Assembly: GCF_021646545.1 (NCBI RefSeq)
Contig: NZ_JAKIRP010000002.1
Location: 248,001-312,000, forward strand
Direction: 5' to 3'
DNA: 64,000 nucleotides
Source: Chitinophaga filiformis
GTDB taxonomy: Bacteria; Bacteroidota; Bacteroidia; Chitinophagales; Chitinophagaceae
The stretch's first letter is position 1. Each line of letters begins with the position of its first letter. Of this stretch, positions 1-64,000 are shown piece after piece. The notes under the pieces are model-generated. The model saw only the letters and a list, made by a program, of their open reading frames with translations. It was not told where the DNA came from and made no database searches. Both the position numbers and the translations under genes were made by a program.

Positions 1-666
1 GGACAACCTATCGGAGGTTTTTACGGTTACCAGGTAGAAGGCATCTTCCAGAACGCTGCACAGGTAGCAGCACATGCTACGCAGCCATTCCCGACTACAG
101 GTCCCGGCGATTTAATCTACAAAGATCAGAACAATGACAAACAGGTAAAAGAAGGCGCAGTGAGCAAAGGTGGCGATATGGTGTACCTGGGTAGCAATAT
201 TCCAAGATATACTTATGGTTTCAACCTGGGTGCTGACTACAAACATTTCGACCTGTCTGCCTTCTTCCAGGGTGTAGGTAAAGTATCTATCCATACACTG
301 CCGATAGAAAGAGCGCCGACATCGAATGATGGTAACTTCAGGGAGGAACACCTGAACAGCTGGACAAGTACTAATACAAGTGCAGATTTCCCAAGATTGG
401 TGAATACTACACAGAACTATCAGTCTTCTTCTTACTGGGTGAAGAGCGGTGCTTACCTGCGACTGAAAAGCGTGCAGCTGGGTTATACCTTGCCTGATCA
501 CATCATGAAACGTGCGGGCTTTGACAGATGCCGCATCTATGTGAGCGGACAGAACCTCCTGACCTTCTCATCCCTGCCGAATGACATTGATCCGGAAGCA
601 CCAAACGATAGCAGGTATTACCCACAGGTGAGAACCATCAACTTTGGATTAAACGTGCAATTTTAA
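1..666 (+). CDS. SusC/RagA-type TonB-dependent outer-membrane transporter, C-terminal part
   Basis: The reading frame is open from the first base, so only the last 221 residues of a protein of about 1000 residues are present. The fragment shows the end of a SusC-family beta-barrel: GGFYGYQVEGIFQN near the left edge, then SNIPRYTYGFNLGADYKHFDL, aromatic-rich strands, and a C-terminal strand ending in NFGLNVQF with a final Phe, as usual for outer-membrane barrels. The family imports glycans or peptides across the outer membrane with TonB energy, using a SusD lipoprotein as lid. The SusD gene follows after 11 bp, which confirms the assignment. The substrate cannot be told from this fragment. Confidence 0.93.
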   Translation, partial: GQPIGGFYGYQVEGIFQNAAQVAAHATQPFPTTGPGDLIYKDQNNDKQVKEGAVSKGGDMVYLGSNIPRYTYGFNLGADYKHFDLSAFFQGVGKVSIHTLPIERAPTSNDGNFREEHLNSWTSTNTSADFPRLVNTTQNYQSSSYWVKSGAYLRLKSVQLGYTLPDHIMKRAGFDRCRIYVSGQNLLTFSSLPNDIDPEAPNDSRYYPQVRTINFGLNVQF

Positions 667-677
667 ACTAAGTAGTC

Positions 678-2258
678 ATGAAGAAATTAGCAATTATATT
701 CACCTTGGCCGGACTTGTATCAATGACGGCCTGTAAAAAATACCTGGACGAACAGCCGCAGAATGCTGTAAGCCGGGAGGATTACTGGACTACAGAAGCG
801 GATGCCATTAATGCCGTAAATAACTGTTACCGCCGCCTGGGCGATGTGGATAACCGCATATTCCTGAGCTGCGCTACAGATGACAGTTATTCCTGGAGTG
901 ACTGGCCAAGTGATGTAAGGCTTGTTGGTAACGGAAGTGCTTCTATCGGAACGGGTATGTTCGCCAACTTCTGGAGCAACTTTTATAAGATGATCGCATC
1001 CTGTAATGATGTGCTGGATAATATCGACAGGGATAAGGCATTATCAGATTCCCTCAACAAACGTCTGAAAGGGGAAGCCCGTTTTATCAGGGCCTATGCA
1101 TATCAGCAGCTGATAGGTCTGTATGGTGATGTGCCGCTGAGAACAACTATCCCACCGGTAAGCGACTTTGCAGCGAAACGTACGCCACGTGCGGAAGTAG
1201 CACAGTTCCTGGTAGCAGAGCTGGATACCATCGCGAAATACCTTCCTGTTACCTATGATGCCAACAACGCAGGCCGTGCTACGAAGGGCGCAGCACTGGC
1301 CTTAAAAGCAAGAGTGTTGTTGTACGAGGGCCGTTATACAGAGGCTGCTGCTGCCGCTAAGGAAGTAATGGACCTGAATGCATATGCGATCGACAATAAC
1401 TATGTAAGCCTGTTCAACGGTACCAACAAGAACAGTCAGGAGATCATCTTCTCTGCGCGTTACGTGAAGAACACACTGCCTAATGCCATGGCTACATGGG
1501 TGGGCGGACCATCTCTCGGTGGCTGGTCGCAGGTAGTGCCGTTACAATCGCTGGTGGATGCTTATGAATGTACTGATGGAAAGACGATTGATAAGTCAGG
1601 GCTCTATGATGCGGCACATCCTTATGATAACCGCGACCCCCGTCTCAAGATGACAGTCGTGGTGCCAGGTGTGGTGGTAAATGGTATCACGATTGATGTA
1701 AGCAATACTAAGAGCCTGGATGCATTAAGCAAGAATAATGCTTCGCTGACTGGTTTTTATTATAAAAAATATGTGCCTGCTGATATTCAGGGTAACTGGG
1801 ATAGCAACTCTTATAACGATGTAGTATTGCTGAGATTTGCAGAAGTACTGCTGACCTATGCTGAAGCTAAAATAGAAGCTAACCAGATCGATGCTTCGGT
1901 GTATGATGCTATCAACCGGGTAAGACAAAGACCTGGTGTCGTGATGCCTGTTATAACTGCAGCAGATTTCCCTGGTCAGACGGCACTGCGTGATGCAGTA
2001 CGTCGTGAAAGGCATGTAGAGTTCCCGATGGAAGATAACCGTCTGTTTGACATCCGTCGCTGGAAGATAGCAGAAACAGTGATGTCTGGTCCTGTTTATG
2101 GTATCCTGAACAACTTTGATCAGACAAGACAGGATTATGGTAAGCACGTACTGGTAGAACAGCGTAGTTTCAATGCAGGACGTGATTATCTCTGGCCGGT
2201 GCCACAAAGTGAAACATCTCTCAATCCGAATGTCCTTCCTAATAACGGAGGTTGGTAA
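678..2258 (+). CDS. SusD/RagB family surface lipoprotein
   Basis: This 526-residue protein starts with a lipoprotein signal peptide; the lipobox SMTAC puts the lipidated Cys at residue 19. The length, the helical TPR-rich N-terminal half (ARFIRAYAYQQLIGLYGDVPL) and the C-terminal end (SFNAGRDYLWPVPQSE, then NPNVLPNNGGW) are typical of SusD/RagB. SusD proteins sit on the cell surface and bind the ligand for the SusC barrel, here encoded 11 bp upstream, so the two form one transport complex and one operon. No glycoside hydrolase, peptidase or sigma/anti-sigma gene is next to the pair inside the window, so the substrate is unknown. A strong hairpin terminator follows. Confidence 0.95.
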   Translation: MKKLAIIFTLAGLVSMTACKKYLDEQPQNAVSREDYWTTEADAINAVNNCYRRLGDVDNRIFLSCATDDSYSWSDWPSDVRLVGNGSASIGTGMFANFWSNFYKMIASCNDVLDNIDRDKALSDSLNKRLKGEARFIRAYAYQQLIGLYGDVPLRTTIPPVSDFAAKRTPRAEVAQFLVAELDTIAKYLPVTYDANNAGRATKGAALALKARVLLYEGRYTEAAAAAKEVMDLNAYAIDNNYVSLFNGTNKNSQEIIFSARYVKNTLPNAMATWVGGPSLGGWSQVVPLQSLVDAYECTDGKTIDKSGLYDAAHPYDNRDPRLKMTVVVPGVVVNGITIDVSNTKSLDALSKNNASLTGFYYKKYVPADIQGNWDSNSYNDVVLLRFAEVLLTYAEAKIEANQIDASVYDAINRVRQRPGVVMPVITAADFPGQTALRDAVRRERHVEFPMEDNRLFDIRRWKIAETVMSGPVYGILNNFDQTRQDYGKHVLVEQRSFNAGRDYLWPVPQSETSLNPNVLPNNGGW

Positions 2259-2304
2259 AATACATTCCGGTTATCGTAAGGACCGGTTATGCTTGAAGAA
2301 AGAG

Positions 2305-2335
2305 CCGTCTCAATTTTTTGAGACGGTTTCTTGTT
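2305..2335 (+). terminator. Rho-independent terminator after susD
   Basis: A perfect 9-bp stem (CCGTCTCAA / TTGAGACGG, loop TTTT) at 2305-2326 is followed by a T-rich run. It lies 46 bp after the susD stop and closes the SusC/SusD operon. Confidence 0.85.
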
Positions 2336-2451
2336 TTATATACCATTGTCTTCTTGATGTGCAGGAATGGCCTTTAACGTTTTCTTAACTCCCACAATGT
2401 AACTTCTGCTTTCCTCTGCACGCTTAACTGCAAATGCCTAACCTATATTGT

Positions 2452-3648
2452 ATGAATCGTCTGCAAACCTATGTACTGTTTATCGTCTGTTGTCTCCTGG
2501 CGGCTTGCTATGATGATCCCTGGGAACGTGGAGTTGTGGAAGGATATGTCCCCATTTATAGTACCGATGCTTCTTTGAAACAGATCAGTTTTCAGCCACC
2601 CCGTAAGACAGTCAATGGTGGTAAGTTATTTACAGCAGGTATGAATGTGCTGCAGGAGGAAATTGATTCAGGACTACATGTTATTTCATACCAGGACCCC
2701 GCTCGTCCCGTAAAAACGGGCTTTCTGCGGATTCCCGGATTCCAGGTGGCTGCCATTGATGGCGATTACCTGTACGCAAACAATTACAATGATCTCGTTG
2801 CTATTCCTCTAAAAGCACTCTCTGCGAATATGACCGTAGGAAGGGTGGCTGGCGTGTGGAGGCAACTGGATTATCCTTCGGGACCGGACGTAAATTATTT
2901 CGAATGCGTTGATCCTTCGAAGGGAATTGTGATTGGCTGGCATAAGGCTAAAATTAATAATCCTAAATGTCGCAGGTCAGGTGAACAGGATATTTATAAT
3001 CCGGACGCCGTCGGTCACAATAATGCCGGATTGGTTATCTCACGTGGTAAACTTTATCTCGTGAATGCAGAGTCGCTGGCTGCCTATTCCCTGTCGTCTC
3101 CCGGCCAGCCGGTAATCCTGAAGAGCCGGCAGCTATTGGGTACAAAAGTGGATAGTGTCTTTCTGCTGAATAATGAATTGGCTGTGCTGTATAGCACCCG
3201 GTTGAACCGCCACGACACCACCAGCCTGGAGTACACTTCTCATTACAGGGACTTGACCGACTGCTTAAAACTGACAGCAACAGGCGATATCGCATATGCT
3301 ATTTCCAGTCGAAAAAGATTTTGTGGTGCTACCTCGCTCTATCTGATAAAATCCAGGCTGAAAAAGGATACGACTGCCAGTATTGAATTAAATCGTTTGC
3401 AGGTAGGCGAGACCAACGCTTTCGTTATAGCAGGCAGTTATATGTATCTGGCGGCAGAGCAAGGCATGGTGACGATAAATATCGCCGGCGCAACCCTTGA
3501 AAGGGTAGGTGAAGTGACGGATGTAGCTTATTCAGATATTGTGAACAGTGGCAACCTTCTATTCGTGCTTGGCAAACGGGAAATAATTTGTTACAGCATA
3601 GCAGCTTCCCCTGTATCTCCCGGCTTAATTTCTAAACTACCTTATTGA
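2452..3648 (+). CDS. Lipoprotein with LVIVD-like beta-propeller repeats
   Basis: The protein has about 398 residues. An in-frame ATG exists at 2434, but the ATG at 2452 gives a clean lipoprotein signal peptide (MNRLQTYVLFIVCCLLAAC, Cys19), so 2452 is preferred. The body repeats a pattern of short strands with a loop such as GDYLYANNYNDLVAIPL, GKLYLVNAESLAAYSL and GSYMYLAAEQGMVTINI, spaced as in LVIVD/beta-propeller repeat proteins of Bacteroidota. Such proteins are surface or periplasmic and lack a known enzymatic role. Its stop overlaps the start of the next gene (TGATG at 3646-3650), so the two are translationally coupled and probably act together at the outer membrane. Function is not known. 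Confidence 0.75.
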   Translation: MNRLQTYVLFIVCCLLAACYDDPWERGVVEGYVPIYSTDASLKQISFQPPRKTVNGGKLFTAGMNVLQEEIDSGLHVISYQDPARPVKTGFLRIPGFQVAAIDGDYLYANNYNDLVAIPLKALSANMTVGRVAGVWRQLDYPSGPDVNYFECVDPSKGIVIGWHKAKINNPKCRRSGEQDIYNPDAVGHNNAGLVISRGKLYLVNAESLAAYSLSSPGQPVILKSRQLLGTKVDSVFLLNNELAVLYSTRLNRHDTTSLEYTSHYRDLTDCLKLTATGDIAYAISSRKRFCGATSLYLIKSRLKKDTTASIELNRLQVGETNAFVIAGSYMYLAAEQGMVTINIAGATLERVGEVTDVAYSDIVNSGNLLFVLGKREIICYSIAASPVSPGLISKLPY

Positions 3649-4337
3649 TGAAACAACTCTACACTGTTCTTATACTTTTCTTATTAATTACCCTTACCTC
3701 CAGGGCACAAAGAAATACGCCTGATTCCTTTCTTACGGGACTGCGCATCAGTACCAATCTCGTAACGCTCAGAGAGCCTGACGGGGGCGTTTCCCTGGCA
3801 CTGGAATACCGGTATAAGAAAAACTGGGGTGTGGTGCTGGAAGGTACCTGGATCTTTATTGATGAAAAGGCGGATTACAATTTAAGAGGCAGGTATTCGC
3901 CAATGGCGAAGGGCTTCCGCATCCGTCCTGAAATACGTTATTATCTGCCGGGGAGAGGACATGTTTACAAATTATTCTTCGGACAGGAAATTTCATATAA
4001 GCGTGTTAGTTACCGGGAAGAATGGATACAGCCGGTGAGATGGGATCCTAACAGCTGGAAACCGGACTATGAGAAGATATCTGCCTATGATAAGGTTAAG
4101 AACATCTACGGTACATCCGGTAAAGTAGGTTGTCAGTTATTCTTTGACAGGCCACATAAATTCATGATAGAATTCTACATTGGGCTGGGAGTTAAATACA
4201 GGGATGTAGCCTTCAAAAACGAAGTTCCTTCGCCAGACAGCTATCTGGAGGATAACAGCAGCTATCTGGTAGATGAACCCAAAACAGGATGGGATATTAA
4301 TATACCTATGGGGATTAAGTTAGGTTACCGGTTTTAA
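3648..4337 (+). CDS. Predicted outer-membrane beta-barrel protein, DUF3575-like
   Basis: The protein has 229 residues from the ATG at 3648; an in-frame TTG one codon earlier is less likely. A signal peptide (MKQLYTVLILFLLITLTSRAQ) precedes alternating amphipathic strands rich in Tyr, Trp and Arg, for example VSLALEYRYKKNWGVVLEGT and GFRIRPEIRYYLPGRGHVYK, and the protein ends with IKLGYRF, a barrel-type C-terminus. This resembles small DUF3575-like outer-membrane proteins of Bacteroidota. The start overlaps the stop of the beta-propeller lipoprotein gene, which suggests a two-gene operon and possibly a lipoprotein/barrel pair. No substrate or enzyme motif is visible. Confidence 0.7.
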   Translation: MKQLYTVLILFLLITLTSRAQRNTPDSFLTGLRISTNLVTLREPDGGVSLALEYRYKKNWGVVLEGTWIFIDEKADYNLRGRYSPMAKGFRIRPEIRYYLPGRGHVYKLFFGQEISYKRVSYREEWIQPVRWDPNSWKPDYEKISAYDKVKNIYGTSGKVGCQLFFDRPHKFMIEFYIGLGVKYRDVAFKNEVPSPDSYLEDNSSYLVDEPKTGWDINIPMGIKLGYRF

Positions 4338-4436
4338 CACCTGCGCCCAGCTATCGTTCCTGAAATTCCGTTATATTTGGTGGAAACCAAACAATCTTAA
4401 CAGTTGCGCCTTTGGGCGTGACGAAAATTTCTACGG

Positions 4437-5612
4437 ATGAAAGAAGTATTTATAGTTTCAGCAGTGCGTACCCCCATTGGCTCCTTTAATGGCGCATTAT
4501 CGGCAATGTCTGCTACCCAGCTGGGCGCCCTGGTAATGAAAGCGGCGCTCGAAAAGGCGGGCGTACCTGCCGCTGCGGTGAATGAAGTATATATGGGTAA
4601 TGTGATCAGTGCTAACCTGGGCCAGGCGCCTGCCAACCAGGCCAGTATCTATGCCGGCATTCCCACGAATGTGCCCTGCACAACTGTCAATAAGGTATGT
4701 GCTTCCGGTATGAAAGCGATCATGTTGGGAGCGCAGAGCATCCTCTCAGGCGATAATGACATAGTAGTGGCCGGCGGGATGGAGAGTATGAGCAATGTGC
4801 CTTACTACCTGGATAAAGCCCGTAATGGCTACAGATTAGGTAGTGGCGCTGTCACTGATGGTATCATCAGGGATGGCCTGTGGGACCCTTATAAGGACTT
4901 TCATATGGGAAATGCGGCGGAACTCTGTGCTACAGAATACAAGATCTCCCGTGAGGAACAGGATGCATATGCTGTAGAAAGCTATAAAAGGGCGGCAGCG
5001 GCCACCGAAAAGGGATATTATAAAAATGAGGTCATTCCTGTAGAAGTGCCTGGAAAACAGGTGGTTACTGTCACAGAGGATGAAGACTATAAAAAGGTGA
5101 ACTTCGAGAAGATCCCTACACTGAAACCTACCTTCCAGAAAGATGGTACCATCACGGCGGCCAATGCCTCTAATATCAACGACGGCGCGGCAGCAGTGTT
5201 ACTGGTAAGCGGGGAGAAGCTGAAAGAATTGGGACTGAAGCCTTTGGCAAAAGTTATCAGTTTTGCGGATGCTTCCCAGGCGCCTGAATGGTTCACCACT
5301 ACTCCGGTGAAAGCTATTAATAAAGCGCTGGAAAAAGCGAAGCTGACCGCAGCAGATATGGATTTTGTGGAGATCAATGAAGCCTTTTCCTGTGTGCCTA
5401 TCGCCAATGAACGTGATCTGGGACTATCACGAGATAAAGTGAACGTATGGGGAGGTGCAGTTTCTATGGGGCATCCTATCGGATGCAGCGGTGCACGTAT
5501 TGTGGTGACGCTCAGCTCTATCCTGCGTCAGAACAATGCCCGTTACGGTGTGGCAGGCATTTGTAATGGCGGTGGTGGCGCCAGTGCGATCGTTATCGAA
5601 AGAGCGAATTAG
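4437..5612 (+). CDS. Acetyl-CoA C-acetyltransferase (thiolase)
   Basis: This 391-residue protein is a full-length thiolase, which condenses two acetyl-CoA to acetoacetyl-CoA or runs the reverse, beta-oxidation-type reaction. The nucleophile is Cys88 in NKVCASGMKA. The C-terminal active-site blocks are present: NEAFSCVPIANE, the His loop GHPIGCSGARIV, and the second catalytic Cys in GICNGGGGASAIVIE. Length and motifs fit the biosynthetic/degradative thiolase II group (AtoB, PhaA, FadA-like). No other fatty-acid or ketone-body gene is adjacent, so the exact pathway is open. Transcription ends at a long hairpin shared with the convergent gene. Confidence 0.93.
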   Translation: MKEVFIVSAVRTPIGSFNGALSAMSATQLGALVMKAALEKAGVPAAAVNEVYMGNVISANLGQAPANQASIYAGIPTNVPCTTVNKVCASGMKAIMLGAQSILSGDNDIVVAGGMESMSNVPYYLDKARNGYRLGSGAVTDGIIRDGLWDPYKDFHMGNAAELCATEYKISREEQDAYAVESYKRAAAATEKGYYKNEVIPVEVPGKQVVTVTEDEDYKKVNFEKIPTLKPTFQKDGTITAANASNINDGAAAVLLVSGEKLKELGLKPLAKVISFADASQAPEWFTTTPVKAINKALEKAKLTAADMDFVEINEAFSCVPIANERDLGLSRDKVNVWGGAVSMGHPIGCSGARIVVTLSSILRQNNARYGVAGICNGGGGASAIVIERAN

Positions 5613-5625
5613 CAATATTGTTGTT

Positions 5626-5673
5626 AAGGATCAGGAATTTACGGGAGGATCATCACGTAAATCCCTGATCCTT
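5626..5673. terminator. Bidirectional hairpin between convergent genes
   Basis: An 18-bp inverted repeat with a single mismatch (arms 5626-5643 and 5656-5673, 12-nt loop) lies between the thiolase stop at 5612 and the end of the minus-strand membrane-protein gene at 5679. It can serve both genes. T-runs are weak. Confidence 0.7.
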
Positions 5674-5678
5674 GAAAT

Positions 5679-6317
5679 TTATTGTATCAGGCTGATGGTT
5701 GTGTCAAAGCGTGAGGCCCTGCCTGGTCCATTGATCAGGTTCATATATAGATGTATGCTATCCTGCCCGCTTTTCTCCATTTTTAAGGCCTGCAGTTGCC
5801 CCGCAGGTTTTACCACATCTCCTGATATCTTCTCAAAAAACCAGTACTTATCCTGTACCAGGCTGTAGGTAGGATAGCGGTAAATAATATCCACCGAGGT
5901 GGATTGCAGCGCAAAGTCATCGTCAATCGGATAGCGTTTCATTTCCCCGTCAGACAATAATCCCAGTCCCGCAATGACGGTCAGCGTGCGTAAAGGAGGC
6001 AGCAGCAGTCCAAAGAGCAGCACAAAAGGGAAGCCGTAAAAGGCACACAGGTATACCCACTTGCCTGACACTTCCTGCTGGGTGAGGCCATACAATATGA
6101 TACCAGATCCTGCATAAAGGGTATAGAACACCCGCTCCGTATAAGTGCCTTTAAACCCATAACCGCTGAAAAGCAGTATCAGGCACAGAACAGAGAATAT
6201 GCACATCGAGAGATGGAAATACCAGATCAAACCCGTTATCAGCGGGGCTTTGACCTTTTTGATCTTACAGGAAATGGCCGCCAGAAAGCATAAAGAAAGC
6301 ACGGTAATGGTAAACAT
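5679..6317 (-). CDS. Membrane protein of unknown function
   Basis: The 212-residue protein has three to four predicted membrane helices in its first 120 residues (FTITVLSLCFLAAISC, LIWYFHLSMCIFSVLCLILLF, VFYTLYAGSGIILYGLT, VYLCAFYGFPFVLLFGLLLP). A polar C-terminal half follows (DIIYRYPTYSLVQDKYWFFE) and may lie in the periplasm. I do not recognise a family. It is transcribed alone, convergent with the thiolase gene and divergent from pdhB. Nothing in the context points to a role. Confidence 0.6.
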   Translation of the reverse strand: MFTITVLSLCFLAAISCKIKKVKAPLITGLIWYFHLSMCIFSVLCLILLFSGYGFKGTYTERVFYTLYAGSGIILYGLTQQEVSGKWVYLCAFYGFPFVLLFGLLLPPLRTLTVIAGLGLLSDGEMKRYPIDDDFALQSTSVDIIYRYPTYSLVQDKYWFFEKISGDVVKPAGQLQALKMEKSGQDSIHLYMNLINGPGRASRFDTTISLIQ

Positions 6318-6418
6318 AGGATAGGATATTAACTTATAACAGGCAGTCTGTCCGCTAATATATATAATATTTCATATATAGTATTTAAAATCTCAGCTCG
6401 CTTACTCATAAGTTTTCC

Positions 6419-6449
6419 TTTGCTTTTTCGCCAACAAACAATAATTTTG
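6419..6449 (+). promoter_or_regulatory. Bacteroidota-type promoter of pdhB
   Basis: TTTG at 6419-6422 and TAATTTTG at 6442-6449 are separated by exactly 19 bp, matching the -33/-7 consensus of the Bacteroidota primary sigma factor. Transcription would start about 45 nt upstream of the pdhB ATG. Confidence 0.75.
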
Positions 6450-6502
6450 CCCCTGCCTTAAGATAAATGAGGCATTAACTTTCAAACTTTAAGAGTAACA
6501 GC

Positions 6503-7486
6503 ATGCGTCAGATAGCTTTCAGACAAGCCTTACGAGAAGCCATGCAGGAAGAAATGCGCCGTGACGACCGCGTTTTCCTGATGGGAGAGGAAGTAGCAGA
6601 ATACAACGGAGCCTATAAAGTTAGCCAGGGAATGCTGGATGAGTTTGGCCCTAAGAGGGTAATAGACACACCGATCGCTGAGCTGGGCTTCACTGCAATT
6701 GGTGTTGGTGCTGCACAGAACGGTCTTCGTCCTGTTCTGGAATTCATGACCTGGAACTTTGCTGTACTGGCGCTGGACCAGATCCTGAACACAGCTTCTA
6801 AAATGCTGGCAATGAGTGGTGGTCAGGTAGGTTGTCCTATCGTTTTCCGTGGACCTAACGGTTCTGCCGGTCAGCTGGGTGCACAGCACTCCACTGCTTT
6901 CGAAAGCTATTATGCAAATATCCCGGGTTTAAAAGTAATATCAGTTTCAAATCCTTATGATGCAAAAGGTCTGTTGAAAGCGGCTATCCGCGATAACGAT
7001 CCGGTTGTTTTCATGGAGAGCGAAGTGATGTACGGCGACATGGGTGAAGTGCCTGAAGAAGAATACATTATCGAAATTGGTAAAGCTGATATCAAACGTT
7101 CCGGTAAAGACGTGACCATCGTATCTTTCAACAAAATGATGAAAGTTGCCCTGGGTGCTGCTGAAGAGCTGGCAAAAGAAGGTATCGAAGCTGAAGTGAT
7201 TGATCTGCGTACCATCCGTCCGCTGGATTGGTTCACCATCCTGGAATCTGTTAAGAAAACCAACCGTCTGGTGATAGTAGAAGAACAATGGCCGTTCTCC
7301 AGCGTTTCTTCTGAGATATCTTACCGTATCCAGAAAGAAGGTTTCGACTACCTGGATGCTCCGATCCGTCGTATCACAGCTGCTGATGCGCCAATGCACT
7401 ACGCACCGAACCTGGTGAAACTGTACCTGCCTGATGTTGAGCGTACCGTGAAACTGGTGAAGGAAGTAATGTACATGAAGAAGTAA
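6503..7486 (+). CDS. pdhB: Pyruvate dehydrogenase E1 component, beta subunit
   Basis: The 327-residue protein is the beta half of a heterotetrameric E1 that uses thiamine diphosphate to decarboxylate pyruvate for the PDH complex. It begins [20 protein letters not shown], has the TPP-contact segment [19 protein letters not shown], the cation-binding [16 protein letters not shown] block, and the C-terminal transketolase domain ending [13 protein letters not shown]. Length is normal for PdhB or the AcoB/BkdA2 group; the strong PDH-type start favours PdhB. The alpha subunit and E2 are not adjacent, a split arrangement common in Bacteroidota. It has its own promoter and a strong terminator, so it is a single-gene unit. 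Confidence 0.92.
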
Positions 7487-7506
7487 GCAGTAAAACTGTA
7501 ATAAAA

Positions 7507-7540
7507 GAAAGCCGGTCTGATGAAGACCGGCTTTCTCTTT
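7507..7540 (+). terminator. Rho-independent terminator of pdhB
   Basis: A perfect 12-bp stem (GAAAGCCGGTCT at 7507-7518, complement at 7524-7535, loop GATGA) is followed by CTTTT. Confidence 0.9.
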
Positions 7541-7558
7541 TACCGGCGGTTCGGGGGA

Positions 7559-7660
7559 AAACCCCAATTGTGGGGAACCAATGGCCGTCAACCACGCGTG
7601 GAACCCGTGTGTTTCAACCATGGATCAACGGATATTCCCGGGAACCAATTGGCCGTTTCG
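7559..7660. repeat. Cluster of short palindromes and a direct repeat
   Basis: Between pdhB and cysM lies a GC-rich string of small palindromes: CCCCAATTGTGGGG (imperfect, 7562-7575), CCACGCGTGG (perfect, 7592-7601) and AACCAATTGGCC. The block GGGAACCAATGGCCGT (7573-7588) recurs as GGGAACCAATTGGCCGT (7640-7656). No ORF or T-run explains it. Confidence 0.55.
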
Positions 7661-7662
7661 GT

Positions 7663-8547
7663 TTAGCTCCCAAACAGATCTGACGACAGATACCTATCTC
7701 CACGGTCACAGATAATACATACCAGCACCCCGTGGTCCAGCTCTTTTGATATCCTTGCCGCTGCAGATACGGCCCCGCCGCTGCTCATGCCGCAGAAAAT
7801 GCCTTCTTCTTTGGCCAGGCGACGGGTCATCGCTTTCGCTTCTTCCTCCGAAATATCCATGATGCGGTCTACTCTCGATCTGTCAAAGATCTTAGGCAGG
7901 TATTCCTCCGGCCATTTACGGATACCGGGTATCCTGGAGCCTTCAGTGGGCTGACATCCTACGATCTGTACCTGGCTGTTTTGTTCTTTCAGGAACTTAG
8001 ACACCCCCATAATGGTACCGGTAGTGCCCATGGCGCTCACGAAGTGGGTGACACCGTGGTTGGTGTCCCGCCATATTTCCGGTCCGGTGGTTTTATAGTG
8101 CATGCCGTAGTTATCCGGATTGCCGAACTGGTTCAGCATATGATAACCACCTTTGGCCACCTGCGCATTGGCGTAGTCAATAGAGCCTTCCATAGATGCT
8201 TCCTTAGGTGTCAATGTCACTTTGGCGCCGAAGGCTTCCATGGTCAGCACTCTTTCGCGGGTAGCATCTTCCGGCATCACCAGTTCTATTTCTACGCCGA
8301 ACAGGCTGGCAATCATGGCTAATGCGATGCCTGTATTGCCGCTGGTGGCCTCAATCAGTTTAATGCCCGGTTTAATCTCGCCTCTGTCCAATGCTCCTTT
8401 GATCATACCGTAAGCTGCTCTGTCTTTTACACTGCCTCCCGGATTATTTCCTTCCAGTTTCGCATAAATTGTAACCCCCGGATTGGCGCTGATGTGTTTG
8501 AGCGCTACCATTGGAGTGTTACCAACAAGATCTAATATCGAATGCAT
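7663..8547 (-). CDS. cysM: Cysteine synthase B (O-acetylserine sulfhydrylase)
   Basis: The 294-residue protein is a fold-type II PLP enzyme that makes L-cysteine from O-acetylserine and sulfide. The PLP lysine is Lys41 in NPGGSVKDRAA; the substrate loop EATSGNTGIALAM and the phosphate loop GTTGTIMGVSKFLKE are intact. The stretch GSRIPGIRKWPEEYLPKIFD is typical of CysM rather than CysK. It starts immediately after the cysE stop with no gap, so the two genes form an operon coding the last two steps of cysteine synthesis, and the enzymes may also associate as the cysteine synthase complex. Confidence 0.93.
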   Translation of the reverse strand: MHSILDLVGNTPMVALKHISANPGVTIYAKLEGNNPGGSVKDRAAYGMIKGALDRGEIKPGIKLIEATSGNTGIALAMIASLFGVEIELVMPEDATRERVLTMEAFGAKVTLTPKEASMEGSIDYANAQVAKGGYHMLNQFGNPDNYGMHYKTTGPEIWRDTNHGVTHFVSAMGTTGTIMGVSKFLKEQNSQVQIVGCQPTEGSRIPGIRKWPEEYLPKIFDRSRVDRIMDISEEEAKAMTRRLAKEEGIFCGMSSGGAVSAAARISKELDHGVLVCIICDRGDRYLSSDLFGS

Positions 8548-9363
8548 CTAATAACTGTTTTCTACTACGCTAATACTGCCATCCGCCCGGTAATAGATCC
8601 GGCTGAAGGGGGCAGTGCTTTTTATAAGCCATACATTTCCGCCTATAATACTATGGTGGCCCACCACAGTATCGCCGCCCAGGATGGTGGCGCCGGCATA
8701 TATAATGACATTGTCTTCAATTGTCGGATGACGCTTGCTGCGCGCCATATCCTTATCCACGCTTAATGCGCCCAGTGTAACGCCCTGGTAGAGCTTTACA
8801 TTGGAGCCGATAATGGTGGTTTCACCGATCACGATACCGGTACCGTGGTCAATGCAGAAATAGGGCGCTATCACTGCCGCGGGGTGAATGTCGATACCGG
8901 TGCAGCTATGCGCCCGTTCGGTGATCATACGGGGCAGCAGTGGTATCTTCAGCTGATGCAGCGCATGCGCAATACGGTAAAAGGCGATCGCATAAAACCC
9001 GGGATAGGCGCGTATCACCTCGTACATGCAGGTAGCCGCCGGGTCTCCTTTATAAATAGCTTCTGCGTCTTTTTTTAATGCATCATAAATGACTTCCGCC
9101 TGCTCCATAAACTGGCGGCTCAGCGCTTCTGCCGCCGCCGGCAACTGCTGTTGCATCGGCGCTAATAGTTGCTGCAACTCGGATTGCAGTCCATTTGCGT
9201 ATTCCTCCAGTAACACGATATCAGCCATCACCTTCCCGGTATATTCTGGAAAAAGCCAGTTGATAAAATTGTTGGCAAAGTCGTTCACCGCACTGGTAGT
9301 CGGATAAGCAGTAGCTGCAGCCAGCTGGTGCCTCCGCCTTAATTCTTCTAAAAGTTGTTGCAT
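8548..9363 (-). CDS. cysE: Serine O-acetyltransferase
   Basis: The protein acetylates L-serine with acetyl-CoA, the committed step to cysteine. The frame can be extended to a TTG at 9399, but the ATG at 9363 (MQQLLEELRRRHQLAAATAY, 271 residues) is the more likely start. A helical N-terminal domain is followed by a left-handed beta-helix of hexapeptide repeats (HPAAVIAPYFCIDHGTGIVI, GETTIIGSNVKLYQGVTLG, IYAGATILGGDTVVG), containing the His/Asp pair used for catalysis. The C-terminal tail is longer than a simple hexapeptide end, as in SAT proteins that dock into the sulfhydrylase. It is directly followed by cysM. Confidence 0.92.
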   Translation of the reverse strand: MQQLLEELRRRHQLAAATAYPTTSAVNDFANNFINWLFPEYTGKVMADIVLLEEYANGLQSELQQLLAPMQQQLPAAAEALSRQFMEQAEVIYDALKKDAEAIYKGDPAATCMYEVIRAYPGFYAIAFYRIAHALHQLKIPLLPRMITERAHSCTGIDIHPAAVIAPYFCIDHGTGIVIGETTIIGSNVKLYQGVTLGALSVDKDMARSKRHPTIEDNVIIYAGATILGGDTVVGHHSIIGGNVWLIKSTAPFSRIYYRADGSISVVENSY

Positions 9364-9553
9364 ATCCAAGTGAATTACAGGATTGAGGGAAACGATCAAT
9401 GAAATTACGTATTAATGTCGAGAGTCCATAAAGTTAGTAGACAAATGGCCGATATCGAAGATGGGCGCGTTGGTTCTTGCCTCCATTTTGTTATCTTGGA
9501 TGGGTATCAAGTAATTTCCCTTAATTTTGTACGTTGTTCACTAAAATAATGAT

Positions 9554-10738
9554 ATGGCCAACATTCTGATAATTGATGACGAGAAAAGCATACGTAAAAC
9601 GTTGTCTGAAATACTGACCTATGAAGGATATAAGGTAGACGAGGCAGCTGATGGGGCGGAAGGCTTTAAAATGTTCAAAGAAAAGCAGTACGACGCCATC
9701 CTGTGCGATATAAAGATGCCCAAGATGGACGGTTTGGAATTCCTGGAGAAAGCCAAAGAAACCAATCCGGATGTGCCTATTGTGATGGTGTCAGGACATG
9801 GAAATATCGATACGGCCGTAGAAGCAGTAAAAAAGGGCGCTTACGACTATATCTCCAAACCACCGGACCTCAACAGGTTGCTGATCACCCTGCGTAATGC
9901 GATGGATAAAAGCACGCTGGTGACGGAGACAAAGACACTGCGCCGTAAAGTGAACAAAACTCAGGAGATGATCGGCACTTCTGGCCCTATCCTGAAGATA
10001 AAGGAAACAATAGAGAAGGTGGCGCCTACCGATGCCCGTGTGCTGGTAACAGGTGAGAATGGGGTAGGAAAGGAGCTGGTGGCCCGCTGGATACATGAAC
10101 GCAGTAACCGTGCTGCCGGACCTATCGTGGAGGTGAACTGCGCAGCTATCCCTAGCGAACTGATTGAAAGTGAGTTGTTTGGGCATGAGAAAGGCTCCTT
10201 CACATCCGCAGTAAAACAACGTATCGGTAAGTTCGAACAGGCGAACGGTGGCACTTTGTTCCTGGACGAGATCGGGGATATGAGCCTCAGTGCGCAGGCT
10301 AAAGTGCTGAGAGCCCTGCAGGAAGGAAAGATCACCCGTGTGGGCGGAGATAAAGAGATCAGCGTGGATGTAAGGGTGGTAGCCGCTACCAATAAAGACC
10401 TGCTGAAGGAGGTGGAAGAAAAGAACTTCCGTCTCGACCTTTACCATCGTCTCAGCGTGATCCTGATACATGTACCTTCCCTGAACGATCGCCGGGACGA
10501 TATTCCGCTGCTGGTGGAACACTTCCTGGAAAGCGCCTGCCAGGAGTACGGTATGGCGAAAAAGACCATCGACAAGGAAGCCATGAAGGCATTACAGCAG
10601 CACAACTGGTCCGGCAATATCCGTGAGCTGGGCAACGTGGTGGCCCGTCTTGTGATCCTGTCGGGCAAAACGATCATGGCAGATGATGTATACGATTATG
10701 TGCTGCCCTCCAGAGATAAAAAGAAAATAAACGCTTAG
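9554..10738 (+). CDS. Sigma-54-type response regulator without DNA-binding domain
   Basis: The 394-residue protein has an N-terminal receiver domain (acidic pair in IIDDEKS, phospho-acceptor Asp52 in CDIKMPKMDG, conserved Lys in SKPPDL) and an AAA+ sigma-54 activator domain with Walker A GENGVGKE (167-174) and Walker B LFLDEIGD (235-242). The sigma-54 contact loop reads GSFTSA (214-219) instead of GAFTGA, keeping the Phe and Thr. The protein stops soon after the sensor-2/NIRELGN segment (...DKKKINA), so the Fis-type helix-turn-helix of NtrC-class regulators is missing. It may act without enhancer binding, as FlgR-like regulators do. No histidine kinase is next to it. A -7-like TAATTTTG lies at 9522-9529. 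Confidence 0.88.
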   Translation: MANILIIDDEKSIRKTLSEILTYEGYKVDEAADGAEGFKMFKEKQYDAILCDIKMPKMDGLEFLEKAKETNPDVPIVMVSGHGNIDTAVEAVKKGAYDYISKPPDLNRLLITLRNAMDKSTLVTETKTLRRKVNKTQEMIGTSGPILKIKETIEKVAPTDARVLVTGENGVGKELVARWIHERSNRAAGPIVEVNCAAIPSELIESELFGHEKGSFTSAVKQRIGKFEQANGGTLFLDEIGDMSLSAQAKVLRALQEGKITRVGGDKEISVDVRVVAATNKDLLKEVEEKNFRLDLYHRLSVILIHVPSLNDRRDDIPLLVEHFLESACQEYGMAKKTIDKEAMKALQQHNWSGNIRELGNVVARLVILSGKTIMADDVYDYVLPSRDKKKINA

Positions 10739-10749
10739 TAAATATCAGG

Positions 10750-10783
10750 GGCTGTTCCCACCATAGGCGGGGACAGCCTTTTT
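10750..10783 (+). terminator. Terminator of the response regulator gene
   Basis: The stem GGCTGTTCCC (10750-10759) / GGGGACAGCC (10769-10778) has one G-T pair and is followed by TTTTTC. Confidence 0.85.
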
Positions 10784-10797
10784 CATATTATTGAACC

Positions 10798-11454
10798 ATG
10801 GCCAGACATCTGTACCTGATCAGCGGTATGGGAGCAGATGAAAGGATCTTCAGATACCTTAGTTTCCCCGAGGAATATACCGTACACTACCTGGATTGGC
10901 TGACCCCCGACCCACAGGAGACTTTTCCTGCGTATGCCGCCCGGATGGCGGCCAGGATTGAACATGAAGATGCCACATTGCTGGGCGTATCTTTTGGTGG
11001 CATGTTATCAGTGGAAATAGCCCGGCAAAGACCCATACAGAAGGTTATCCTCATCAGTAGTATTAAGCGTACAGGAGAGAAGCCCCCTTACCTGACCTGG
11101 GTGAGGAAAACAGGTTTGCTGCAATTACTGCGGCTACCGGATTCAATCATTTTTACACGCAGAAAAGGACTGGTGAAACTGTTCCTGAGCGCCGAAACAG
11201 CGGAAGAACAGGAATTGCTGGCCGACTATATGACCAAAACGGCCTATGGTTATCTTCGCTGGGGCATCCGGATAGTGGTGAACTGGCAGAACGATTTCGT
11301 CCCGGCATCATTGGTACACATCCATGGAGGCAAGGACAGGACCTTCCCGTCAAGGCTTATCAAGGCTGATTATATAATACCCACTGGTGGCCACTTCATG
11401 GTGTATAACCGTGCCAGAGAAATCAATGAGATCCTGCGGAAGGAGCTGGCGTGA
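10798..11454 (+). CDS. Alpha/beta hydrolase
   Basis: The 218-residue protein is a small cytoplasmic alpha/beta-hydrolase. The oxyanion region LISGMGADERIF, the nucleophile elbow GVSFGG, an acidic residue in HIHGGKDRTFP and the catalytic His in PTGGHFMVYNRA are in the right order for a Ser-Asp-His triad. The cap between strands 6 and 7 is short and basic (RRKGLVKLFLS). There is no signal peptide. The substrate is unknown; esterases and small thioesterases share this layout. It lies between a terminator and lepB and looks like a single-gene unit. Confidence 0.78.
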   Translation: MARHLYLISGMGADERIFRYLSFPEEYTVHYLDWLTPDPQETFPAYAARMAARIEHEDATLLGVSFGGMLSVEIARQRPIQKVILISSIKRTGEKPPYLTWVRKTGLLQLLRLPDSIIFTRRKGLVKLFLSAETAEEQELLADYMTKTAYGYLRWGIRIVVNWQNDFVPASLVHIHGGKDRTFPSRLIKADYIIPTGGHFMVYNRAREINEILRKELA

Positions 11455-11574
11455 AATGCAAAACTCTTATAAACCAATTGCATTACATGTAAAAAAGTTT
11501 ATTAAATCAACCTAATCCCCTTATTTTAGCAAAACTTTTGATTAGTATTAATTAGCTTGCAGAATACAGAATAT

Positions 11575-11582
11575 TATATTTG
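11575..11582 (+). promoter_or_regulatory. Probable -7 element of lepB
   Basis: TATATTTG matches the Bacteroidota -7 consensus TAnnTTTG and sits 28 bp upstream of the lepB ATG. The -33 position (TTAG at 11552-11555, 19-bp spacing) matches poorly. Confidence 0.5.
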
Positions 11583-11610
11583 ATCTTTTAAATATCTTAA
11601 ACGAATCTTA

Positions 11611-12789
11611 ATGAACCTGGCTTTTTGGAGAAGAAATAAAGAGGGTCAGCCAAAGAAGAAATCTGCCGTTAGAGAGTGGTTTGATGCCGCTATTTTCGCC
11701 ATCATCGCAGCTACCTTGATACGCACCTTTATTTTTGAGGCGTACACTATCCCAACCCCATCTATGGAAAAGACATTGCTGGTAAACGACTTCCTGTTTG
11801 TCAGCAAGATCAGTTACGGGCCTCGTATTCCCATGACGCCACTCGCTGTTCCTTTTACACATCATACGCTGCCATTCACCAGGTATAGCAAGGCTTACTC
11901 CGAAGCGGTACATTGGAAATACAGACGTATGCCAGGTTTCTCAGATGTGGAGCGTTATGATGTAGTGGTGTTTAACTTCCCCGAAGGAGATACTGTAGCC
12001 CTGGAGCAACAGGAGCAAAGCTACTACCAGCTGGTAAGATTTTATGGACGTGATAATGTATGGGAACAGAACCATGTTACTTCCCGTCCTGTCGATAAAC
12101 GTGAGAACTATATTAAGCGTTGTATGGCTGTTGCCGGCGATACCCTGAGCATCAAAGAAGGTATCGTTTTCGTGAATGGGTCACAGGCGCCGATCCCACC
12201 GGAAAGCGAGCGTACATACTGGGTAAAAACCACCGGAGATCCGCTGAACCCGAGCCGTCTCGATGAACTGAACATAGATCCTTCTCCACGCAGCGTGGAT
12301 GATTCCAGTACTTTCAGGTATGACCTGACGCCAGGTATGGCCAACCTGTTAAGAACATGGCCGGCAGTGCAGGACATCAGACCGTATGTAAAATCGCCCA
12401 GACAGGATATACAGGTGTTTCCGCATGATACAGCACACTACAGATGGACAGAGCATAACTTTGGTCCGCTGTATATTCCTAAGAAAGGCGCAACGGTGAA
12501 CCTGGATAGTACTAACATCGCTTTCTACGACCGTATTATCAGCGTATATGAGGGCAACAAACTGGAAGCCAGGAACGGACAGTTCTATATCAATAATAAA
12601 CCTGCCAATACCTACACTTTCAAAATGAACTATTACTGGATGATGGGTGATAACCGTGACAACTCACTGGATTCCCGCTTCTGGGGTTTTGTGCCTGAAG
12701 ATCATATCGTAGGTAAAGCATGGCTGATCTGGATGAGCTATGGCCATGGCAGCATCCGCTGGAACAGGCTGTTCAGAACAATCAAATAA
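11611..12789 (+). CDS. lepB: Signal peptidase I
   Basis: The 392-residue inner-membrane protease removes signal peptides from exported proteins. A transmembrane helix (FDAAIFAIIAATLIRTFIFE) is followed by the catalytic Ser51 in PTPSMEKTLL, the general-base Lys169 in NYIKRCMAVAGDTL, and box E, MMGDNRDNSLDSRFWGFV. Like other Bacteroidota LepB proteins it is longer than the E. coli enzyme because of an insert of roughly 100 residues (about 190-320) between the Lys box and box E. It has its own probable promoter and is followed by a long hairpin before the cytidine deaminase gene. Confidence 0.93.
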   Translation: MNLAFWRRNKEGQPKKKSAVREWFDAAIFAIIAATLIRTFIFEAYTIPTPSMEKTLLVNDFLFVSKISYGPRIPMTPLAVPFTHHTLPFTRYSKAYSEAVHWKYRRMPGFSDVERYDVVVFNFPEGDTVALEQQEQSYYQLVRFYGRDNVWEQNHVTSRPVDKRENYIKRCMAVAGDTLSIKEGIVFVNGSQAPIPPESERTYWVKTTGDPLNPSRLDELNIDPSPRSVDDSSTFRYDLTPGMANLLRTWPAVQDIRPYVKSPRQDIQVFPHDTAHYRWTEHNFGPLYIPKKGATVNLDSTNIAFYDRIISVYEGNKLEARNGQFYINNKPANTYTFKMNYYWMMGDNRDNSLDSRFWGFVPEDHIVGKAWLIWMSYGHGSIRWNRLFRTIK

Positions 12790-12838
12790 AAGCTCGGGTT
12801 TAGGTAACACCTTCTTCCCGCTGTTTCACAATATTCTG

Positions 12839-12903
12839 TTACGAATTACGCATGACATCCAATTACAAACACTAACTTGTAATTCGTCATCCGTAATTCG
12901 TAA
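12839..12903. repeat. Two-tier hairpin element between lepB and cdd
   Basis: An 18-bp inverted repeat with one mismatch (TTACGAATTACGCATGAC at 12839-12856, complement at 12886-12903) encloses a second inverted repeat, AATTACAA / TTGTAATT (12861-12868, 12877-12884). The whole 65-bp block is AT-rich and has no T-run of terminator type. It could be a REP-like element or a processing or termination structure. Confidence 0.7.
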
Positions 12904-12911
12904 TTTAGTAT

Positions 12912-13397
12912 ATGGACATCCGTAAACATTCTTTTGAATACCATTCCTTCCAGGACAGTGCAGCCTTACCCATTGCAGACCTCCGGTTACTGGAAGAAGC
13001 CCGGGAAGTAACTGCCCAGGCCTATGCCCCTTATTCCAATTTTTATGTAGGAGCTGCCATTTTACTGGCCAACGGTATTGTGGTAAGAGGAACAAACCAG
13101 GAGAACGCTTCTTTCCCTGCCGGCATTTGTGCGGAAAGAGTGGCTTTATCTACCGCAGCGTCCCTCTATCCGGGAGTACCGATACTCACTATTGCCATCA
13201 GCTATCACAATCCTTCGGGGAGTAATGATACCCCTATTTCTCCATGCGGCATCTGCCGGCAGACCTTATCAGAATATGAAGGCCGTCAGCAGCAGTCCAT
13301 TCGTGTGATCATGAGCGGTCAGACGGGGAAAGTGTTCATCATCCAGACTATCAGACACCTGTTACCATTGGGATTCTCCGCAGAAGATATGCAATAA
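12912..13397 (+). CDS. cdd: Cytidine deaminase
   Basis: The 161-residue enzyme deaminates cytidine and deoxycytidine to the uridine forms for pyrimidine salvage. The zinc site is complete: Cys73 and the proton-shuttle Glu75 in GICAERVALS, and Cys112/Cys115 in SPCGICRQTLSE. The substrate-binding YSNFYVGAAI and the GTNQENASFPAG block match the homotetrameric CDA family. The N-terminus has about 25 extra residues relative to compact CDAs. The gene stands alone downstream of lepB with a hairpin element in front. Confidence 0.93.
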   Translation: MDIRKHSFEYHSFQDSAALPIADLRLLEEAREVTAQAYAPYSNFYVGAAILLANGIVVRGTNQENASFPAGICAERVALSTAASLYPGVPILTIAISYHNPSGSNDTPISPCGICRQTLSEYEGRQQQSIRVIMSGQTGKVFIIQTIRHLLPLGFSAEDMQ

Positions 13398-13430
13398 ATT
13401 TATTATCTTTGCAGGAGTCTATGAAACTCT

Positions 13431-14123
13431 ATGTTAAACGTCCGTGTCTTATGTCCGCTGCTATGGACGGTTTTATTCGTGCAAGTTGCTATGGCTTTTC
13501 CAGGAAATAAGTTAAAGGGTCTTTACAGGGAAGGGGTGAACTGCCGCAATGAAGGCAGATTTCAGGCCGCAAAGAAATGTTTCAATGAAATCTTACATCA
13601 GGATAGCAGCTACACGGTAGCATACCTGCAAATGGCCGAGATCCTGGCATTGGAAGAGGAATATCAGGAAAGCATCCGTTATTACCAGTATTTCCTCCGC
13701 CTGGATGGAGAACAAGCTTCTTCCTGGTATGCCGTCGGCGTATTATACTTTAATACCAAAGATTTTCACAATGCAGCAGGTGCTTTTGAAAAGGCACAGC
13801 AAAAAGGGCATCCTGCCGATGCAGATTTTAACCTGCACCTGGGTACTGCCTATCTGCATATCCGCCAGGTGGAGAAAGGTGTGAAACATCTGCATTCCTG
13901 CCTTGCTTTACGGAACAACGATCCCAGACCTATGCAGGCGCTGGCTCACCACTATTACCTGGCTGGCAATTATAGCGCTGCTATTAATTATTGGGACAAA
14001 TTACTGTGCATCCAGCCTGAGAATGCTTTTGCCATGTTTATGCTGGGTAAGTCATACATTGGCAACGGAGAGGTGGCAAAAGGGGAGGAGCTGTGTGACA
14101 GGGCGCTGGCGGTTACGCAATAA
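13431..14123 (+). CDS. Exported TPR-repeat protein
   Basis: The 230-residue protein has a signal peptide (MLNVRVLCPLLWTVLFVQVAMA) and then about five tetratricopeptide repeats, for example LYREGVNCRNEGRFQAAKKC, SWYAVGVLYFNTKDFHNAAG and AMFMLGKSYIGNGEVAKGEE. TPR proteins act as binding scaffolds, and the export signal puts this one in the periplasm or at the inner face of the outer membrane. There is no enzymatic domain and no informative neighbour; the gene runs toward argS, sharing a terminator with it. Confidence 0.75.
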   Translation: MLNVRVLCPLLWTVLFVQVAMAFPGNKLKGLYREGVNCRNEGRFQAAKKCFNEILHQDSSYTVAYLQMAEILALEEEYQESIRYYQYFLRLDGEQASSWYAVGVLYFNTKDFHNAAGAFEKAQQKGHPADADFNLHLGTAYLHIRQVEKGVKHLHSCLALRNNDPRPMQALAHHYYLAGNYSAAINYWDKLLCIQPENAFAMFMLGKSYIGNGEVAKGEELCDRALAVTQ

Positions 14124-14148
14124 TACTATCCAGACAAAAGATAAAAAG

Positions 14149-14178
14149 AAAAAGCTCCCGGGATGGGAGCTTTTTGCT
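14149..14178. terminator. Terminator between the TPR gene and argS
   Basis: AAAAAGCTCCC (14149-14159) pairs with GGGAGCTTTTT (14165-14175). A-run and T-run on the two sides make it usable from both strands, fitting the convergent gene pair. Confidence 0.85.
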
Positions 14179-14195
14179 TTATAAGAAGTGCGTTA

Positions 14196-16124
14196 TTACA
14201 TTCTTTCAGGTACATCAATACCCAGCAGTTTCATGCTCTTTGCAATTGTTCTGGCGGTGAGCATAACGATCTGTGTACGAAGCTTCTGTTTCTCCGGCGT
14301 TTCTGCGTCCTGCACAGAATAGGTGTATTTACCTTCCACTTTCTCTGCATAGAATGAGTTGAACTGTTGTGCGAGCTGGAACACATAGTTAGCGATCACG
14401 GAAGGGCTCATTTCTTTCATGGCTTCTTCCAGCACGCTTTCATATTGCTCATTCAGCAGGATCAGTTCTTTCTCCAGCGGCAGTAAGCTGCCCTTATGAC
14501 AGTAGCCTTCCAGTTTATCTGCATCAGGCGCTACCTCACGCAGAATGGATTTGATACGGGCATGCGCATACTGAACGAATACACTGGTAAACCCATGCAG
14601 GTCAATAGACTCTCTCGGATCGAACACCATTCTCTTCTTCGGATCTACACGCAGGAGGAAGAATTTCATAGCGCCTATGCCAAGCATGTTGTAAAGCGTC
14701 TGCAGGTCTTCTGCCGCCATGTCTTTCAGCTTACCGGAATTGGCTGTCTGTTCTGCAGCTGCTGCGATGGTCTCATCTATCAGGTCATCTGCATCCACAA
14801 CGGTACCTTCACGGCTCTTCATACGGCCGTGTGGTAATTCCACCATGCCATAGGAAAGATGGAATATACCATCAGCACATGGTTCCTGCAGTTTCTTCAG
14901 GATCAGTTGCAGCACCTTGAAGTGATAGTTCTGTTCATCGGCCACTACATAGATGCTTTGCTCCATCTGGTAGTCGTCGTATTTAAGACGGGCAGTACCC
15001 AGGTCCTGCGTCATATACACAGAGGTGCCATCGCCACGTAATAACAGTTTCTCATCCAGTCCGTCGGCAGTCAGGTCTATCCAGATAGAATTATCCGGCT
15101 TTTTGAACAGCACTCCTTTAGCCAGGCCTTCCTCTACCAGGTCTTTACCCAGCAGGTAGGTCTCGCTTTCGTAGTACATCTTGTCGAAGTCGATGCCCAG
15201 GCGTTTGTAGGTTTCATCGAAACCTTTGTACACCCAGCTATTCATTGTTGACCACAGGGTCCGTACTTCATGATTGCCTGCTTCCCACTGCTGCAGCATG
15301 ATCTGTGCCTGCTGCATGATCTCTGTCTGCTTACGGGACAGTTCTTTGATCTCATCATTGAGTTTGGCGTGTTTCTCTGCATCAGCCTTTATTTCGGGCT
15401 TATGGAAGAGGGTAACCAGTTTCTCTATACGTTCCAGGTCTGCGCCCTGGAAATCTTTGAAATCGTTTTCAAGCGCGCGGGCTATAATAGGTTCTGTCTG
15501 TTCTTTCAGGATGGTCTCAAACTTCACGTAGTAGTCGCCAACCAGGTGGTCTCCTTTGATACCGGTTGATTCGGGTGTATCTCCATGGGCAAACAGCTGC
15601 CATGCCAGCATGGATTTACAGATATGGATACCCCGGTCATTCACCAGGTTGGCCTTGATCACATCATAACCGTTGGCTTTCAGGATCTCTGCGATGGAAT
15701 AGCCAAGGAAGTTATTACGGAGGTGACCCAGGTGCAAAGGTTTATTTGTATTGGGGGAAGAGTATTCCACCATTACTTTTTTTCCGTTGGAAGGCTTCTT
15801 ACCGATGTTACGGTTATTGAAGTGTTGCTGCAGGTACTGCGCCCAGTACTGCTCACAGATCTGCAGGTTGAGGAAGCCCTTGATCACATTATAGCCGGAC
15901 ACGAGGTCGGGGTTATGTTCAACAAGGTATTTGCCCAATCGATCAGCAGTTTCCTCCGGTTTTAAGCGGCTGAACTTTGTGAAGGGGAATACCAGGATGG
16001 TATATTCACCTTCAAATTCAGGTTTGGTAGTATTGATCGCAATGTCCTTTGCAGGAATTGTCTGTTCGTAAAGCGCCTTAATTGCTGCAGCAGCAGCAGA
16101 TCTGATGGATTGTACAACACTCAT
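14196..16124 (-). CDS. argS: Arginyl-tRNA synthetase
   Basis: The 642-residue class I aminoacyl-tRNA synthetase charges tRNA-Arg. The N-terminal Add-1 domain covers about the first 100 residues; the HIGH signature appears as PLHLGHLRNN (His131-His134). The KMSKS equivalent is RMKSREGTVV, as usual for ArgRS, where the second Lys is often replaced. The C-terminal DALR anticodon-binding domain contains FVQYAHARIKSILRE and ends LLGIDVPERM. Length is slightly above the usual 550-600 because of a helical insert around residues 225-290. A -7-like TACTTTTG (minus strand, 16143-16150) precedes the gene. Confidence 0.96.
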   Translation of the reverse strand: MSVVQSIRSAAAAAIKALYEQTIPAKDIAINTTKPEFEGEYTILVFPFTKFSRLKPEETADRLGKYLVEHNPDLVSGYNVIKGFLNLQICEQYWAQYLQQHFNNRNIGKKPSNGKKVMVEYSSPNTNKPLHLGHLRNNFLGYSIAEILKANGYDVIKANLVNDRGIHICKSMLAWQLFAHGDTPESTGIKGDHLVGDYYVKFETILKEQTEPIIARALENDFKDFQGADLERIEKLVTLFHKPEIKADAEKHAKLNDEIKELSRKQTEIMQQAQIMLQQWEAGNHEVRTLWSTMNSWVYKGFDETYKRLGIDFDKMYYESETYLLGKDLVEEGLAKGVLFKKPDNSIWIDLTADGLDEKLLLRGDGTSVYMTQDLGTARLKYDDYQMEQSIYVVADEQNYHFKVLQLILKKLQEPCADGIFHLSYGMVELPHGRMKSREGTVVDADDLIDETIAAAAEQTANSGKLKDMAAEDLQTLYNMLGIGAMKFFLLRVDPKKRMVFDPRESIDLHGFTSVFVQYAHARIKSILREVAPDADKLEGYCHKGSLLPLEKELILLNEQYESVLEEAMKEMSPSVIANYVFQLAQQFNSFYAEKVEGKYTYSVQDAETPEKQKLRTQIVMLTARTIAKSMKLLGIDVPERM

Positions 16125-16212
16125 GCTGATAAACGGTTAATGCCAAAAGTAACGTCAAAGGTATAAAAAATCCGCTGGGCAGCCCGGGGCGCTGAATAAT
16201 ATAATAAAGAAA

Positions 16213-16243
16213 AAGGGCCGGCAACAAAACTGCCAGGCCCTTT
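16213..16243 (-). terminator. Terminator of the OmpA-family gene
   Basis: On the minus strand an imperfect stem (about 11 bp, one bulge) with a short A-rich loop precedes TTTTTCTTT. It lies 25 bp after the stop of the OmpA-family gene. Confidence 0.75.
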
Positions 16244-16267
16244 CCAGGGTTTATCGGATGCTGAGTA

Positions 16268-17617
16268 TTAATAGATAGTGAACTCCACCCTTCTGTTTTT
16301 CTGCCTTCCAGCCTTGGTTTTATTGCTGGCTACCGGTTGGGTAGAGCCATAACCTACGGCTTCGATCTTGGATGGATTAGCACCCTGGTCTACCAGGTAC
16401 TGTTTCACTGATTCTGCCCTGTCTTTTGAGAGGGCCATATTTTTTGTTGAATTACCCACATTGTCCGTATGTCCGCCAAGTTTAAGGCTGAAGCCCCTGT
16501 TCCTGAGCAATTCTGCCAGTTGGTTCAGGGCGCCGTAAGAGCCGGGTTTAATGCTGGATTTACCAGTTTCAAACTCCAGGTCCTGAATAGCGTTTCTAAC
16601 GATGCGGCGGTCTTCATCTGTAATCACTACCTGGGTAGGTACTTTAGGCTCGGTCGCTTTCGGTAGTTCACAGCCACTGCCATCTACCTTGTTACCGGAT
16701 GCCGTACCGGGGCATTTATCAAAATAATCGGATACGCCGTCAGCGTCAGCATCGGCCGTCAGTTTATTCACCTCACCAGTCAGTCGATTATTTTCGGCCC
16801 GGCTGGTTTCCAGCTCACGCTGCAGGTTAGCCTTTTGCGCCTGTAGTTCATCGTACATCACTTTAGCGGGGTTCTGCCAGTTCAGTTGTGGTTTATTTTT
16901 GGGTCCCAGTGGGAATTCCACTCCTGCATACCCATAGGAGTATTTGTCTTTATTCTGGCCGAGATAAAAGCCATCCAGGTTATCTCCATCCACATAATGC
17001 ATGGTATATCCCAGATCCAGGTTGATGGCCTCAGTGAGTTTAAATTTCAATCCTGCGCCTATGGGTACATAAAACTCGGTGATACTTCCATTAGGTTTGT
17101 ACTCCGTCAGGCCTCCTTCCATTTGTCTGCTTACTTTGGGAGAATAACCCGCCAGTCCGGCGCCACCTGACACATATATCTGAAGGGCATTCTTTCTGTA
17201 CATCCAGTTGATAGTGGCCAGATTGATAACTGCGTTCAGGCTGGTAGACCACTTCAGGTTGGTTTCAAAGGAGTTTAAGCGCCGGTTGGGTTCCTTTTCG
17301 TTCCCCAATTTGCGGTCATTATTGCCTGCCAGCTTGCCACCTATAAAGTCTGCCCGGATGCCCAGGGAGTGTAAAATCTGCCATTTTACATAAGCGCCAT
17401 AGCCGACTTTAGCTTTCCATTTTGTAAAATCGTTGCTGCCTCCTGTGGGGGCGACCGGAGCCAGCAATCCGCCATTTACGCCGACCGACCATCGCTTGTA
17501 ACCGGGGCCATTAGTAAAAATGGGGCCGTTTACAGTGGTCTGGGCAATACTGCATAGAGGAGTAGAAAGGGCCAGCACACACGCTGCCCGGATGAGTGAG
17601 GTGTTTTTCATAATCAT
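16268..17617 (-). CDS. OmpA-family outer-membrane protein with TSP3 repeat
   Basis: The 449-residue protein anchors the outer membrane to peptidoglycan. After a signal peptide (starting at Met1 or Met3) come a beta-barrel of roughly 220 residues (GVNGGLLAPVAP..., LDLGYTMHYVDGDNL), a coiled coil (ELQAQKANLQRELETSRAEN), and a calcium-binding thrombospondin type 3-like repeat (DADADGVSDYFDKCPGTASG). An OmpA C-terminal domain follows, with the peptidoglycan-binding LGGHTDNVGNSTKNMALSKD and NRRVEFTIY at the end. This barrel/coil/TSP3/OmpA order is common in Bacteroidota. It is transcribed as a single gene with its own terminator. Confidence 0.9.
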   Translation of the reverse strand: MIMKNTSLIRAACVLALSTPLCSIAQTTVNGPIFTNGPGYKRWSVGVNGGLLAPVAPTGGSNDFTKWKAKVGYGAYVKWQILHSLGIRADFIGGKLAGNNDRKLGNEKEPNRRLNSFETNLKWSTSLNAVINLATINWMYRKNALQIYVSGGAGLAGYSPKVSRQMEGGLTEYKPNGSITEFYVPIGAGLKFKLTEAINLDLGYTMHYVDGDNLDGFYLGQNKDKYSYGYAGVEFPLGPKNKPQLNWQNPAKVMYDELQAQKANLQRELETSRAENNRLTGEVNKLTADADADGVSDYFDKCPGTASGNKVDGSGCELPKATEPKVPTQVVITDEDRRIVRNAIQDLEFETGKSSIKPGSYGALNQLAELLRNRGFSLKLGGHTDNVGNSTKNMALSKDRAESVKQYLVDQGANPSKIEAVGYGSTQPVASNKTKAGRQKNRRVEFTIY

Positions 17618-17887
17618 TCAGGGTTACTCGGTTATTTAAATTACTTAGCAGGTGAATTAATAAATAAGTGTATTTCGCACGTCGGTTTAATACTTACCAT
17701 AAAAAACCCCGTTGCATGTAAATTGTTCATTATTAAATCGTATTAAACGTGTGGGAAGAGAAACTGACGGTCGACTGACATAAGGAACTGACATATTTGC
17801 ATGCTTCGTCCGTTGGCATAATCATTGACATTTGCTTTCTCGGAGACAAAAATCTATCTACAACTACAAGCGAGAATATTAACAATT

Positions 17888-19792
17888 ATGGGAAAGATAA
17901 TAGGTATTGACTTAGGAACTACCAACTCATGCGTTGCTGTAATGGAAGGCAACGAACCGGTAGTAATTGCCAATGATGAAGGACGCAGAACTACGCCCTC
18001 CGTTGTGGGTTTCTTGAAGAATGGTGAGAGAAAGGTGGGTGACCCGGCAAAACGCCAGGCTATCACTAACCCTGTGAACACGATTATGTCAGTAAAACGT
18101 TTCATGGGACGCCATTTTGACGAGGTATCAAATGAAATACCTCATTGGAGCTATAAAGTTGCGCGTGGTGAAAATAACACTACCCGTATCGATATCGACG
18201 GCAGACTATATACTCCGCAGGAGATCTCTGCTATGATCCTGCAGAAAATGAAGAAAACTGCTGAAGACTACCTGGGTCAGGAAGTAACTGAAGCGGTGAT
18301 CACTGTTCCTGCTTACTTCAACGACGCTCAGCGTCAGGCTACAAAAGAAGCAGGTGAGATTGCAGGTCTGACTGTACGTCGTATCATTAACGAGCCTACT
18401 GCCGCTGCACTGGCTTATGGACTGGATAAAAAACATGCTGATAGCAAGATCGCCGTATTCGACCTTGGTGGTGGTACCTTCGATATCTCCATCCTGGAAC
18501 TGGGTGATGGCGTATTCGAAGTAAAATCTACCAACGGTGATACCCACCTGGGTGGTGACGACTTTGACAAGGTGATCATGGACTGGCTGGCCGATGAATT
18601 CAAGAAAGACGAAGCGGTTGACCTGCACAAAGATCCAATGGCATGGCAGCGTCTGAAAGAAGCAGCTGAAAAGGCAAAAATTGAACTGTCTTCTTCTCAG
18701 GAAACAGAGATCAACCTGCCTTATATCACTGCAGTAGACGGTGTACCTAAACACCTGGTAAAGAAACTGAGCCGCGCTAAATTCGAGCAACTGGCAGATG
18801 CCCTGGTGGAAAGAACACTGGAGCCTTGCCGCAAAGCCCTGAAAGATGCAGGCCTGAACACTTCTGAGATCGACGAAGTGATACTGGTAGGTGGTTCTAC
18901 CCGTATTCCAAAGATCCAGGAAGTAGTAGAGAAATTCTTCGGTAAAAAGCCAAACAGAGGTGTGAATCCGGATGAAGTAGTAGCTGTTGGTGCTGCGATC
19001 CAGGGTGGTGTACTGACCGGTGAAGTGAAAGATGTACTGCTGCTGGACGTTACCCCGCTTTCTCTGGGTATCGAAACCATGGGTGGTGTATTCACTAAAC
19101 TGATCGAATCCAACACTACTATCCCGAGCAAGAAATCTGAAACCTTCTCCACTGCTGCTGATAACCAGCCAAGTGTTGAAATTCATGTACTGCAGGGTGA
19201 ACGTCCTTTAGCTAGCCAGAACCGTACACTGGGCCGCTTTATCCTGGATGGTATTCCACCGGCTCCGCGTGGTGTACCGCAAATCGAAGTGATCTTCGAT
19301 ATCGATGCCAACGGTATCCTGCATGTAACTGCGAAAGATAAAGGCACCGGTAAAACACAGAATATCCGTATCGAAGCAGGTAGTGGTCTGAGCAAAGAAG
19401 AGATCGAAAAGATGAAGGCAGAAGCAAAAGCGAACGAATCATCCGATAAGGAACAGCGTGAAAAGATCGAAAAGCTCAACCAGGCTGACAGCCTGATCTT
19501 CCAGACTGAAAAACAGCTGAAAGAATATGGCGATAAGATCCCTGCAGATAAGAAAGGCACCATTGAAACTGCCCTGAACAAATTGAAGGAAGCACATAAG
19601 AGCGGCGATATCGCTCAGGTAGATGCAGCTGTTACAGAAATGAACAATGCATGGACCGCAGCTTCTGAAGAACTGTACAAAGCAACACAGGAAGCACAGG
19701 CTAACGGTGGTGCTACAGGTCAGGGACAGCCACAGGGAAGCGCTGCCGGCAACGAAGGTGTAACTGATGCTGAATTTGAAGAAGTGAAATAG
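17888..19792 (+). CDS. dnaK: Molecular chaperone DnaK (Hsp70)
   Basis: The ATP-driven chaperone folds and protects proteins with DnaJ and GrpE. The frame is open from 17825, but DnaK homology starts at the ATG at 17888 ([20 protein letters not shown]), giving 634 residues. The ATPase motifs [35 protein letters not shown] and [14 protein letters not shown] are intact. The substrate-binding domain follows, and the C-terminal lid ends with a Gly/Gln-rich linker and the conserved acidic tail DAEFEEVK. grpE and dnaJ are not next to it. The 270-bp upstream gap shows no CIRCE element or clear promoter match beyond CATATTTG near 17794. A strong terminator follows. Confidence 0.97.
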
Positions 19793-19819
19793 TCATAAGC
19801 AACTTAGGGATATTTGGTA

Positions 19820-19853
19820 AGAGGGCTGGTCCAAAAGATCAGCCCTCTTTTTT
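19820..19853 (+). terminator. Terminator of dnaK
   Basis: A 12-bp stem (AGAGGGCTGGTC at 19820-19831, partner 19837-19848 with one G-T pair, loop CAAAA) is followed by TTTTTTG. Confidence 0.9.
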
Positions 19854-19877
19854 GTGCCTATTTTTATATTTTGTGTT

Positions 19878-20888
19878 ATGCAATTGACACTACACCCGTT
19901 CGAATTAAAGTTCAGACATACCTTTACCATCTCGCGTAAATCCAAAGACGTTCAGCCACTGCTGGTAGTAGCGCTGCAACAGGATGGAATCAGTGGCCTG
20001 GGAGAAACTGCTGATAACTCATATTACAATATGACCGTGCCTCGCCTGATGGACGCCATCAATGCTCACCGCGCACTGATAGAAGGGCACACCTTAACGA
20101 CTCCCGAAGCCTTCTGGGAATTGTTGTACCCCCTGTTCAAAGACAATCTCTTTGCGCTTTGTGCCATTGACCTGGCCGCACATGATCTTTATGCCAAAAA
20201 ACTAAATAAGAAACTGTATGAGGTGTGGGGGCTCGACATTTCTCACAACCCGATGACCGACTATACGATCGGTATCGATACGGTAGAAAATATGGTCAGT
20301 AAACTGAAAGAGTTTCCCTGGCCAATCTATAAGATCAAACTGGGCACACAGGACGATATTGCTATCATAAAGGAACTGCGCCGGCATACTGACGCTATCT
20401 TCCGCGTGGACGCCAATTGCGCCTGGGGAGTGGAAGAGACTTTACGTAATGCTGCTGCCTTCAAATCGCTGGGCGTGGAATTCATCGAGCAGCCTATGCC
20501 GGCTGAAGATGTGGAAGGCATGAAGAAAGTATATGCATCGTCAGCCCTGCCGCTCATTGCCGACGAGAGCTGTATTACGGAAGCAGACGTAGCGCGCTGC
20601 AATGGGCTCTTTCATGGTATCAATATCAAACTGACCAAGTGTGGGGGGATTACACCTGCGCGCAGGATGATTGATCATGCCAAACGCCTGGGCATGCAGG
20701 TGATGACCGGCAGTATGAACGAAAGCACCGTCGGTACTTCAGCGGTAGCCCACCTGCTGCCTTACCTGGACTATGTGGATATGGATGGCCCGCTGTTACT
20801 GGCCGAAGATACCGCTGATGGTGTAAAGATCGTTGACGGACGGATCATCTATGCCGACAGGCCAGGTACCGGCGCCGTATTAAAATAA
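19878..20888 (+). CDS. Dipeptide epimerase (enolase superfamily)
   Basis: The protein has 336 residues from the ATG at 19878; the upstream in-frame start at 19854 lies inside the dnaK terminator region. It belongs to the muconate-lactonizing subgroup of the enolase superfamily. The two Lys acids/bases are in YKIKLGT and INIKLTKCGG; the metal ligands fall in RVDANCAWG, FIEQPM and IADESC. The C-terminal DMDGPLLLAED carries the DxD motif that contacts the dipeptide amino group in L-Ala-D/L-Glu epimerases. Such enzymes recycle peptidoglycan dipeptides or metabolise other dipeptides; the exact substrate cannot be read from sequence. Confidence 0.88.
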   Translation: MQLTLHPFELKFRHTFTISRKSKDVQPLLVVALQQDGISGLGETADNSYYNMTVPRLMDAINAHRALIEGHTLTTPEAFWELLYPLFKDNLFALCAIDLAAHDLYAKKLNKKLYEVWGLDISHNPMTDYTIGIDTVENMVSKLKEFPWPIYKIKLGTQDDIAIIKELRRHTDAIFRVDANCAWGVEETLRNAAAFKSLGVEFIEQPMPAEDVEGMKKVYASSALPLIADESCITEADVARCNGLFHGINIKLTKCGGITPARRMIDHAKRLGMQVMTGSMNESTVGTSAVAHLLPYLDYVDMDGPLLLAEDTADGVKIVDGRIIYADRPGTGAVLK

Positions 20889-20903
20889 AACTATTACCCT
20901 CAA

Positions 20904-22229
20904 ATGTTACCCGTTATGAAAAACAGACAATTATTGTCCTTTCACGTCTTTCCGGTTCAGCAACACGATTTGCGATGCAAGCCGGCCAGATTTAAGCTGT
21001 GCATAGCCTTATTGCTGCTGTTGTCTACAACAGCCCTGCCGGTCAGCGCCCAGTTGCTGGCCCGTATCAGTGTAAAAGCAGGCGCCCGCCAATGCGTAAA
21101 TGTGCCCGTTTCCACTATAATGAAGGATGTAGTAATAGCCATACAGGATTCATTACAGTTCTTCGAAATACAGCAGGGACGCCGCACACCTGTGCCTCTT
21201 CAAGTCTCCGGGGGCTATCTCTACTGGATAATGGATGGGAAAACAGCTCCGGGAAAGATCCGCACATACGAACTGTCGAAAGGCAGTCCTGTTCCGGCCA
21301 TCGCCCGTATGCAGGCAAAAGACAGCGCCGGGGCCCTGGTGCTGGAAGAAGGAAAGCAACATCTTTTGCAGTATAATTACAACATTGTGGAACCACCTGC
21401 CGGTGTGGATACCGTGTACCGCCGCAGTGGCTTCATACATCCTTTATGGGCGCCCGATGGACAGGTCATTACCAATATACATCCGGAGGGCCACTGGCAC
21501 CATGTGGGTATCTGGAATCCTTGGACACATACGTCTTTTAAAGGGAAAGAGACTGATTTCTGGAACCTTCACAAGAAGGAGGGTACTGTCCGTTTCAAAG
21601 GCTTTATCAGTCGTACGCAGGGACCCGTATGGTGCGGTTTCCAGGCGTTGCACGATCATATCGCCTTCTCCGGCAAACAGGAAACGGTGGCTATCAATGA
21701 GGAGTGGGACGTAAAGGCATTTAACAGCGATGGCAACACCAGCCGGATCTGGGATATCGACAATACCATGAGCTGTGCCGATACTGCCGGTATCACCTTC
21801 CTGCAGTACCGTTACGGCGGTGGTTTTGGACTCCGTACGACGGCGGAGTGGAAGGCTGCCAATAGTAAAGTGCTTACATCAGAAGGTAAGACGCGCAAAG
21901 ACGCCGACAGTACCCGTGCCCGCTGGATCAAGATCACCGGCCGCACAGATAAAGGAGAAGCTGGTATTCTTGTCATGAGCCACCCTTCCAATTATGACTA
22001 TCCTCAGCCCGTACGTGTATGGCCGGAGAATAACGAAAGAGGGGAGATCATGATGAATTTCAGCCCTACCAAAATGAAACCCTGGCAACTGAAATACGGG
22101 CAAACCTACCGTCTGTGTTACAGGGTGATTGTATTCACGAACGATCTCTCAAAAGAGGAAGCGGAAGAAGCATGGGAAGCATATGCAAAGCCTCCGCAGG
22201 TTACTGTTTCCTGGAGCGCAGGTCTCTGA
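20904..22229 (+). CDS. Exported DUF6807 (PmoA-like) family protein
   Basis: The protein has 441 residues; a second start at 20916 (MKNRQLLSFHV) is equally possible. A hydrophobic segment (LCIALLLLLSTTALPVSAQ) after a long basic N-region acts as signal peptide. The core HPEGHWHHVGIWNPWTHTSF followed by a WDIDNTMSC region and RVWPENNERGE matches the DUF6807 family, often annotated PmoA, which is frequent in carbohydrate-degradation loci of Bacteroidota. The His-rich HWHH motif suggests a metal or sugar site, but no activity is established. Its last 29 bases overlap the convergent small membrane-protein gene. Confidence 0.72.
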   Translation: MLPVMKNRQLLSFHVFPVQQHDLRCKPARFKLCIALLLLLSTTALPVSAQLLARISVKAGARQCVNVPVSTIMKDVVIAIQDSLQFFEIQQGRRTPVPLQVSGGYLYWIMDGKTAPGKIRTYELSKGSPVPAIARMQAKDSAGALVLEEGKQHLLQYNYNIVEPPAGVDTVYRRSGFIHPLWAPDGQVITNIHPEGHWHHVGIWNPWTHTSFKGKETDFWNLHKKEGTVRFKGFISRTQGPVWCGFQALHDHIAFSGKQETVAINEEWDVKAFNSDGNTSRIWDIDNTMSCADTAGITFLQYRYGGGFGLRTTAEWKAANSKVLTSEGKTRKDADSTRARWIKITGRTDKGEAGILVMSHPSNYDYPQPVRVWPENNERGEIMMNFSPTKMKPWQLKYGQTYRLCYRVIVFTNDLSKEEAEEAWEAYAKPPQVTVSWSAGL

Positions 22230-22494
22230 TGTTGATAATGGCATTATAGAGCCCGAAAATGCCCATAATTATAAAAACGGCTATAACACCCCAATGACCG
22301 GTGGCGCGGTAAATATAGAGCTCTATACGCGTCAGGCGAACGTTATGCAGCTGATTGCCAGCCTCCGAGAACTGGAGAAAACGGTAAACGGCAAAACCAA
22401 AGCCGATCAGTGCAACTACAGACATCCAGATCACTGTTGTCCAGGAGGCAGGTTCCGTTTCGTTGGAAGTGGGTTGTTCAGGGTTAGTACGCAT
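22201..22494 (-). CDS. Small two-helix membrane protein
   Basis: The preferred start is the ATG at 22494 (MRTNPEQPTSNETEP, 97 residues). Starts further upstream lie inside a terminator hairpin. A polar N-terminus is followed by two membrane helices (VIWMSVVALIGFGFAVYRFL and WGVIAVFIIMGIFGLYNAII) joined by RIELYIYRATGHW, and the end is basic (NIRDLRSRKQ). I recognise no family. The 3' end overlaps the DUF6807 gene on the other strand by 29 bp. Confidence 0.6.
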   Translation of the reverse strand: MRTNPEQPTSNETEPASWTTVIWMSVVALIGFGFAVYRFLQFSEAGNQLHNVRLTRIELYIYRATGHWGVIAVFIIMGIFGLYNAIINIRDLRSRKQ

Positions 22495-22509
22495 ATCAAC
22501 AAGATACAT

Positions 22510-22558
22510 AAAAACACAACACCCTGTACGCCGACGGCGCACAGGGTGTTGTGCCTTT
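22510..22558. terminator. Strong bidirectional hairpin
   Basis: A perfect 13-bp stem (CACAACACCCTGT at 22515-22527, complement 22541-22553) encloses a GC-rich loop with its own ACGCCGACGGCGC mini-stem. On the minus strand it is followed by TTTTTATG and ends the peroxiredoxin-like gene; on the plus strand by GCCTTTTT. Confidence 0.85.
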
Positions 22559-22572
22559 TTCTGATATGTATT

Positions 22573-23211
22573 TTATATAGCTATTCCATGTGATCCCTGG
22601 TGACTTGCTTCATACACGGCAGACAGCAGATCCCTTCTTTCCAGCGATTTTTCCAGCCACAGGTCTACTGCACTGTAAACGATCTTCAGTGATGGCGTCA
22701 GTACATAAATGCCCGGCGTTGGTACATCTTCATTCACACCGGATATTCTGTCCCAGATAGGGTCGGTAGCAGAATAAAGACCCGCTTTGCCGGCAATCAG
22801 GTTGTGCTGATCCCAGATGCTGGCGAATGGCAGCTGTAATGCTGACGTGGCCTCGTCGAAATGTTGCTTTTCGTCAGTAGTTACCAGCAGCAGCTGACCG
22901 CCCATTACACGGATATCTGCGTAAATATCCTTCAGTTCTTTCAGCAGCCTGTTTCCATAACCATTCCAGTGGATGGAGTGGAAAGCGAGTACCAGCGGAC
23001 GGTCTATTACCTGTGTGATAGATTGTGGGCCCTGTACAGACTTCAAGATATCTGAAGTAGCAATAATATTTTTCTTATTTATATGGAATGCAGGTAATGT
23101 ATCTCCTGCATGTAAAGGGCTGATCGGGGTCCTGGTCTTATAGGCTTTTTTCACATTTTCAATCTCAAATTCAGGAAAAAGATCTGCGTATCTGTTGAAG
23201 TTGTTAGACAT
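22573..23211 (-). CDS. Peroxiredoxin-like (AhpC/TSA) protein lacking cysteine
   Basis: The 212-residue protein has the thioredoxin-like layout of AhpC/TSA redox proteins: LHAGDTLPAFHINKKN at the start, the strand LVLAFHSIHWNGYGNRLLKE where the active-site loop should be, LLLVTTDEKQHFDEATSAL, and TPGIYVLTPSLKIVYSAVDLWLEKSLERRD near the end. The usual peroxidatic cysteine position is occupied by HWNGYG and the whole protein contains no cysteine. It therefore cannot work as a normal peroxiredoxin and may be a binding or regulatory relative. It lies downstream of a mini-ORF with three Cys codons and a palindromic operator-like site, so sulfur or redox control of expression is likely. Confidence 0.7.
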   Translation of the reverse strand: MSNNFNRYADLFPEFEIENVKKAYKTRTPISPLHAGDTLPAFHINKKNIIATSDILKSVQGPQSITQVIDRPLVLAFHSIHWNGYGNRLLKELKDIYADIRVMGGQLLLVTTDEKQHFDEATSALQLPFASIWDQHNLIAGKAGLYSATDPIWDRISGVNEDVPTPGIYVLTPSLKIVYSAVDLWLEKSLERRDLLSAVYEASHQGSHGIAI

Positions 23212-23279
23212 AAAATAAATTTAAGGGATGGTTGGTAAACAGTGTTTAAATAAATGGTTGTAATGATTTTTATGAAACG

Positions 23280-23303
23280 GTTGCCGGCGGGCGATCCGTG
23301 GCA
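23280..23303 (-). promoter_or_regulatory. Hairpin downstream of the leader peptide
   Basis: On the minus strand TTGCC / GGCAA with an inner CGG / CCG stem forms a short GC-rich hairpin just after the mini-ORF stop. It could be one arm of an attenuation switch; no T-run follows, so termination by it alone is unlikely. Confidence 0.4.
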
Positions 23304-23311
23304 ATGAGGTA

Positions 23312-23380
23312 TCAGCTACAACAACAGACAGCAGCGGTCTTTCTGTTTTTAAACTGCGTTAATACTTTTAACTGAGGCAT
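23312..23380 (-). CDS. Putative leader peptide ending in Cys-Cys-Cys-Ser
   Basis: A 22-codon ORF runs from the ATG at 23380 to a TGA at 23312. It begins MPQLKVL, has a basic middle (FKNRK) and ends TAAVCCCS, with three consecutive TGT codons directly before the last sense codon. It lies about 33 nt downstream of the expected transcription start and 100 nt upstream of the peroxiredoxin-like gene. Known cysteine-responsive attenuators in mycobacteria use polycysteine leader ORFs of this kind. That this ORF is translated and senses Cys-tRNA is inference. Confidence 0.5.
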   Translation of the reverse strand: MPQLKVLTQFKNRKTAAVCCCS

Positions 23381-23419
23381 GTGAACTTGTGTTTTATGTG
23401 ATTGCCTGTATTGACAAAG

Positions 23420-23427
23420 CAAATATA
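23420..23427 (-). promoter_or_regulatory. -7 promoter element of the leader/peroxiredoxin-like unit
   Basis: The minus strand reads TATATTTG, a full match to TAnnTTTG. The -33 site would fall inside the neighbouring palindrome, so a protein bound there would block transcription. Confidence 0.6.
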
Positions 23428-23440
23428 GGAAGAATTTCTT

Positions 23441-23467
23441 AATACCCTACAAGTTTTGTAGGGTATT
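23441..23467. promoter_or_regulatory. Perfect palindrome overlapping the -33 region (operator candidate)
   Basis: AATACCCTACAA (23441-23452) and TTGTAGGGTATT (23456-23467) form a perfect 12-bp inverted repeat around a 3-bp centre. The position over the -33 region of the minus-strand promoter and the ATAC...GTAT dyad resemble operators of Rrf2-family (CymR/IscR-like) regulators. The regulator is not identified. Confidence 0.6.
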
Positions 23468-23518
23468 TATTAAGTGATTGATAATCATATACAATTCTTT
23501 AAAGAATTTGAAAAGTTT

Positions 23519-23526
23519 TATATTTG
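23519..23526 (+). promoter_or_regulatory. Probable -7 element of the DUF1266 lipoprotein gene
   Basis: TATATTTG matches TAnnTTTG and lies 31 bp before the ATG. The -33 position is poorly conserved. Confidence 0.45.
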
Positions 23527-23557
23527 ATGCTTCTATGTTCATCAAAACAATAGCTAC

Positions 23558-24415
23558 ATGAAAGGAATACAGTCAAATATCATCCCGGCCATCTGTTTGC
23601 TGGCTATCAGTATGGCAGGATGTAACAGTAATACTAGCAAACAGGATAAACAGGAGCAGGTAGCTGCTACCAATAATGCGACTATAATCAGGAATGATGA
23701 ACTATATCCCTTTATGCTGGCGGGCGTATACTTTATACATGGTTACGGCGGTCCCGAATCCACGTTCGACAGGTTGATCAAACCGGCAGTACAGGGTGAA
23801 CCGGGCACTGATAGTTTCTCTACATCCCTGCAGAATGCCTATACCCGATATTTTGTCTTCCCGTTCAAACCGCAGGATGATAAAGATGGTAAAGAAGCAA
23901 AAGCAACCCTGGCTGACTACTGGAACATCCACAACACCGCAGAACTGGAAAAATCACTGACCTGGTTGCTGGAAGAGGGGCATCAGGCGCAATACGCGCA
24001 ATATCGCAAGGTATTAGAAGAAAACGGTGGGGCAGGGGCAGACATCGCGGCTATCGACCTCGCAAAATATAAACTGTCAAAGACGGATATTCCGGGCATG
24101 GAGTTTATCAAAACCCATTACACAGAATTCAGTAATGGCGGTATCAAGGCATGGGATATCGCCCGTTATATTAACAACATCTGCGTGGCTTACCAGGCAG
24201 GATATCTTAACAGGGGAGAAGCCATGGTGTGGTTGAAGAAGGCGCCGCACGTGGTGCAATCGCAGTATAGCGACTGGAAAGCTTATTTCAACGATTTTCT
24301 GTTAGGGCGTCAGTTCTGGGGCGGTGCAGAGAGTGACAACGATCGTTTCAAAAGAGAAGTAGCAGGTATGCTGGAAGGGAAGTACAGCATCTATACTTAT
24401 ATGCCGGTGAAATAA
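23558..24415 (+). CDS. DUF1266-domain lipoprotein
   Basis: The 285-residue protein carries a lipoprotein signal (SMAGC, Cys22) followed by a Ser/Thr/Gln-rich linker. The C-terminal part, with AWDIARYINNICVAYQAGYL, NRGEAMVWLKKAPHVVQ and YFNDFLLGRQFWGG, matches the DUF1266 domain, found mostly in Gram-negative proteins of unknown role (for example E. coli YbeU/YbeR). It would sit in the periplasm on a membrane. It ends next to the T6SS cargo operon, from which it is separated by a bidirectional terminator, so a link to toxin immunity is possible but not shown. Confidence 0.7.
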   Translation: MKGIQSNIIPAICLLAISMAGCNSNTSKQDKQEQVAATNNATIIRNDELYPFMLAGVYFIHGYGGPESTFDRLIKPAVQGEPGTDSFSTSLQNAYTRYFVFPFKPQDDKDGKEAKATLADYWNIHNTAELEKSLTWLLEEGHQAQYAQYRKVLEENGGAGADIAAIDLAKYKLSKTDIPGMEFIKTHYTEFSNGGIKAWDIARYINNICVAYQAGYLNRGEAMVWLKKAPHVVQSQYSDWKAYFNDFLLGRQFWGGAESDNDRFKREVAGMLEGKYSIYTYMPVK

Positions 24416-24435
24416 TTTACTGTTATAATAAAATG

Positions 24436-24472
24436 AAGCGCCCGTCTCAATTACTGGGACGGGCGCTTTTCT
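24436..24472. terminator. Terminator between DUF1266 gene and T6SS cargo operon
   Basis: AAGCGCCCGTCTC (24436-24448) pairs with GGGACGGGCGCTT (24456-24468) with one wobble, followed by TTCTT. It lies between convergent genes and closes the plus-strand unit. Confidence 0.85.
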
Positions 24473-24529
24473 TCGATTTCGCTTGCCATAAATTATTTTT
24501 ATTGCTGCGGATGTGTTGGTGGCACAGTA

Positions 24530-25657
24530 TCAAATGGAATAATTATATATGGGCAGCAGGGTAGGCTGATTATCCGGTGTAATACCTTCAGGCAGCAGGC
24601 CAGCGTGCAGCATAGCATGTGTATGGATCTTCAGCGCATACAATTTTTCCAGGCAATACCGCTGTACCTCGTTCAGTTGTGATACATCAAGTACACTGCC
24701 CCGGTTCAGGAAATCCCTGAACACGATGCTTGTCAGATCTTCAGCCATGTAAGGGTACAAAGGGAAATCCATCTCCTGTTCTTCCTCTTCAAATTTTGCC
24801 TTTTGTTCTTCCAGTACCGGGAATAACCCATCCAATGCAGTCTTTAACCGCTCAGCGTCCTGCAGGTTACCTATCAGTAAAGCATCTGTTGCTGCTACAA
24901 TAATAAATGCCTGCGCCCATTGTACTTCAATGTCTTCTTCCATATCCAGCAATTCCTGCAACTGTTCCTGTTCCACCGGAAAACCGCTGATGCCATTGTA
25001 TACCGGTATATATGGCGCCAGTGATTCATCAGCTGTCAACAACTGCGTAATTTCTACCGGAAGGCTTGTCCGTTCTCCTGTCAGATAGTTGATCAGGGCC
25101 GCGCTGATCAGTGCATTTTTGACCAGGGCGGTATTCTCATTATTGCGTTGAATGATATCGAAGATCCTGCTGATCTCTTCTTTTGCCGGGAACAACACGG
25201 CGGTAAAATATATGTCAGTGGGCACCAATTCTTCGTTGTCCGTCCTATAGAAATGGTCCCTGAAGAATGATTTGAAGGCTGTAAACCCTGCATCGGGTTG
25301 CTCATCTTTCGAGCCAAAACTATACCGTACCGGCATGGTTAGTATCGGTACGGCCGACCTGATATCCATTGTATACACATATGCCAGGAAGTCTGTCAAT
25401 GTTGAAGGATACGCAAAGTCTTCCTTACATAAACTATCAAATACCTGTATAACCGGCTCGATTATCTCAAATACATTATATCCCTGTTTTACATGACTGA
25501 GCATCTCTCCAAACAGCAATGAAAGCACCTCGTCTTCCTCTTCTATATCACAAAGTGCTTCCAGTATCGGAGGTACTTCTTCTACTGAAGTGCTATAGCC
25601 TCCGGTAAAGCTGCTCCATTGTATTTGCTGTATAAGTTCTTTTGTGTTTGGATACAT
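24530..25657 (-). CDS. Probable immunity protein for the Rhs effector
   Basis: This 375-residue acidic, mostly helical protein has no signal peptide and is therefore cytoplasmic. Sequence features are helical repeats such as DIEEEDEVLSLLFGEMLSHV and TALVKNALISAALINYLTGE and an acidic stretch (KFEEEEQEMDF). I recognise no family. It is the last gene of the seven-gene cargo operon, starting 12 bp after the stop of the Rhs gene, the classic place of the cognate immunity gene. An acidic cytoplasmic partner fits a toxin that acts on nucleic acid in the cytoplasm. Function is inferred from position. Confidence 0.65.
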   Translation of the reverse strand: MYPNTKELIQQIQWSSFTGGYSTSVEEVPPILEALCDIEEEDEVLSLLFGEMLSHVKQGYNVFEIIEPVIQVFDSLCKEDFAYPSTLTDFLAYVYTMDIRSAVPILTMPVRYSFGSKDEQPDAGFTAFKSFFRDHFYRTDNEELVPTDIYFTAVLFPAKEEISRIFDIIQRNNENTALVKNALISAALINYLTGERTSLPVEITQLLTADESLAPYIPVYNGISGFPVEQEQLQELLDMEEDIEVQWAQAFIIVAATDALLIGNLQDAERLKTALDGLFPVLEEQKAKFEEEEQEMDFPLYPYMAEDLTSIVFRDFLNRGSVLDVSQLNEVQRYCLEKLYALKIHTHAMLHAGLLPEGITPDNQPTLLPIYNYSI

Positions 25658-25669
25658 AACTTGTTTTTA

Positions 25670-28600
25670 TTAAGGACAAGGATGAGGCGCGTTGATATTT
25701 TGATGTTCCAACCCGGCCAGCGGGTATTTTACAGTAACAAGATGCTTGGTCTGGATCTTGTTCTTGGTCGTAATTTTAGTATACTTATATGTGATCGTCA
25801 TTTTATTGTCTACTGCAAAGTTATGCATCGCAGGATTACAAAACTCACATGGCGCTATTCCTGGTACCGGGTAGCCTTTTCCTGAGGGTAGCCTTATGAA
25901 TGATGGTTTCGATTCAATTTCCAATGTAGCACCATGCAATTTTTCCATATCGTCCTTAAATCGTTCCTGCAGCTGGCGTATCAGCTTTTGTTCAGCGTCT
26001 TCTAAACGGCCTTCTACTTTTTTTGCGCCACTGGATGCCCGTATGGTCTTTAATTGCTCCGGAGCCTGCCCTTTCAGCGTCAATACCGAATCTATTATGG
26101 TCAGACCAAGGACGTCTATCTGGGTGTTGGTATCCCTTACATAACTATAAAAAGTGGCATTGGTGCTGGCAAGTCGTATGGGGTCCTGGCTGATATAGAC
26201 GCCTTCTTCCGGTAAATAATACCTGAACCGGTTGTAATATAACTCCGTCTCTATATCATGGTACTGACCCTGATACCGGAAAGGTATGAAAGTGAGGTCG
26301 CCATTCCGCTTGCGCGGTTTGCCATAGATATCCAGCTCGCAGGCCCATACCAGCGTACCTTCTGCATCATATGCCTGACAAGGGGTGCCCAGATGATCAG
26401 TAATGATAGAATAGGCTTTACCGTCAATGATCTTCGCTGACGGGGCTCCAGCTCCTTCGAACACCCAGGTGATGAGTGATGCTGGTGGTACTGGCTCAGG
26501 TGGCTGTACCACATTGCCCATTTCATCCACTTCTGTCACAGGTCTTTGACTGGCTTCATATGTCCACTCATGCAGGGGAGCATGCTCATCCCAGATCCAG
26601 CGGGTGATCTGTTGCTTGTATATTTTGGCGGTCCTCCTACCTAAAGCATCATATTCGAAACAAACGGCGGTATTGTCAGGACGGATCACCTTTTTCAACA
26701 TGCCGTTGCCATACCATTCATACTGCCAGGTCTTCAGGTCAGCAGTGATCTTCCTGCTGAGATTACCTTCTTCATCATATTCGAACCTTCCCTGTGCAGA
26801 TGCTTTTAATTGTCCGCCGGCATTGTATTTCCGATCGTTCCGCTGTTCTGTGCGGAACAGATTACCAAGTTTATCCGGCAGCCTGAAGTCATATTGACCG
26901 TTCTCATACTGTGCCCAGGAGAGATTGCCAAATTCATCATGCCCGAACTTAGTCACTCCTTCGTCCAGTGCATTCACGATCTGCCGCAATCTGTCATTCG
27001 GGTCCCAGCGGTAATGTAAATTACGGGTGATCTCATCACCATGCCGTACAGTATGTGCTGATGGCATTCCCCCACTATCATAAGTCCATTTACTTTGGAT
27101 ATTGCCGGGAAGATAACGTGCTACTTCCAATCCCAGGTGATTGCACATGATCTCTGTCACCCACGGTGCCTTTGTGCCTTCATGGCTGGCCCTGATGCCT
27201 GTTACGGCACCTATCTTGTTGTGCGTGATTTCTATCAGTGCTCCCAATGAACTTTTAATACTATCTCTGCGACCATGTTTGTTATAGTTGCTCGTTACAG
27301 TATGTCCGTTTTGCTGCTCTTCTATCACACGCCCCAGATTGTCTCTTTTAAAGGTGACAATATTAAATTCATTGACGGCTTCAATCAGCAACCCGTTGCG
27401 ATCGTAGGTATAAGTTTCCCAGCTGCCGTCACTGTACTCGGCGCGTGTGATCTGGTGTCTGCTGTTATATTCAAAGACTGTTTGTCTGCCACCCGGGCGG
27501 TGCATGGTGATCAGATTGCCGGTAGCATCCATACTGTAGCGGCGTATAATACCATCAAAACTTCTATCCTCGATGATCTCTCCCCGTGCATTACGAATGA
27601 AACGGAAGCTGCTGCCATGTTCGTCAACAACTGTACTCAGCTGATCTTCTGTATCGTATACCAAATGCATCTTCACGCCATTTTCTTCCCGTAGTTTCAG
27701 CTTACCCAATGGTGTGTACTGGAACTTCACATCATTGTATTTATCCTTTGCCCGTATTACGTCGAGATAGGCGTTATATTGCAGTTGTACAACATTCCCA
27801 TCCGGGACATGCACCTCTGTTGCCCGCCCTAATTTATCATAACGGAAGGTTTGTTTTTGCTGCTGAGGATTGGTGGCACTCAGGCATTGTCCCCAGTTGT
27901 CATATTCCCAGCTGGCAATGCCTCCATCGGGAAGTTTAAGTGCAGCAAGATTATAGTCGTCATCATAGCTGAAAATAGTCTCGCCTGCATGATATTCCGC
28001 TATACTGCCCAGCAGGTTTTTTTCATTATAGGAGAATAGTTGTAATGTGCCATTGGCGTCACTACGACTATGCAGCAGCCCATTCTCATAATAGACATAG
28101 GAAGTATTGTTGCCCTGTGCATCACTGGCCACCAATAAATTACCTGTTTCATCATAAGTGTAATTTAGCTGGCTTCCATCCGGGTATACCACTGATGTGC
28201 AGTTCCCCATTTCATCATAGACATAACCGGTCATGTTCCCATCTTCATCGATCTGCCTGTAGATCTCAAAATCCGGCGTGTATTCCGTGAAGGTGGAATA
28301 TCCCAGCGGATCTTTGATCTGGTATACAACAAAGTCCGGTGTGTAATAATACGTAGTGGTTTGCCCCAGGGAATTGGTAACAAGGTTATATCCTTCTTTC
28401 GGATGATAAGCGATATAACCTTCCAGTAATCCGCCATCACCCCAGGTATGCACGCAGCGCCCCTGTTTATCATATTCCCAGTAAAAAGACTGGCCATTCC
28501 GATCCGTCTTTTTGATCATCAGGTGATCTCGATATGTCATTGATGTGGTTTGCTCCAGTGCATCAGTGATGCCGGTAAGATCTCCCTGATCGTTATAGGT

Positions 28601-29797
28601 ATAACTGATCAGCGGTCTTTCCTCGCCACGGTGACGTGCTGTGACGCCGGTAATACGCCCTGCACTGTCACTGCTTATATGCAGGTGTCTGCCCACACTG
28701 TCTATGACACGCACGATCGCTCCACGGCTGTTATAGTGGAAGCTGATCATGAACTGCGCTTTATCATGAATAGTGGAGAGATGATACTGAGTAGCCCCGT
28801 TGTATGTTTTACGGAAGGTATAGAACAAGCCATTGTCATGGTTGTACAACTGGTATTCATCCATATCGGTCCGTTTCAGCGTCATTTTCTCATGCCGGTT
28901 ATAGTCGCTGTCACCGCTGGCTGGCAAAGCCTCAAACACCGCAGTACGTCCGTCTCCCAGTAATACCACTACAGCGCCGTCACTGATAAACTCTTCGATG
29001 CGCATATCATAGCAAAGATGTGTACCATGACCCAGCGCGCCCTCAAATGAGCTGTCACTGTTCCATGATCGTTCCCACCTCAGCGGAATAGGACCGGGCA
29101 GCTCAAAGTCAAGACCATCATAGATCATGATACCCTGTACCAGGTCCACTGGCTCGAAGCCTTTTTTACAGAGTGTTTTACTCAGTTTATTACTGCCGAT
29201 CTTGCCTTTCAGTGCATGATTGAATTTGGTTAAACCTTTCCTCCCCATCTTACCCAGGCCTTTCATCAATGCACCAAATCCGAAAGACATCACAAGGTTC
29301 AGCAATACACCGGCCCAGTCAGGCACATAGGGACCACCTACCATCACCGGCTTTCCAAATGACAGCGGAATAGAGAATGAGGTAGGCAGATACATACTGG
29401 GGATAGGTTTCAGCTTCTTGCCCGGTTGCAGCGAGAGCGGAATACCAATATCGTTACAGGTCATCAGCATATGACCTGTGGGGCTTAACAACCTGCCTTC
29501 GGCTTTCACGGTCTTACTGCCGAAGAAGTTGACAGAATCATGGCCTATCATGGGCGCCAGCAGCCAGGGACCTCCCATGGGGAAGTGAAAGAGGATGATG
29601 ATGATACCGCTTGTATCGCTTACTCCTCTGGGTACGTGGTTAACCTTGGTGCTGGCGCCCATGAATGGAATATAATCCATGGGGTCCAGTACAAAACCAA
29701 TGTAAGGATGGGGCAGGGGAATGGGGAATCCCAGCAGGATAACAATATGTATGTCGAGCCCTATAACGGGAATGAAATGTTTATTGCTGACCAGCAT
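25670..29797 (-). CDS. Rhs-repeat T6SS effector with PAAR-like N-terminus and deaminase-like tip
   Basis: The 1375-residue protein has three parts. Residues about 1-230 form a hydrophobic PAAR-like region (GSKTVKAEGRLLSPTGHML, DIGIPL) that would sit on the VgrG tip. A DUF6531-type segment (DLVQGIMIYDGLDFELPGP) leads into some 900 residues of Rhs/YD repeats (YDELGN/YDxxGR-like), which build a cocoon. The Rhs core ends with DPIRLASTNATFYSYVRDTN and the self-cleavage-type motif DVLGL (1228-1232). The last 143 residues are the toxin. They hold DAEQKLIRQL (Asp1267-Glu1269) and APCEFCNPAMHNFA (Cys1317, Cys1320), which read as the zinc motifs of cytidine-deaminase-fold toxins with Asp in place of the usual His. 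The start lies 5 bp after the adaptor gene. Confidence 0.88.
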   Translation of the reverse strand: MLVSNKHFIPVIGLDIHIVILLGFPIPLPHPYIGFVLDPMDYIPFMGASTKVNHVPRGVSDTSGIIIILFHFPMGGPWLLAPMIGHDSVNFFGSKTVKAEGRLLSPTGHMLMTCNDIGIPLSLQPGKKLKPIPSMYLPTSFSIPLSFGKPVMVGGPYVPDWAGVLLNLVMSFGFGALMKGLGKMGRKGLTKFNHALKGKIGSNKLSKTLCKKGFEPVDLVQGIMIYDGLDFELPGPIPLRWERSWNSDSSFEGALGHGTHLCYDMRIEEFISDGAVVVLLGDGRTAVFEALPASGDSDYNRHEKMTLKRTDMDEYQLYNHDNGLFYTFRKTYNGATQYHLSTIHDKAQFMISFHYNSRGAIVRVIDSVGRHLHISSDSAGRITGVTARHRGEERPLISYTYNDQGDLTGITDALEQTTSMTYRDHLMIKKTDRNGQSFYWEYDKQGRCVHTWGDGGLLEGYIAYHPKEGYNLVTNSLGQTTTYYYTPDFVVYQIKDPLGYSTFTEYTPDFEIYRQIDEDGNMTGYVYDEMGNCTSVVYPDGSQLNYTYDETGNLLVASDAQGNNTSYVYYENGLLHSRSDANGTLQLFSYNEKNLLGSIAEYHAGETIFSYDDDYNLAALKLPDGGIASWEYDNWGQCLSATNPQQQKQTFRYDKLGRATEVHVPDGNVVQLQYNAYLDVIRAKDKYNDVKFQYTPLGKLKLREENGVKMHLVYDTEDQLSTVVDEHGSSFRFIRNARGEIIEDRSFDGIIRRYSMDATGNLITMHRPGGRQTVFEYNSRHQITRAEYSDGSWETYTYDRNGLLIEAVNEFNIVTFKRDNLGRVIEEQQNGHTVTSNYNKHGRRDSIKSSLGALIEITHNKIGAVTGIRASHEGTKAPWVTEIMCNHLGLEVARYLPGNIQSKWTYDSGGMPSAHTVRHGDEITRNLHYRWDPNDRLRQIVNALDEGVTKFGHDEFGNLSWAQYENGQYDFRLPDKLGNLFRTEQRNDRKYNAGGQLKASAQGRFEYDEEGNLSRKITADLKTWQYEWYGNGMLKKVIRPDNTAVCFEYDALGRRTAKIYKQQITRWIWDEHAPLHEWTYEASQRPVTEVDEMGNVVQPPEPVPPASLITWVFEGAGAPSAKIIDGKAYSIITDHLGTPCQAYDAEGTLVWACELDIYGKPRKRNGDLTFIPFRYQGQYHDIETELYYNRFRYYLPEEGVYISQDPIRLASTNATFYSYVRDTNTQIDVLGLTIIDSVLTLKGQAPEQLKTIRASSGAKKVEGRLEDAEQKLIRQLQERFKDDMEKLHGATLEIESKPSFIRLPSGKGYPVPGIAPCEFCNPAMHNFAVDNKMTITYKYTKITTKNKIQTKHLVTVKYPLAGLEHQNINAPHPCP

Positions 29798-29802
29798 AAG
29801 CT

Positions 29803-31194
29803 TTATTTTAGAGGCTGAAGCGACTCGGGTTGTTCCATTTCAAGTGGAAGAATCATGGGTTCACGGTTCTTCCTGACCGTGTCTACGTCAGTTTTCCAGT
29901 CATGGCCAAATACTCTGCTCATTTTCTCATCTATCGCCTTTACAATATCATGTTTGCGATTGGCATGTACATAGTCGTAGTAGTCACGCAGCAGGTATAT
30001 ATAGATGGATGCACTGATCTCTTCGTCAGTTAAGTGTAGTCCAGCCTTATATCCTTTTTCCAGCACGTCATAGTACCTGCCGCTGTCCTTTCTTCTGCAC
30101 AGCTCTGCAGCCTGGTACCAGGCATTCAGTGCCTGCTGGGAAAATTTATGTTGTTCGGCCAGTTCTGCCTGTTGGATGAACCAGTTGATGGCTTCCGTAA
30201 AGCGGCGGCGTATTTGCGCGTAAGCGCCATGATAGCCGTAGAATTGTACCAGCAGCGGAAGACATGCGGCGTCTCCCATCTGTGTGCCCTGCTTGGCAAT
30301 GCGTTGTCCGCGTTCCAGCAGCTCAGGTATTTTTGGGTCTTTTTTGAAGTGAAATAACATCCCCGCGTACATGATGTGGGCGGTGGCAAACAATCCTTTA
30401 TTGCCACTTCGCTGTGTAGCATCGAGTGCCTGCTGTCCCCAGCGGTGAAGACGCTTCACGTCCTTGTCTTTCAGGGCCGCACCCATTTCAAACACACATT
30501 TTCGCAGCATGATCTCCGGGTCATTGGGATTGCCGGTAGTAGCCAGTTTCTGTATAGCAGCATTCAGGTCCATCGGCACATGGATGCTGCAGATCATATC
30601 AGGGAACTGACGGTCATGAAAGGCAAAATGCTCTGCATTGATATGATCAATGACCAGCAGTTTCACACCGGCAGGAATACCTTTCTTCAGCAGGGTGGAG
30701 ATCCAGTTCTTCATGTCTTTTGTACTGCTCACCTGGCGGGGTATCAGTGCAAGCACCAGCTGTTTGTTTTGCTGGGGCAGTGATTGCCGGAAGCTGCCCA
30801 GTAAGGACAACAGTACGTCGTCCATGGGCGTGCCATTACTGCGTTCCAGCAGTTGTTTAAAAGGGCGGGGATCCCAGAGAAAGAGCGATCGCTCATTCAC
30901 CTGTTGCAGCAACGCGGTACTTTTTTCGTATGTATCCAGCCAGTCTTTGATCAGCGCTGCACTGAAGGTATCTTCATCTTCGAAGGAAGTGAACTGGGTA
31001 ACAAACACTTCCGGCAGGCTGCCATGCTCTGATGATTCCAGTTTACAGAATCCTTCATAGACACGGGCTTCTTCCGGTTTGATGATAAACCGTACGAATC
31101 TGAGTGATGGTTTATTGGCAGTTTTCTCCATCCATTGTTTCTGGATGAGATTAACTAACTGTGCTATAGGATTATGCTCGTTCATAGGATGCAT
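29803..31194 (-). CDS. Putative VgrG-Rhs adaptor/chaperone, TPR-like
   Basis: The 463-residue protein starts immediately after the vgrG stop and ends 5 bp before the rhs gene, so all three are co-translated. The first 220 residues look alpha/beta (LVLALIPRQVSSTKDMKNWI, VKLLVIDHINAEHFAFHDRQ) and the rest is a helical hairpin array of TPR type (FATAHIMYAGMLFHFKKDPK, ALNAWYQAAELCRRKDSGRY). It is not DUF4123, DUF1795 or DUF2169, the known T6SS adaptor families, by any motif I can see. By position it most likely loads the Rhs effector onto VgrG. Met4 (31185) is an alternative start. The name is inference. Confidence 0.6.
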   Translation of the reverse strand: MHPMNEHNPIAQLVNLIQKQWMEKTANKPSLRFVRFIIKPEEARVYEGFCKLESSEHGSLPEVFVTQFTSFEDEDTFSAALIKDWLDTYEKSTALLQQVNERSLFLWDPRPFKQLLERSNGTPMDDVLLSLLGSFRQSLPQQNKQLVLALIPRQVSSTKDMKNWISTLLKKGIPAGVKLLVIDHINAEHFAFHDRQFPDMICSIHVPMDLNAAIQKLATTGNPNDPEIMLRKCVFEMGAALKDKDVKRLHRWGQQALDATQRSGNKGLFATAHIMYAGMLFHFKKDPKIPELLERGQRIAKQGTQMGDAACLPLLVQFYGYHGAYAQIRRRFTEAINWFIQQAELAEQHKFSQQALNAWYQAAELCRRKDSGRYYDVLEKGYKAGLHLTDEEISASIYIYLLRDYYDYVHANRKHDIVKAIDEKMSRVFGHDWKTDVDTVRKNREPMILPLEMEQPESLQPLK

Positions 31195-33048
31195 TTAACA
31201 GTTCAGATTGAGCATGCCACCTACTATATCGGTAGTTTTATTTCCATCTATCTTCACATTTCCTTTCGTGCTGTCGATCTTCACCACCTGTTCGCCGGTA
31301 GCATAAAAGTTCTTGGAATTGACATACAGGTTGGATTTGCTGGAAACAGTGTTCGCGTCTTCTGCAGCACATAAAATGGTCTTGGCGCCGGTTTCAATAT
31401 TATTGGCAGCATTATCCACCAGTATGCTGGCATTCTGTTCACCAATGAATACTTTCTCTGAGCCTATAAGATGGATCTCTTTAGATTTGAGCTCTATCTT
31501 ATTAGGCGCTTCCACCACAATATGGTCTTCTGTCTTCACTGTGATCAGCGTCTGGGAGCTCACTGTAATATTACCTGCTCCGTCCATGGCCATGCTACTG
31601 CCATTTTTGTCGGTCACCGTAATACTACCGGTAGCATCGTTCAGCAGAATAGTATTACCACTTCTGGTCTTCAATGCCTTCACGTCATTGCCGGCATTGC
31701 CATAGCTGCTTTTAGCACCGCCATTGTAGGTAGCGCCTATTACAAAGGGCTGTTCAGGATTACCACCTTCAAATTCTGTGATCACTTCCTCGCCAACTTC
31801 CGGCATGATGAACATACCTTTATCACCACCGCCTGAAGCAGATACAACACGTATCCATGGGGTTTGACCTTGTTGCATCCAGCGGAAGCGCACGCGGATA
31901 CGGCCCAGTCCTTTGGGATCATTATTGTCGAGTACTACCGCCGATTGTGGTTCTGTATATGGAATGTTGGTCAGGTCAACATGAGGGGCAGCCGCATCAG
32001 CCGGGATGCCTTCAAACATATTATGGTAGCTGCCGTTGGCGCCACAGTAGTGGCGGATGTTAGTGATCATGAACTCGCCATGATGCTGCTCCTGCCCAAA
32101 TGCAGATTCTTTAATGCTCACAGTATCGCCAATACGGAAAGATGGATTAGTGCTGCTGCCTTTGAGGGTTACCATCTTGGCCAGTTTACCCTTTTTCTGT
32201 AGGGTAGCCAGTCTATCCATCTGCGATTTGGCGCTGCTGTTAAACGCATAGTTCATTTTATACAGGCCCTCGCGGCTATACAGTTTACTACTGATATCGC
32301 TGGCATGTTGTGAGTAGGCATTCAGCTTACCTGTTTCTTTGGATTGCGTGGTATCTTCCACTACTTTATCCTGGCGGTAGTCATACCCGTTCAATTTGGC
32401 ATTGTTAGGCAATACAGATAATGCAATATTGAAATCAAGCAGATCTACCTGGTGTGTCAGTGTCACCTTCTGCGGAGAGAATTTACCAAAGATCTGCTGT
32501 TGACCGTCATAAAAGAACCATTCGCCGTGACGTTCCGCCAGACGTGTAATAAAAGCCTGTGAGCTTTCATTATACTGCACCACATATTTCTGTGTTTCTT
32601 TTGTCTCGGGGTTGATCGCTGTTTTCAGCACATTGGGCGGATAACTCTTGACAGTAGCAGATATGATATCTGACAGGGATTTGTTCTCATAGGCGGCAAT
32701 ATGTGGATCATCATCCAGCAGGATGCTGGGACTGTGTCCGCGGATGATACAATGACCATGTGTGCCGTCACCCACCTTACCTGTTGTGATATTTGTGACC
32801 AGTCCTTTGAAGATGAGATCTTTTACACCTGGCAATTGTTCTGCGGGCGCCACGGTGATCTCCACTTCTTCACCCAGGAATTTGTTGGCAGCGCCAGACA
32901 TGCCGCCTCCCAGTTTTTCGAACCAGTCATAGCTTACATATATTTCAAACTCGTGATGGTCATTAATGTATTGTCTCAATTCGATGGTGTTGAACGTCTC
33001 GAATTGTTGTCCGGCTATGGAAAATGAGGTCTTTGTATTCAGTGCCAT
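31195..33048 (-). CDS. tssI: VgrG spike protein (TssI)
   Basis: The 617-residue protein is the trimeric spike of the T6SS needle. The N-terminal half resembles phage gp27 (FETFNTIELRQYINDHHEFE, LITRLAERHGEWFFYDGQQ), the middle is the gp5 OB-fold (VVLDNNDPKGLGRIRVRFRW, PEVGEEVITEFEGGNPEQPF), and the C-terminus is a beta-helix needle (SGNTILLNDATGSITVTDK...). It has no extra effector domain; the tip cargo is supplied by the Rhs protein encoded two genes downstream. It is the fourth gene of the minus-strand cargo operon. Confidence 0.95.
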   Translation of the reverse strand: MALNTKTSFSIAGQQFETFNTIELRQYINDHHEFEIYVSYDWFEKLGGGMSGAANKFLGEEVEITVAPAEQLPGVKDLIFKGLVTNITTGKVGDGTHGHCIIRGHSPSILLDDDPHIAAYENKSLSDIISATVKSYPPNVLKTAINPETKETQKYVVQYNESSQAFITRLAERHGEWFFYDGQQQIFGKFSPQKVTLTHQVDLLDFNIALSVLPNNAKLNGYDYRQDKVVEDTTQSKETGKLNAYSQHASDISSKLYSREGLYKMNYAFNSSAKSQMDRLATLQKKGKLAKMVTLKGSSTNPSFRIGDTVSIKESAFGQEQHHGEFMITNIRHYCGANGSYHNMFEGIPADAAAPHVDLTNIPYTEPQSAVVLDNNDPKGLGRIRVRFRWMQQGQTPWIRVVSASGGGDKGMFIMPEVGEEVITEFEGGNPEQPFVIGATYNGGAKSSYGNAGNDVKALKTRSGNTILLNDATGSITVTDKNGSSMAMDGAGNITVSSQTLITVKTEDHIVVEAPNKIELKSKEIHLIGSEKVFIGEQNASILVDNAANNIETGAKTILCAAEDANTVSSKSNLYVNSKNFYATGEQVVKIDSTKGNVKIDGNKTTDIVGGMLNLNC

Positions 33049-33121
33049 TGGAAAAAAAGTTAGGAATTACTAATGGGGCGTGTAGCCTCTTCTGTGTTAA
33101 AAAGTTCCTGATTCCTGAAGC

Positions 33122-33928
33122 TTAATATTTTGTTTTTTCTTTCAGTACAAGTGGTTTATTCAATGTGCCTGTTGCCTGTTCGGGTTGCAGGGAGATATTT
33201 TCTCCCTTGAAGGCGACATTAAAACTGGAAATACCGGGATCTGCCTGGTTGTCGGATATTATCTGGAAGATATTGTTGGACGTAATACTCCATGATTTGT
33301 ACCCGGGCAATCCCTCGATTGCACCGTTGGTATCTGTCTTTACATTGTCGTACAACAGGGTACCTTTGTCATCGTAGATGTCAAACTGCTTCCCCTTGAA
33401 GTAATAAGCCAGATAATTATTGGCGTGCATCCATAATGGCGCATTGCCGTCCTGTTTGGGTACGGGCGCCAGTTGGATGGAGTCCTTTTTGCCATCTTCG
33501 TAAATCAACCCTACCCAGAGATCTGTCCGGTCGTTATTATGGCTGATCAGGCTGAAATGTACGTTGTCATAAATAGCAGACTGACCACCGGTAAAAATGG
33601 GTTTATCCAGCAGCCATTCCTTGCGGGTGCCTGCATGTTTTGTACCTGTTACGGCGATCGGGAAATTTTCTGCACCATAAGTATACACACTGACCTGTTG
33701 CTGCCCGCTGGAGTTGGTGATGCGTAAAGCGCTCACAGGACTGAGGTATTTCGCAAAGTCTACCGTCTTCCAGAAAGTATCCTGCGGAGGATGTACTTTT
33801 CTGGCATCCAGGTAGGCTTTAGGCATCCACACAGCATCCTGCACGGCTACTTTGTTAGCTTGCGTCTGAGCGCAGGCGGTAGTGGCAGCGCATAACAGTG
33901 AGATACAAATGATGTGTAATATCTTCAT
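33122..33928 (-). CDS. Periplasmic protein, probable immunity to the Tae4-like amidase
   Basis: The 268-residue protein has a signal peptide (MKILHIICISLLCAATTACA, possibly a weak lipobox at TTAC) and a beta-rich body (SVYTYGAENFPIAVTG, NNYLAYYFKGKQFDIYDDKG). I do not recognise a family. It begins 7 bp after the stop of the Tae4-like amidase gene. Amidase effectors act in the periplasm and their immunity proteins are exported, so both position and localisation fit an immunity role. It is about twice the size of classical Tai4 and has no visible Tai4 motif, so it may be a new immunity family or a different accessory protein. Confidence 0.55.
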   Translation of the reverse strand: MKILHIICISLLCAATTACAQTQANKVAVQDAVWMPKAYLDARKVHPPQDTFWKTVDFAKYLSPVSALRITNSSGQQQVSVYTYGAENFPIAVTGTKHAGTRKEWLLDKPIFTGGQSAIYDNVHFSLISHNNDRTDLWVGLIYEDGKKDSIQLAPVPKQDGNAPLWMHANNYLAYYFKGKQFDIYDDKGTLLYDNVKTDTNGAIEGLPGYKSWSITSNNIFQIISDNQADPGISSFNVAFKGENISLQPEQATGTLNKPLVLKEKTKY

Positions 33929-33935
33929 ACAGTCT

Positions 33936-34433
33936 TTAGTTTACTTCCCAGAACCAGATCTGTTTTACCCGGCTGTCATTGGTATAATCGCCCGTGGCTG
34001 TTCTGATCTGTGTATTGACATGATACAGGAGATCAATATGATCGCCTGTATTATTGTTGCCATAAAAATCTTTAAAGAAAATAATGCCATTCTTTGACCA
34101 ATACTGATTGGTGATGAAGGCATTTTTTTGTGCGGCGTTGGCGCAATCCACCTGCAGAGGCTTACCAAAATTGCGCCAGATCCAGGTAGCCAGGCTTTCT
34201 GCACCGCGTGCATAGCCATGTTTACATTTCGGATCGGTATAATTGGCCAGGGAAATACCAGCTTTGATGAGGCAGTGCGACATACGGATGGCGCACTGGT
34301 TTTCGTAATGATAATAACCATTCCTGTCCTTTTCATCACAGGGCATAGCGTGTGCACTACCGGGAGGCGCCTCGGAATCGTGTGGATAACTGGACCATAA
34401 TGTGCTGAAAGCAGGGAACTTTTTCAGGGCCAT
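33936..34433 (-). CDS. tae4: T6SS amidase effector, Tae4 family
   Basis: The 165-residue protein is a peptidoglycan DL-amidase of the NlpC/P60-like Tae4 family, which cuts peptide cross-bridges in the periplasm of the target cell. The catalytic Cys47 lies in the signature NQCAIRMSHCL and the catalytic His132 in TGDHIDLLY; the family's RGAESLATWIWRNFG helix lies between them. There is no signal peptide, as expected for cargo carried by the T6SS. The gene lies between hcp and a periplasmic protein gene, so it may be loaded inside the Hcp tube, as known for small Tae effectors. Confidence 0.92.
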   Translation of the reverse strand: MALKKFPAFSTLWSSYPHDSEAPPGSAHAMPCDEKDRNGYYHYENQCAIRMSHCLIKAGISLANYTDPKCKHGYARGAESLATWIWRNFGKPLQVDCANAAQKNAFITNQYWSKNGIIFFKDFYGNNNTGDHIDLLYHVNTQIRTATGDYTNDSRVKQIWFWEVN

Positions 34434-34518
34434 GGATACATGTTTTTAATAAAAATTACATGTTTACATTGATGCATACAGCGCAGGGAAACAATGCTGT
34501 GGGAGCGTGACAATTATA

Positions 34519-34911
34519 TCACGACTGCGGCCAGGGATTCTGGTAAGTGGAACTTCCCAGCTGCACTTCCCTGGCAGACAGGACGAGTCTTATCTGCATC
34601 GGAACATCGCCGGCTGCCCTGAAATGTTCAGCATACTCTACACAATAGGCATCTGTAAATTTCAGTTCTTTCATTTTGGACATGGCGTCCCGACGGTAAA
34701 AGACAATACTCCCGCTCTTTGTCTGTGTATTGGAGATCATCCAGTCGAACAGGTTCGTATTTCCATCTGATTCTAGTAACACGGTCAGTGCTCCTCCCGT
34801 AGGACGGGCAGCTGGTTTTCCGTTGTGGTCTGTATGCTGAGCGAAAGAAAACTGGCAATCCAGCACATTGATTTCTTCACCATCTAAACGCAATACTGCT
34901 TTGAATGACAT
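34519..34911 (-). CDS. tssD: Hcp-like tube protein (TssD), copy 1
   Basis: The 130-residue protein is a Bacteroidota-type Hcp (TssD), the ring that stacks into the T6SS inner tube. MSFKAVLRLDGEEINVLDCQ at the start, GKPAARPTGGALTVLLES, the FDWM motif, TGSIVFYRRDAM-like strand and LVLSAREVQLGSSTYQNPWP at the end align with the second copy at 49910. It heads the cargo operon and may be a dedicated carrier for the Tae4 amidase. The minus strand carries TAAATTTG (34950-34957), a full -7 match, upstream. Confidence 0.9.
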   Translation of the reverse strand: MSFKAVLRLDGEEINVLDCQFSFAQHTDHNGKPAARPTGGALTVLLESDGNTNLFDWMISNTQTKSGSIVFYRRDAMSKMKELKFTDAYCVEYAEHFRAAGDVPMQIRLVLSAREVQLGSSTYQNPWPQS

Positions 34912-34949
34912 ACCCTTGAGGTTTAGCTTGATAAATATGGTATTGTTAA

Positions 34950-34957
34950 CAAATTTA
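34950..34957 (-). promoter_or_regulatory. -7 element for the cargo operon
   Basis: The minus strand reads TAAATTTG, a full match to TAnnTTTG, 39 bp upstream of the hcp start. No convincing -33 element at the right distance. Confidence 0.45.
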
Positions 34958-35360
34958 TTTATGACAGCAAATGAAGCATGTATATGGAAATTGGGGACAA
35001 CGTGTATTCATTTTCAGTAGGTCCCGCTCGGATTAACTGCTTTGTCAGCGGCAGGTTTTTCCATAGTTACTAAACTCAAATGCCGGATTAACGAATATAA
35101 CTACTCAATTAAAGATACATGGTCAGCACGAAAATAATTATTCTGAGACATATTGTAAATTATTTTATCAAAAATCAGGAATTAACAACGAAGTTATTGT
35201 CCTGTTCGCTGATTGGTAATCGCGAAATGCTCAAGTCCACCTATGCGTCGGGTATGCGTCGGGTATAAAGCGTACATAAGGGACATCCATTGGATAATGA
35301 TAACAGTATATCCGTCACCGTCCTGATAAGCAGGTCCCTATGTATTATCGTTGGGAGAGC

Positions 35361-35525
35361 GGAAGTAGCAGCGGTTTCAGATGGGAATGGCGGGCCTTCG
35401 GCTCTCTGGGCTATGACTGACGCAGCTAAATCAGCGTTCCAAAGCCCATCCGATTGGCAAAGCTAAATAGCTCTCTGCTGCCAGAGAGGCGCCGACCGCC
35501 ATCCCATACTGAAACCGGGCTACTT
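35361..35525. repeat. Multi-arm inverted-repeat element, copy 1
   Basis: The left arm (35361-35410, with AAGTAGCAGCGGTTTCAG) and right arm (35481-35525, ending CTGAAACCGGGCTACTT) are complementary over about 45 bp with small indels. The 70-bp centre has its own short stems and the repeated word AGCTAAAT. The end consensus AAGTAGCrGmGGTTTCA recurs in the copies at 50.5 and 51.2 kb. Confidence 0.75.
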
Positions 35526-35578
35526 AGCGTGAATAATCGATCATACGTTACGATTCGCTTAATATCCGCTCAACATCC

Positions 35579-35698
35579 GGTGAAGGCTATAGCCTACAGG
35601 CTCTATACTATAGCATTACAGCCACTGTTCTATAGCCCGGGCTATACAAAATCAGGTGTAATGCAGGACTACAGTGCCTATAGGCTATAGTCATCACC
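35579..35698. repeat. 120-bp spacerless imperfect palindrome
   Basis: The two 60-bp halves (35579-35638, 35639-35698) match as reverse complements at 45 of 60 positions without gaps, centred on TATAGCCC/GGGCTATA. The word CTATAG occurs in all arms. It can fold into a cruciform or long hairpin. Confidence 0.75.
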
Positions 35699-36012
35699 GA
35701 ATCTCTACTATATCTCAAGTAAGGGTAAGAGCGCTTTAAAAGAAAGTTGACACATATATGGTTTCTATCATCTGTTTACCTTTCTTTCTATATAATTATT
35801 CCCTGTTACAGCTGTATAAACAATGTATACACGATACTTACAAATGTTATAATATATTAATCCCTCTTTCCTGTGCGTAATAAATATTTCATATACATTT
35901 TCGCAGTATCTTTACTTCAATTAATAAAAACCCGATATTACATTTGAGTAACAGATCTATGTAATATTCTGTAACCCTTAAACAGTTAACTGAAAAACCT
36001 TGGACGACCCAA

Positions 36013-38466
36013 ATGACCCTGACTACGTATACCATATATGCTCCGGAGGTGCAGGCTGCGATACGCATTGCACAGGCGCTGGCAAAAGAACATCACCACG
36101 TGAACTATACGCCCGCTCATCTGCTACTGGCATGTCTGCATAAAGAAACCGGCCTTGTTTCACAGCTACAGGCAATGGACGTTGATACTTACTATCTCGA
36201 GGAATGGGCAGAAGTGAGGCTGGACAGCATACCCAAAGCAGGTCGTTCACCGGAGGAGCCAGAGGCAGATGATTACGCTGCAAATGTGTTGCAGGAAGCA
36301 GATGCTGTAAGGCTTGAATATGACCTTGATAGTGCGGATGCCTGGTGCGTGTTGGTAGCGCTTAGTACGCCGGGTGTAGGGTTTTCATTTGAACAGCTAA
36401 AGACGTTCCCGTTGCAGAGAGCACAACTGCTCACTCACTTTAATAAGAAAGATAATAATAGCACTGCACCTAAAACAACGGTTGTTACGGGTAAAGCAAC
36501 TGCTTATAAATATATCTATCGTCTTACAGATCCGCAGCGTTTGCAGGCAAAACATGCGCTCGCCGGACGAGACGCAGAAGTGCGCTCCATGTTTGAAATA
36601 CTGACCCGTAAAGGTCGTTCCAGCATTCTCGTGACAGGTGAAGGAGGGGTAGGTAAAACGGCACTGGCTGATGCAGTCGCCCGCGCTATTGTCAATAAAC
36701 AGGCGCCGCAGCAATTACAGCAGACGGATATTTATGCACTGGATTATGGTGCCTTTATAGCAGGGGCAGCCTATAAGAATGAACTGGAGGATCGCCTGCA
36801 ACAGATCATTGCACAGCTGCAGGGTGCCGGAAGGCATGTGTTATTCATCGATAATCTGCATACCCTGCTGGACAAACAGCCGGGTTCCGCCGGCGGTATC
36901 GGTAATGTATTGAAGGCTGCTATGAACAAAGGCGATATTATACTTATTGCCACCAGCACACCGGAAGGTTACCGTAAGCTGATAGAGCCGGATGGACTGT
37001 TGCGCCACTGCTTTGAGATCATACAATTATCTGAGCCGGACGAGTCAACGGCTGCACGTATGATACAGGCCGTCATGCCGGAATATGAAAGTTATTATAC
37101 ATTAAAGGTGGCCCCAGATGTGATCACGGAAGCGATTAAACTGTCGCGCCGTTATCTCAAGGAACGTAGTTTACCCGACAGTGCTGTTAACCTGTTAGAC
37201 CGTACGCTGGCCGCCATACGTACCACGCAGGATACCGGTCTTCAAACGCTGGAAGACCTGAAGGAGAAACTTGAGGCAGCGGGTGATAATAAAGAAGAGT
37301 TACTGTGGTGGTATCAGCAATGTATGCAACGTTTCAGCGCATTACTCACCACGCGGTTACAGATAGAACATGATGTATATAAGATCGATGAGGTACCTGC
37401 ATTAAAGGCCACATTGAACAATATCGTCTCGCAACTTGAGCCATTGGTGCAGAAGGAACATACAGCGGTTACCGCTACCGACCTGGCGACTATGATCGCT
37501 GAAAGCACGGGTATCCCGCTGGGTAAGATCCAGTCGGGAGAACGGGAACGCCTGGTGAATATGGACCTCGAACTGCGGAAACGGGTAGTAGGGCAGGACC
37601 ATGCATTGAAAACAGTGGCAGATGCCATTCTGGAATCGCGCTCCGGTCTCAGCAGGCCTGGTCAGCCGATAGGGTCCTTCTTTTTCCTTGGCCCTACCGG
37701 TACCGGGAAAACGGAGCTGGCGAAATCTTTGGCAGACTTCTTGTTCCAGGATGAGCGGTGCATGATCAGGTTTGACATGTCCGAATTTAAAGAAGAACAT
37801 TCGGCGGCATTACTATATGGCGCTCCGCCGGGATATGTTGGATATGAAGAGGGGGGATTGCTGGTAAACAAGATCCGTCAGCAGCCCTATGCCGTAGTCC
37901 TGTTTGATGAAATAGAAAAAGCGCATCCATCAGTATTTGATATTTTCCTGCAGATAATGGATGAAGGCAAATTGCACGACCGCCTGGGTAAGACCGGCGA
38001 TTTTTCAAATGCCCTGGTCCTGTTCACCTCCAATATCGGAAGCGATGTTATCGCCCAGTCGTTCAGACAGGGAGTAATACCAGCTTCTCAGCAATTGATG
38101 GAGATCATGTCACGGAATTTCAGACCCGAATTCCTTGGCAGGTTGACAGAGATCGTACCATTCGGCCCGATTCAGCAGGAGAACGTTGTAAAAATATTTG
38201 ATATTCACCTTAAACATCTGCTGCAGTTACTCGCGCAGCAACAGATCACACTGGAAGTATCTGTTGCAGCAAGAGAACAACTGGCGGCAGAAGGATATTC
38301 GCCACAGTATGGCGCGCGTCCACTAAAAGAAGTGATCCGTAGCAGGTTACGCAAGCCCTTGTCACGTATGATAATAGAAGGTAGCCTGCAACCCCACATG
38401 ACTGTTAAGCTGGATATAGACGCTCAGGGTACGCTGCAATGGCATACCAGCGCTCAGGAAGTTTAG
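36013..38466 (+). CDS. tssH: TssH (ClpV) sheath-disassembly AAA+ ATPase
   Basis: The 817-residue protein recycles contracted T6SS sheaths. An N-terminal Clp-N domain (about 1-150) contains AIRIAQALAKEHHHVNYTPA. The first AAA+ domain has Walker A GEGGVGKT (209-216) and a pore loop GAFIAGAAYKNELEDRL. Its Walker B reads LFIDNLHTLL, with Asn281 in place of the catalytic Glu, and the arginine-finger segment is RHCF rather than RRF. The second AAA+ domain is intact: Walker A GPTGTGKT (560-567), Walker B VVLFDEIEKAH and sensor TSNIGSD. It is shorter than ClpB. It leads the operon tssH-tssB-tssC. Confidence 0.93.
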   Translation: MTLTTYTIYAPEVQAAIRIAQALAKEHHHVNYTPAHLLLACLHKETGLVSQLQAMDVDTYYLEEWAEVRLDSIPKAGRSPEEPEADDYAANVLQEADAVRLEYDLDSADAWCVLVALSTPGVGFSFEQLKTFPLQRAQLLTHFNKKDNNSTAPKTTVVTGKATAYKYIYRLTDPQRLQAKHALAGRDAEVRSMFEILTRKGRSSILVTGEGGVGKTALADAVARAIVNKQAPQQLQQTDIYALDYGAFIAGAAYKNELEDRLQQIIAQLQGAGRHVLFIDNLHTLLDKQPGSAGGIGNVLKAAMNKGDIILIATSTPEGYRKLIEPDGLLRHCFEIIQLSEPDESTAARMIQAVMPEYESYYTLKVAPDVITEAIKLSRRYLKERSLPDSAVNLLDRTLAAIRTTQDTGLQTLEDLKEKLEAAGDNKEELLWWYQQCMQRFSALLTTRLQIEHDVYKIDEVPALKATLNNIVSQLEPLVQKEHTAVTATDLATMIAESTGIPLGKIQSGERERLVNMDLELRKRVVGQDHALKTVADAILESRSGLSRPGQPIGSFFFLGPTGTGKTELAKSLADFLFQDERCMIRFDMSEFKEEHSAALLYGAPPGYVGYEEGGLLVNKIRQQPYAVVLFDEIEKAHPSVFDIFLQIMDEGKLHDRLGKTGDFSNALVLFTSNIGSDVIAQSFRQGVIPASQQLMEIMSRNFRPEFLGRLTEIVPFGPIQQENVVKIFDIHLKHLLQLLAQQQITLEVSVAAREQLAAEGYSPQYGARPLKEVIRSRLRKPLSRMIIEGSLQPHMTVKLDIDAQGTLQWHTSAQEV

Positions 38467-38519
38467 ACAGGATCAGAAGAAGGACCATAGAACATTTATT
38501 GTTGTAAAAACCAATTGAT

Positions 38520-38966
38520 ATGAATGACAATTACGGTATTGGCGGTAACGAGGTGAAACTCGACGCCAATGAGGCCATTGTTGAGATCTCTCATAACCGG
38601 ACCCTGTTTGCTGAAAAGTTAACCCAGCAAACACCTGTTAAACCGGAAATCGTGCAGGGATTAACTAATGTAGAAGCGGTATTCGAGCATTACAAGCCTG
38701 CTGTGAATATGCTGTTCCATGACGCGGAAGGCCGTACGATCCCTGAAAATCTGGAGTTCCACAACCTGGGCGACTTCGGTGTGAAGGGTATTACTGCCCA
38801 GAGTGATTTCCTGGATAATCTCGCTACTGAAAAGGAACAGTACCTCAAAATCATGAAACATCTGAAGACAAACAAAGTGTTGAAGGCAGCTTTGGCTGAT
38901 CCGGCTGCGAGACAGGCATTACTGGAAACTATCCGGGCTCTGGTAGCAGACTTGAAAACAAAATAA
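38520..38966 (+). CDS. tssB: TssB contractile sheath small subunit
   Basis: The 148-residue protein pairs with TssC to form the contractile sheath around the Hcp tube. The family pattern is clear: LEFHNLGDFGVKGITAQSDF and a C-terminal helix KAALADPAARQALLETIRALV. Bacteroidota TssB proteins are of this length. It lies 53 bp after tssH and 23 bp before tssC, in one operon. Confidence 0.92.
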   Translation: MNDNYGIGGNEVKLDANEAIVEISHNRTLFAEKLTQQTPVKPEIVQGLTNVEAVFEHYKPAVNMLFHDAEGRTIPENLEFHNLGDFGVKGITAQSDFLDNLATEKEQYLKIMKHLKTNKVLKAALADPAARQALLETIRALVADLKTK

Positions 38967-38989
38967 TTGACAACTGACAACTTGTTCTT

Positions 38990-40366
38990 ATGGCAGAATT
39001 AGAAAAACAGCAGGAGCAGCAGGAAGTGCCACAAACAGCAGCGGCCAGGCAGCAACCCGCATCCCTGCAGGAAAATTTAGATATACTCACCAAATACGGT
39101 GGCTTTGACCTGCTGGAAGGCACCATTGAAGGTGTGCAGAACCTCAGCCCCGAGCGTAAGGCACGCCGTAATATCTTCTTAACAGAAAGCTCCAAAAAAG
39201 GAGAAAGAGATAAACTGAAGAAAACCCTTGAGCTCTGGGAGAAAGTACTGACCGAAGCAGATGACCTGCCCGATATGGTCAGCTACTGTACCGAACACTC
39301 GGAACAGGCGGAAAGGATACTGAACAACAACCTGGCTGAAGCGGTTGAGGCAACCCGTGAACTCGAACAATCTTACCGCAACGTTGCCTTGTTCTTCAAG
39401 AATACGGAATCGGACAAAGTGAAAAACGTTGCCTTCATCAACGTAGAACTCGACCAGTTAAAAGACCTGGACAATACCCGCTTTATTGACGCCATTCACC
39501 AGGAACTGGTAAGCAATTACGATCGTCTCGATCTACGCGATAACTACAGCCTGCTGGTAATTCCAGGATATCTCGGTTCAAATAAGGTGCTGGAGAAATG
39601 GGCAAAGATCGCTTATGAAAATAAGGTGATGCTGGTGACGGACTTCTCTCATCTTGATGCACCTGATGATGTGATGGAGATGTTTGAAATTGCGAACCTG
39701 ACTGGTGGTGAAATACATCGCTCGAACGTCATGATGACCTGTAACTGGCTGGTAGGCCGTGGTAAGTTTGATGAGATCAATGAACAGGATAACCTCTATG
39801 TTCCTCCGTCCGGCGCACTGGCTGGTAAGGTTTACAGAACCCTGATGTCGCAGGTAACCGCTGGTAAGAAATTTGGCGGGATGAACGAAGTGGATGGTGT
39901 AAGGTTTGAACTGAAGAAGAGTGAAATAGCCAGCCTGGAAAAAATGGGACTGATACCCATGGTAAAGGAATACGGCAAGGTAATGGCCTTCAGTGCCAAG
40001 ACATTGTTCAATGGTGACAATATTGGTTTGCAGACCTACTCAGTAGTGCGTGTATTTGACTATGTGACCAAAGTACTGATGGACTTCCTGAACCGCCGGG
40101 CTTTCGAGAACTTCAATGCGAATACCCGTAAAGACCTGATGAAACAGATCATTCGTTTCCTCGACAGCATTACCGGACCTGAAAAACTGATCGAAGACTT
40201 TAACGTCCGTAAGTTTGAGCAGGACCCTATTCAGAAAGATCGTATTCACCTCAATATACATCTGAAACCATACTTCCCTGCCAAGAACTTCATGATCAAA
40301 ATGGAAGGTCATAAAGGGGAAGATGCAACAGAATGGGACACTGAATATGAACAGGATAAATCCTGA
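38990..40366 (+). CDS. tssC: TssC contractile sheath large subunit
   Basis: The 458-residue protein is the large sheath subunit. A Gln-rich N-terminus (KQQEQQEVPQTAAARQQ) is followed by NLSPERKARRNIFLTESSKK, a long helical insert, VAFINVELDQLKDLDNTRFI and the core YSLLVIPGYLGSNKVLEKWA. The C-terminus has NRRAFENFNANTRKDLMKQI and NIHLKPYFPAKNFMIKMEGH, typical of subtype iii TssC. It completes the tssH-tssB-tssC core and is followed 90 bp later by the TraN-like gene. Confidence 0.92.
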   Translation: MAELEKQQEQQEVPQTAAARQQPASLQENLDILTKYGGFDLLEGTIEGVQNLSPERKARRNIFLTESSKKGERDKLKKTLELWEKVLTEADDLPDMVSYCTEHSEQAERILNNNLAEAVEATRELEQSYRNVALFFKNTESDKVKNVAFINVELDQLKDLDNTRFIDAIHQELVSNYDRLDLRDNYSLLVIPGYLGSNKVLEKWAKIAYENKVMLVTDFSHLDAPDDVMEMFEIANLTGGEIHRSNVMMTCNWLVGRGKFDEINEQDNLYVPPSGALAGKVYRTLMSQVTAGKKFGGMNEVDGVRFELKKSEIASLEKMGLIPMVKEYGKVMAFSAKTLFNGDNIGLQTYSVVRVFDYVTKVLMDFLNRRAFENFNANTRKDLMKQIIRFLDSITGPEKLIEDFNVRKFEQDPIQKDRIHLNIHLKPYFPAKNFMIKMEGHKGEDATEWDTEYEQDKS

Positions 40367-40456
40367 TATGAAAATAGTGAAGCTGAATGGCAATAGGGTC
40401 TTCAGCTTCACTGTTTCTCATTATTTTGAAAATTAAAGAAAGGAAAAGAATATCAG

Positions 40457-41329
40457 ATGAAGTATGTCTTAACAGGCGTCTTCTGTTTTTTGTTGTCATG
40501 GTGCAATGCGCTCGGACAATCACAGACAGATAGCATTATTACAACTAAAGGCGCTGTCACCCTTATTACCTGTGGATCAGCAATCACTACATTCCAGATA
40601 GGAGATGGTAAGAATTCAGATTATGATTATCGCATAGTAGATGGTAACGTAGTATTCATACGGCCAACAGTAGCCAATCCTAGGGCTACCAACCTGGTGA
40701 TCAGGGAAGGAAATAATATCCATTACCTGATACTGGCATTCCGTGATAAAGCAGAATTATCACGTTTGAAATACAATCTTTCTGCAAGCGGTTCAAGCAG
40801 TGCAGGTAGCAGCAATACCAGTGCAGGAAGTAACACCACTTCCCCGCAAGATGAAGATAATGCAACGGAGAATGAAGATGCAGCGATTGCGGCATCAGGT
40901 ATTGATACAGTAACGGTTGGCAATATTGCAGAAGATTTCCGTAAACAAAAAAGGGGTGGCCGCCAGTATGAGACGACCGCAGATGGTATCACATTGAGCT
41001 TTTCACAGGCAATGAGCCTTAACAACCTGGTATATTACAGCTTTCATATCAGGAACCGTTCAGGGAAAGCCTATGTGATCAGAAAAGTAACGCTGATGCA
41101 CAAGACGAAGGCAGATACAGCCAGCTTGTTCACCATGCCGGTGCTTTACAGAAAAGGGACTTCTTCTATTGCCGGTAAAGCGGACGAAAATATAGTGTTT
41201 GTCGCGGCTGCACGCGATTTCAAAAAAGATGATGAGATCATTCTGGTAATGTACAACAAGGCCAGTGAAAACCAGGTAGTATTGTATACACCTGTGAGTG
41301 CTCTGCCAAAATATATGATCAGCAAATAG
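40457..41329 (+). CDS. Exported TraN/DUF4138-like protein in the T6SS locus
   Basis: The 290-residue protein has a signal peptide (MKYVLTGVFCFLLSWCNALG), an N-terminal beta domain (TFQIGDGKNSDYDYRIVDGN, then VIREGNNIHYLILAF), a Ser/Thr/Asn-rich linker (about 109-145) and a C-terminal beta domain (NLVYYSFHIRNRSGKAYVI, NIVFVAAARDFKKDDEIIL). This two-domain layout and the strand pattern resemble TraN (DUF4138), the VirB9-like outer-membrane-complex protein of Bacteroidota conjugative elements. It sits between tssC and the lytic transglycosylase (12-bp gap), so it likely forms an envelope part of this T6SS. TssR or TssQ identity is not supported by size. The family call is inference. Confidence 0.6.
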   Translation: MKYVLTGVFCFLLSWCNALGQSQTDSIITTKGAVTLITCGSAITTFQIGDGKNSDYDYRIVDGNVVFIRPTVANPRATNLVIREGNNIHYLILAFRDKAELSRLKYNLSASGSSSAGSSNTSAGSNTTSPQDEDNATENEDAAIAASGIDTVTVGNIAEDFRKQKRGGRQYETTADGITLSFSQAMSLNNLVYYSFHIRNRSGKAYVIRKVTLMHKTKADTASLFTMPVLYRKGTSSIAGKADENIVFVAAARDFKKDDEIILVMYNKASENQVVLYTPVSALPKYMISK

Positions 41330-41341
41330 TAATCTATTCAC

Positions 41342-42391
41342 GTGCGTACCATTATTCACATATTGTTTGTTGGCTGTCTTTGCCTGGTTGCATTGACAGG
41401 CACCGCACAGGTAACTTTCTGCGGGGAGATGGTGCCTATGGAACGCGACTTTGTTTCCTACAAACTAATGGATGTCATCAAAGGGCATCTGAAGTACCGC
41501 AACTTTTTGCCGGTACTGAAAGCAAAGACCGATATTTACTTTCCGGTCATTATCCCCATTTTACATCAGTACAATATACCTGAAGATTTTAAATACCTGC
41601 CTGTCGTTGAAAGCGGTTTTACCAACGCCACCTCCGCGGTGGGGGCACAGGGTGTGTGGCAATTCATGCCGGCTACAGCAGCAGCGATGGGACTGGAGGT
41701 GCGATATGACAATGACGAACGCAATCACCTGTTAAAATCTACACACGCTGCCTGTCGTTATCTGCAGCAACTCTATGGTCAGCTGCATTCCTGGACCCTG
41801 GCGGCTGCCGCCTATAACGCGGGCGCAGGCAACATATCCCGTAATATCAAAAGACAGGGGAGTAGTGATTATTATCAGCTGGTGCTGAACAATGAAACTG
41901 CGCAATACATCTACAAGATCATTGCTATTAAGCAATTGTTCGAAAGTCCGGAGTTGTATATTCCGGGCTTCGGATATAATGTGTTCAACAAAGAGAATGC
42001 GAATGTCTCAGTATTTTCCAAACCCTCATCAGGAATAGTACAGCCGGGACAAACGAATAAAGATTTTAAATCGATCCGTATAACTGTGGATGTCAAATCC
42101 AGGGGCAGGAATCCGGTGGTAGCCGCTGTTTTTGCTGCCCGGCTGCAACAGAATAATACCTTCGAAGACGGACAGCTGGTAAGTATTCTTTTATTGGATG
42201 ATCTGCAGGCGAATGGTGTGTATATCAGGAAGAATACCAAGCTGTCGGGGAGGGGCTGGATTGTGAGCGATCGTGTTTATGTAGATCTTGGTTTTGGAAA
42301 TACCATTACGTTGTGTGATGCAGGCGGGCGTAAAGGCGTGCCGGCGGGATCGTTGAAGTCAGGGGAGGATGTGCGGTTAATGAAGATGTGA
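41342..42391 (+). CDS. Exported lytic transglycosylase of the T6SS locus
   Basis: The 349-residue protein starts with GTG at 41342, has a signal peptide (MRTIIHILFVGCLCLVALTG) and a GH23/SLT lysozyme-like domain. The catalytic Glu90 lies in LPVVESGFTNATSAVGAQGVW, followed by WQFMP, AAAAYNAGAGNI and a YIYKIIAIKQLF helix. Such enzymes cut glycan strands so that envelope machines can pass the cell wall. The last 110 residues are beta-rich (ITVDVKSRGRNPVVAAVFAA, GQLVSILLLDDLQANG), lack LysM repeats and are not a domain I recognise. The 12-bp gap to the TraN-like gene shows that both belong to the tssHBC operon. Confidence 0.85.
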   Translation: MRTIIHILFVGCLCLVALTGTAQVTFCGEMVPMERDFVSYKLMDVIKGHLKYRNFLPVLKAKTDIYFPVIIPILHQYNIPEDFKYLPVVESGFTNATSAVGAQGVWQFMPATAAAMGLEVRYDNDERNHLLKSTHAACRYLQQLYGQLHSWTLAAAAYNAGAGNISRNIKRQGSSDYYQLVLNNETAQYIYKIIAIKQLFESPELYIPGFGYNVFNKENANVSVFSKPSSGIVQPGQTNKDFKSIRITVDVKSRGRNPVVAAVFAARLQQNNTFEDGQLVSILLLDDLQANGVYIRKNTKLSGRGWIVSDRVYVDLGFGNTITLCDAGGRKGVPAGSLKSGEDVRLMKM

Positions 42392-42584
42392 TGCTTTTGT
42401 TTAATAATTGGTTTTTGTTGCTGAATCCCTATATGTTTGCGGCGCCAAATATTGCGCCGGGGAATAAATGTTGCTAAGAAAAGAGTGCAGCCATTTTGAT
42501 CAGTGGTTGAGAACACTTGAAAATTTAAAATAACCACACCTCTTTCCTTATTAAAAATCAGGTAAAGGTATTCATCACATTACC

Positions 42585-44414
42585 TTACATCAACATCTCA
42601 TTTATAAATATCCTGTAAGGATAATTATTAGCCGAATGCTCTTTTAGCTGTGACAGCAACTCATCTTTCAGATAAACGAGATTTCCCGCGGCATAAGTGT
42701 TCGCAGGCCTGGAAAGCGTTAACCGGATATCTAAAGTACGGCTGTAACCTTCTGCTGCTCCCGGTAGTACCGATACACCTTTGGAAACAGCTACCTCGCG
42801 CAGCTCATTGCCGATCACATAACGGCACAGTGCTTTAATATCTTCAGGTGTAACAATACGGTTGCGGCTTAGCAGATGATAACGGTAAAGATTGATCTTC
42901 TCATCTATACTCAGACGGTCTTTACCACCCTGTGTGTTGGACAGCAGGGTAATGGATCCCGGCTGTAACTGTACGCTACCGTACTCCTGCAGACGGGTGC
43001 CCATACGTATGTTGTTGGCAATACTACCATTGGTAGTATAAAATTCAATAAAGAGGAAGTCCGCATCTTCCCGGGGCTTGATCATCAGATAAGGGATGTT
43101 GCCGCGGTTGATGCCTGGTTGTAACTGTTCTTCAAGAGAAGCAATCAACTGATGTAGTTCACGTATACGGCTGGCAACATAGTCATTCCGTACTTCTTCG
43201 AAGAGAGAGCTTTCATCCCTGATCACTTCAATGAGGTAGGCAATGATCTCTTTTGCCTCACGGGAGTCAAATCTGCCGATACCACTGCTACGCACCACCA
43301 GCTCACCTTCCTGCATTTCACCGGTAGTGGTGAAGTTACGGACGTGGTAATCAGTACCTGTTACATCATGCACCCGTTTTATGTCGAAGTAAATATCTGA
43401 TGTATGCAATGGCATGATATTGAGGTAGCGGTTCAGGCGTTGCGACTGCTCATTGATGCGTTTGTTGACAACCGGAAAGCAGTTGATATTGCAGAACAGA
43501 TCTTCCAGTAAAGTGTGCCGGATGGCTTCGGGGAATTCAACCCTGATCCACTGAATATCCGGTTGCAGCTTCGTGAGTCCCTGCCCGAATACCTGTTGCA
43601 GGGCAGCAGGTGTGGCAGGCTGGGAGGGAAGTGAAGCCGGTTTGCTGATGGTGAGGAAATGATGCCGGAAACGTTGTAGTATCTGCTGGCTGTATCGTGT
43701 ATTCGTATCGAATGCCGGTTGCATAATACTGTCAAGCTCTTCGGATGCTACATCACGGCTGTGACTGTAACCGCTTTTTACCGTGAGTTCTGTATTACCG
43801 AGGAAGAAACGGGCAAGTGGCAGGTAGTAGTAAAACATCTCCTGCTGATGGGCATTCCTGAGATCGAAGAAGAAAGACAGCTCTTCAAGGGAGGGATTGC
43901 CTTCCATGGAAAGCCCCAGCCATAAATGACTGGGAGGTGTATCGGGCTGCAGGGAGCCCTGTAATACCTGTTCTTTGAACCAGTGTTCCCGGGTCTCATA
44001 CAGTTTATTGCCGATAGCCAGGTATTTGATATGTCCGCGGAACAGGCGGTGCCTGGTCAGGGGCATAAAGAAGAGATCTTTTGAATTGAAGCCGTTCCTC
44101 AAAGTGTAGAAAAGTTGATGCTCGGCCGTAATAACGGTAGCTGCTTCACTGCTGGAAGCATGCAATATGCCATGGGCCGGCTGACTGCTCGTAATGGGTT
44201 CCGGCATCATGATCTGCGCCAGTCTTTCCACCAGGCGGGCATGTGACACATCTACCTCGCCCGAGATCTTTTCCAGTTCGCTGGCGCAGGCTTCCAGTAA
44301 TAACTGCACGATGGGGTCGAAAGAAGATTCTACCTCCGCATCGGGATAGCCCCAAAGCCTGGCGGCTGTCTTCAGCATGCGGTCTTTTATCCGTTCTTTT
44401 TGTTCTTTGGGCAT
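42585..44414 (-). CDS. tssF: TssF baseplate protein
   Basis: The 609-residue protein is the large wedge subunit of the T6SS baseplate. The N-terminus KTAARLWGYPDAEVESSFDP and VQLLLEACASELEKISGEVD match the TssF signature, and SRNRIVTPEDIKALCRYVIG near the end is a phage gp6-like segment. It starts 9 bp after the tssE stop and is the last gene of the tssP-tssE-tssF operon. It converges with the transglycosylase gene across a 193-bp gap that has only a weak CGGCGC/GCGCCG stem (42440-42459). Confidence 0.9.
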   Translation of the reverse strand: MPKEQKERIKDRMLKTAARLWGYPDAEVESSFDPIVQLLLEACASELEKISGEVDVSHARLVERLAQIMMPEPITSSQPAHGILHASSSEAATVITAEHQLFYTLRNGFNSKDLFFMPLTRHRLFRGHIKYLAIGNKLYETREHWFKEQVLQGSLQPDTPPSHLWLGLSMEGNPSLEELSFFFDLRNAHQQEMFYYYLPLARFFLGNTELTVKSGYSHSRDVASEELDSIMQPAFDTNTRYSQQILQRFRHHFLTISKPASLPSQPATPAALQQVFGQGLTKLQPDIQWIRVEFPEAIRHTLLEDLFCNINCFPVVNKRINEQSQRLNRYLNIMPLHTSDIYFDIKRVHDVTGTDYHVRNFTTTGEMQEGELVVRSSGIGRFDSREAKEIIAYLIEVIRDESSLFEEVRNDYVASRIRELHQLIASLEEQLQPGINRGNIPYLMIKPREDADFLFIEFYTTNGSIANNIRMGTRLQEYGSVQLQPGSITLLSNTQGGKDRLSIDEKINLYRYHLLSRNRIVTPEDIKALCRYVIGNELREVAVSKGVSVLPGAAEGYSRTLDIRLTLSRPANTYAAGNLVYLKDELLSQLKEHSANNYPYRIFINEMLM

Positions 44415-44423
44415 GACATGGCT

Positions 44424-44855
44424 TTAATCGTAAGACAGCGGGCTCACATAGAAGAAGCTGCTGTAGTGGAATGGTGTTTTATTTCGGGACAGTGTACCGG
44501 TGATCGTCACTTTGATCTTCTTCTTGACCTTGCGGGTACTGAGGCCGGTCAGCTCTTCCTGGCTGACCACGGCCATTACTCTGATCTGTGTTAGCCGTTG
44601 TTCGTACCGCGAGATGGAGGCTTTTACCGCCATTTCTACCTGTTCTTTCACTTCGTTGTTGGACGCCCGGATATCAAAATCCGAATCCCACAACTTACAA
44701 CCGTATTGCGGATCGTCTTTATTCTCTCCCAGTACGGTAGTAATAAGCAGGTGTATATGCTGGGCCACTGAGTCTTCGAGACTACAGTCCGGAAGGTCCT
44801 TCTTTTGCAGGATGCGGGAGAAGTCCAGTGGCAGTTTATAATACTGACTTTTCAT
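44424..44855 (-). CDS. tssE: TssE, gp25-like baseplate protein
   Basis: The frame is open from 44927, but the ATG at 44855 (MKSQYYKLPLDFSRILQKKD) gives the expected size of 143 residues and avoids overlap with tssP. The gp25/lysozyme-like wedge family is indicated by SVAQHIHLLITTVLGE, the conserved YGCKLWD turn and SISRYEQRLTQIRVMAVV. TssE starts sheath assembly on the baseplate. Neighbours tssP (17 bp upstream) and tssF (9 bp downstream) support the call. Confidence 0.85.
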   Translation of the reverse strand: MKSQYYKLPLDFSRILQKKDLPDCSLEDSVAQHIHLLITTVLGENKDDPQYGCKLWDSDFDIRASNNEVKEQVEMAVKASISRYEQRLTQIRVMAVVSQEELTGLSTRKVKKKIKVTITGTLSRNKTPFHYSSFFYVSPLSYD

Positions 44856-44872
44856 ACAGATAATGTAACTGA

Positions 44873-45943
44873 TCAGAATATACCAAGGAATTTTTTGTCG
44901 TATCTCACACGGATCTCCTTTACACAACCGTTCTGATCTTTGATCAGGTTCACGAGTTCTATTTTGAACCGTTTTTTACCACGGATCCTGGAGCAGAAAT
45001 GCGAAAATGTATCAGTCTCTTTATCATTGAGTAACACGCGTGCCCCGAGATTATCGCAGAGGTATTGTGAGAAGTCGGAGGCATTTTTCTGCTTGTCGAC
45101 CACCTGTGTCAGGAAGAACTTAAATTCATCATCCGAAATAGCGGGTGTTTTAGGCTTTTCTGGCACCGCAGCAGCTCCGGCTGATGGATCGGCAGGTTTC
45201 GGCTCTTCAGGGAAAGGAATGGGCTCAAAATGGTCATTTGAAGGGCGTTGGGCAGGAGCAGGGAATACAGTGATACGTTTTGTCACCATTTTACTGCTGT
45301 CGCCGTTCACGATCAATGACAGGATACGTTCTCCCGGAGAGCCAAAGGTATACTTAACCGTATTGCCTGAATGGGTTTCAGCGTTGGGTTGTAGCAACTG
45401 CCATGACCAGCTGGTGGCATTAGGCAGATGGTTGGAGTAGGTTACAGCCCTTCCTACAAACACTTCATCCGGACCTTCTATGACAGGGTAGATATCACCT
45501 CTGGTGTCGGGCTCTTTCTCGGGTGGGGCATTCAGGACAATCACTTCCTGCCGCCAGTCACATTTGCCGCGGCGTAAGGTAACTGTATAGCTGCCTGCTT
45601 TGCTGAAGGCATGATACACCTGTAAGCCGGGTGCAGCAGCGGTAGAATCACCGAAATCCCAGCTCAGTCCATCATTGCTGCTGCCTTTCAGGTCTGCCCT
45701 GAACGTGATCACCTCACCGGCTGTAAATGAATTGGTTTTACCGGCATGCTGCTGACTGGCCAATACAATGGCAGCCTCACTACAGGTCTCCCGGTTAGAC
45801 GCCTGGAATGCCAGCAAAACTATGCTGATAGCCAATAATGACAGGAATGTATACAACACCATCGGGTCAATATGGCTTGTAATCTTGCTGAAGGGCCTGT
45901 ACGAATTCACCTTTCGCTCATTTTGGGTCTTGCGCGGGGTCAT
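44873..45943 (-). CDS. tssP: TssP-like T6SS membrane protein with PKD domains
   Basis: The protein has 356 residues from Met at 45943 (MTPRKTQNERKVNSYRPFSK); an upstream start at 45997 adds 18 residues. A basic cytoplasmic tail is followed by one transmembrane helix (VLYTFLSLLAISIVLLAFQA). Outside lie two PKD-like beta domains (DGLSWDFGDSTAAAPGLQVY, TSWSWQLLQPN...VKYTFGSPGE), a Pro-rich linker and a C-terminal domain (GARVLLNDKETDTFSHFCSR). This architecture fits TssP, one of the proteins that replace TssJ-L-M in Bacteroidota T6SS. The PKD region would lie in the periplasm. Confidence 0.75.
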   Translation of the reverse strand: MTPRKTQNERKVNSYRPFSKITSHIDPMVLYTFLSLLAISIVLLAFQASNRETCSEAAIVLASQQHAGKTNSFTAGEVITFRADLKGSSNDGLSWDFGDSTAAAPGLQVYHAFSKAGSYTVTLRRGKCDWRQEVIVLNAPPEKEPDTRGDIYPVIEGPDEVFVGRAVTYSNHLPNATSWSWQLLQPNAETHSGNTVKYTFGSPGERILSLIVNGDSSKMVTKRITVFPAPAQRPSNDHFEPIPFPEEPKPADPSAGAAAVPEKPKTPAISDDEFKFFLTQVVDKQKNASDFSQYLCDNLGARVLLNDKETDTFSHFCSRIRGKKRFKIELVNLIKDQNGCVKEIRVRYDKKFLGIF

Positions 45944-46092
45944 GGGTTTTTCAATTTCTGCAATTTTAAATATTTTTTTAGATAAATGACTAAACAACCT
46001 ACATTCGTAGTTGAAATTTTAATAATTGTTGTGTTGGTTGAAAGCCTGAAAATACGACCCTGATTAATCGAAAAACCTAAATTAACCCGTTG

Positions 46093-47046
46093 ATGGTAAA
46101 TAATGCCCAAAAAGCCGCAGTGCTCGAAGAAGTCATCGATCATATCCACCGTCTGCATTATGACGTGCGCGCCGAAGTAGTGGTAGGCGAGCTGCTGGAT
46201 AATCATGTACAGGAAGCAGAGGTGGCGGTACAGATGAAGAACGTTTTTACAAGAGCTTTTAATAAAGATATTTTAGATGCACAATTGGATGACTCACAAC
46301 CGTATCATCCATTTATAACTTTAACACTCTCCCGCGACGGACTGTACGACCGCTTACCTGAGGGAATGTTTCATACCTTCTCGCCACAGAAACAACAGGA
46401 GGTAAGTGAAATGGTAGCAAACTATAAGAAGCATCAGCAGGAGGAACAGGAAGCCCGTAAGTTCTTCCGGCCGCTGGAGCATGAGTTCTTTCTGCAGCGG
46501 GTATTTCTTGAACAGCGGGAAAAACACCTGTTGTTTGATGCTTTCGGGAAAGATGCTGATGCGCTGTTCCTGTCTTTCTGGGGTATTCCGCAGGGACTTC
46601 CCAAAGGACCGGTTAATAAACTTATCAGGTTATTGCCGTATATTCATCGTATAGCAGGTAATCTGCCTTTGGTGCAATTATATTTACAGGCTATATTAGA
46701 TGAACCAGTGGAGATCTCCCGTGAAAATGGACCCGTAGCCGTATCCACCGGCAATCAGACTGGCCTGGGAGAATGCAGGCTGGGAGTAGATACAATGACT
46801 GGCAACCTGTTTTACACCGATATGCCGCGGGTACTTGTAAAAGTAGGTCCCCTGCAACATCACCGGGTATACGATTTCCTTTCCTGGCAACCTTATGGTA
46901 AATTGCTGGAGACTTGTCTGGGCTTCCTGATGCCTGCAGATGTGGAAGTGGAAACCTTACTGGAACCCCATCCGGATGAAAAACAAGTAGTTGTGGCCGA
47001 TAGCAGATTTAAAGAGGGAATTATGGGCTATAATTTTTTCCTGTAG
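46093..47046 (+). CDS. tssG: TssG baseplate protein, Bacteroidota type
   Basis: The protein has 317 residues from the ATG at 46093; the TTG one codon upstream is not preferred. The N-terminal half contains long helices (VLEEVIDHIHRLHYDVRAEV), and the middle FGKDADALFLSFWGIPQGLP and LIRLLPYIHRIAGNLPLVQL fit the short TssG variants of subtype iii. TssG pairs with TssF in the baseplate wedge. The gene is divergent from tssP across about 150 bp and starts the operon tssG-tssN-tssK-tssO. Confidence 0.75.
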   Translation: MVNNAQKAAVLEEVIDHIHRLHYDVRAEVVVGELLDNHVQEAEVAVQMKNVFTRAFNKDILDAQLDDSQPYHPFITLTLSRDGLYDRLPEGMFHTFSPQKQQEVSEMVANYKKHQQEEQEARKFFRPLEHEFFLQRVFLEQREKHLLFDAFGKDADALFLSFWGIPQGLPKGPVNKLIRLLPYIHRIAGNLPLVQLYLQAILDEPVEISRENGPVAVSTGNQTGLGECRLGVDTMTGNLFYTDMPRVLVKVGPLQHHRVYDFLSWQPYGKLLETCLGFLMPADVEVETLLEPHPDEKQVVVADSRFKEGIMGYNFFL

Positions 47047-47120
47047 CCTTAAATGGAACTATTTTTGCATGTAATGTTGGCTCTGTAAACTGTTTTAACC
47101 CTTTTCCCAATTGGAAAACT

Positions 47121-47981
47121 ATGATACTTAAAGCGAAAATTTATCTTGTTTTAGCCGCGATACTAGCGATCGGATCTCTGATAGTTGGATTGCTGAGCCG
47201 TTATATTAAAAACTTTACCCTATATAAGAAAAAGGCATTGTGGTATCTGTTTTTGCTCACGCTCGTATTTGCAGTTATCAGCTCCATTCCGTTCCTGTTC
47301 ACACATCAGAATCTGGTCAGCCAATATCTCTTCTATCAGGTATGGTTCCTCGGTCTTGGCATTGCCCATTGCCATATTATGTATACACGGTTCTGGGCAA
47401 ATGAGCGTACACTTGGCTCTGAACTATCCTTCATCCTGGCCATCTGTCTGTTTGGCGGTGTAGGCTTTATGCTGGTACAGTTCCTTTTCACCAAAGGAGA
47501 TTTCCTGTATTATCCGATGCTGACCTGTTTCCTCGCATTCGCGCTACCAACGTTCGTGTACAAGACCTTTGAAAAGATGATGGCCATACCAGCCAAAGTA
47601 CATAAGTGGTGGCAGTACCCAGCTTATCATGAGCAGCCGGAAGTGAATGAAGACGATATGAGAGACCTCATCGTAATCGGGTTTGAACTGGAGAAGAACA
47701 GCAAAGACAATGACCGTACTTATTTCAGGGCACGTACGCCTATTAAGATGGACCTGGGTGACTTGTTCTATCATTTCGTAAATGACTACAACGACCGCTA
47801 TCCGAATACACCGATAGATGTGATGGACCAGAACGGACAACCCTATGGATGGGTATTCCATCTGAAATCAAGATGGCTGGGAATAGCCCGGACGCTGGAT
47901 CCTGAAAAGCCGGTGTTCATGAATGGCATGCAGGAAAATAGTGTGATCATTTGTAACAGGGTTGTGTTGAACAATAATTGA
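47121..47981 (+). CDS. tssN: TssN, multi-pass T6SS membrane protein
   Basis: The 286-residue protein has five membrane helices in the first 155 residues (IYLVLAAILAIGSLIVGLLS, ALWYLFLLTLVFAVISSIPF, LFYQVWFLGLGIAHCHIM, LSFILAICLFGGVGFMLVQF, MLTCFLAFALPTFVYKTF). A cytoplasmic C-terminal domain of about 120 residues follows, with MRDLIVIGFELEKNSKDNDR and YGWVFHLKSRWLGIARTLD. This matches TssN, a core inner-membrane protein of the Bacteroidota T6SS that takes the place of TssL/TssM. The flanking tssG and tssK support it. Confidence 0.85.
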   Translation: MILKAKIYLVLAAILAIGSLIVGLLSRYIKNFTLYKKKALWYLFLLTLVFAVISSIPFLFTHQNLVSQYLFYQVWFLGLGIAHCHIMYTRFWANERTLGSELSFILAICLFGGVGFMLVQFLFTKGDFLYYPMLTCFLAFALPTFVYKTFEKMMAIPAKVHKWWQYPAYHEQPEVNEDDMRDLIVIGFELEKNSKDNDRTYFRARTPIKMDLGDLFYHFVNDYNDRYPNTPIDVMDQNGQPYGWVFHLKSRWLGIARTLDPEKPVFMNGMQENSVIICNRVVLNNN

Positions 47982-48081
47982 ATGGTCAATAGTAGAATGA
48001 TCAATAGTAGAAGTTGACCTGCACAATTGATCCCTTATATTATGTATGTAAACAATCATTTCTTATTACGTAAACAATCAT
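47981..48081 (+). repeat. Two short direct-repeat pairs upstream of tssK
   Basis: AATGGTCAATAGTAG / AATGATCAATAGTAG (47981-48010) lie head to tail, and GTAAACAATCAT occurs twice (48048-48059, 48070-48081) just before the tssK start. They may be regulator sites or slippage products. Confidence 0.6.
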
Positions 48082-48084
48082 CCC

Positions 48085-49260
48085 ATGGCAGAGCCGCTCA
48101 AACATTTTCCCGTTAACTGGGTGGATGGAATGAAAATAAAGAAGCAGCATTTCGTAGAGACAGAAAATGCGATGCTTGATCAGATCCGGGATGCTATTTC
48201 CAGCGGTTTGCATCCGCAGAACTATGGACTGCTGCCGGCTAAAGCAGAAAACAAGGAATCCCTCCGTTGCTGGTTTGTAACAGACAATCAGCATCAGTGG
48301 CGTGTCAAACTGACCGAGTGCCGTGCCGTTACGCCGGGTGGCGCACGTATAGAGATCCCTGAGCATACGGTACATTCATTGAAATATGCAACGACGTTCC
48401 CGGAAGCAACTTTCAGCTGGGACCCGCAACATACTGAGGGGGCTTACTATATCATGATCCAGGTGAATCCCTTTGAGCGTCAGCCGAGCGGAGAACCGCT
48501 GTTGCATGAAGATCCGCCCCGCCTTCCCTATGCAACACCGGAATACCAGTTGTTCGTGCAGCCGGTATCGCAGTTGCCACAGGGACAGCTGGGCAGCTAT
48601 CAGATGGTGCTTGGCCGTATCTCCGTTACAGATGGAAGACCTCAACTGGACGACGATTATATACCGCCTACCAGCATTGTAGCCGCTCATCCCGCATTGG
48701 CAGACCTGCATCAGGAGCTGGACCAGTTCCTCGGCCACCTGGAGCTGCACGGTGTACAGATCGTGCAGAAAATCTATGGCAGAAATCAGAACAATGATCT
48801 GGCACAGGTGGTGCTGTATATCACAGAAAGGCTTGTACAATATCTGGGCACACGTATTTCGCAGTTCCGCTGGTTAGGTATGTATCAGTCGCCCGCAGCG
48901 ATGCTGGAGGTGGTAGCCGGCCTGGCACGCACTATTAAAAATGCAGTTGACCTGCGTGCAGGCACAGGCAAGGAAGAGTTGCTGAACTATTTCTCAGAAT
49001 GGTGTGAACTGCGGCAGGGAGAGCTGGAAGCACTCATGGTAAATTGCGCTAACATCCGCTATAAACATATAGACGTCAGGGAATGCCTGCAACCTATGAT
49101 CCCCTTTGTACGTGCAGTCAACAAGCTGTTTGAGAGCCTGAGCAGACTGGATTACATCGGACGTAAAACAGACAGTGGCATTTTTGTGAAAGAGGAGTCG
49201 GCCGAAGATGCAGAATACCTGCGTAAGCACAAAACCAAAAGATGGTTCTTCACAGATTAA
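48085..49260 (+). CDS. tssK: TssK baseplate-membrane connector
   Basis: The 391-residue protein links the baseplate to the membrane complex. The start FPVNWVDGMKIKKQHFVETE is the TssK N-terminal shell domain signature. The middle helical domain (LADLHQELDQFLGHLELHGV) and the C-terminal segment follow the family layout. It lies between tssN and tssO; repeated words before its start (47981-48081) may influence its expression. Confidence 0.9.
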   Translation: MAEPLKHFPVNWVDGMKIKKQHFVETENAMLDQIRDAISSGLHPQNYGLLPAKAENKESLRCWFVTDNQHQWRVKLTECRAVTPGGARIEIPEHTVHSLKYATTFPEATFSWDPQHTEGAYYIMIQVNPFERQPSGEPLLHEDPPRLPYATPEYQLFVQPVSQLPQGQLGSYQMVLGRISVTDGRPQLDDDYIPPTSIVAAHPALADLHQELDQFLGHLELHGVQIVQKIYGRNQNNDLAQVVLYITERLVQYLGTRISQFRWLGMYQSPAAMLEVVAGLARTIKNAVDLRAGTGKEELLNYFSEWCELRQGELEALMVNCANIRYKHIDVRECLQPMIPFVRAVNKLFESLSRLDYIGRKTDSGIFVKEESAEDAEYLRKHKTKRWFFTD

Positions 49261-49281
49261 TTTATTCAAACAATATAATAC

Positions 49282-49794
49282 ATGCGTGTACTAAACAAAC
49301 AGGAGAGAACATCGGCCTTCTTATGGTTCCTGCTTTTCTTCGTTATTACCGTAGGGCTCTTTGTACTGGCCATATTCTTTAACTTCCAGGTACCTTCACG
49401 AGAGAACGCTTCGCTGCGTAAGCAACTGAGCGCTTTCCGCCAGGAACAGGCGTTTCAGGGCGAGTTTCTGCAGCGGATGGAGAAGGTGAAGAACAATCTT
49501 GATTCTATTAATCTGCCTAACCAGAATGCCAATTACATGGACCAGGTCATTGCCCAGGACCTGGTGAATATGCGTAATACCATCCCAAAAGAATCAGTAA
49601 CGCACTACGGTCTGTACAATAATATTATTCAGAATTTATTGTCCATTCAGCAGAGTAAACAACAAATGAGAGGTTTACAGAATGCACAACAGACTATTGC
49701 AGAACTGAAAGAGAAGATTGCTGACCTTAACAGAGAGTTGGAAACGACCAGGAATGAACTTGATTATAACAGGCAGATTATGAGATCAAGATGA
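49282..49794 (+). CDS. tssO: TssO, single-pass coiled-coil membrane protein
   Basis: The 170-residue protein has one transmembrane helix near the N-terminus (FLWFLLFFVITVGLFVLAIF) and long coiled coils after it (MEKVKNNLDSINLPNQNANY, AELKEKIADLNRELETTRNE). The size, topology and position after tssK fit TssO of the Bacteroidota T6SS. The coiled coil would reach into the periplasm and may contact TssP or TssN. It is followed by a promoter and the second hcp. Confidence 0.82.
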   Translation: MRVLNKQERTSAFLWFLLFFVITVGLFVLAIFFNFQVPSRENASLRKQLSAFRQEQAFQGEFLQRMEKVKNNLDSINLPNQNANYMDQVIAQDLVNMRNTIPKESVTHYGLYNNIIQNLLSIQQSKQQMRGLQNAQQTIAELKEKIADLNRELETTRNELDYNRQIMRSR

Positions 49795-49802
49795 GTTAAA
49801 TT

Positions 49803-49834
49803 TTTGGTTGTATTAAAGGATTAATTTAAATTTG
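49803..49834 (+). promoter_or_regulatory. Promoter of the second hcp
   Basis: TTTG (49803-49806) and TAAATTTG (49827-49834) are 20 bp apart, close to the Bacteroidota consensus. The 5' UTR would be about 70 nt. Confidence 0.65.
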
Positions 49835-49909
49835 GAACATAGATAAATACATAAATAGTTAGCTTCATTTGTTAATTCTTTATTGCAAACCTTAAACATT
49901 TAACCCATC

Positions 49910-50296
49910 ATGTCCTTCAAATCAGTCTTTGAAGTAGCTGGCAAAAAAATGGTAGTAAAACATTGCAGCTACGATCTCACACAGGAAGTAGACGCTACCG
50001 GCCGCCCCTCATCAATAACCCGTGGTGGTCGCATCCGTCTCGTTGTTGAATCAACTGGTGAAACAGACCTCTTTGAATGGATGGTGAACAACTTTGAAAG
50101 AAAAGATGGCACCGTTACATTCTTCAAGAGAGATTCTGATGCCGAGTTGAAAAAGCTCAATTTTAAAGAAGGCTATCTGGTAAAGTTTGAAGAGTCTTTT
50201 GATTCTGATGACAAGAGCCCGATGACCGTTGCATTCACCATTTCTGCCCGGGAATTGAGCATGGGCAGTGGCACCCATATCAACGAATGGGTATGA
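49910..50296 (+). CDS. tssD: Hcp-like tube protein (TssD), copy 2
   Basis: The 128-residue protein is the second Hcp. MSFKSVFEVAGKKMVVKHCS, TRGGRIRLVVESTGETDLFE, GTVTFFKRDSDAELKKLNF and ISARELSMGSGTHINEWV align with copy 1 and with structural TssD of other Bacteroidota. It has its own promoter and a strong terminator, so it can be made in the large amounts a tube protein needs; this copy is the likely general tube subunit. Confidence 0.93.
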   Translation: MSFKSVFEVAGKKMVVKHCSYDLTQEVDATGRPSSITRGGRIRLVVESTGETDLFEWMVNNFERKDGTVTFFKRDSDAELKKLNFKEGYLVKFEESFDSDDKSPMTVAFTISARELSMGSGTHINEWV

Positions 50297-50333
50297 GTGG
50301 TATGATTTGTTAGCTTAACGAAATTATGCCAGG

Positions 50334-50362
50334 GCCCTCGCGGATAACGCGGGGGCTTTTTG
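50334..50362 (+). terminator. Terminator of the second hcp
   Basis: GCCCTCGCG (50334-50342) pairs with CGCGGGGGC (50348-50356) with one wobble, followed by TTTTTGG. Confidence 0.85.
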
Positions 50363-50498
50363 GTGTTAGTTCCTTTCTTATTGCTGCGTGTTTCAGAGAA
50401 TGCAATGCTGTTTGGTTGCGTTGGCTGTTGGTGATTTGTCGTTTGGGTTACGCTGCGGTTTCAGAGTTGCCGGTGATTGTTGTTCTGTTGAGATACGC

Positions 50499-50659
50499 TG
50501 CGGTTTCAGGTGGGATCACGGCTGAGTTCTTTGAAGCTGCGTGCTATTGAGCATTGGAAATCGTGTGGGCGTTGGTTTGTCTATTTAACCCCTATCAATC
50601 GTGTCTACTGGCTTCAAACAACTGAGGCCGTGATCTCCACCTGAAACCCTCCGCTACTT
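50499..50659. repeat. Multi-arm inverted-repeat element, copy 2
   Basis: The left arm starts GCGGTTTCAGGTGGGATCAC (from 50500) and reaches GAAGC at 50537; the right arm (50611-50648) is its reverse complement with two small insertions, and continues with CCGCTACTT to 50659. This gives the same end consensus, AAGTAGCGGaGGGTTTCA, as copy 1. The loop is 73 bp. Confidence 0.75.
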
Positions 50660-50834
50660 TGAGGGCTCCACTAATGGCAATGACGCTATCTGAACATGCC
50701 TTTCTTTTTGTCTCCCATTAAGCAAACTGTATCTGTCTAAAGTGAGCTATCTCTGTCAAAAACTTTTGTCTGCTTTTGAGATTTCGACTTAAATAAAGGC
50801 AGCTGTCTTTTCTGAAAACGACCTGCAGTTCATG

Positions 50835-50900
50835 TGTTCAATTGGAGTTCGATTACAGTTCAACTACAAATCGATTACGGTTCAATTACAGTTCAATTAG
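50835..50900. repeat. Six-unit 11-bp direct-repeat array
   Basis: Six adjoining 11-mers follow the pattern rGTTCrAtTAC: TGTTCAATTGG, AGTTCGATTAC, AGTTCAACTAC, AAATCGATTAC, GGTTCAATTAC, AGTTCAATTAG. A partial unit AGTTCATG (50827-50834) precedes them. The period is one helical turn. Confidence 0.8.
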
Positions 50901-51198
50901 AGGACACTATCTCCATATGCTCCTCGTTTACTGTTCGTTTATCCGCTTACTTTTTGTCAGTCGATGTTGATAATTTCTTTTAAGCTGAGTGTGTAGGAGG
51001 AAGAGGGTGTTATGTGAGGAATGGTATCAACGGGCACAAAAGGTTTAAATATAGAAGGATGCCGGGAAGTAAGTTAATTGTATTGCATTAACACAATAAT
51101 GCGATTATAAAGCTCTTTTAGGCTGGATATGTAGAAGGGAGTCATGTATAGAACAGTACCATAAAGAACAGCAACTTTAAGTATATGAAGGGGCCAGG

Positions 51199-51342
51199 AA
51201 GTAGTGGAGGTTTCATATAGTATCCGGGCCTTTGCCCGGTTCCCTGCATAGCGGTGCCGCTGATAAATGCACCAATGTTCATCTTTTTCACAAATCTCTA
51301 ACAGCGTTACAAGCGGGCACCGACCGGATACTATATGAAACC
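51199..51342. repeat. Multi-arm inverted-repeat element, copy 3
   Basis: GGTTTCATATAGTATCCGG (51209-51227) has a perfect 19-bp complement at 51324-51342. Inside lie CCGGGC/GCCCGG (51224-51239) and CGGTGCC/GGCACCG (51252-51258, 51316-51322). It begins AAGTAGTGGAGGTTTCA from 51199, matching the end consensus of copies 1 and 2. Confidence 0.8.
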
Positions 51343-51660
51343 GGAATGGATGCCGGACAAGTAAGTCAATTATCGCATTAACACATGATGCGTCAGAAGC
51401 GGGCACCGACCGGGTACTATATGAAACCGGAATGGATGCCGGACAACTAAGCCAATTATTGCGTTAACACATGATGCGTCAGAAGCAGGCAATGACCGGG
51501 TACTATACGAAACCAGAATGGTTGCCGGACAACTAAGCCAATTATTGCGTTAACACATGATGCGTCAGAAGCAGGCAATGACCGGGTACTATACGAAACC
51601 AGAATGGTTGCCGATTAGGGGAGCCAATTATCATCATGCGATAACAAAACAATGCGGGAA
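51313..51660. repeat. 86-bp tandem repeat, four units
   Basis: Units start at 51313, 51399, 51485 and 51571, an exact 86-bp period. Each holds GACCGGgTACTATAtGAAACC and a CGCAT..ATGCG mini-stem. Units 1-3 are close; unit 4 diverges in its second half. The first unit contains the right arm of inverted-repeat element 3. A degenerate half unit lies near 51058-51105. Confidence 0.9.
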
Positions 51661-51667
51661 GAGTATC

Positions 51668-52063
51668 TCAGGAGCGCAAGTTGCCAAAGAAAGGCTTGAA
51701 CGCAAACCAGCCCAGTACAGGAAATAACTGCATCGGTACAACCAGCCCCGGAAATAATTCAGGCCGATCCACATCTAACGGAAGACTGATCATAAAAGGA
51801 ATGATGAGGCTCACAAGCGTACCACCAGCAAGTAAAATACCCGTTAAGGTTTCCATTTCCTTTTTGAATAGTTTATCCATGCCAAAAGCGAACAACGCAA
51901 TCAACATTCCCGCAAACAGTGACGCACTGAAGATAGCTGCTGACGATACGATGCTATCGTAAGAAACCTCCAGCGCAGTAACGTAGATGCGGTAATAAAA
52001 AAAGGCAGCAAGCCCTGAAAGTATGCCTGCTGCCAATCCGGTGAAGAAATATTTTTTAAACAT
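51668..52063 (-). CDS. Small four-helix membrane protein
   Basis: The 131-residue protein has four predicted membrane helices: FFTGLAAGILSGLAAFFYYR, AAIFSASLFAGMLIALFAFG, ILLAGGTLVSLIIPFMIS and GLVVPMQLFPVLGWFAFKPF. I recognise no family with certainty. It lies 8 bp downstream of the yceI-like gene in the same direction, so the two probably form an operon. The 86-bp repeats end just beyond its stop. Confidence 0.65.
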   Translation of the reverse strand: MFKKYFFTGLAAGILSGLAAFFYYRIYVTALEVSYDSIVSSAAIFSASLFAGMLIALFAFGMDKLFKKEMETLTGILLAGGTLVSLIIPFMISLPLDVDRPELFPGLVVPMQLFPVLGWFAFKPFFGNLRS

Positions 52064-52071
52064 GTAATTGC

Positions 52072-52605
52072 TTATTGAGTAACGGGAACGGTTACATTCA
52101 ATTTGAATACGTCGTCAACCCTGCCTCCAGCTTCGCCAATACCAAAGTCAACACGGTTTACATCAAAGTTACCGTTGAAAGTACCACCATTACCATTTCT
52201 CGTGAAAGTGAAAGGAACAGTGAACGGTTTCTTCACACCATGCATTTCCAGCTCACCCTGCGCCTCATAACCAGATGCAGTTTTATTCACTTTTGATGCG
52301 ATGAAATGAATGGTAGGATATTTCGAAGCATCAAACCATTTACTGCCTTTAGCATGTGTATTCTTTAAGCCATTGCCGGTATTGATGGAAGTTACGTCGA
52401 TAGTCACGTCAAATTTGGAAGCGGCCAGGTTCTTTTCGTCGAATAGCACCTGTCCCTTCAGATCTCTGAAGATACCGTTGGCGCCGGAGCCGGAAAACTT
52501 AATGGAATGTCCCTCGGCGATCTTCCAGTTCTGGGAAGATACAAAGGTGAACGCCGAAGCCAGCAGAATGATGGCAGCTGCAAACGGATAAAATACTTTT
52601 TTCAT
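52072..52605 (-). CDS. YceI-family lipid-binding periplasmic protein
   Basis: The preferred start is the ATG at 52605, which gives a clean signal peptide (MKKVFYPFAAAIILLASAFT, 177 residues); the frame extends to 52638. The mature part is a YceI lipocalin-like barrel: WKIAEGHSIKFSGSGANGIF, FDVTIDVTSINTGNGLKNTH, AKGSKWFDASKYPTIHFIAS and the GELEMHGVKKPFTVPFTFTR block. YceI proteins bind isoprenoid or other amphipathic molecules in the periplasm. It leads a two-gene unit with the small membrane protein. Confidence 0.88.
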   Translation of the reverse strand: MKKVFYPFAAAIILLASAFTFVSSQNWKIAEGHSIKFSGSGANGIFRDLKGQVLFDEKNLAASKFDVTIDVTSINTGNGLKNTHAKGSKWFDASKYPTIHFIASKVNKTASGYEAQGELEMHGVKKPFTVPFTFTRNGNGGTFNGNFDVNRVDFGIGEAGGRVDDVFKLNVTVPVTQ

Positions 52606-52779
52606 TGTAGTGTTCATTAGTGTGATTGTGTGGTTCAAAAGTAATCGGATAATTACTCTACTGCAAAAAGGATACCTATAAATAAATGTTAATAAGTACT
52701 GCCTGGCAAGCGGTAAAAGCTAACAAATGTTAGTCCGGCGGGAGGAGTTTTACCGGAACTTTGTGTCAAATTCAAGGTT

Positions 52780-53226
52780 ATGGCATTCCTTTCCGGTCTT
52801 TTATCAATAGGCTTATTATTACTACTGGCAGGTCATTTATTCAACATTCCCTTGCTCCGGCAATGGCAACATGATGCCCGGGTGGCAGCCGCGGTGATGT
52901 TTATACTGATAGGTTTTATGCACCTTGCCACTCCGCGGAAACTGACGTACATGATCGAAGGCTGGCTGCCATATGCACTGGAGCTGGTATTGATCAGCGG
53001 TCTACTCGAAATAATATTGGGAATCGGATTGCTGATACCGGGCCTGAGGATCTATGCTGCATGGGGATTGATCGTACTGCTGGTGCTCATGTTCCCGGCG
53101 AATATCTATGTGGCAGTAAAACAATTACCAGCCCCCGGCGGACTACCGGCAAAAGCCTGGTATACGTGGAGCAGACTGGCCTTTCAACCTGTTTATATTG
53201 CGTGGGTGTGGTGGTGTGTGCGTTAA
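52780..53226 (+). CDS. DoxX-like membrane protein
   Basis: The 148-residue protein has four hydrophobic segments (LSGLLSIGLLLLLAGHLFNI, VAAAVMFILIGFMHLATP, LELVLISGLLEIILGIGLLI, GLIVLLVLMFPANIYVAV). The motif GFMHLATPRKLTYMIEGWLP followed by LELVLISGLLEIILG is typical of the DoxX/DUF4267-like four-helix family. Its function is unclear; relatives are linked to redox homeostasis. The stop codon overlaps the stop of the convergent Crp-type regulator gene by three bases. Confidence 0.75.
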   Translation: MAFLSGLLSIGLLLLLAGHLFNIPLLRQWQHDARVAAAVMFILIGFMHLATPRKLTYMIEGWLPYALELVLISGLLEIILGIGLLIPGLRIYAAWGLIVLLVLMFPANIYVAVKQLPAPGGLPAKAWYTWSRLAFQPVYIAWVWWCVR

Positions 53227-53795
53227 AGTCCCCGTCTGATACGGCTTAGGCTCTCAGGTTCTATGCCCAGGTATGAGGCAATGTATTTTACGGGTATCTG
53301 CTGCACTACCTGTGGATGTTCGGCCAGCAGCTGGAGATATCGCTCTTTGGCGCTGTATTGTAAAAAGGCCAGTTCACGGTGGTATTTGCGGACATACTGA
53401 TATTCTGCCAGCAGGCGGCCGGTATGTTCTGCTGCATGACTTCTCTTGTACAGTTCCTGCAGATCGGCATAATAGAAAGCAAAGCCATTTACAGGCGTTA
53501 TAGCCTGCAAAGAGACGATGGATGGCTGTTGTGTAATAAAAGAGGCGTAGGCGGTCGAAAACTGCCCGGGAAATGCGAAATCGAGCGATACTTCCTTGTC
53601 CTGGTGTACCGTGAATACCCGTACAATGCCCGACAAGATAAAATAGATGGCGGAAGATACCCTGCCCGCATGTGCAAGAAAAGAGCCGCTACTGAACTCC
53701 ACTGGCTGCAGTAACGGCTCAAATAAATGCCAGTTATCCCCCGAATGTTTGTCAAGCTGTAATAGTGCCTGTTTTACCTGGTTGACATCTGGCAT
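53223..53795 (-). CDS. Crp/Fnr-family transcriptional regulator
   Basis: The 190-residue protein has a cyclic-nucleotide-binding-type beta-barrel (FSSGSFLAHAGRVSSAIYFI, LSGIVRVFTVHQDKEVSLDF, FPGQFSTAYASFITQQPSIV) and a C-terminal helix-turn-helix (QIPVKYIASYLGIEPESLSR). This is the common Bacteroidota Crp-like form. The barrel lacks the canonical cAMP phosphate-binding RxA set, so the ligand, if any, is not known. It may regulate the convergent DoxX-like gene or others; the sequence gives no target. Confidence 0.85.
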   Translation of the reverse strand: MPDVNQVKQALLQLDKHSGDNWHLFEPLLQPVEFSSGSFLAHAGRVSSAIYFILSGIVRVFTVHQDKEVSLDFAFPGQFSTAYASFITQQPSIVSLQAITPVNGFAFYYADLQELYKRSHAAEHTGRLLAEYQYVRKYHRELAFLQYSAKERYLQLLAEHPQVVQQIPVKYIASYLGIEPESLSRIRRGL

Positions 53796-53812
53796 CGTTC
53801 GGTATTTTTAGA

Positions 53813-54754
53813 TCAGATCCTTCTTAGTTTCAGCGACTGTACAAAGTGATGGCTGCCCTTTTCCAGTATCAGGCTGGCCCTGAAACGGGTGGGCATAATG
53901 TTCAGTTCCAGGTTGGGCTTGTTGATCTCATTCCAGATGTTGGTAGCAAATTCTACTGACTCGTCATCCGATAAATGTGCATACCGGTGGAAGTAGGAGT
54001 CGGGATTCTGGAAGGCTGTCTGTCGCAGGGACTTGAACCTGGCGATGTACCATTGCTGAAGGTCTTCCAGCTCCGCATCCACATAGATGGAGAAATCGAA
54101 GAAGTCAGAAACGAAGATAGTAGGCTCGCGCTGCTGCTGTCTTGGTCTTACCTGCAATACATTCACACCTTCAACGATCACAATATCAGGAGATTCTATC
54201 CATTGTAACTGATTCGGAAGGATATCATATTCCAGGTGACTGTACACCGGGGCAGAAACCCTCTCCCTGGCAGATTTAACATTGGCGAGGAACTGTATCA
54301 GCCGGCGGATATCGTAGCTCTCGGGGAAACCCTTACGGTTCATAATGCCCCGTTGTTCCAGTACCCGGTTGGGATAAAGGAACCCATCCGTGGTGACCAG
54401 GTCCACTTTCGGGTGGTTAGGCCAGGCCGACAACAAACGTTGCAGCACGCGGGCTGTTGTGCTTTTACCTACAGCCACACTACCGGCAATGCCGATGATG
54501 AAAGGCACTTTCAGGAACTGACTGCCAAGAAAGCTGTTGGTGGCAGCATGAAGCCGCTGTGCACTGCTCACATACAAATTCAGCAGGCGGGAAAGCGGTA
54601 CATATATCTGGGTGATCTCGTCCATCGTCAGTGGCTCGTTCAGCCCCTGCAGCGTGTCGATGTCATTCAGTAGGTGTAACATAGGATCGTCACTCCTTTT
54701 CGCCCATTCTTCCCTGCTGATTGTAATATAGGGAGCATAATTATTCCTCGTCAT
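53813..54754 (-). CDS. coaA: Pantothenate kinase type I
   Basis: The 313-residue enzyme phosphorylates pantothenate, the first and controlling step of coenzyme A synthesis. The P-loop [20 protein letters not shown] (residues about 88-107), the TTDGFLYPN segment, [15 protein letters not shown], and [19 protein letters not shown] at the C-terminus are all characteristic of CoaA. It lies 17 bp upstream of the Crp-type regulator gene, possibly in one transcript. Confidence 0.95.
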
Positions 54755-54802
54755 GAAGATTTTGTTGCCAGTTTACGTGTTGGTACCTGTCTTTTCAGGC
54801 TG

Positions 54803-56161
54803 CTAAGCTATATAAACCGTTTTAACATTCAAAAATTCATGTGCGCCTTCAAGGGCCAGTTCCCTGCCGTAGCCGGACTGTTTCACTCCTCCAAAGGGCA
54901 GACGCGCGTCTGAGCGCACCATGGCATTGATGAACACGTTTCCGCTCTCTATCTGGCGGGCCAGTCGCCGGGCTTTATCTAGATCGGTGGTCCAGAGGGA
55001 GGAGCCTAATCCAAACGGTGTCTGGTTGGCCAGTTGAATGGCATGGTCTTCATTGGCCGCTTTGATGATCACCGCCAGTGGACCGAAGGTCTCTTCTTCA
55101 AAGGCTGTCATGCCCGGTTGTACGCCGGTGAGCAGGGTAGGGACGAAGTTAGCCTCCTGGTGCTGCCCACCCAATGCCAGGCTGGCGCCCTGGGAAACGG
55201 TTTTTTTCAGTTGCTGTGCCAGCTCGGCTGCCAGGTCAGGGCGCGCCATAGGTCCCATATCTGTCTCCTGATCGAAAGGATCACCCTGACGCATATGCCC
55301 CAGGATACCGCTCACCTTGTCGGTGAAGTCGCCTAATACGGCTTCCTCCACGATCCAGCGTTTAGCCGCAATGCAGGACTGTCCTGCGTTCTGCATGCGG
55401 GCCTTCACTGCAATCTTAGCGGCTTCGTCCAGATTGGCATCCTTCAGTACAATGAATGGGTCGCTTCCGCCCAGTTCCAGGACGGATTTCTTAATGTATT
55501 TTCCCGCCAGTGCGCCGACACTCATACCCGCGCCTGTGCTGCCTGTGAGGGTTACTCCCTGCACCCTGGGATCTGCTATTACAGGTTCAATATTCTTTGA
55601 ATTGATCAGTAATGCCTGAAAAGCTCCTTCCGGGAATCCTGCCTGCAGAAACAGGTCTTCCATGGCCAGCGCACAGCCGCTTACATTACTGGCATGTTTC
55701 AGCAGGGCGGTATTGCCGGCCAGCAGGTTCGGAATAGCGAAACGGAACACCTGCCAGTAAGGAAAATTCCAGGGCATGATAGCCAGAATAATACCTTTCG
55801 GCTCATACGATATATAACTTTGCTGTGCATCCGAGGTGATGAGTTTGGGTTGCAGTATTTCAGCGATATGTTCAACGTAATATTCAGCGGATGTAGCGCA
55901 CTTCAATACTTCTGCTTTTGCTTCCCTGAGCGTTTTCCCCATTTCACGGGTAATGATGGCTGCGTGCTTATCTGCATTCGCCTTCAGCAAACCTGTCAGC
56001 GCCAGCATCCAGTCGCAACGCTCCTGCAGGCTGGTATGCGATAAATGACGGTAAGCCTGGTGCCCCCATGCGAGCCGCTGTTCAACGTCAGCCTCCGTAT
56101 GAGAGGCATATTCAGCTATTGTTTCCTGATTATATGGATTGATACTTCTGAAGGTGCTCAT
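54803..56161 (-). CDS. NAD(P)-dependent aldehyde dehydrogenase (succinate-semialdehyde type)
   Basis: The protein has 452 residues from the ATG at 56161 (MSTFRSINPYNQETIAEY). It oxidises an aldehyde to the acid; closest in style to succinate-semialdehyde dehydrogenases (GabD, Sad). The cofactor segment IMPWNFPYWQVFRFAIPNLL, the general-base Glu229 in VLELGGSDPF and the catalytic Cys263 in NAGQSCIAAKRWIVEE are intact; the C-terminus has RLPFGGVKQSGYGRELA. There is no gabT or other pathway gene near, so the substrate is open. It is a single gene; no clear terminator before coaA. Confidence 0.9.
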   Translation of the reverse strand: MSTFRSINPYNQETIAEYASHTEADVEQRLAWGHQAYRHLSHTSLQERCDWMLALTGLLKANADKHAAIITREMGKTLREAKAEVLKCATSAEYYVEHIAEILQPKLITSDAQQSYISYEPKGIILAIMPWNFPYWQVFRFAIPNLLAGNTALLKHASNVSGCALAMEDLFLQAGFPEGAFQALLINSKNIEPVIADPRVQGVTLTGSTGAGMSVGALAGKYIKKSVLELGGSDPFIVLKDANLDEAAKIAVKARMQNAGQSCIAAKRWIVEEAVLGDFTDKVSGILGHMRQGDPFDQETDMGPMARPDLAAELAQQLKKTVSQGASLALGGQHQEANFVPTLLTGVQPGMTAFEEETFGPLAVIIKAANEDHAIQLANQTPFGLGSSLWTTDLDKARRLARQIESGNVFINAMVRSDARLPFGGVKQSGYGRELALEGAHEFLNVKTVYIA

Positions 56162-56263
56162 ATAAAACAATTTACACTATTGCAGACAACATACATGCCG
56201 TCTGCAACAGTGTAAATGTAACGTTTATAAAGTATCTCCGGCCGAATGGATGATGTGTGGAAA

Positions 56264-57313
56264 TTATAATGGATAACGGAACAGAAAGGGACTGCAATTG
56301 AAGTACTTTGTGAAAGCGGCAGCAAAGGATTTAAAGCTTTTGTAACCGACCAGCGGCGGAATATCGTTCAGCGGTATGTCCTGAATGGCCAGAAAGCCGG
56401 CTGCGCTTTCCATACGGTAAAGATGTATGAAATGATTGACGGAAATACCATTCAGCTGGAGGAAGCTTTTCGCAAGAAGGTCAGCGCTGATGTTAAATCG
56501 CTGAGCAAGGAATTGCAAAGTAAGCGGTCTGTCTACATATAGTTTGATATATTTTTTTACACTGTCCAGCAAAATAACATCATCAGCCGTCACTTCAATC
56601 CTGTTCTTCTTTTGAGGCAGCAGCTGCCGCATAAAATGTTCGAGCATCAGCATCGACTTTTTCTCGCGGTAAAAGATAGTAGCCAGCTCGTTAAAACAGC
56701 AACTCCGGATGTCCTGTATGAGCATCATGAAATATGCGTCCAGCACTACCTGGCGGGGAGCGTTGATCATGCCGCCTTTGTTCTTCTGTGCCTCCTCTAC
56801 CTTCTGCCTGATATCGGCATGCAGCTTCCTGAATCGCGATTGTTTTAACACATAGAACAATGTGTCATTGTTGAAGCTAATGTGGAAAAAGCAATGCTTG
56901 CCTTTCGGAATAATGGCAACATTAACCGCTTCCAGGTAAAAGAGGTTCAGTTCCTCCTTTTTCAGCTCCACGTTGTCTGTACCGTTCACAAATGCATCCA
57001 CATTGGTTTTGTCAAGGGAAATGTGCAGATGAAACGAGGGTTTCGACGGGGTAGGTAATACATCTAATTCGCGCGCTTTACATATTACCTGGTGTTCGAA
57101 TACTTCAAACAAGCCCGCCTCCATTTTCTGCTGGAAAACAGTTTTCTGAGCAAAGCCATGAAGGACCATGGTCGAGTGTTCGATAACAGCGCCGGAAAAT
57201 CTCCGGGGAACATCTGTAACAGAGAATATACCTTTAAAAAATTCAAAAGACGCCGAAAGCAGAAACATGTCAAGATTGGTTTTTGGATGATAAAATAATA
57301 TAGAGGCATTCAT
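56264..57313 (-). CDS. AraC-family transcriptional regulator
   Basis: The protein has 349 residues from the ATG at 57313; an upstream GTG start at 57352 is possible but less likely. The N-terminal 250 residues are a ligand or dimer region without a motif I can name. The C-terminal 100 residues are an AraC/XylS double helix-turn-helix: YVDRPLTLQFLAQRFNISAD, LLAKSFLQLNGISVNHFIHL and IPLNDIPPLVGYKSFKSFAA. It is divergent from a TonB-dependent receptor across 467 bp, so it may control that receptor, but this is inference. Confidence 0.85.
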   Translation of the reverse strand: MNASILFYHPKTNLDMFLLSASFEFFKGIFSVTDVPRRFSGAVIEHSTMVLHGFAQKTVFQQKMEAGLFEVFEHQVICKARELDVLPTPSKPSFHLHISLDKTNVDAFVNGTDNVELKKEELNLFYLEAVNVAIIPKGKHCFFHISFNNDTLFYVLKQSRFRKLHADIRQKVEEAQKNKGGMINAPRQVVLDAYFMMLIQDIRSCCFNELATIFYREKKSMLMLEHFMRQLLPQKKNRIEVTADDVILLDSVKKYIKLYVDRPLTLQFLAQRFNISADLLAKSFLQLNGISVNHFIHLYRMESAAGFLAIQDIPLNDIPPLVGYKSFKSFAAAFTKYFNCSPFLFRYPL

Positions 57314-57780
57314 CCCGCATGACACAGGTATGAACGTCGTCGGGATCTGCACAACGTGGTATCAGTTGTAGTGCTAACAACCATCTTGCGATGAAAAGGC
57401 GGCGGTAACCTTAGGATAACAAGACAGGGATATCGTTATTTAGGTTTAGTAATTTTCACAGTGACAAAAACTAGCATTCACATGATAGTTCTAATGGCTA
57501 TCTGATCATAAAATTATTCTTTTGTTTATTGTTAAAAGTTAATAGCTCGTTAATGATAGCTGATCCATTTACCAGTTATTTTGTTTCAAAACGATCATCG
57601 TACCCGGGGTTTGTGTTAAACAAGTTTCGGGAGATAAGCGTTAATACTCATAGGCAATATGTTAATAGATGAGATATAAATGTTATAACTCTCAGTAATG
57701 AATACTTGAGTATAACAAGGTGATTTTATCTATATGCCTGAAATAGGTTATATTTAACAATAACCCAAACCAAACAAATA
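57314..57780. other. Divergent control region, AraC gene and TonB receptor
   Basis: This 467-bp AT-rich gap must carry both promoters. I see no repeat or palindrome of note apart from a weak GTTG/CAAC pair (about 57364-57383). TATATTTA at 57750-57757 is a near match to the -7 element for the receptor gene. Confidence 0.5.
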
Positions 57781-60627
57781 ATGATGTCAACCAGGAGTCT
57801 AATTCGTATCGTAGTGTTATTACTATGCCTCTATGTATCAGTAGCAGCCGCATATGCTCAGAAACAAAGAATAACCGGTAAAGTCACAGATGCCACCACA
57901 GGAGTGCCGCTCGAAGGAATCACTGTGAGGGTGAAAGAAGCCAGTTCTGGTACGCTGACCGCGAAGGATGGTACCTTTTCTATTGAAGCAAAGTCAGATG
58001 ACGTGCTGGAGCTCAGTGCGATTGGTTTCAGACCCTTATCTGTGCCTATAAACGGCCGTACAACGGTGGATATCCAGCTGGTTTCCACGGTGTCGGAACT
58101 TAGTCAGGTGGTGTTGGTGGGTACCCGGTCAGGCGGACGGGCAAAGATCGAAACACCCGTTCCGGTTGATGTCATTTCCCTGAGCCAGGCGGCTTATCCT
58201 ACTGCCAAGATGGACCTGACAGCCCTGCTCAACGTGTCTGCACCTTCCTTTAACTACAACAAGCAAAGCGGCAGTGATGGTGCTGACCAGGTAGACCTCG
58301 CCACCCTCCGTGGCCTGGGACCAGATCAGACCCTCGTACTTGTGAATGGCAAACGCCGTCACCAGACAGCTTTCGTTGCCGTATACGGTACCCGTGGCCG
58401 TGGTAATTCCGGTACAGACCTGAACGCCATTCCGGAAGCGGCGATCGACCGGGTGGAGATACTTCGTGACGGTGCTTCCGCCCAGTATGGTTCAGATGCT
58501 ATCGCTGGTGTGATCAATATCATTCTTAAGAAAGAGGTGAATCACCTCTATGTAAATGCCGGTTATGCCGGTTACTATGACCATAAATACAACACCTATT
58601 TCGGTAAGGAATTAAATCAATACAAAAATAACGGAGCAATTGATGGTAATGCAGTTTCCGTGGGATTAAGCTATGGCGTGCCTTTGGGCAAGAACGGCGG
58701 CTTCCTGAACTTCTCAGGCAATTTCCTGAAACAGGGCAAGACCTTCCGCCAGGTGCTGGATACCAATCTGGCCCACGAAGATGCTTTGCCTATCAACGTA
58801 GTAAGAAGGTCTTACGGGGATGCCTCCAAAACTACAGGTGGCGGTATGCTGAACCTCGAGCTGCCTTTCGCTGACGGACGTACTACTTTTTATGCCTTCG
58901 GCGGATATAACCATAAATTTTCCGACACATATGCCTATACCAGGCATTTTAACGGGAATAACCCTAATTCCAGTGCGCATTCCGATCGTTTCCCTACAGA
59001 TGCGAACGGAAATCTGATCTTCTATCCGGATATCATGTATCCGGTTACATCTCCCGGAGGTTTACCTAACGATACCGTATTTGATCCACACATTCAGAAC
59101 AAGATCAACGACTGGTCTGCGGCAGCCGGTATCAAAGGCGAATTCGGTAATGGCTGGACCTGGGACCTGAGCAATGTGCTGGGGCGTAACGATTTTCATT
59201 TCTATGGCGATAAAACCTTCAACGCCTCTATGGGCGCTAACACGCCTACCCATTTTGACGATGGAGGATTCTCCTTCCTGCAGAATACAGCCAATCTGAC
59301 CCTGGGTAAGGACCTGCCTAACGTAGCCGCAGGCCTGCACCTGGCGTTCGGTGCGGAATACAGGTATGAGAACTACAAGATCTATGCGGGAGAAGAGGCG
59401 TCTTACAGAAACTATGATCCTACCTTCTTCAAAGCCACCGGTGCACAAGGTTTCCCGGGGTACCGTCCTTCCGATGAAGTGGATGCCAACCGTTCCAATG
59501 TTGCCGGTTTTGTGGATGCAGAGCTGGATGTAACAAAGAAATGGTTGATCGGGGCTGCTGTACGTGCAGAGAACTATAGCGATTTTGGGTTCACCAGCAA
59601 TTATAAGTTTGCAACACGTTACAAAGTAACGCCCAACTTTAACATCCGCGGTTCTGTGAGCACTGGTTTCCGCGCTCCTTCGTTGCAGCAGATCAATTTC
59701 AGCTCCCAGTATACTAACGTACAGGGAGGCACGATCACTGAGGTGAAGATCGCTCCTAATACCAACAGTATTACCAGGGCTGCCGGCATCCCTGACCTGA
59801 AACAGGAAAAATCAGTGAACGCAAGCCTGGGCTTCACCTGGAAACCGGTTAGCGCACTGTCGGTAACTGTGGACGGTTATCTTGTGAAAGTAAAAGACAG
59901 GATCGTATTATCAGGTCAGTTCAGCGCCAGCGATACTACGCTGTCTCAGGAACTGTACAATACTTTGAACGAACTGCATATAGACAATGCGCAGTTCTTC
60001 GCCAATGCGGTAAATACCACCAACACTGGTATCGATGTGGTGATCGACTATAACAAACGTTGGGCGAACCAGCGCTTCAGGGCATTGCTGGCAGCTAACT
60101 TCCAGCACATGGAGATCGACAAGATCAATGTACCGGAAAGACTTAACGACAGCTATCTGCATAGAAAATCTTTCTTCAGCGACCGTGAGGAGCGCTTTGT
60201 ATTGGCTTCTGCACCTCCGATGAAGATTGGCCTGAACCTGGACTATGGTATCAATAAATTTGGCGTAAGTGCGCACGTCACCTATTTCGGTAAAGTGGAA
60301 CTGTATGGTTATGGCTGGAGCGGAGACCTGGCCGGTACAGGTATTAATCCGGTAGTAGGCCTGGATAACGATCCTAACAAACTGGTGCCTGAGCTATTTA
60401 AATATAAAGGCAAGGCTGTAACAGACCTGGCTGTAAATTATAAATTCACCAAACAGCTGAACTGGTTTATCGGTGCTGATAACATCTTCAATGTACACCC
60501 TTCACTGGGAGTTGCGGATGGAGCAAGGTTATCGGCTTACGACAGTGAGAGTGGTGGCGCATGGGATGCTGTGCAGATGGGCTTTAATGGTATCCGTCTC
60601 TTTACACGTTTTGTGCTGACACTATAA
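57781..60627 (+). CDS. TonB-dependent outer-membrane receptor
   Basis: The 948-residue protein has a signal peptide (LIRIVVLLLCLYVSVAAAYA) and a CarboxypepD_reg-like domain (about 28-105, ITGKVTDATTGVPLEGITVR). A plug follows, with VPVDVISLSQAAYPTAKMDL, VDLATLRGLGPDQTLVLVNG and VEILRDGASAQYGSDAIAGV, then a 22-strand barrel ending IRLFTRFVLTL with a terminal aromatic-containing strand. No SusD gene follows, so this is a stand-alone receptor, probably for a siderophore, vitamin or small peptide. An AraC regulator gene is divergently placed. Confidence 0.93.
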   Translation: MMSTRSLIRIVVLLLCLYVSVAAAYAQKQRITGKVTDATTGVPLEGITVRVKEASSGTLTAKDGTFSIEAKSDDVLELSAIGFRPLSVPINGRTTVDIQLVSTVSELSQVVLVGTRSGGRAKIETPVPVDVISLSQAAYPTAKMDLTALLNVSAPSFNYNKQSGSDGADQVDLATLRGLGPDQTLVLVNGKRRHQTAFVAVYGTRGRGNSGTDLNAIPEAAIDRVEILRDGASAQYGSDAIAGVINIILKKEVNHLYVNAGYAGYYDHKYNTYFGKELNQYKNNGAIDGNAVSVGLSYGVPLGKNGGFLNFSGNFLKQGKTFRQVLDTNLAHEDALPINVVRRSYGDASKTTGGGMLNLELPFADGRTTFYAFGGYNHKFSDTYAYTRHFNGNNPNSSAHSDRFPTDANGNLIFYPDIMYPVTSPGGLPNDTVFDPHIQNKINDWSAAAGIKGEFGNGWTWDLSNVLGRNDFHFYGDKTFNASMGANTPTHFDDGGFSFLQNTANLTLGKDLPNVAAGLHLAFGAEYRYENYKIYAGEEASYRNYDPTFFKATGAQGFPGYRPSDEVDANRSNVAGFVDAELDVTKKWLIGAAVRAENYSDFGFTSNYKFATRYKVTPNFNIRGSVSTGFRAPSLQQINFSSQYTNVQGGTITEVKIAPNTNSITRAAGIPDLKQEKSVNASLGFTWKPVSALSVTVDGYLVKVKDRIVLSGQFSASDTTLSQELYNTLNELHIDNAQFFANAVNTTNTGIDVVIDYNKRWANQRFRALLAANFQHMEIDKINVPERLNDSYLHRKSFFSDREERFVLASAPPMKIGLNLDYGINKFGVSAHVTYFGKVELYGYGWSGDLAGTGINPVVGLDNDPNKLVPELFKYKGKAVTDLAVNYKFTKQLNWFIGADNIFNVHPSLGVADGARLSAYDSESGGAWDAVQMGFNGIRLFTRFVLTL

Positions 60628-60638
60628 TGGATGATGTA

Positions 60639-60687
60639 AGTATAAATAAAAAGGTCTCGTATTAAACGAGACCTTTTTATTTATACT
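60639..60687. terminator. Strong bidirectional terminator
   Basis: A perfect 22-bp inverted repeat (60639-60660, 60666-60687, loop ATTAA) contains AAAAAGGTCTCGT and its complement, giving T-runs on both strands. It serves the convergent receptor and pyk genes. Confidence 0.92.
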
Positions 60688-60708
60688 ATAATGTTGTTCC
60701 GTTCATGC

Positions 60709-62199
60709 TTATTCAACAACGGTAGAGATCTTGATCGTGTTGGTAGGCAGGTGTTCTGCTACTGGTGTGCTGCCGGTGTTTACTACAACATCCGCTGGTT
60801 TCACGAAACCTCTTTCTTTCAGGATGTTGATCTGGTCGGAGATGATCTCGTCCAGGCTTTCTTCACCATCATAGAAGAAGGCGCGTACACCCCAGCTCAG
60901 GCTCAGCTGATTAACCAGTGTTTTCTCCTTAGTGAAGATAAACAGTGGAGAGCGTGGACGGTAGCTGCTCAGCATGAAGCCGGTGTAACCGCTCTGGGTC
61001 ATACCGATCAGCGCATCTGCATCCAGGTCTTCTGCCATCTTACAGGCATTGTAACACAGTGCATCGCTCAGGAAGGTAGGAGAGTGACGGTGAGGGATCA
61101 GGTTACGGTTGTAGATGATGTCTTCTTTCTCTACTTCACCAATGATCTTTCTCATGGTCTGGATCACCAGCTCAGGGAACTGACCTGTTGCGGTCTCACC
61201 ACTCAGCATTACCGCGTCAGCGCCTTCCAGTACCGCGTTCGCTACGTCAGTGATCTCACTACGGTTAGGACGGGTGCGGTCTATCATGCTTTCCATCATC
61301 TGCGTAGCCACGATTACAGGCTTGGCACGGTGGATACATTTACGGATGATATCTTTCTGGATCATTGGGATCTGCTCAACCGGCAGTTCCACACCCAGGT
61401 CACCACGGGCAATCATTACGCCATCGCTTTCCCAGATGATTTCCTTCAGGTTCGCAATTGCTTCAGGTTTCTCGATCTTGGAGATCACCTTCATTTTGGA
61501 ATTGCGCTCTTTCAGGCGTTTGCGGATCAGCTGGAGGTCATCTACGTGTCTAACGAAGGACAGGGCAACCCAGTCACATTCCTGATCGATGATGAATTCC
61601 AGGTCCACGATATCTTTTTCGGTCAGTGCTGGCAGGGAAACTTTAGTGTCTGGCAGGTTGAAGCCTTTCTTGGAAGACAGTACACCTGGCAGGGTCACTT
61701 CAGCTTTGATCTCGCCATCGGCAGTGATCTCTCTTACTACTGTTTCAATTTTACCGTCATCCAGGAGGATTTTCTGGCCTGGTTTAACGTCTTTATGCAG
61801 GTCTGCGTAGGAAACATAGATCTTTACAGCGTTACCCACCACTTTCTCATTCACGAAGGTCAGGATCTGACCAGCTACCAGTGGTAATGCATTGTTCTCG
61901 ATCTCACCAACGCGCAGTTTAGGGCCTTGCAGGTCAGCCAGGATGGCTACATTGTAAGGCTCGGTTTTGTTGATCTGACGGATATATTGGATAATACGCA
62001 GTTTATCCTCGTGAGAGCCATGTGAAAAGTTCAGACGGAACACGTTAACGCCGGCTCTTACTAATGCCAGTAAGCCTTCATAGGTATCGCAGGCCGGGCC
62101 GACAGTTGCTACGATTTTGGTTTTGTGCTGGGAATGTGCACGTGAAGCTTCATGATCCATCTGTTTGTGTACGTATTTTGATAAATCTTTTGTACTCAT
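60709..62199 (-). CDS. pyk: Pyruvate kinase
   Basis: The 496-residue enzyme makes pyruvate and ATP from phosphoenolpyruvate and ADP. KTKIVATVGPACDTYEGLLA and VFRLNFSHGSHEDKLRIIQY open the barrel. The signature MKVISKIEKPEAIANLKEII carries the catalytic Lys, the metal site is VMIARGDLGVELPVEQIPMI, and the MLSGETATGQFPELVIQTM block follows. The C-terminal domain shows MTQSGYTGFMLSSYRPRSP. It starts 11 bp after the pfkA stop, so the two key irreversible steps of glycolysis are in one operon. Confidence 0.96.
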   Translation of the reverse strand: MSTKDLSKYVHKQMDHEASRAHSQHKTKIVATVGPACDTYEGLLALVRAGVNVFRLNFSHGSHEDKLRIIQYIRQINKTEPYNVAILADLQGPKLRVGEIENNALPLVAGQILTFVNEKVVGNAVKIYVSYADLHKDVKPGQKILLDDGKIETVVREITADGEIKAEVTLPGVLSSKKGFNLPDTKVSLPALTEKDIVDLEFIIDQECDWVALSFVRHVDDLQLIRKRLKERNSKMKVISKIEKPEAIANLKEIIWESDGVMIARGDLGVELPVEQIPMIQKDIIRKCIHRAKPVIVATQMMESMIDRTRPNRSEITDVANAVLEGADAVMLSGETATGQFPELVIQTMRKIIGEVEKEDIIYNRNLIPHRHSPTFLSDALCYNACKMAEDLDADALIGMTQSGYTGFMLSSYRPRSPLFIFTKEKTLVNQLSLSWGVRAFFYDGEESLDEIISDQINILKERGFVKPADVVVNTGSTPVAEHLPTNTIKISTVVE

Positions 62200-62210
62200 A
62201 GCTCTATTTT

Positions 62211-63191
62211 TTAACTCGCAAGTATTTTAACCATCTTTAACCATTCCGGATCGAGGTGCTCTTTGGCTTTGATAGCCTGTTCCAGAGGGGTATATTGGAT
62301 TTTGTTGTTTACAATGCCTACCATAACATTAGAAGTACCGTTCAACAGTGCTTCTACTGCTGCATAACCCATACGGCTGGCCAGGATGCGGTCCTGACAG
62401 GAGGGAGAGCCACCACGCTGTATGTGCCCGAGGATACATACACGTGTATCCAGCTGCGGACAGCTGGCTTTTACCTGGCGGGCTACTTCTTCAGCGCCGC
62501 CGGCGATGGAACCTTCAGCAACCACAATGATATTCACCAGCTTCCTGCGGCGCTCGTTGGTCTGCAGGTCTTCAATGATATCCTGTACATCGATCAGGTG
62601 TTCCGGGGTCATGATGTGCTCAGCACCAGTGGAAATACCACTGTGCAGGGCAATATAACCTGCATCACGTCCCATTACTTCTATAACAAATAAACGGTCG
62701 TGCGCATCAGCTGTATCGCGGATCTTGTCAATAGCATCCACAGCTGTGTTCACTGCCGTATCAAAACCAATGGTAAAATCAGTACCCGCAATATCCTTAT
62801 CGATAGTGCCGGGTAAACCGATACATGGAATGTCGAATTCCTGGCTCATCTTATAAGCTCCGTTGAATGAACCGTCTCCCCCAATAACTACGATACCATC
62901 AATATTGTGTTTCTTGAGATTTTCGTAGGCTTTCTGTCTGCCTTCTGCTTCGTAAAACTCTTTGCAACGTGCGGTCTTTAGAATGGTACCTCCGCGCTGA
63001 ATGATATTGGCCACAGATTTGGACTCCAAGGGAAATATTTCATTCTTCAGCATTCCCCTGTAGCCATACATAACACCATACACATTTAACTGATGGTAAA
63101 TTCCGGTCCTTACAACTGCACGAACGGCGGCATTCATGCCCGGCGCGTCTCCACCTGATGTAAGGACTGCGATGTTAGAAACTTTTTTCAT
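62211..63191 (-). CDS. pfkA: ATP-dependent 6-phosphofructokinase
   Basis: The 326-residue enzyme phosphorylates fructose 6-phosphate. The motifs are GGDAPGMNAAVRAVVRTG, GIVVIGGDGSFNGAYKM (Gly at the position that selects ATP over pyrophosphate) and the catalytic loop PGTIDKDIAGTDFTIGFDTA. The usual TIDND is TIDKD here. HIQRGGSPSCQDRILASRMG is also present. Length fits the bacterial PfkA group. The upstream 332 bp contain TATTTTTG on the minus strand (63386-63393), a -7 match. pyk follows 11 bp downstream. Confidence 0.95.
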   Translation of the reverse strand: MKKVSNIAVLTSGGDAPGMNAAVRAVVRTGIYHQLNVYGVMYGYRGMLKNEIFPLESKSVANIIQRGGTILKTARCKEFYEAEGRQKAYENLKKHNIDGIVVIGGDGSFNGAYKMSQEFDIPCIGLPGTIDKDIAGTDFTIGFDTAVNTAVDAIDKIRDTADAHDRLFVIEVMGRDAGYIALHSGISTGAEHIMTPEHLIDVQDIIEDLQTNERRRKLVNIIVVAEGSIAGGAEEVARQVKASCPQLDTRVCILGHIQRGGSPSCQDRILASRMGYAAVEALLNGTSNVMVGIVNNKIQYTPLEQAIKAKEHLDPEWLKMVKILAS

Positions 63192-63523
63192 AGTTATGTT
63201 TATTTCCCTCTCTACGTTTTTATGTTGGATTCAGGGAATCCGGTGTCTTTTTAGCTTCCTATACCTCTAAATACCCCTAACGTGTGATATTGCATCCCCT
63301 GTTTTCCAACCCCCTGCTTTTATCTTTTTTCCTGAAAATCACGCTGCTTATGCATAAATTGCCAGGAAAATATCTAAGTGGCGCACAAAAATAACATTTT
63401 GCGTATTCTTTCTAATAGTATTCTGATGAATTACACGAAATTTTCATTTTTAATTAATCAACCAGATAATTTTTTTAAAAAATATACATAGATATAATTT
63501 AAATGTAAACCCAAACAATTCAA
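63192..63523. other. Divergent control region, pfkA and prolyl oligopeptidase
   Basis: This 332-bp AT-rich gap carries the pfkA promoter (-7 candidate TATTTTTG, minus strand, 63386-63393) and must carry the promoter of the peptidase gene. I see no repeat or structured element in it. Confidence 0.5.
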
Positions 63524-64000
63524 ATGGAAGCAAGTAAACTCAGACGCCCTATCTTTACTTTTTTGTACTTATTTATGATAACAGGACCTGCCATTGCGCA
63601 ACAGACGGGAATTATTTATCCGCAAACTAATAAAACAGACGTTACCGACAACTACCATGGTACCATCGTTGCTGATCCGTATCGCTGGCTGGAAGATGAT
63701 AACAGTCCTGAAACAAAGGCATGGGTGAAGGCAGAGAATGCCGTTACCAGCGCTTATCTCGACAAGATCCCTTTTCGCGGAGCTGTTAAAAAGAGGCTCG
63801 AAGAATTGTGGAACTACCCCAAGATGGGTACACCATTCAAAAGAGGAGAATATTACTACCTCTTCAAAAATGATGGTCTGCAGAACCAGGCCGTGCTGTA
63901 CCGCCAGCGATCGCTGACAGGCACTCCCGAGGTCTTTATCGATCCCAACAAGTTCTCGGAAGCTGGTACTGTAGCGCTTGGAAGCCTCTCATTTTCAAAA
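63524..64000 (+). CDS. Prolyl oligopeptidase family serine peptidase, N-terminal part
   Basis: The first 159 residues are present; the gene runs off the window. A signal peptide ([20 protein letters not shown]) is followed by the S9 prolyl oligopeptidase N-terminal signature: [60 protein letters not shown]. The family cuts short Pro-containing peptides; the catalytic C-terminal hydrolase domain lies outside the window. The signal peptide suggests a periplasmic enzyme. Confidence 0.92.

Follow-up and report, generated by a model that had tools for sequence, protein, structure and literature searches.

A putative cysteine-sensing leader ORF upstream of a cysteine-free peroxiredoxin-fold gene in Chitinophaga, and Cys-rich leaders at sulfur genes across the class

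Introduction

In the genome of Chitinophaga filiformis, a minus-strand ORF of 22 codons carries three TGT codons just before its end and lies upstream of a gene for a peroxiredoxin-fold protein. Is this ORF a cysteine-sensing leader, and do similar leaders occur elsewhere? The initial annotation proposed such a leader, combined with a sulfur-type regulator, and its checks included two on sequence: conservation of the ORF and its Cys run in relatives, and Cys-rich short ORFs upstream of other sulfur genes. The DNA analyzed—the window—is the whole stretch of 64,000 nucleotides, and coordinates below are those of the window unless a locus is named. Polycysteine attenuators encoded by leaderless sORFs were reportedly described in mycobacteria by Canestrari et al. 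in 2020.

The mycobacterial polycysteine leader work is cited in passages of PMC13236596 and PMC9094748, and cys/cbs leaders with Cys codons in Actinobacteria are mentioned in PMC1262725. In the Rhodobacterales, uORFC-8-2 precedes cysS and has two Cys codons and a terminator, and tRNA-Cys sensing was inferred for it (from the account in PMC8632094). Two sources concern the same phylum as the present locus: PMC9723704 mentions 'strong clues' of attenuation at operons for amino-acid biosynthesis in Flavobacterium psychrophilum, and PMC7366714 mentions sORFs in long 5' UTRs of Bacteroides thetaiotaomicron, but their passages on these subjects name no cysteine leader or sulfur gene. The relevant passages of PMC2965389 hold nothing on Bacteroidota. 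The collection of papers that we searched contains no account of Cys leaders at sulfur genes of the Bacteroidota, in agreement with the initial annotation, which knew of none in this phylum. A search of the window and 11 loci against Rfam at gathering thresholds returned no match.

Results

Organization of the locus

The elements are arranged on the minus strand in the order palindrome (23467-23441), -7 element (23427-23420), ATG (23380), 22-codon ORF, C-rich spacer, and gene (23211-22573). The ORF, 23380-23312, encodes MPQLKVLTQFKNRKTAAVCCCS; it has an ATG start, 22 sense codons and a TGA stop, and ends GTC TGT TGT TGT AGC TGA, so that its final sense codons are TGT TGT TGT AGC, just as initially described. 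The three TGT codons (23318-23326, minus strand) form the predicted stall site, so that this gene has the small upstream ORF with repeated codons for the amino acid to be sensed that an attenuator calls for.

The full -7 element claimed upstream of the ORF is present as TATATTTG. The palindrome, AATACCCTACAA-AAC-TTGTAGGGTATT, has 12-nt arms of 100% complementarity and a 3-nt centre, and is a predicted site for an Rrf2/CymR-like repressor. It covers TTG at 23452-23450 (minus strand), which we take to be the -33 element after the Bacteroidota promoter type, so the description of a perfect operator-like palindrome over the -33 site was accurate. A palindrome scan allowing up to 3 mismatches gave one match in the window and 0 in shuffles, and genome-wide the palindrome matches only the window site and its copy on contig C23. 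A small hairpin, AGGCA:TGCCT, spans the leader start, with its 5' arm at 23403-23407 and its 3' arm, which overlaps the leader ATG, at 23375-23379 (minus strand).

The copy on contig C23 (G000:C23) belongs to an identical copy of the region, in reverse order, within the same assembly; paired operator matches point to a duplication of several hundred kb, which accords with a contamination figure of 6.22%, and the copy is probably an assembly duplicate. The ORF is not an artefact of the duplicated contig, as it is kept in other species. A DUF1266 lipoprotein-like gene (23558-24415, plus strand) diverges from the peroxiredoxin-fold gene, and the operator, lying between the two, might control both. 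Elsewhere in the window, a gene at 25670-29797 (minus strand) encodes a 1375-aa RHS-repeat protein matching PF05593, PF20148 and PF03527.

Conservation of the leader and operator

Homologues of the peroxiredoxin-fold gene (E up to 1e-10) are found in 57 of 59 other genomes of the genus and in 0 of 39 genomes of the order. Upstream regions were compared at 60 loci, a set that leaves out 8 of the 57 same-genus genomes with a homologue. Because six pairs (L006/L035, L007/L036, L008/L038, L012/L040, L020/L041 and L021/L042) are the same places twice, the set amounts to 54 distinct loci—17 close (>60% identity) and 37 distant (<50%). A leader was scored as an ORF with three Cys within seven residues.

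An operator-like site lies upstream of all 60 loci, in most of them about 35 nt before the -7 element; the expression used is loose, with an estimated chance occurrence of roughly 2% per locus. The -7 element reads TATATTTG or TATCTTTG in 17/17 distinct close loci, and both arms of the AGGCA:TGCCT hairpin are kept in 15/17, with a two-sided change in L010. The first of the named checks, conservation in relatives, turned out favorably: the Cys run is present at 20 of the 21 loci above 60% identity (16/17 distinct), the sole exception being L037, whose leader ends CCS with only two Cys. No Cys-run leader was found at the 39 loci below 50% identity, all of which have the operator-like site. The proposed combination of operator and leader holds at close loci, whereas distant homologues share only the operator; control without a leader is possible, and the operator seems to be the older of the two, to which the leader was added.

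The leader peptides of the close loci differ (MYKLTSYNVCCC, MPNVVKPTITEYTMTVAIAVCCCCN, MPNRTTSEKFNGQFCSTPPNACCCMCM), ranging from 12 to 32 residues, with length changes in frame and TGT and TGC interchanged. Since peptide and length vary while the Cys run persists, it is the Cys run and not the peptide that is conserved. Conservation is higher in the stretch that follows the leader, CGTTTCNTAAAAATC...ACAACCATT, than in the leader itself. A terminal CCC was counted if it fell among the final 7 codons of an ORF that starts with ATG and has at least 8 codons. Dinucleotide shuffling of the 17 close loci produced one in 0.06% of 34,000 trials, shuffling of the window's own leader region in 0/2,000, and none of the 17 opposite strands has one; on the strength of the shuffles we rejected a chance ORF.

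The downstream gene

The gene at 22573-23211 (minus strand) encodes a 212-aa protein that matches AhpC/TSA (PF00578) at 35.9 bits against a cut-off of 26. It contains no cysteine, and the peroxidatic cysteine is missing: the active place reads FHSIHWNGY, where two Spirosomataceae relatives have FYCPCWGRY and so retain CPC. Cysteine is absent from 55 of 58 loci outside the Spirosomataceae, with one Cys each in L023, L029 and L046. The earlier label 'peroxiredoxin-like' is thus apt for the fold and probably not for the chemistry, the product being unlikely to be a Cys peroxidase. A Cys-free protein produced under cysteine shortage would fit sulfur sparing.

Operators and leaders elsewhere in Chitinophaga

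Scanning three genomes for the operator with one mismatch gave 132 places, of which about 40 regions—palindromic, with A+T-rich centres—were picked by eye. Matches numbered 45, 37 and 50 against 38, 32 and 33 for a reversed pattern, and because the reversed pattern matches nearly as often, most single matches are chance and many operator assignments depend on reading by eye. With that proviso, operator-like sites precede genes for O-acetylhomoserine sulfhydrylase (L109), sulfatase (L100, L177), sulfite-reductase-like proteins (L175, L183, L195), PhyH-type dioxygenase (L095, L191), a redoxin-domain protein (L108), PAPS reductase (L254), and several SusC-type receptors (L110 and L111 named by eye).

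The second check, Cys-rich short ORFs before other sulfur genes, also bore out the proposal, both in Chitinophaga and across the class. Near operator-like sites in Chitinophaga, Cys-rich leaders precede sulfite-reductase-like, dioxygenase and TonB-receptor genes. Those seen are MYNFLRSSGCMPCCCS (L108), MQSSTIHFFQRKDGTWCCFVCCCQ (L111), MGNMGIAKSVMCAGSCCRPTAQEAC (L183) and MN[A/T]SLRCC (L102 and L180), together with leaders ending SISCYCSSS (L098), CCTGMHCSSYMCM (L101 and its orthologue L176), CNAWSAVCGCSAAIYC (L110), SKECPYCCC (L095 and L191), NQGCCC (L097), QHSCCCCTYMAA (L184) and LCYGCHCSIVMVAGEA (L175 and L195). The sulfite-reductase-like gene of the window's own genome (L195) has a leader, a 10-pair hairpin and an antiterminator. 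No Cys-rich leader was seen at the sulfatase, cytochrome c (L103, L181) and sterol-desaturase-like (L104, L182) loci, nor at L096/L190, L105, L113 and L114. A search of one genome for strings of a Cys run plus stop gave 112 and 111 matches against 21 and 26 for reversed patterns; we judged these matches to be dominated by Leu-codon repeats inside genes.

At L097 and L192 an ORF of about 63 codons (MSIAEHVQSLQQHLAQYGLYPVPADVDREG...) follows the operator and a CCC leader; it is perhaps a small protein of sulfur starvation.

Sulfite-reductase-like genes across the class

The protein of L183 was used as a query for a wider search. It has NIR_SIR domains and lies below every NCBIfam cut-off, so its assignment as a sulfite rather than a nitrite reductase rests on neighbors; those of the gene in L256 are genes for PAPS reductase and a CysN-like GTPase. 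The query matched 11/60 genomes at the level of the order and 38/149 at that of the class, both evenly drawn samples. Class loci were taken from 30 of 39 rows of matches, 8 of the other 9 were examined later, and G251:C72 was left out. A leader was defined as an ORF of up to 65 codons that lies no more than 420 nt from the gene and has three Cys in a span of seven residues; only intrinsic terminators at most 120 nt past the leader stop were counted.

A leader is present at 22 of 39 loci, bearing 15 family labels, and 19 of the 39 have both leader and terminator; at 17 no leader as defined was found. The definition was set after the first 39 loci had been read, so that only the 8 later loci are held out, and 6 of these 8 have leader and terminator. 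Where no same-strand ORF ends within 130 nt (31 loci), 21 have a leader and 18 have both. The controls were 268 genes of at least 200 codons, drawn from the window and from 20 stretches of 20 kb each; leaders occur at 10 of them, terminators at 32, and the two in order at none. Fisher values against these controls are 8e-16 for the leader and 8e-20 for leader plus terminator, although both overstate independence since related species are counted separately. Examples of these leaders are MKINNNSSNFIKSTICCCCCCCCCCMLFKFLKTMI and MNDITFKAGTIRIAMMCCCCCMMNDSSGSDL.

Complementarity between an antiterminator strand and the 5' arm of the terminator was assessed in 26 units. The mean pairing energy is -13.65 kcal/mol, compared with -7.26 for shuffles that preserve single-base but not dinucleotide composition, and 0/200 shuffle sets are as low; z is negative in 25 of the 26 units and positive in L224. 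The antiterminator strand begins 6-16 nt past the Cys run, and five further leaders have antiterminator z values from -2.17 to -3.15. Between L175 and L183, changes in the antiterminator and in the hairpin match each other. Leader and terminator, with the antiterminator behind the regulatory codons, are thus the components expected of an attenuator, and from these we predict that the sulfite-reductase-like genes are controlled by transcription attenuation.

Seven of the 19 (L197, L199, L200, L208, L214, L218 and L226) have two leader-terminator units in series, and L265 and L271 look like tandem loci as well. In eight regions reaching further upstream of genes with no leader, no leader-terminator unit was found. 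A CCCC leader, MKTRILNTFLLSAKFSVSGDWMHGCCCCKY (L263:4631-4723, plus strand), precedes a homoserine dehydrogenase gene, with no terminator by the strict filter.

Methionine is common near the Cys runs: of the 235 residues no more than three positions away from a Cys, 58 are Met, versus 20 of 420 elsewhere (start excluded). The 32 leaders counted were entered by hand, some fall below the strict definition and several were trimmed by hand to an internal ATG; this choice of starts and the relatedness of the species weaken the enrichment. Even so, it suggests that Cys and Met may both be sensed by the leaders.

A CymR-like regulator

CymR is the cysteine metabolism repressor and belongs to the Rrf2 family. 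Rrf2-family genes adjoin the sulfite-reductase-like gene in L196 and L210 and a distant homologue in L043, and the upstream regions of L256, L257, L258 and L260 contain an Rrf2-like gene. The window's own genome has two Rrf2 genes, of which that in L254 is upstream of the PAPS reductase gene, with an operator-like site between them. Rrf2 genes thus stand beside sulfur genes in L196, L210, L043, L254 and L256. Their proteins are nearest the CymR model and below its cut-off (89.8 bits against 195 for L196). This gene neighborhood supports a sulfur-type regulator as the second layer of control that the initial annotation had suggested, and such a protein is predicted to bind the operator. As in the CymR regulon, an Rrf2-family gene lies beside sulfur genes that are preceded by a palindromic operator; here, however, the proteins fall below the CymR cut-off and the operators are combined with leader ORFs.

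The output step at the window

At the window the output part is less plain than the sensing part. The GC hairpin reported after the stop, TTGCC...GGCAA (23304-23281, minus strand), is present and is a modest one, weaker than claimed, with no U-tract and absent in part of the clade. The whole leader region does not fold more stably than shuffles (z -0.85), 39/200 of which are as good. In a terminator scan of the window's minus strand, no intrinsic terminator turned up in the interval from leader to gene, so that any output step at this gene is a prediction.

Two features could serve. The first is a candidate helix in which the Cys codons and stop (GUUGUAGCUGAU, 23311-23322, minus strand) pair as 5' strand with a conserved element about 43 nt past the stop (AUCAUUACAAC, 23257-23267, minus strand). 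It is the best duplex in 8 of the 17 close loci and by eye compatible with the sequence in four more, and at least five lack it; L012 has an A-U to U-A change. Compared with shuffles locus by locus over the 17 loci, its energies are not significant singly. The second is the spacer itself (23212-23311, minus strand), with 29 C and 9 G, and with 391 C against 117 G over the 17 loci, a composition that would suit Rho.

These features bear on the question of whether control at the window is instead translational, in which case a stalled ribosome would free either the start of the gene or the conserved element and transcription would not end early. The missing terminator and the candidate helix, with its change in L012, speak for this, and passages of PMC1262725 present the Cys leaders of mycobacteria as attenuators whose output is uncertain; but the helix is absent in part of the clade and not significant singly, and sulfite-reductase-like leaders of the class use terminators. 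We regard translational control as possible though not the likelier course. The leader at the window is likely, its sensing part resembling the other leaders, and Rho-dependent attenuation is slightly ahead of translational control as the output that is not visible in the sequence.

Discussion

We favor, with a probability of about 0.8, the reading that the 22-codon ORF is a cysteine-sensing leader at which a shortage of Cys-tRNA leads to stalling and to expression of the Cys-free gene, with read-out and operator as proposed here. When Cys-tRNA is low, a ribosome translating the leader would stall on UGU UGU UGU, and the peroxiredoxin-fold gene would be expressed; with ample cysteine it would run on to the stop codon and be released, leaving the gene attenuated. 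As read-out at the window we predict termination by Rho within the C-rich, G-poor spacer, and the helix between the Cys codons and 23267-23257 may govern that step. As a second layer, a CymR-like Rrf2 repressor is predicted to bind the operator over the -33 site.

The Cys run might instead serve a function of the peptide, the short ORFs encoding a Cys-rich peptide or a nascent-chain sensor of metals or oxidants. Cys runs can bind metals, the gene downstream encodes a redoxin-fold protein (as does that of L108), and a nascent-protein copper sensor has been reported (PMC9973294). We consider such a function improbable, as apart from its Cys run the peptide is not conserved, its length ranging from 12 to 32 residues, and conservation is best at sulfur-assimilation genes, where terminator and antiterminator lie so that the position of a ribosome could control them. 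That the ORF is not translated at all, and that the Cys run is a by-product of a conserved RNA or DNA element, is very unlikely despite the better conservation of the stretch after the leader, because frame and stop survive in-frame length changes and TGT/TGC swaps, and because other genes, too, have Cys leaders, unrelated in sequence.

The cysteine-sensing leader that we favor resembles, in the features given by the sources cited above, the mycobacterial and actinobacterial Cys leaders, which also have a Cys run near the stop of a short leader before sulfur genes; the mycobacterial polycysteine sORFs, like the window, have no terminator hairpin. They belong to another phylum, whereas here there is an Rrf2-type operator, and relatives have terminators, tandem units and Met beside Cys. 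Leaderless initiation may be another difference: the -7 element ends at 23420 and the ATG at 23380 lies about 30 nt past the predicted start site, which speaks against a leaderless ORF. As described in PMC8632094, the alphaproteobacterial uORFC-8-2 has one target, cysS, and two Cys, compared with many sulfur-supply targets and runs of up to ten Cys here.

The idea of a Cys leader is thus supported by conservation of the Cys run and by the leaders at other operator-site and sulfite-reductase-like genes, and it extends far beyond this gene. For the whole class, we give even odds to a broader picture in which sulfur economy is governed by leaders whose Cys runs, with Met interspersed, respond to a lack of either amino acid, often as tandem attenuators, atop a CymR-like repressor. 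In this picture such leaders, first at sulfite reductase, were extended in Chitinophaga to genes for outer-membrane uptake and to a peroxiredoxin-fold protein whose lack of Cys keeps it affordable to a starved cell.

Leader ORFs of this kind are missed by standard annotation because they are short and dissimilar in sequence. Their presence would give the Bacteroidota, in which few leader-peptide switches have been described, a regulon-wide cysteine sensor, and it points to outer-membrane receptors and unknown genes as likely serving sulfur supply. The loci also constitute a natural series—with a terminator, with tandem units, and with no terminator—for experiments on how a single sensing run can be connected to several outputs, and they raise the testable question of whether Cys and Met are sensed in one leader.
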